Shown: positions 1 through 18,385 of the stretch, piece after piece
How positions within the stretch are numbered: position 1 is the stretch's first letter
Layout: every line of letters starts with the position of its first letter
Assembly (NCBI GenBank): GCA_027603945.1
Contig: JADIIU010000192.1
Span: forward strand, 1-18,385
Source of the DNA: Terramyces sp. JEL0728
Lineage: Eukaryota > Chytridiomycota > Chytridiomycetes > Rhizophydiales > Terramycetaceae
Direction of reading: 5' to 3'
DNA length: 18,385 nt
Translations under genes and position numbers: made by a program
The notes under the pieces: model-generated
The model's database searches: none
Told to the model about the DNA's origin: nothing
What the model saw: only the letters and a program-made list of their open reading frames with translations

Positions 1-58
1 TTGGAGGTGTCCTTGTTCATTCTAAAGGCTTGTCTGAATTCGTTGGTTGGTAAAGTAA

Positions 59-1048
59 GAAGCAAAATCACAAGAACCTTTAAAATATACCATAAATCCC
101 TCCGTATATGGAAGCACTAATGGAAATTACCTAAATCCAGCCGGAGCTACTATGGTAATATCACAAATTACTGAGCAGTATGCGGGCTCTTTAATTCCAG
201 TATCAACAAATTGGAATGTTGTAAATGCTATTAAAAATTACACAGCTGACGAGACACGTAAAAAGGTTTTAACAGTTGGTGAATACTTTACTAATGACAC
301 TACGGGAACATTAATGGTAAATTCAAGTTATGATGTTGTAACGCCTATGCCCCTTGGTTTAAATTGGAATGCTTCGGACATCGTTCTCTGTGGAATGAAC
401 GGTGGATTACAACTTACATACGGCTTAGATAAAGCGTCAAATGTTTTAACAACTGGAACTTTTACTATTACTAATGTTGAACTTGTTTGTCGTCTTATTA
501 CACCTAGCGTTCAAGAATTACAACAATTAGATTCTGCTTTAAGAAACGGTTCTCAACTAAAAATAGAAACGAAATTATACAAGTGTGTTCCTATGGCATT
601 AACCTCAGCTACTTCCCAAGATTTATTAATAAATACTACTTATTTAGGTTCTCTTAATAGTATAGCAATGGTTACTCACGATACTGCCTCAGGATTCTTT
701 AACAATAGTAACATTGTAAAGGATTGGTATATAAATATTAACGGTCTAAGATATCCACAGAATAAAGCTATTACTGCTGGTGCTGAAACTCTTTATCAAT
801 TATTATCATCACAAAATGCATTAAATTCTAAATTGAATTATTCAGTTCAACCTTTCCAGTATTACAGCTGGTGTTCTTCGGGCGCGTTTGCATCAGGAAT
901 TCCATCAAATAATTCTCAACTTGATGTCGCCTTTAATTACAGTTCTGCTCCATCAGGTGCTGTTACATACTTTATTCTCGGATATGATGCATACGTAAAT
1001 ATTAATCTTATTGGAGTTGGCATAGACCCAGGTCCATTCCAACATTAG
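59..1048 (+). CDS. Major capsid protein, C-terminal part (double jelly-roll, polinton-like virus)
   Basis: This is probably the C-terminal part of a double-jelly-roll major capsid protein of a polinton-like or related Preplasmiviricota virus; such proteins form the hexons of the virion. The first ATG in frame is at 152 (298 residues), but the frame is open back to 59, after a TAA at 56-58, and the upstream codons look coding. The protein is rich in Asn, Thr and Ser, predicted all-beta, and ends with a compact hydrophobic strand. The motif INGLRYP (about residues 195-201) and the Tyr/Trp-rich stretch near residues 237-241 resemble the second jelly roll. Family capsids are usually 500-650 residues, so the N-terminal half is missing, in another frame or outside the window. 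A different frame is open at 3-50. The call rests on recognition of pattern plus the neighbouring packaging ATPase. The gene has no AATAAA after its stop. Confidence 0.6.
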   Translation, partial: EAKSQEPLKYTINPSVYGSTNGNYLNPAGATMVISQITEQYAGSLIPVSTNWNVVNAIKNYTADETRKKVLTVGEYFTNDTTGTLMVNSSYDVVTPMPLGLNWNASDIVLCGMNGGLQLTYGLDKASNVLTTGTFTITNVELVCRLITPSVQELQQLDSALRNGSQLKIETKLYKCVPMALTSATSQDLLINTTYLGSLNSIAMVTHDTASGFFNNSNIVKDWYININGLRYPQNKAITAGAETLYQLLSSQNALNSKLNYSVQPFQYYSWCSSGAFASGIPSNNSQLDVAFNYSSAPSGAVTYFILGYDAYVNINLIGVGIDPGPFQH

Positions 1049-1064
1049 CTACGATACCCTTTTC

Positions 1065-1100
1065 ATTTTTAAAAGAATAATTAAATATTATTTTAAAAAT
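1065..1100. terminator. Perfect 10-bp inverted repeat after the capsid gene
   Basis: Seventeen bases after the capsid stop, ATTTTTAAAA (1065-1074) is followed by its exact reverse complement (1091-1100), with an inner AATAAT/ATTATT pair in the loop. Palindromes at mRNA 3' ends are known for mimivirids and their virophages. A similar role here is inference; the AT-rich composition weakens it. Confidence 0.35.
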
Positions 1101-1110
1101 CTTAAACTAA

Positions 1111-1380
1111 ATGGCAACTTGGGATAACTTGCCACCAGAATTAATTGATATGATTTTTAAACAAAAGAAAAAGAATTTCTTTAATGAAAAAGCTAAACAA
1201 CTTGAATCTAATTTAAAGTTTTTTTCGTGTGATAGCCAAGGTTTAGCATTTCTAAAAATAAAACAAGGATATTTTAATGTAGTAACATATCACAATATAA
1301 GAATATTTAAGTTGTTTTTGAGAAAACCAAATGATATGCATTTGGTAACTGAATTTATATACGATATTAGTAATTTGTAA
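1111..1380 (+). CDS. Small F-box-like protein (89 aa) in the viral block
   Basis: This intact 89-residue frame starts at an ATG 63 bp after the capsid stop, behind a very AT-rich leader. Residues 4-16 read WDNLPPELIDMIF, the classical start of an F-box, which binds Skp1 in SCF ubiquitin ligases. The rest is Lys/Phe-rich and too short for the usual substrate-binding repeats, so the protein would be an F-box head with a short tail. F-box proteins are a recurring theme in large eukaryotic DNA viruses, where they redirect host ubiquitination. The position between capsid and ATPase genes, on the same strand, suggests it belongs to the viral element. The motif is short and the match could be fortuitous. 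Confidence 0.45.
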   Translation: MATWDNLPPELIDMIFKQKKKNFFNEKAKQLESNLKFFSCDSQGLAFLKIKQGYFNVVTYHNIRIFKLFLRKPNDMHLVTEFIYDISNL

Positions 1381-1402
1381 ATTCTGTTTTAACTTATAAA
1401 TT
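1372..1402. terminator. Stem-loop spanning two convergent stop codons
   Basis: AATTTGTAA (1372-1380) and TTATAAATT (1394-1402) form a 9-bp stem with one G-U wobble and a 13-nt loop. The left arm contains the TAA of the F-box-like gene, and the right arm contains the stop of the minus-strand mini-gene. It could serve as a shared bidirectional 3' end. The composition is AT-rich, so chance is possible. Confidence 0.3.
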
Positions 1403-1528
1403 GTCAGCCAAGTGATATCCAATGTTTGCACCTATTAACAAACCTGGAACATTTCCATGTAAAAACCCAAGTGTAGCTCCACTAAGTGTTCCAGCAACAA
1501 GTTTAATTTTACTCTTTTTCTTTGCCAT
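1394..1528 (-). CDS. 44-residue basic, glycine-rich hydrophobic peptide
   Basis: This short minus-strand frame has an ATG at 1528-1526 and a TAA at 1396-1394. It begins MAKKKSKIK and continues with a Gly/Ala/Leu-rich stretch in which glycines recur at short intervals (about residues 13, 17, 21, 25, 29, 33, 37), ending ADNL. A basic head followed by a glycine-zipper-like membrane-active helix resembles small virion or membrane proteins encoded near capsid genes in polinton-like viruses and virophages. It lies antisense between the F-box-like gene and the ATPase and converges with the former. A chance frame of this length is possible, but its composition is far from random. Function is unknown. 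Confidence 0.45.
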   Translation of the reverse strand: MAKKKSKIKLVAGTLSGATLGFLHGNVPGLLIGANIGYHLADNL

Positions 1529-1579
1529 TTGTAATACACATTAAATTAATTTAAGCAATTATATAGACCTTTGATTAAT

Positions 1580-2086
1580 ATGTTAAAGAAAAATAATAGA
1601 TTAAATAGATTCATGGAGAATCCTGATGAGACTTATGAGAATTTCATAGAGACGTTTGAGGAACCAAAAATTAAAATTTTGGATGATTTGGAAAAAGAAC
1701 AGAAAAGAACTATTGAGAGGTATGATAAAAAGATAGCAAACGATGTATTAGTAATTTTGGATGATTGTGTCTCATTTAAAAAGTTTATCAATTCATATGG
1801 ATTTGAGAAGTTTATATTTAATTCCAGACATTACAATATATCCTGTATAATTAGTAGTCAAACTTATTTTAGTATTCCAAAAACAATTAGACAGAATGCT
1901 AGCGGAATTTGTTTGTTTTTCAATGGAAATGAAAAAGATGTAAAGTTGATTTATGAGGAGAATTCTTGTAAATTGAATTTCAAAGAGTTTTTGGAAATGT
2001 ATAAGAGTGTTGTGAGTGTTCCATTTAATTTCTTGTATATTAATTATCAGAATACATTAGAGCATGAGGTCAGGACACTTTCTTGA
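1580..2086 (+). pseudogene. A32-like (FtsK/HerA) genome-packaging ATPase, 5'-truncated
   Basis: This frame (168 residues from the ATG at 1580) matches the second half of an A32-type packaging ATPase, which pumps viral DNA into capsids. VLVILDD (about residues 57-63) is the Walker B strand with its acidic pair. IISSQTYFSIPKTIRQNAS (about residues 92-110) fits the sensor strand and following helix of this family, and a conserved strand FNFLYINY lies near the C-terminus. The Walker A P-loop that should precede residue 1 is absent, and no such motif is seen in the ~180 bp upstream, which carry the antisense mini-gene. The protein would not bind ATP normally, so I call it a remnant. The last ~30 bases overlap an antisense hAT fragment, so the tail may be foreign sequence. 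Confidence 0.65.
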
Positions 2087-2383
2087 GTGGTGTTTTCGAA
2101 GGTGAGTTAACATTGTGCCAGTAGATGGTCCTGTCAGAACTTTAGGGTGGTTTTTTGGGCAGTAATTGCACCTTAATTTCTTAAGCGTCACTTCAGTTCC
2201 ATCTTTTATCTCTACCACCTCAAACTTTGTGTAGTGTTCACTATTTTCTTGACTTTGAGTGAGAGGTTGCAGATATCGTCTTCAACTAGTTGATCGTCGT
2301 CTTCTGCTCGTTGGTCAACTCCAATTAGTTGATCATCGCATTCAGTTCGTTGATCATCATCTTCAGCTATTGCCCTTCCCATC
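2058..2383 (-). pseudogene. hAT transposase N-terminus with BED zinc finger, frameshifted fragment
   Basis: On the minus strand an ATG at 2383 opens a frame with a repetitive Asp/Gln-rich stretch (DDDQ motifs). After a frameshift near 2290-2240 a second frame runs to the stop at 2058. It contains LRCNYCPKN and, about 18 residues later, THLRKHH, which together form a C-x2-C...H-x3-H BED-type finger as found at the N-terminus of hAT transposases. The dimerisation and catalytic domains that should follow would lie below 2058, where viral sequence stands instead, so this is a truncated piece. Its end overlaps the last bases of the ATPase frame and marks a junction. A related hAT core fragment lies on the opposite strand at 2702. 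Confidence 0.55.
2275..2360. repeat. Degenerate ~21-bp tandem repeat (GTTGATCATC type)
   Basis: Three to four imperfect units related to GTTGATCATCGCATTCAGTT and GTTGATCATCATCTTCAGCT follow one another. On the minus strand they encode the acidic DDDQ repeats ahead of the BED finger. Confidence 0.5.
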
Positions 2384-2409
2384 AGATTACAGATGAAAAA
2401 AAAGTCTTG

Positions 2410-2487
2410 GTTATGGGTAAAAACTAGGTAAAAATGGGTAGGTTAGAAAAGCTCCTAACTATACCCTAACCATACCCAGCCTTAGTT
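2410..2487. repeat. Remnant of a MITE ending TACCCAGCCTTAGTT
   Basis: The 15-mer TACCCAGCCTTAGTT at 2473-2487 recurs exactly at 4499-4513, where it is one end of a MITE. TAGGTAAAAATG also occurs in both copies (2425 and 4417). Between them GGGTAGGTTAG and CTAACTATACCC form an imperfect hairpin at about 2434-2464. No matching left terminus was found, so only the right end appears to survive. Confidence 0.4.
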
Positions 2488-2701
2488 CAAATGCATAATA
2501 ATCAGGACCTTCCCAATAACGCTACTTTTTCAAATCGAAATGATCTAACTAATATATTTGGTCAATTTTTTGGGATGTTTTGTCCCAAAAAAAGGCTTAG
2601 GGTTATTGCGTTTTTCAGCCAAAATAAAAAAGTGGTGACTTGCATATCAGCCACTACTTAAATTTCGCAGATATTAAATTAGTAGATTAAACCAAAAAAC
2701 A

Positions 2702-2880
2702 AACATTCTATTGGTCGCATTCAAACTTTTGACCGAAGAGCACGATGGAAAAAGTTTGGCTGACGCTTTGATTGAAGTTTTGGAAGACTTTGAAATTGCT
2801 GATAGACTACTTGGAGTAACGGCTGATAATGCATCAAACAACTCAACTATGATGGCTCATCTTGAACAGTATTACAAAGC
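2702..2880 (+). pseudogene. hAT transposase core fragment
   Basis: The frame contains FKLLTEEHDGKSLADAL followed by GVTADNASNNSTMM, the segment around an early catalytic Asp of hAT transposases, whose usual form is close to DNASNN. Only about 60 residues are present; flanking hAT domains are missing. There is no ATG, since the reading frame opens with TTG at 2711. It is fused in frame to the accessory ORF of the Tc1/IS630-like element and lies ~95 bp inside that element's left terminus. It therefore seems to be an insertion remnant or recombination product. It is on the strand opposite to the BED finger fragment at 2058-2383. Confidence 0.65.
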
Positions 2881-2890
2881 CAACTATTTA

Positions 2891-3748
2891 TTTTCAATCC
2901 AGCTGCAAGGATATGTGAAAGATTACACAAATCAGCAAAACCGGTCCTCTGAGGAATTAGAGGTAGTTTCTATCGATTGCAATAATGGTCTTGAGCTGAG
3001 GGAAAAGGTATGGGAGGCATTCGAACCAAAACTTGTAAATGGTGCAAAGTTGGTTGATGGGGTATTTAGGATCGATGAGAATCGTCCCACAAGTACAGAG
3101 ATGGATAATTATATATATATGAGACGACATCGACGCTCAACACCATTTGGGACCAACATACCTCCTTCAACTTTACAATCTTTACAGAACAGCGCGGAAC
3201 CAGTTGAAGTACACATTCTCAAATACTCGAATGTTTTAAAATTGAAGGACCATTGGAATTCCTTTCGAAAAGAATGTTTGGATCCCCCTTTAACTGATAG
3301 GTCAGGTGCCATATCAAATGAATTAGTACATGAATATGTTGATCGATTGAGGACCAATCATCCGGAGCTTAGTGGCGATTATGTTAATTGGGCGAGATGG
3401 ATTTTAAACAATAACCCTCCAGATAGGTGGGACACATTGACAAGAGATGGGCCACCACCAAACTTAAGTAATCAATTTCGAGACGGGGTTGACACTCCAG
3501 CGGATCAAGCTATCTCTTTGCTTTGAAACAACTTTGGAATTGTTCAAAGCTGCATGGCAGATATGAAAATGGAACAACTTAAAACAACACAGCAATCATA
3601 CATCCGTCTAATGCAAATAAGAATAGATGCGTTGGAATCCACACTGCAAACATACGATCGCATGGCAGGTGAAGTTATGGATCAAATTGACCTTGGCTTG
3701 CGCATTGAAAGGTTCAGAATACGAACAATTAGTTCAAGAACAATTTGA
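2891..3748 (+). pseudogene. Accessory ORF of the two-ORF transposon, copy 1
   Basis: From FSIQLQGYVKDYTNQQ onward this frame is colinear with the intact accessory protein at 13509-14468. Shared landmarks are KD..NQQ, a WEAFEP/WDLLQHH helix, TLQSL/TLQNL, DRSGAISN/DRASATSN, WARWIL/WASYIA and a PPP motif before a helix. A single in-frame TGA at 3524-3526 splits it. The same frame resumes from the ATG at 3554 with the coiled-coil tail (ALESTLQTYDRM matching the family tail). AATAAA at 3768 follows the stop. The family has no function that I recognise. The predicted coiled coil and its constant pairing with a transposase suggest a DNA-binding or oligomerising partner, which is inference. Confidence 0.6.
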
Positions 3749-3779
3749 TATAGATCATGCATAAACAAATAAAGACTTT

Positions 3780-4092
3780 TTATTGAATTGAATCATAATT
3801 GTCATCTCTATCATGATATCCTTCAGGAAATATTGGTGTACAGCCTGGATTAGCAGCTTCATATCCACATTTATTGAATATTTTGGTAAAGTTATATTGT
3901 TTATAGGAAGCAAAAATATTAGCTACATATTTGTTCATGTCCTTCTTGTTTTTAATCAAATCTTTCTCGTACCCTTTCAGAAAGCGCTGTTTAACCATCC
4001 CAAATAAAAATTCAATGGGTTAAAGAACGGGCAATAAGAAAATAGGGACTGCCCATATGCCGCATCATTTCCACTAAACTTGGATCGGTGCT
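3780..4092 (-). pseudogene. Tc1/IS630-like transposase C-terminus, copy 1 (frameshifted)
   Basis: The minus-strand frame from 3998 down to 3780 reads MVKQRFLKGYEKD and later FNKCGYEAANPGC, which matches FRKCGYE...NPGC of the copy at 14578-15845. Just upstream in another frame is SYCPFFNP, and in the restored local frame the catalytic-Glu motif PIEF precedes it by family order (YCPFxNxIEF in the other copy). Further upstream DPSLVEMMRHMGSP in a third frame matches the helix between the second Asp and the Glu. At least two frameshifts therefore exist. The stop codon is contained in an AATAAA (minus strand, 3779-3784). The N-terminal half is lost or hidden beyond the MITE. Confidence 0.55.
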
Positions 4093-4181
4093 TATCCAAT
4101 TTTGATGAAGGTCCGACTCTCTCATTTACCGGTATAGAGTAAATATCAATATCAGAACCAATTCTATCAGTATTTCTTTCA

Positions 4182-4509
4182 AAGGCTGGGCACTCATGGT
4201 AAAGTAGAATAAAGTGTTCTAATTCTACTCAGATGATATATCAATTGTCGAACAGCTATCAGGAGTCGCCAAGTCAACACCTAATGAAAATACACGTTCC
4301 GATGGTACGCTAGATGCTTGAACAGTCAGATAACCCTAACCCTATTCGTTTTCTTTCCAAAACCCTAAAATGTCACTGTTGGTATTCTGTCATTCCTTAC
4401 TTCCTTGGTGATTATTATAGGTAAAAATGTGCAGAGTAGCAAAATCTTTACTTATACCTATAAAAATACCGATTGGTAATGAGTAGAATACTCACGAGTA
4501 CCCAGCCTT
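4182..4509. mobile_element. MITE with ~17-bp terminal inverted repeats
   Basis: The left end AAGGCTGGGCACTCATG (4182-4198) is repeated inverted at the right end, which reads AAGGCTGGGTACTCGTG on the minus strand (4509-4493), 15 of 17 matching. The ~295-bp interior is AT-rich and non-coding and contains TATAGGTA/TACCTATA and AGTAGAAT/ATTCTACT inverted pairs. No convincing target duplication was seen. It abuts the decayed transposase of copy 1. I cannot assign it to a superfamily. Confidence 0.5.
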
Positions 4510-4774
4510 AGTTTTTGAGCTCCATTATAGACCCACATGTCCTTTACCATTTGAATAATTTTTTTCTAGTATATTTCGTACCTTTTTAACTCTAAACACA
4601 ACTTGGGCACACCTAAACATATTGTTCAATCTATCACATTTATTGTTTTTATACAATATAGTTTAGGAACAACAAGGTAATATCCATTATGTTTTATTAT
4701 GGGTTAAAACTCTGGTGGTTGATGTATTGTATATAATAATTGTTTTTGTTCAAATTCACTATCAAAATTTTGGT
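4510..4774. other. AT-rich intergenic stretch, no gene seen
   Basis: Between the MITE and the first ATG of the next gene I see only short broken frames on either strand. It presumably contains the promoter and 5' leader of the signal-anchored gene; a 15-codon frame (ATG at 4689) could be an upstream ORF. Confidence 0.4.
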
Positions 4775-5419
4775 ATGTTACTTTTTGTTATTACTCCAAT
4801 AGTTTTAGCTATTTACCCAACTTTTTTTCTTTACTGGAACCAGAATATCAGAGTAGATATTAGCACAGAAGGTGTTGTAGTTCCGAGAAATGAAACGATG
4901 GAGTTGTTCAGGAACGAATTTAATTATATGGAGGATTATTGTCAGGATGTTTTTCTTGACAGTAATTGCGCACTATTAGAAGGTTGTGTTGGTCGTAGTA
5001 TGATAGTAAGAGGAAGCGCTGGTTTTAACACAAGAGATGTGACTTACATTACACTAGCTCTAATTCCAAATATCATTGACAATCTTATTGAAAAAACAGC
5101 AAATAAATATTATAGTTGGACAGATGACCGTGGTAGATTAATGTGCAAACCCGCGACTAAATATCCTAATAACCCAGGAATGAGTGAAGGTGTTACCATC
5201 CCAAGGTTTATTCAAACACGTGTAGACGTAGGACCAATGTATCACTATTTTGAGGTTGAATTCAAATCATCAAGAAGAATTCCTTCGAAATATACTGCAC
5301 GAAATATACAAAACTCGTTCGCTAATGATAACGGAAAAGGAAATATTGTTTACACAATTAGAGATTTTGGAGTGGGTGAAACCCAATCAAGTTCACCAAA
5401 GCTTATTTTTCAACATTGA
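4775..5419 (+). CDS. Unrecognised ~214-residue protein with N-terminal membrane anchor or signal
   Basis: I chose the ATG at 4775; the longer frame begins with GTG, which is unlikely in a eukaryote. The first ~20 residues (MLLFVITPIVLAIYPTFFLY) form one hydrophobic segment without charges, either a signal peptide or a signal anchor, which would put the rest in the secretory lumen or outside. The remainder is soluble, mixed alpha/beta, with four Cys within about 75 residues of the middle. No known domain is recognised. It is intact, with AATAAA at 5450, 30 bp after the stop, and it converges on the HEPN-TPR gene with only 100 bp between stops. A host gene is likely. I see no link to the transposons. 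Confidence 0.5.
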   Translation: MLLFVITPIVLAIYPTFFLYWNQNIRVDISTEGVVVPRNETMELFRNEFNYMEDYCQDVFLDSNCALLEGCVGRSMIVRGSAGFNTRDVTYITLALIPNIIDNLIEKTANKYYSWTDDRGRLMCKPATKYPNNPGMSEGVTIPRFIQTRVDVGPMYHYFEVEFKSSRRIPSKYTARNIQNSFANDNGKGNIVYTIRDFGVGETQSSSPKLIFQH

Positions 5420-5519
5420 GTGATGTGGTTTTTTCATCTTAAATTGTTCAATAAAGTGTGTTTGGTTTTAATTTTGTTGGAATCAAACTTCATGTTGTGG
5501 TGTTAAATTGTTGCTTTAT

Positions 5520-8500
5520 TTAACCAGAGTGAGACATTGTAAAGACTTTGGCATTATTATTGTCTTTTCTTTGTAGAGCAATTGGACAAATCAAATTGTG
5601 TTTGTAGACCTTCCAATCTAAAACTTGGCATTCCCTTGAACAGTAATACACTCTTTTACATTTGGCGCATGTTTTTGTAGCGTCCACAGTACCACAAGCA
5701 GAACATATGTTGTTTTTCACACCCAAAACTATACTGTTGGGATTATCAACCCTAATTGCTGGTTTACCATCATTGCATAATCTAAAATAAGGATTAAAGA
5801 TTTTCAACTTTGTTCCAGGCAAATACACTTCAGATATCAAGTTCAAACCAACTTCCCTCGGATGTCCGTATATAAACAGTCTTTGCATTGATTTATTACA
5901 ATCAAAAATCAATACGTGGATAGATGGTACATATGTAAAAGCTCGTTCAAAAATAGTGACCTCTAAAACTTTACCTTCATAGACTTTATCAATTGTGGGA
6001 TCCATATCCTTTAATGTTATCGGCTCAAAAGTATCTGAATGAAGAGTTTGTGTTTTTGGAGGTTTCCAGGTTGAAAACATAAAATGATGATCCTTAAGTT
6101 CTAATTTTGCCATATCCGATAATTTCTGTCGGTAAGTAATGATCATTTCAATTCGCAATGGATCTGACAAAAATTCATCTTTTGACACAGAAGGCTTAGA
6201 ATAAGAGTTGGATTGATTTGGTGAAGCAAATATCGGTAATGACAGAATCTTGTTTGCCGATTCATATGGTAAATAGAAAGGAAACTGTGATTTTTCAGCT
6301 TCCAGTCCCAAGTTGTAGTACCGTTGAGCCTCTGGTGTAACTTGATTGTGAATATAAAATAAGATGACAGTTATTGCATAATAAGATTCAGGCAATTTTC
6401 TATGATCGGAGGGAGAAACATCAATGAAATCTTGATAAGCTGCAATCACACTTTCAAAGGCGGACGAATCACACAATCTGAGCATAGCCGCTTTATCGTA
6501 GAGATAATCAAAACGGTCTGGTTTGAGACGAATGCTTTCTTTCACATCAATAATGCCCTCTTCATATTTTTTCATAAAGCCTTTCATGCAACCTCTAATA
6601 TTCCAAAAGAAATCTACATTCGGATAATCTTTGATACAGCTGTCTAAAAATAACACGGTTTCTTTGTTATTTTGCATAAACAAAATTGATCTGCAAATTT
6701 TTAGATTTAGATCAAGCGTAGTGTTGACTTTGGAAGTCAACAAGAGTTTAACCACAGTTTCACGATAGTTTTCAAGCATATCTGAGGGGATACTAGCTAC
6801 AGAATGTTCTAAAAGATAGCATTGTGCTAATTCAGCGACACTCTGTTCATTGTCATTCCCCAAAGCCATCATTGACTTCATACATGATTGTAAGGCATAT
6901 ATCATTCTATTAGCGTATGTAGAATGATTTTTTGACCGTTCTTCAAGTACTAGTAACTTTTCAAAAATAGAATAGGGATTCTTTTCCCTATAACGAGCTT
7001 GTGGATTTAATGTAAGTTTCTTAAAGTCATTGATTGAAAACCTTGACCCGAATAAAAACCGTTCAAATCTTTGTTTGTTGGTTAGATTAGTAGCAGGTAG
7101 ATTTTTCTTTTTTTCCCAAGTCACAATATATGCAAAATAAGTACATTTCTTCTTTAACTCCTGTTTAAATTCTGATTCTGTAGCCTGTGCCAATACTGAA
7201 CCAGAACGAATAGCTCTTTCAAAATACATTTCGGCCCCATTGAAATCATAGTTTTCTTGCAACAGAAAGTATGCTAGAGAAATCATTGCAGAAGTATTTC
7301 CTCTATATGCACCGAGAGATAAATATTGTTCAGCTTTGATCAAGTCAAGTTGCACTCCTTTGCCTTTCCAATAGAAGAGCCCTAAATTGTGGGCAGATTC
7401 AGGACTACCATTTTCTGAAGCCTTTTTATACCAATCAGAAGCTAAGCAGAGATCTTTAACACACCCAAGCCCCTCAGCATAAGCATTACCAAGCACATGC
7501 TGGGCTTCGGCAACTCCTATTGTTAAAATTGAGATACCAGTATTTGGGCAATCTCCCATTATTTTTGGATCCATTTCAGCAGCTCTTTTAAACAAGTTAA
7601 AAGAGAATTGAATATTTTGTTCAACCCCCAAACCATTCTTATATAATAGAGCCAAGTTATAAATTCCGTCAGGATTATTCAAACTAGCAGCCTTGGAATA
7701 ATACTTTACAGCCATTTCATAATCTTGTTTTACATCAGTATCGCCGTCACGATACTGATGTCCTGTTAGTACAGCCTTTTCTGCAGGAGGCAATACTTCC
7801 TTCATCTTACTGATCATTCTGGGATGTGCAGATCCACCAGTTTTAGCGTGCAGATTTTCCAACCTTTCCGAAAATAGCATGGGCATTGCTTTGGGATTTA
7901 GATGATCTTGCCGTTGATCTTTGCCTAATTTTAACCGAAGGCGAAAGAGAGCAGATTCTGCAGTTTTAGTGGGGTTTTCCAAGATGGTAGCCTTTTCATA
8001 AGCAGATAAAGCCTTGTCGTTCTCTTTCAAACTTTCAAGAGCTAACCCTTTCCGGTAGTACCCTTTCCACCAGTCACGTTGGTATTCAATAGCTTTCTCC
8101 GAATCATCAAGAGACAATTCAGCAAAGTTTTGATAGATTGTCCATTGATTGAAAAGCTCCTCTTCTTCGGCTGTCTTTTCCTCCAAAGGGGTCTTGTTGT
8201 TAAATAGAGCCAAATAAGCAGCTGACCGGTTGGAATGCAAAACAGCTTTTTCATATAGAGAAATTCTTGAGCCACTAATGACACCTTGGGTGTATAATTC
8301 AGCTGCTAAAACATAGTGTCCTTGTTTGAAAAATGCGTTTCCTTTCTCTTTCAAAGCAATGACTTCTTCAATATTATCATCATTCAAAAAATCAATGTTC
8401 CAGTCCTTTTTGATTTGATAAAGTTCATCAGCATTGTCTCCTAGCCCTATCATAAGGCCAGAGAGTGTTTCCCACATTTCGTTCAAATGCAGATTTTTAA

Positions 8501-8909
8501 TGCGAATATGAACAAAGTCATTTCTAGCTTTCCTCAAGTTTTCAATCAGTGCTTGAGTAGATTGATCAGAAACTTGGTTATCCCAGCCATTAGAGACAAG
8601 AAGAATATTTGCCAGTAATGAGATATCCCACTGCTTTGCTTTTCCTTCAGCAACCATGTTTTTCTGAGCAGCAAATGCATTTTTCATAAACGGAAGCAGT
8701 AGTTGTCCACTCTGTTCGTCATCATTCCAAGTTGGCATGCAATTGTTCCATCTTTGAATGAAAATATTGTGTAATAGATCTGTAGATCTTTCAAGAAGCA
8801 GATCTAGCAGTGCTTTCTTATCAAATTGCTGATACATGTGATGAAGGTTTTGTTTTGTCAAGAAAGTAAACACTTTACCAGCATAAAGTGGCACAATTGG
8901 ATATTTCAT
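5520..8909 (-). CDS. HEPN-TPR-Sel1-TPR-MYND multidomain protein (~1129 aa)
   Basis: The ATG at 8909 is preferred; the seven extra upstream codons begin with GTG. Numbering from it: residues ~90-150 match a DZIP3-like HEPN domain, with WDISLLANILL, then LRKARNDFVH containing the R-N-x3-H (R-x4-H) motif at R129/H134 that is catalytic in HEPN ribonucleases. TPR repeats of SGT/STI1 type follow (~185-310, starting ALKEKGNAFFKQGHY), then Sel1-like repeats (~385-580, e.g. AMVKYYSKA-type helices and AHNLGLFYWKGKGV), more helical TPR-like repeats (~690-870), and a beta-rich, possibly OB-like module (~960-1065). A C-terminal MYND zinc finger (~1069-1108) follows with C-x2-C-x8-C-x2-C-x5-C-x3-C-x9-H-x3-C complete. 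The frame is intact and intron-free over 3.4 kb. AATAAA overlaps the stop. The role is probably a scaffold that brings an RNase to protein partners, perhaps in stress or immunity; this is inference. Confidence 0.75.
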   Translation of the reverse strand: MKYPIVPLYAGKVFTFLTKQNLHHMYQQFDKKALLDLLLERSTDLLHNIFIQRWNNCMPTWNDDEQSGQLLLPFMKNAFAAQKNMVAEGKAKQWDISLLANILLVSNGWDNQVSDQSTQALIENLRKARNDFVHIRIKNLHLNEMWETLSGLMIGLGDNADELYQIKKDWNIDFLNDDNIEEVIALKEKGNAFFKQGHYVLAAELYTQGVISGSRISLYEKAVLHSNRSAAYLALFNNKTPLEEKTAEEEELFNQWTIYQNFAELSLDDSEKAIEYQRDWWKGYYRKGLALESLKENDKALSAYEKATILENPTKTAESALFRLRLKLGKDQRQDHLNPKAMPMLFSERLENLHAKTGGSAHPRMISKMKEVLPPAEKAVLTGHQYRDGDTDVKQDYEMAVKYYSKAASLNNPDGIYNLALLYKNGLGVEQNIQFSFNLFKRAAEMDPKIMGDCPNTGISILTIGVAEAQHVLGNAYAEGLGCVKDLCLASDWYKKASENGSPESAHNLGLFYWKGKGVQLDLIKAEQYLSLGAYRGNTSAMISLAYFLLQENYDFNGAEMYFERAIRSGSVLAQATESEFKQELKKKCTYFAYIVTWEKKKNLPATNLTNKQRFERFLFGSRFSINDFKKLTLNPQARYREKNPYSIFEKLLVLEERSKNHSTYANRMIYALQSCMKSMMALGNDNEQSVAELAQCYLLEHSVASIPSDMLENYRETVVKLLLTSKVNTTLDLNLKICRSILFMQNNKETVLFLDSCIKDYPNVDFFWNIRGCMKGFMKKYEEGIIDVKESIRLKPDRFDYLYDKAAMLRLCDSSAFESVIAAYQDFIDVSPSDHRKLPESYYAITVILFYIHNQVTPEAQRYYNLGLEAEKSQFPFYLPYESANKILSLPIFASPNQSNSYSKPSVSKDEFLSDPLRIEMIITYRQKLSDMAKLELKDHHFMFSTWKPPKTQTLHSDTFEPITLKDMDPTIDKVYEGKVLEVTIFERAFTYVPSIHVLIFDCNKSMQRLFIYGHPREVGLNLISEVYLPGTKLKIFNPYFRLCNDGKPAIRVDNPNSIVLGVKNNICSACGTVDATKTCAKCKRVYYCSRECQVLDWKVYKHNLICPIALQRKDNNNAKVFTMSHSG

Positions 8910-9065
8910 TGCTATCCTAAATTGTAGCACCGGACCTATTTACAAGTCCATGTTTTCTAGCAATCGTACAAACACATATAGGTGGGTATTGGTTTCGCAC
9001 GTAAACACCATCTTGGTTTTCATCGAATACACGCAAGGTTCATCAAGAATTGGGCCATTATCCAA

Positions 9066-9565
9066 ATGTCTTACAATTCTAGTAATTCATTGGTGGAATA
9101 TTTTCCGGTAATCCCGTGCTTTAAGCCACTCGCTTTTGTGGCAGGCTTAGTCCAAAAATTTTATTTTCTCTTATCATGGACACATAAGAATATCTGCGAA
9201 AAATTAGTTGACTTGGTTTTAGGACCTGATGCAAATGCAACAATGGCAAATCTCGTAATTTCTGCAATCCAACTAGATATTTCAAGCCTTAAATTTCAAA
9301 TACCTATCCGGTCGAGAATTACTCAATCTCTACAAGGAACAGATGAATTTGAAGAATGGATTAGCTCAATATCAGATAGAGGAGAAACAACAGATATTAT
9401 GAAAACTAATTTTACAAAATTAATAGGTGCAACCACCTAGTCGCAAGAATACACGGCTATACTGGTGAAATCAGAGAAATAGGCATCCTTGAATTTATTG
9501 ACTTTAGAATTGAACAAAATCCAAACAGAAGAAATAACTACCGGCAATCTTACAGACAATTTTAA
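9066..9565 (+). pseudogene. Unrecognised frame, probably one gene broken by a frameshift
   Basis: An ATG at 9066 opens 125 residues to a TAG at 9438-9440 (the frame is open upstream to 8982 with a GTG). Before that stop, an overlapping frame from 9410 continues to a TAA at 9563-9565 with a protein-like composition (HLVARIHGYTGEIREIG, then an Arg/Asn-rich tail). The simplest reading is a single gene of ~170 residues with one frameshift near 9415-9435. The first part has a hydrophobic region (VIPCFKPLAFVAGLVQKFYF) and then a polar helical part. I recognise no family. There is no AATAAA close to the stop. Confidence 0.3.
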
Positions 9566-10036
9566 AATTTTTTTAATAATTCTCGTTGGGAGTCAAGGTA
9601 GTTGTGCTCTCTGTATAATTACAGAGGAATTTAATCAAAAATCCCTACTTAACTCACCGCCATATACACTAATAAAAATCTCAAAAAATAGTTAGATTTA
9701 GGGTTACCATATAGTAATTTTAGTTAATCTGACAATATTTTTAAGGTTTTGTTAAAAAAAGACACTTAACGAGCTGGAATTTCACGTGACTATATTTATC
9801 CATATTCTCACCTTTTCTTACGGAGATTTCATCCACTCCTATGACGTTCATACACAATCACACTATATTCTATTGGATTTCTAACTTATATTCCGATGGC
9901 TTATATTGTTCTATGAGCATATAAGTACCTACTCATTCTTCGTGTTAATTTAAACGCGAATTTACAAATGGTCGAAGAAAATGATATTTTAGTGAATTAT
10001 GGAAACTGTATATCTTGTTGGTAAATCTAAGTTTAA
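9566..10036. other. AT-rich stretch without a supported gene
   Basis: Both strands carry only short frames. An 18-codon frame (ATG 9968) reads MVEENDILVNYGNCISCW and stops just before the Cys/His mini-ORF; it may be the displaced start of that ORF. Confidence 0.4.
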
Positions 10037-10150
10037 CTAAGTAACGAAAAGGAACTAAGTAACGAAAACGATATTGAACGTTGTAATGCTCTCACTAAAA
10101 AAAACAAGAAATGTAGAAACCCTAAACATATGTGTCCCCACCACAAGTAA
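10037..10150 (+). pseudogene. Cys/His-rich mini-ORF (possible zinc-binding peptide fragment)
   Basis: An open frame without an ATG ends RCNALTKKNKKCRN, PKHMCPHHK, giving C-x9-C-x6-C-x-H-H. The pattern CxALTKK...C...C..H recalls short zinc-ribbon-like modules (DUF5763-type) seen in bacteria, phages and large DNA viruses; that attribution is from memory and tentative. The upstream part includes a tandem 18-bp duplication of ACTAAGTAACGAAAAGGA (10037-10072), which repeats the residues LSNE. The real start may be the ATG at 9968 with a frameshift. A strong hairpin follows the stop. Confidence 0.35.
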
Positions 10151-10151
10151 T

Positions 10152-10190
10152 AGATATCATAATGACTATTGAGAGTCATTTTAAATATCT
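10152..10190. terminator. Two-step perfect hairpin after the mini-ORF
   Basis: AGATAT (10152-10157) pairs with ATATCT (10185-10190), and AATGACT (10161-10167) pairs with AGTCATT (10174-10180) around a 6-nt loop. It begins directly after the mini-ORF stop. It may be a virus-type transcript end or the core of a small inverted-repeat element. Confidence 0.4.
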
Positions 10191-10302
10191 AATAAAAATT
10201 AAGAAAATATTCATTGTAATTTCAAGTATTTCTAAAAATCGCTAACTGGAGATCAGGGAAACTTGATTAAAGTGATTTTATTACAAATTTACCAAAGGTG
10301 AA

Positions 10303-10995
10303 TTAATTGTTACTTTTCCAATCTTTCAACTGCTTGTTTACCCTTTCAATATCCTGTCTCGCTTTGCTAATTTTGTAATTTAGTCGCCTTTGATCTGCTG
10401 TAAGATGTGAACCTTTAGACGGTGCTAGTATTCTGCTTGATTCACCTAAATATCCTTTATCTCCAAGTAACAGCTTTGTAGGATAAAGGAAAGTCTATGT
10501 CGAAAGACACTTTTATCACTATATGCACCTTTGTAAGGAGATAATTCGCTGCGGTCTTGGAGATACAACTACTTTGTATTTGAGAGCATAAAAATTATCC
10601 TTGCCTGACCAATACTGCCATCGTTGATATTTCGGCTTGATAATTCTGCATCTGGTAACATCAACACAACCAATAAACGGTCCCACACTCTGTAATTGCC
10701 TAAATTCAAGTGGTAATGTAGGTAAATAAATATACAGCATGTTTATAATATCCACCATGTGTTCCTTGTACGTCTTAACGTCTATTTCAAAGAAGTTGGA
10801 TGATATTTGCAAAACATTGTATCTTTTAAGGAAATGGAGTGCCCAAGGTAAATGGATTCACTTCTTCTGCCTATCTTCAGGAATTAGTTCCCAGATTTGC
10901 TGTGTCTGATCTGGAGTTAAACCAAAATGTATTGCATACAAGTCAACATTCGCTGGTTTGATATAAAGCTTGGAAATTTCAAAAAAGTCGTTCAT
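10303..10995 (-). pseudogene. DDE_4 (PIF/Harbinger- or ISL2EU-like) transposase, broken
   Basis: On the minus strand an ATG at 10995 opens a frame interrupted by one in-frame TGA near 10860. The same frame goes on through FLKRYNVLQISSNFFEID to GPFIGCVDVTRCRI, which holds the first catalytic Asp, and YWSGKDNFYALKYKVVV, the usual strand after it. It stops at 10519. In another frame SDKSVFRHRLS matches the region of the second Asp, and a third frame has LLGDKGYLGESSRILAP and KARQDIERVNKQLKDW, the end of the fold with the catalytic Glu, up to a TAA at 10303. There are thus at least one stop and two frameshifts. AATAAA (minus, 10277-10282) lies 21 nt after the stop. An N-terminal HTH is not evident, and termini were not found. 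Confidence 0.65.
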
Positions 10996-11213
10996 CCTAA
11001 ATATTTTAGTATATTTCCGTGTATTTTAATGAAGACATTTTCTTGCATCTTCATCACTCCAATCAGATTGGCGTTTATTAAATTTCTACTATCTTTGAAC
11101 TTTTAAATAAGCAGGAATCATAAATAATTTTATTAGACACTATTAAAGATCCATCCGGAAAAGGTATGCCAAGTTAAACCTAAATCATATATTATCGACT
11201 ACCGTAATTCTGA

Positions 11214-12527
11214 ATGTCTAAGGCCCTAAAAAAAAATAATGAAAATAAAATTTTACGTGGGCAAAATTCAGATCGGCCTTCGACATACATGATAATTCAT
11301 CAATTTAAAGAAATGGAAGAAAATTATACCACAAATGAAATTGCAGATACTGAAAACCACCAATTCATCAAAAATTTTAGGAGAAGCTACTCAATGAAAA
11401 CAAAGCAAATGGCAATTAAGCGTATCACAGATTTGCAGGATTCAGTAAAGCATCCAATAGTTCAAGTATCTAAAGAACTACCTATTCCAGTAAGAATACT
11501 TAGAAAATGGTGGTCGGATGCAGAGGGTATTATGGCAATGGATGAAAATAAGAAAACATTACATGAAGGAAGAAAGAGAAAACACCAAAAAGGAGAAATT
11601 CATGCTGTTCAATTCATCAAAGATAAAAGAGAGCTCAGAAAACCAGCAATTAGCGCATTGGATGTAGCAAAAGAAGTCTCTACAAGATTTCCTAATGAAT
11701 TTGGAAATTTGGACAAATGTAGGAGCTGGGTGTATAGGATTTTGGATAGAAACAATTTAAGCATCAGGAGAAAGACCAATGAAGGCAATTCCAAGTTGTC
11801 CGAAGAGGAAATGGGGCAAATCCATCTGGATTTTGTTATGCATTTCAAAGCTCTAATGGGAATTCACAAATTCGATTTGCATAACGTCATCAATATGGAT
11901 GAGACAGGGTGTTACTTTGATATGCCATCCAACACCACCATTGCGGAGAAAGGATCAAAAACTGTTAGAATTGATTCAAATACAAATTCAAATCATTGCA
12001 CTGTGTTTTTATCTGTAGCTTTGGATGGCTCAAAGTTAAAGCCATTAGTTGTCTGGAAAGCAAAGCCGGATGGTACCGTATTCAGCAGGTTAAAACAATT
12101 GGATTCAAGAAATGCTTATTGTTGCCAGGAGAAAGGGTGGTGTAATGAAAATGCTATGGCTGTTTGGGTCGACCAATGTTTAAAGGACTATCTCAAGGAT
12201 ATCAGTAGCCCTAAACTTTTGATGATGGATAACTTTTCAGCTCATCAAACATCTGCAACGCGCAATTTACTTTCGAACCTGGGAACATCAATGCTAATGC
12301 TCCCACCTAACATGACTTCGAAAGTACAGATTCTGGATGTTGGGATCAATAAGCCATTCAAGGACTACATGCGCTCTATATACCATGACTATTTACTGAA
12401 CAATCCCACTGGCAAAGTAACAAAAGTTTTGATTTCAAAATGGATTGCAGACTCTTGGGAAAGAATACCTGAAGAATTTGTAATAAATACTGCACATCGC
12501 ATTGGGTTTATTAATAAAAATGAATAA
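11214..12527 (+). CDS. Pogo/Tigger-family DDE_1 transposase, intact
   Basis: This 437-residue frame is complete. Residues ~57-100 form a psq-like HTH (MKTKQMAIKRITD...LRKWWSDAE), ~125-187 a CENP-B/Tc5-type second HTH ending SWVYRILDRNNLSIRR, and ~224-400 the DDE_1 nuclease. Catalytic residues are visible as D229 in INMDETG, D339 in MMDNFSAH and D375 in VQILDVGINKPFK, a spacing of 35 residues between the last two, as expected for pogo-like enzymes (DD~35D). The protein would cut and paste DNA at TA sites. No stop or frameshift is present, unlike every other transposase here, so it is young or under selection. AATAAA lies at 12557. It converges with the gene at 12626. Clear terminal inverted repeats were not found, so a domesticated gene is possible. 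Confidence 0.85.
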   Translation: MSKALKKNNENKILRGQNSDRPSTYMIIHQFKEMEENYTTNEIADTENHQFIKNFRRSYSMKTKQMAIKRITDLQDSVKHPIVQVSKELPIPVRILRKWWSDAEGIMAMDENKKTLHEGRKRKHQKGEIHAVQFIKDKRELRKPAISALDVAKEVSTRFPNEFGNLDKCRSWVYRILDRNNLSIRRKTNEGNSKLSEEEMGQIHLDFVMHFKALMGIHKFDLHNVINMDETGCYFDMPSNTTIAEKGSKTVRIDSNTNSNHCTVFLSVALDGSKLKPLVVWKAKPDGTVFSRLKQLDSRNAYCCQEKGWCNENAMAVWVDQCLKDYLKDISSPKLLMMDNFSAHQTSATRNLLSNLGTSMLMLPPNMTSKVQILDVGINKPFKDYMRSIYHDYLLNNPTGKVTKVLISKWIADSWERIPEEFVINTAHRIGFINKNE

Positions 12528-12625
12528 GGCACCTTTTAGTTACATTACACTTGGGCAATAAAATCATCGATTTATTTATGCAAGCCATATTTACGACCGA
12601 CTTTTGAACTTTAAAACGATAAATT

Positions 12626-13348
12626 TTATTGCCATAAGTCCACAAATTCTTCTGGGTACCCAGGTTCAAATGTTACAATTAATCCATCATCATCTCCACT
12701 CTTTCTGAACTTTATATCCACTCTTTCTCCTTCAAAGCAATAGAAAAATTGAACTTGAGAGGTACAACCAAAGAATTCTTGTGCCCAAGAAAAAATATAA
12801 GGAAGTTTTGATTTATATTCTGTAGCGTCAATCATACACCAAGTTTCATACTTGTGTCTCGTTATATTTTCTTGAATTTTGTTGAGTTCATTAATATCAG
12901 AATACAAAAATCCATTGTTTGGAAATTTTAAATGAGTTTCCAATCTCCAATTTCCGTTGAAAATATTTGATTTCACAATAATGTTGGCCTGCCAAATAAG
13001 TTTATCATATGTAAATTGGTAAGATTGTTGTTGGTGAATATTGGTATCTCTTTGGATACTATTGAAATCGAAATAAGTTTTTACAGTTTCTGGTGTTAAA
13101 TTACCACTATTTTTCCAGGTTTCAAATAAGTTATCTATAAAATTAAAATTAAACCGTTCAGGAAATCTTTCTTTTGCTTGTTGGTAAAGAAGTTCGTGTA
13201 TACTATGGAATGGAACTAAAACAGATCCTTTTTTTGGACATAAGGCTCTGTAAAGTGTGTACTCGTCAGAAGCTAAATTTTCAGATTTGCTACGTTTTCT
13301 ACTCATACTATTTAGAAGATAAAAAATGGCGTAATTTTTTATTGTCAT
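12626..13348 (-). CDS. Unrecognised ~226-240-residue protein
   Basis: Two ATGs are possible, 13348 (240 aa) and 13306 (226 aa). The second starts MSRKRSKSENL, a more natural N-terminus with a short basic patch that could be a nuclear signal. The protein is soluble, rich in aromatic and Asn/Gln residues, with no membrane segment, and ends in an acidic region (SGDDDGLIV, then GYPEEFVDLWQ). I recognise no domain. The frame is intact. Its stop lies inside an AATAAA (minus, 12625-12630), and it converges with the pogo transposase gene, 98 bp apart. Upstream, its start is ~110-155 bp from the terminal repeat of the two-ORF transposon, beyond which lies the divergent deaminase gene. It may be a host gene or a passenger of a mobile element. 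Confidence 0.5.
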   Translation of the reverse strand: MTIKNYAIFYLLNSMSRKRSKSENLASDEYTLYRALCPKKGSVLVPFHSIHELLYQQAKERFPERFNFNFIDNLFETWKNSGNLTPETVKTYFDFNSIQRDTNIHQQQSYQFTYDKLIWQANIIVKSNIFNGNWRLETHLKFPNNGFLYSDINELNKIQENITRHKYETWCMIDATEYKSKLPYIFSWAQEFFGCTSQVQFFYCFEGERVDIKFRKSGDDDGLIVTFEPGYPEEFVDLWQ

Positions 13349-13460
13349 TTATGAAATAACCAATCAAAAATTAAGAAATCAGGTGACCTTTACACATGAC
13401 TATAACAAAAAATGTTAATGTTTTGAACTCCATTTCGCAACATTTAAAATTTTTTATGTA

Positions 13461-13481
13461 TTGCGCTTTCACCAGAAAATG
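13461..13481 (+). repeat. Left terminal inverted repeat of the two-ORF transposon
   Basis: TTGCGC + 9 nt + AAAATG, adjacent to TA at 13459-13460. The two conserved blocks match the inverted right end and the left end at 2606. Confidence 0.65.
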
Positions 13482-13508
13482 AAATTGTAGCGATTTTTTA
13501 TCATTTGA

Positions 13509-14468
13509 ATGGCAACTATCGCAAGACAAGACACCTTTTTCACCATTAAACTCCAAGTTGTAGTGAAGGATTTCCTGAACCAGCAAACTAGAAATCTAGC
13601 AAATCATGGTGAACAGACGATTTACTGCAGTAGTCCTGAAGATTTTGTACAGAAGCTGTGGGATCTCTTACAACACCATTTAGAAAAGGAAGTGACTTTT
13701 GACGAACATGGCTTAAACCCAGTAATGGCGAGTGAAGGTCCGACAATTGACAGTATTGACAAATTCATTAGATTCAAGAGCAGCAATCATATGAAATTGC
13801 CATCTCAAATTACGCTTACAACTTTGCAAAATTTAGCTGCAAAAGATGCTTTTAATACTATAGTCTGTAGATACTCAATTAGTGTTTGTAAATTAAAACA
13901 ATGGACCACAATTCAGGAAAAATTCATCCAACACCAAAATGTTGACAGAGCTAGTGCAACAAGCAACACAGTTGTTCAAGAAATTATGCGGAAATTACGG
14001 CAGGAATGGAGTGAAAGATACACGGCCGGTAGTGCACATTGGATGAATTGGGCGTCATATATCGCAGAGCAACCGATTCACACACATGAAGATAAAATCA
14101 AAGAACCACCACCTTCTGATCTGATTCGACATTTCTGTTCTGTCCCTAGTAATAGGCAACTGCGCGTCGAAGAGTTACACAGCAGCCTTAGGGTATCATC
14201 GAACATTGTTGAACAAACCCAATACTTGTTGAATCAAATACAAGATATCTACAGACAACAGCAGGAAGAACACAAGATTCGTGATCAAGAGATGGAAAGT
14301 GCAATTAGCCATTTTCAATCTGCTATGAGACAACAAAAGGAAGAAAACAGAATACGTGAACAGGAGATGAGAAACGCACTTTTCATTTTTCAATCTGTTT
14401 TGGATGCGTATGACAATGTAATACCCGAAATGGAGGTACAGGTAAGACTGATGATAGGAGGCCAGTAG
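13509..14468 (+). CDS. Transposon accessory protein with coiled-coil tail (319 aa, intact)
   Basis: The ATG at 13509 is only 48 bp inside the left terminus. The N-terminal ~215 residues are predicted mixed/helical with family landmarks seen also in copy 1: KDFLNQQ (~22-28), TTLQNL (~100-105), DRASATSN (~143-150), HWMNWASYI (~175-183) and PPPSDLIRHF (~198-207). Residues ~235-310 are a charged coiled coil made by a 25-residue duplication (IRDQEMESAISHFQS then IREQEMRNALFIFQS), due to a 75-bp tandem repeat at 14256-14405. I recognise no known domain. AATAAA lies at 14546. It remains open although the partner transposase is broken. It may bind DNA or the transposase, or be on its way to a host role; all this is inference. 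Confidence 0.65.
   Translation: MATIARQDTFFTIKLQVVVKDFLNQQTRNLANHGEQTIYCSSPEDFVQKLWDLLQHHLEKEVTFDEHGLNPVMASEGPTIDSIDKFIRFKSSNHMKLPSQITLTTLQNLAAKDAFNTIVCRYSISVCKLKQWTTIQEKFIQHQNVDRASATSNTVVQEIMRKLRQEWSERYTAGSAHWMNWASYIAEQPIHTHEDKIKEPPPSDLIRHFCSVPSNRQLRVEELHSSLRVSSNIVEQTQYLLNQIQDIYRQQQEEHKIRDQEMESAISHFQSAMRQQKEENRIREQEMRNALFIFQSVLDAYDNVIPEMEVQVRLMIGGQ
14256..14405 (+). repeat. 75-bp tandem duplication inside the accessory ORF
   Basis: Units 14256-14330 and 14331-14405 align, beginning CAACAGCAGGAAGAA and CAACAAAAGGAAGAA, and encode two 25-residue coiled-coil repeats. Copy 1 of the family has a shorter tail without this duplication. Confidence 0.6.
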
Positions 14469-14577
14469 GCCAATCGAACATTCAAGTTTAACTAATCGAT
14501 TACGAGGACGCATAACGGAACAGTTGGACACGGACCACGCACTGTAATAAAACATAAAACCTGCTTTATTTTCCACC

Positions 14578-15845
14578 TCAAAGGATGTTTTCAAGTTGGT
14601 CAAATTCTGAATCCTTCTGCAATTCTTCCTCAGCATTTTCGTCACTTTCTTCACTATCATACAATTCATTGCTAATAATATCTAGTTGTGGGGTTTCAAC
14701 CTCTAAATTTAAAATTGGGAATACTAGTAGCAGATTGCGTATTTATTGACATTGGATTGACATCTTGTGCATTAACTAAAGGTGGAAATAGTGAGGACTC
14801 AGAAAATTCAAGTGCAGCTTCTTCATAGACTGATGGTTCATTCTGTCGTGCTCCAGAATTGGCTTGAATACTTTTTCCCATTATGTCTACACATCCAGGA
14901 TTGAAACTGAAATCAAACTCATAACCGCATTTACGAAAGATTCATGAGAAATCGTAGACGAGATATCTATCAAAAATACTATTCACAAATGGAGCAAGTG
15001 GAACATTCTTTCCTTCTTTGTAGTATTTCCTGAAATCCTTTTTAATCATTCCAAACAGGAATTCTATAGAGTTGTAGAAAGGACAATATGCAGGCAAATA
15101 AACTGGAAAATCTCAATTGAACGAATCAAGTGAACAATATCTGGATCTTTGCTTCATCCATAATCCAGACACTGTTTTTACCAGGATAGCCTTGTATGTT
15201 TCTATTATACCTGGCAAAGTCGGTGATACATTCGACAAAAACCTTTCTAGTAAAAGTACCTTCAACTCTGTAATAGTCAAGGACGCCTGTTTCATTGATA
15301 AATGCCAAATAAGAAACTCTTGGCTTATGCGTAAATTCGCCTTTTCTAATGATTCGTTCTCCTTTTACACTATAGCCCCCGATTATCAAAAGAAACTTTA
15401 TCTAAGAATACCAATTGCTGTTTCATCCAATGAATACTTTAAAGTTCTTTGCTGTATCGAATGACATCCTTGAACGCGATATTTAGTGCACGACGTTCTA
15501 CCACTTTTCTCGTAAAGTTAGATTTATGTAGAATCATAAAAATTGTTGTCAACCCAATAGTTTTTGGAAAGAAAACATCCTGAAATCTGTCTCTGCATTC
15601 TGCGATGTATGAAGTTGGGTTCTCATTAAAATAGTCGATAATCCATTGCATTTCATCAGTAGTAATTCTTCCAATCTTTTGTGTTTGTTCTCTGGTTAAA
15701 CTTTGTCCACTTGCATACTTGTTCACCATCTACTGATTGTTGATTTGCTCTTTGCCAATACTTTGGAAAGACGAGCTTGAGTTATCCCGGCATAGTAATA
15801 CGCATAGAGGCAATGAAACTGTGTTAATATTCATTACCTTCACTT
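14578..15845 (-). pseudogene. Tc1/IS630-like DD(~34)E transposase, multiply frameshifted
   Basis: Read on the minus strand in order: an HTH with YAYYYAGITQARLSKV and KSTISRW; a frameshift near 15732; NKYASGQSLTREQTQKIGR and a second helical DNA-binding part (15729-15439); then VFLDKVSFDNRG in another frame with the first catalytic Asp (~15405-15390). Next come GYSVKGERI and, after a strand, SVWIMDEAKIQ with the second Asp (stop at 15126), then two shifts to YLPAYCPFYNSIEF with the catalytic Glu. After an in-frame TGA near 14940 comes FRKCGYEF...NPGC. The final frame has an acidic tail (ESDENAEEELQ) ending at 14578. This is the DDE_3 arrangement. At least four disruptions make it inactive. AATAAA (minus, 14565-14570) follows the stop by 8 nt. 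Confidence 0.7.
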
Positions 15846-15918
15846 CCAGATGTGCTTGCTTGCCCAAAACTGCATCTTTTAGACTTATTTTTTCAGTGCG
15901 ACTTACAATTATCTACCG

Positions 15919-15928
15919 TCGCATGCGA
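15919..15928. repeat. Subterminal palindrome TCGCATGCGA
   Basis: A perfect 10-bp palindrome extended by imperfect arms (15916-15931) lies ~45 bp inside the right terminus, on the 5' side of the transposase. TCGCATGC recurs at 18218-18225, ~50 bp upstream of the third transposase. It could be a transposase binding site or promoter operator. Confidence 0.35.
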
Positions 15929-15951
15929 TGGCTTTTTCTCATCGTGTGTTA

Positions 15952-15972
15952 CATTTTAAACTGTTGGCGCAA
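15952..15972 (-). repeat. Right terminal inverted repeat of the two-ORF transposon
   Basis: CATTTT + 9 nt + GCGCAA, followed by TA at 15973-15974. It is the inverse of the left end with identical spacing. Confidence 0.65.
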
Positions 15973-16061
15973 TACCGCTTTATAATGCATTAAAGTTGAA
16001 TAAGGTGTGGCTTAAATTTTTGTTAACTAAAACATTTCGTGTGGCTTTTACTTCATCATAA

Positions 16062-18062
16062 ATGGACTCAAACCTATTACAAGAGGGAATGGATGATTTA
16101 TTTTCCCAATTAGATGGCTTTATTGAAGAAAGAAAGCTTATCGACTTGCATTCACACCTAATGGGAATGGGAAACATGGAATTCTGGACCAAATGGATAA
16201 TGAGTGGATTTATACCTCGAAAATTGCAGTCAATTCGACAAGGAGTACTGGAAGTAAAAAAAACAAAGAAATCTGTTGAGAAGTTTCTGAAGGATCACTT
16301 TTTCGCAGTAAAAGATCGATCTAAACTATCTTTCTCAACGGAAGCAATAAATTCTATTATTCAGCATTGGGAAGTTATAGAATTTGACGTGGTTTATGAT
16401 ATAACTTCATTGGAGAAAGGATTGGAATTAACTCTTGATTTCACTAAAGAAGTGAAAGACTCCTGGAAAACTGTGAACAATTTGGACAAAGTAGATTTAG
16501 AGTCGTTAAATACATTAATGGATGACATGAAACTACCGGAATGCAAGTTATACAATGTATTAAATTTCCGAAACAAAGAGAGCATTTTGACTAAAGTAAT
16601 TGGTATCTCCAACTCTGAAATTGTGAAAGTGATGAATAGTAAAGAGTGGAGTTCTAGATTTCGTAATGCTTTTTCAATTTTAAATGATGCAGGGGATCAC
16701 GACGAACGTGTCCATTCAATATTCAGAGGACGGTTTGACTATTTCGATAGACGATTTGCCCTTAAGGATCCAATTTACCAGCAGTATCCAGAAGTATTGG
16801 GAATATTACTTAATAGTTCGATGGCAAGATACCAGAAAAGTGGTGTTAATTATGTCGAATTTTCAGTTTCTGCTCGTGATTTATCTAATCCTTTCATAGT
16901 AGTTCATTTAAAACATAGTGTTTGGAATTCTTCTTTGGAAAAGTTAGATATCAATAGCGAATGTGAACAGAATGATGTTGTAGAAAGCTCTCCGAATAAT
17001 TCTAAACCAAGAAAAAAAAGGAAACTATCTCCTTCTGCTGGCGGAGGTAATGCAAAAAACAAAGTGGGACTAAGAGATGCATCATATATAACAAAAAAAA
17101 AGTCGGTTAACGATCCTGTTCCTACCTGGAGAAAATATTTGCACATATACAGATTTTCTACAAAACCGAATAATTGTTTGGTGTATTTTCTGGCTGCTAT
17201 TCCTAGAAAAAAAATCGAAAAGTTTGATTCAAACTGGAAAAATCTGGATAAAGTAGTAGAAGAAGTGTATGGGGAAAAGTTGGTACATCCTCCTACAAGT
17301 TCAGAACCTATCATCTACTCGTTTTGGAAAGATTATGTAGTAGGATATGATCTTGTTGGTGATGAGTATGGTGCACCTTTTGTACCATTTGTTTCGAATT
17401 CATTCTTGGAGAGCGTTCAGATATTTGCAAAAGATGCTAAAATGAATGGCTCCTTTGGATTTCGCATTCACGGTGGAGAGAATCTATTTATTCCTCGAAA
17501 ATTACAAGATGGTGATAAGAAGATTATTAACAGATCAAAGAAGAAACCTAACGACAAATTAATTATAGATAATTTAAAAGCATACCTTCAACCTGATAGT
17601 AATAGTAGTAAAAGGTTTGCATTACATATTGCACTGCTACTGAATGCACTATCAAAGTTAAGTGAATATAAGTATCCCACAAGAATCGGACATGGAGTGG
17701 CATTCGGTCATGAAGATTTGAACTGTTACGATTTCCTATCAAATAGGGATATACCATTGGAATTAAATCTTACCAGTAATCAAGTCTTGTTATATCAAGG
17801 TAGATATATTACATTTGTGAAGAACTTAGTGGATAACAATTGTTCGATACTGCTTTCTACAGATGATGATGGTATATGGAGCACTCCTAAATGTGTGAAA
17901 CACCATCATCATATTTTAGTAGCTGCAGAATACTGTAAAGCTATTGAATTAGGATTGATAACAAAAAATTTAACAGAATACATTGACTACGGATTCAAAC
18001 ACTGTTTTGGACTCTCAAATGATAAAACCAAGAAATTCGCTAAAGATTTGGCAAGCAAGTAA
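16062..18062 (+). CDS. Large adenosine-deaminase-fold metalloenzyme with nuclear-signal-like insert (666 aa)
   Basis: All signatures of the adenosine deaminase superfamily are present: H30/H32 in LIDLHSHL (zinc ligands), GVNYVEFSVSARD (~261-273), VVGYDLVGDE (~426-435), H470/E473 in RIHGGEN (zinc His and catalytic Glu), H544 in RIGHGVAFG, LELNLTSNQVL (~566-576) and D601/D602 in LSTDDDG (zinc Asp and neighbour). The enzyme should hydrolyse the 6-amino group of adenosine or a related purine. At 666 residues it is far longer than ADA1 (~350-370) or ADGF/ADA2 (~510). The excess lies in an extended helical region (~45-230) and in a polar insert (~295-350) carrying KPRKKRK, a classical nuclear-signal pattern. 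There is no signal peptide, unlike secreted ADGF. It is intact and intron-free, with AATAAA at 18076. A transposon ends 89 bp before the ATG. The substrate is unknown. Confidence 0.8.
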   Translation: MDSNLLQEGMDDLFSQLDGFIEERKLIDLHSHLMGMGNMEFWTKWIMSGFIPRKLQSIRQGVLEVKKTKKSVEKFLKDHFFAVKDRSKLSFSTEAINSIIQHWEVIEFDVVYDITSLEKGLELTLDFTKEVKDSWKTVNNLDKVDLESLNTLMDDMKLPECKLYNVLNFRNKESILTKVIGISNSEIVKVMNSKEWSSRFRNAFSILNDAGDHDERVHSIFRGRFDYFDRRFALKDPIYQQYPEVLGILLNSSMARYQKSGVNYVEFSVSARDLSNPFIVVHLKHSVWNSSLEKLDINSECEQNDVVESSPNNSKPRKKRKLSPSAGGGNAKNKVGLRDASYITKKKSVNDPVPTWRKYLHIYRFSTKPNNCLVYFLAAIPRKKIEKFDSNWKNLDKVVEEVYGEKLVHPPTSSEPIIYSFWKDYVVGYDLVGDEYGAPFVPFVSNSFLESVQIFAKDAKMNGSFGFRIHGGENLFIPRKLQDGDKKIINRSKKKPNDKLIIDNLKAYLQPDSNSSKRFALHIALLLNALSKLSEYKYPTRIGHGVAFGHEDLNCYDFLSNRDIPLELNLTSNQVLLYQGRYITFVKNLVDNNCSILLSTDDDGIWSTPKCVKHHHHILVAAEYCKAIELGLITKNLTEYIDYGFKHCFGLSNDKTKKFAKDLASK

Positions 18063-18266
18063 TGAAAAACCAACAAATAAATGCCTTTAAAATTATTCAG
18101 CTTCGGCAACTTTAATATTGCTGCGTCGGTTCCAATGGGAATTCAATAAATATTTTAAGCACTTTTGAAATAACGCACTAAATTTCACACTTGAAAATGA
18201 TCACCAAGATAGTAAAGTCGCATGCATCCAATGCTGTCAAAGTAAAACATGCTTACTAACTTATAG
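18063..18266. other. 3' flank of the deaminase gene and presumed start of a third transposon copy
   Basis: After the AATAAA the DNA is non-coding. A block with CGCAC...TTGAAAATG near 18174-18200 weakly resembles the family terminus, and TCGCATGC at 18218 matches the subterminal palindrome of the complete copy. The exact boundary cannot be fixed. Confidence 0.3.
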
Positions 18267-18385
18267 TATCACCTCTTATACGGTTATTTTTATCTTGGCT
18301 TTCCTGTTGCCGATTTGTGCATTGTCTACAAGAAAGGCAAGTCATCTGTATATAGATGGATAAACGAATACGTAGCAAATGGAGA
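18267..18385 (+). CDS. Tc1/IS630-like transposase N-terminus, copy 3 (runs off the window)
   Basis: This open frame continues to the window end. It reads YHLLYGYFYLGFPVADL, then YKKGKSSVYRWINEYVANG, which aligns without gaps to the HTH of the 14578-15845 transposase (FHCLYAYYYAGITQARL, then KSKSTISRW and NKYASG). It keeps in one frame the Trp-Ile/Val-Asn-Lys/Glu-Tyr junction that is frameshifted in that copy. No ATG precedes it in frame; the start may be in an upstream exon or lost. The sequences have clearly diverged, so this is an older or different lineage of the same family. Confidence 0.6.

Follow-up and report, generated by a model that had tools for sequence, protein, structure and literature searches.

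A decayed yet full-length two-gene transposon copy of the IS630-Tc1-mariner group in the chytrid Terramyces sp. JEL0728

Textbook accounts present Tc1/mariner elements as the model of a transposon with one protein. A locus in the genome of the chytrid Terramyces sp. JEL0728, where two convergent genes lie between inverted ends flanked by TA, raises the question whether an element related to them can carry a second gene of its own, or whether two unrelated neighbours have merely come to lie side by side. An earlier note on this DNA had read the locus as one member of a two-gene lineage, in which the accessory protein assists transposition or regulation. The window analysed here is the whole of contig C192 (18,385 bp), from an assembly of 15.0 Mb in 231 contigs, and it was compared with copies within the host genome and with protein databases. 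The earlier interpretation is partly supported: the lineage itself stands on the evidence set out below, and a helper or regulatory role of the accessory gene (hereafter acc) is suggested by protein-level conservation together with analogy.

The segment 13461–15972 (copy a, 2,512 bp) is a copy, complete in length though decayed, of a compact DNA transposon that has two genes and belongs to the IS630-Tc1-mariner group. A plus-strand acc is followed by a minus-strand DDE_3 transposase, both inside TA-flanked TTGCGC ends, and the two genes, arranged tail to tail, occupy nearly all of the copy. The acc-side terminus (13461–13484, plus strand; TTGCGC...AAAATG) is preceded by TA at 13459–13460, and the acc start codon lies 48 bp inside it. 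The transposase-side terminus (15949–15972, minus strand; TTGCGCC...AAAATG) adjoins TA at 15973–15974. The inverted ends with TA on both sides that had been described for this locus are thus confirmed, as TA-TTGCGC at 13459 (plus) and 15974 (minus). The first 6 bp of the two ends agree perfectly, 16 of 24 bases are alike, and AAAATG stands at an equal offset in both. Terminal inverted repeats, as in other members of the IS630-Tc1-mariner group, are accordingly present in a short and imperfect form, and among the copies found only copy a has both ends.

Within the window, TATTGCGC occurs just twice, as the two ends of copy a, and the sole additional TATTGCGY is TATTGCGT at 2604. Among 300 random sequences generated by a first-order model at the length of the window, the mean count of TATTGCGY was 0.65, and none contained the complete end pattern, TATTGCGY-N9-AAAATR-NAA. 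Across the 15.0 Mb this pattern has three exact matches, all within the window (2604 plus, 13459 plus, 15974 minus), a count that is partly circular because the pattern was derived from those same three ends. When up to two mismatches are allowed, there are 94 matches, compared with 42 for a reversed control.

The transposase of copy a (14578–15876, minus strand) is dead as it stands, since its reading jumps frame several times and contains stops. Relatives match its stretch 15876–14882. Read strictly, the last frame that matches meets its first stop at 14698–14696, and the acidic tail down to 14578 is our own reading. Its joined pieces are 53% identical over 99% to the environmental protein P0005, which together with a second environmental protein, P0006 (50%), is closest to it; oomycete, mosquito and chytrid proteins that the databases name Tc1-like come next. 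Compared with DDE_3, copy a gives an E value of 8e-6, under the Pfam cut-off for that fragment, and the copy on contig C81 gives 5e-14, over the cut-off; the relatives carry PF13358. A minus-strand DD(~34)E transposase had been claimed for this locus: the gene is indeed there, and as it is broken, the spacing of 34 residues between D and E can be counted only in the C81 copy and in all six relatives measured. P0005, P0006 and P0098 exceed the NCBIfam cut-off for IS630 transposases. No PDB sequence matched the transposase profile A3 (ten relatives) at E <= 0.01, a limit of sequence searching under which the fold may still agree. For this reason the narrow label is withheld, and membership of the IS630-Tc1-mariner group, rather than of Tc1 or mariner proper, appears to be the safe assignment from sequence comparison. 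No relatives were found among viral contigs (queried with P0001, P0002, P0006, P0098 and profile A3) or among GTDB genome contigs (profile A3), both collections with few or no chytrids.

The second gene, acc, extends from 13509 to 14547 on the plus strand. The 319-aa ORF noted earlier is present, its raw frame open to 14468, and over the matched part it is identical to the GenBank entry HDV01_002704 (337 aa), with which the annotated frame ends at 14547. That model skips about 25 nt near 14440 (14430–14465) as an intron; P0002 and copy e are without this stretch, which may be either an intron or a small insertion. About 25 additional residues in the coiled-coil part of P0001 (acc of copy a) resemble an internal repeat.

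A profile search with acc through 5.8 billion proteins (2,117 candidates), which required shared 5-residue words and from which distant relatives may escape, returned four proteins at E <= 0.01, two of them from the Terramyces genome itself. P0002, from Boothiomyces sp. JEL0838, is an open acc of 314 aa with 44% identity, and its cluster has two members on two contigs. P0004, from Boothiomyces sp. JEL0866, is 79% identical to the acc of copy b over 131 aa. Boothiomyces and Terramyces belong to one family, Terramycetaceae, and this search found no relative of acc outside it. Among Pfam families none matched acc over the curated cut-off, and no DNA-binding domain, zinc finger or kinase was recognised there; among PHROG families none matched at E <= 0.01. 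Fib_alpha, MAP65, Bacillus_HBL and similar candidates, all below the cut-off and mostly in the coiled-coil part, were rejected as composition.

A structural model of P0002 built from four sequences is weak (mean pLDDT 64, pTM 0.36). Its N-terminal part is alpha/beta, its centre is helical, and a helix of 71 residues spans 218–288. Compared with the PDB, the model gave 43 matches at E <= 10 and none at E <= 0.001, and the acc profile matched a single chain among PDB sequences, at E 0.51. The coiled-coil nature earlier ascribed to the ~319-aa product is plausible in view of the long helix in this weak model, and is not proven by it. The acc of copies a, b, c and e, and likewise P0002, ends in EQxDxDHA or in a variant of this tail motif.

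In the whole genome we found six transposase loci and at least eight acc loci, with four convergent pairs (a, b, c and d). The acc count is a lower bound, as copy c was missed by genome searches with acc and was recovered through the ORF list and tblastn. The acc genes of the pairs start at 13509 (a) and 2885 (b) of the window, lie at C81:3132–4056 (c), and stand on C179 (d); transposase c is at C81:2485–3014, and transposase d is a short remnant of 23–40 aa at C179:486–629. Four acc loci are unpaired, namely e (C179:2888–3808), open over its length with no adjoining transposase, f (C136) and g (C81:7–279), both at contig ends, and h (C49), an N-terminal fragment. The unpaired transposases are an N-terminal stub on C47 (residues 12–97, two stops) and the last 110 bp of the window (from 18276), where 36 residues give a tblastn match to P0005 before the contig ends. 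C173:21488–21664 had appeared as a transposase at E 0.0105 and was dropped, since neither a second genome search nor tblastn queries with six transposases related to it (E <= 0.01) found one there. No intact element is among the copies found, every transposase locus being broken or partial.

Copy b is the second pair of the window, which the earlier note had placed at 2606–4181. The pair is real and has the same order and orientation as copy a; its right end at 4181 is unsupported, since similarity stops at 4052 and no terminus was seen. A probable acc-side terminus occupies 2606–2629 on the plus strand (TTGCGT...AAAATA), with TA at 2604–2605 and 16 of 24 bases shared with copy a. Its acc (2885–3764, plus strand) is 27–31% identical to P0001 and P0002 and is broken after 3526, the tail EQxDxDHA ending at 3764. 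The C-terminal part of its transposase lies at 3780–4052 on the minus strand, with a stop at 3782–3780.

Between the terminus and the acc of copy b lies a 173-bp fragment (2715–2887), presumably hAT-like, which is 100% identical to C88:1161–1333 and C47:97619–97791. The segments 2067–2204 and 2715–2887 are 97–100% identical to parts of C88:1161–1855 in opposite orientations, which indicates that a recent rearrangement touched the left flank of copy b. The gene model HDV01_002701 (P0003, 502 aa; 1111–3526) fuses ATPase pieces, this 173-bp fragment and the acc of copy b, and by the look of it is a mis-annotation; its precomputed PF27041 was not recovered when Pfam was searched again. Further left, virus-like genes occur in 1–2100: an ORF at 1571–2086 matches Pox_A32 (E 1.5e-8) and, among PHROG families, a terminase large subunit (E 9e-10), and an ORF at 152–1048 (298 aa) has no Pfam or PHROG match. 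This part of the window may be what is left of an insertion of Polinton-like or giant-virus-like origin. Elsewhere in the window, an open DDE_1 transposase of 437 aa (11214–12527), which we assume to be pogo-like, has three further partial places in the genome. A 240-aa ORF convergent with it (12626–13348) was found at this one place in the genome, and that pairing is not recurrent.

Copies c and d share a feature of their surroundings. C179:1–341 and C81:1813–2124, which adjoin the transposase side of d and c, belong to one multi-copy gene family (85% over 345 bp). Because of this shared neighbouring family the independence of the two copies is not certain, although their accs are much less alike than the flank is. 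A single insertion duplicated together with its flank was rejected as the origin of c and d: the flank is 85% identical over 345 bp, yet the acc of c and that of e, a close relative of d, are only 23% identical. Copy e (C179) is flanked by an inverted repeat, 2580–2803 and 3840–4063, that is 98.7% identical over 224 bp, and each arm carries one tRNA-Val and one tRNA-Lys gene; the repeat may bear on how this acc was kept or copied. An end-like sequence with two mismatches stands at C179:1826, on the side expected for e, and tblastn found no transposase similarity between it and the acc.

Whether acc lies inside the mobile unit can be judged from the distances between the genes and from the breakpoints of homology. 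In copy b the acc stop (3762–3764) and the transposase stop (3782–3780) leave 15 bp between them. In copies a and c the stop-to-stop distance is 30 and 40 bp when the last few residues are read in a neighbouring frame, and 148 and 111 bp when reading ends at the first stop codon met in the last frame that matches. The sole TTGCGY between the genes of copy a is TTGCGT at 14735, and copy c has none. Taken as an inner transposase end, that sequence fails, being preceded by GA and lying inside the last matching transposase frame. On the acc side, an 80% match of C49 to copy a starts at 13458, exactly at G-TA-TTG, and continues through the acc start, so that the TTGC terminus belongs to the acc side. 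On the other side, the window from 18118 and C47 are 93% alike over 274 columns starting exactly at TTGCTGCG, ahead of the transposase start, which shows that the transposase side likewise ends in TTGC. This further copy (18118–18385, plus strand) consists of the end TA-TTGCTGCG and the first 36 aa of a transposase before the contig end cuts it off. The two bases preceding TTGCTGCG are TA in the window (18116) and AT in C47; a TA target at both ends is seen in copy a, and the C47 end departs from it. Taken together, the stop-to-stop gaps, the lack of TA at 14735 and the C49 and C47 breakpoints make acc part of the mobile unit.

The two-gene lineage is therefore well supported, four of the six transposase loci being convergent with an acc and four of the eight acc loci being paired. 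A transposase between its own closer ends is excluded in copy b by the 15-bp gap and is unsupported in a and c. An acc independent of a transposase exists as one open case, C179:2888–3808, and acc can evidently persist alone.

The comparison of copies indicates that acc is conserved at the protein level, although its sequences have diverged to 21–42% identity. Over the alignment, the acc of b, c and d is 21, 22 and 40% identical to that of copy a. Between copies a and c the transposases are 40% identical and the accs 22–23%. In every one of the 14 acc pairs compared, similarity is higher at the first two codon positions than at the third, in alignments that were protein-guided and hence favour positions 1 and 2. 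Within the set a, b, e, f and g (eight of the pairs), identity at position 3 is 0.27–0.43 (chance 0.27–0.29), as against 0.44–0.74 at positions 1 and 2; pairs involving c are weak (0.36–0.54 at positions 1 and 2). The closest pair is d and e, where dN of 0.18 against dS of 0.35 gives a ratio of about 0.5; d itself is broken. On this evidence acc has been conserved as a protein across the diverged copies.

The best explanation of the whole, which we hold to be probable, is a mobile element that inserts at TA and encodes, in acc, a cofactor of its own. The transposase would mobilise the element by ordinary cut-and-paste at TA. The acc product would most likely oligomerise via its long C-terminal helix, its conserved N-terminal and central part might bind the transposase or the end complex, and the protein could then help or tune assembly, nuclear entry or regulation. 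Contact of acc with transposase or DNA is putative. The pair probably formed before Terramyces and Boothiomyces split, or else moved between both.

One alternative is that acc is a passenger captured by one element, for instance a gene with a host-serving, anti-silencing or anti-virus function, and has no part in transposition. Copy e, open without a transposase, would suit such a gene, as would the faster divergence of acc than of transposase between a and c, and no datum links acc to transposition. However, one would expect loss or exchange of most passengers, whereas order and orientation are kept here at four of six transposase loci through all the divergence of acc, and the profile search by shared 5-residue words offers no candidate source gene outside Terramycetaceae. 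We consider a passenger unlikely.

Instead of a helper, acc could be a self-regulator, that is a repressor or a copy-number control, with the lone open copy e perhaps kept by the host to silence the family. Copies are few in 15 Mb, and an open acc outlasts transposases that are all broken or partial; but elements can be rare and decayed for many other reasons, acc has no recognised DNA-binding domain, and we judge this role improbable. That the two genes are unrelated neighbours, the transposase with closer ends of its own and acc a separate repeat or gene family in the same gene-poor or contig-end regions, is very improbable: the position of many copies near contig ends (C81, C136, C179 and the window), copy e and the TTGCGT at 14735 point that way, but they are outweighed by the gap of copy b, the GA and the reading frame at 14735, the C49 breakpoint 48 bp ahead of acc, the convergence of all four pairs and, by rough arithmetic, the negligible chance of four pairings among six and eight loci in 15 Mb.

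Returning to the element-encoded cofactor, a bolder version can be put forward tentatively. A fungal lineage of the Tc1/mariner group may have gained, independently of TBE and Tec in ciliates, a two-protein transposition system made of a DD34E transposase and an orphan coiled-coil partner, and C179:2888–3808 may have been kept open after loss of its transposase, possibly as a host-kept repressor.

Among known systems, IS630/Tc1-like elements of oomycetes, mosquitoes and chytrids, presumably with a single gene (for instance P0012, P0013, P0014 and P0098), belong to the same transposase clade, with 37–45% identity over most of the length, and also share PF13358 and, where measured, the D–E spacing of 34. 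Harbinger and MuDR/VANDAL are DNA transposons with a second element-encoded protein; they belong to other transposase superfamilies, and the likeness is functional only. Published descriptions give Tc1 elements a single ORF and about 1.3 kb, or 1.2–1.3 kb for Tc1/mariner (PMC7325037), and pogo elements have one or two ORFs encoding transposase (PMC7386202). With two genes in 2,512 bp as against that single ORF, the chytrid element falls outside the narrow Tc1/mariner definition of the same source (PMC7325037). In the literature searched, where coverage of subscription titles is limited, we found no report of a two-gene Tc1/mariner element in fungi or of Terramyces transposons.

The chytrid element looks like a separate fungal case beside the TBE and Tec elements of ciliates, the latter from the genus Euplotes. 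Both ciliate families have three ORFs each (PMC7325037). The telomere-bearing elements (TBE) of Oxytricha, also in the Tc1/mariner group, resemble the chytrid element in having a DD34E transposase together with additional conserved genes that are proposed to encode accessory factors (PMC12242761; PMC7325037). Distinctive of TBE are three ORFs, ends of about 80 bp that resemble telomeres, ANT targets, and as extra proteins a 57-kDa zinc-finger/kinase protein and a 22-kDa protein (PMC12242761; PMC7325037). The chytrid element, in contrast, has two genes, TTGCGY ends and TA, and TBE is set apart from it by description only. All three TBE ORFs are apparently under purifying selection (PMC3731211). 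A 2025 paper finds it surprising that TBE, as members of the Tc1/mariner group, have accessory proteins, and reports that in an E. coli test these had no effect on DNA binding (PMC12242761). Tec is alike in being Tc1/mariner-related and DD34E with additional ORFs, one on the opposite strand, and has as its own features terminal repeats of about 700 bp, three ORFs and a site-specific recombinase as second ORF (PMC7325037). Unlike Tec, the chytrid element has ends that agree over about 24 bp only and an acc without a Pfam family above the cut-off. An accessory gene in the Tc1/mariner group is a known kind; acc itself, the host group and the layout are new within the literature searched. A second, different case in fungi would suggest that Tc1/mariner elements can gain partners more than once, and so small a two-gene unit would offer a setting in which to ask what contribution a partner makes to a mariner-type transposase.
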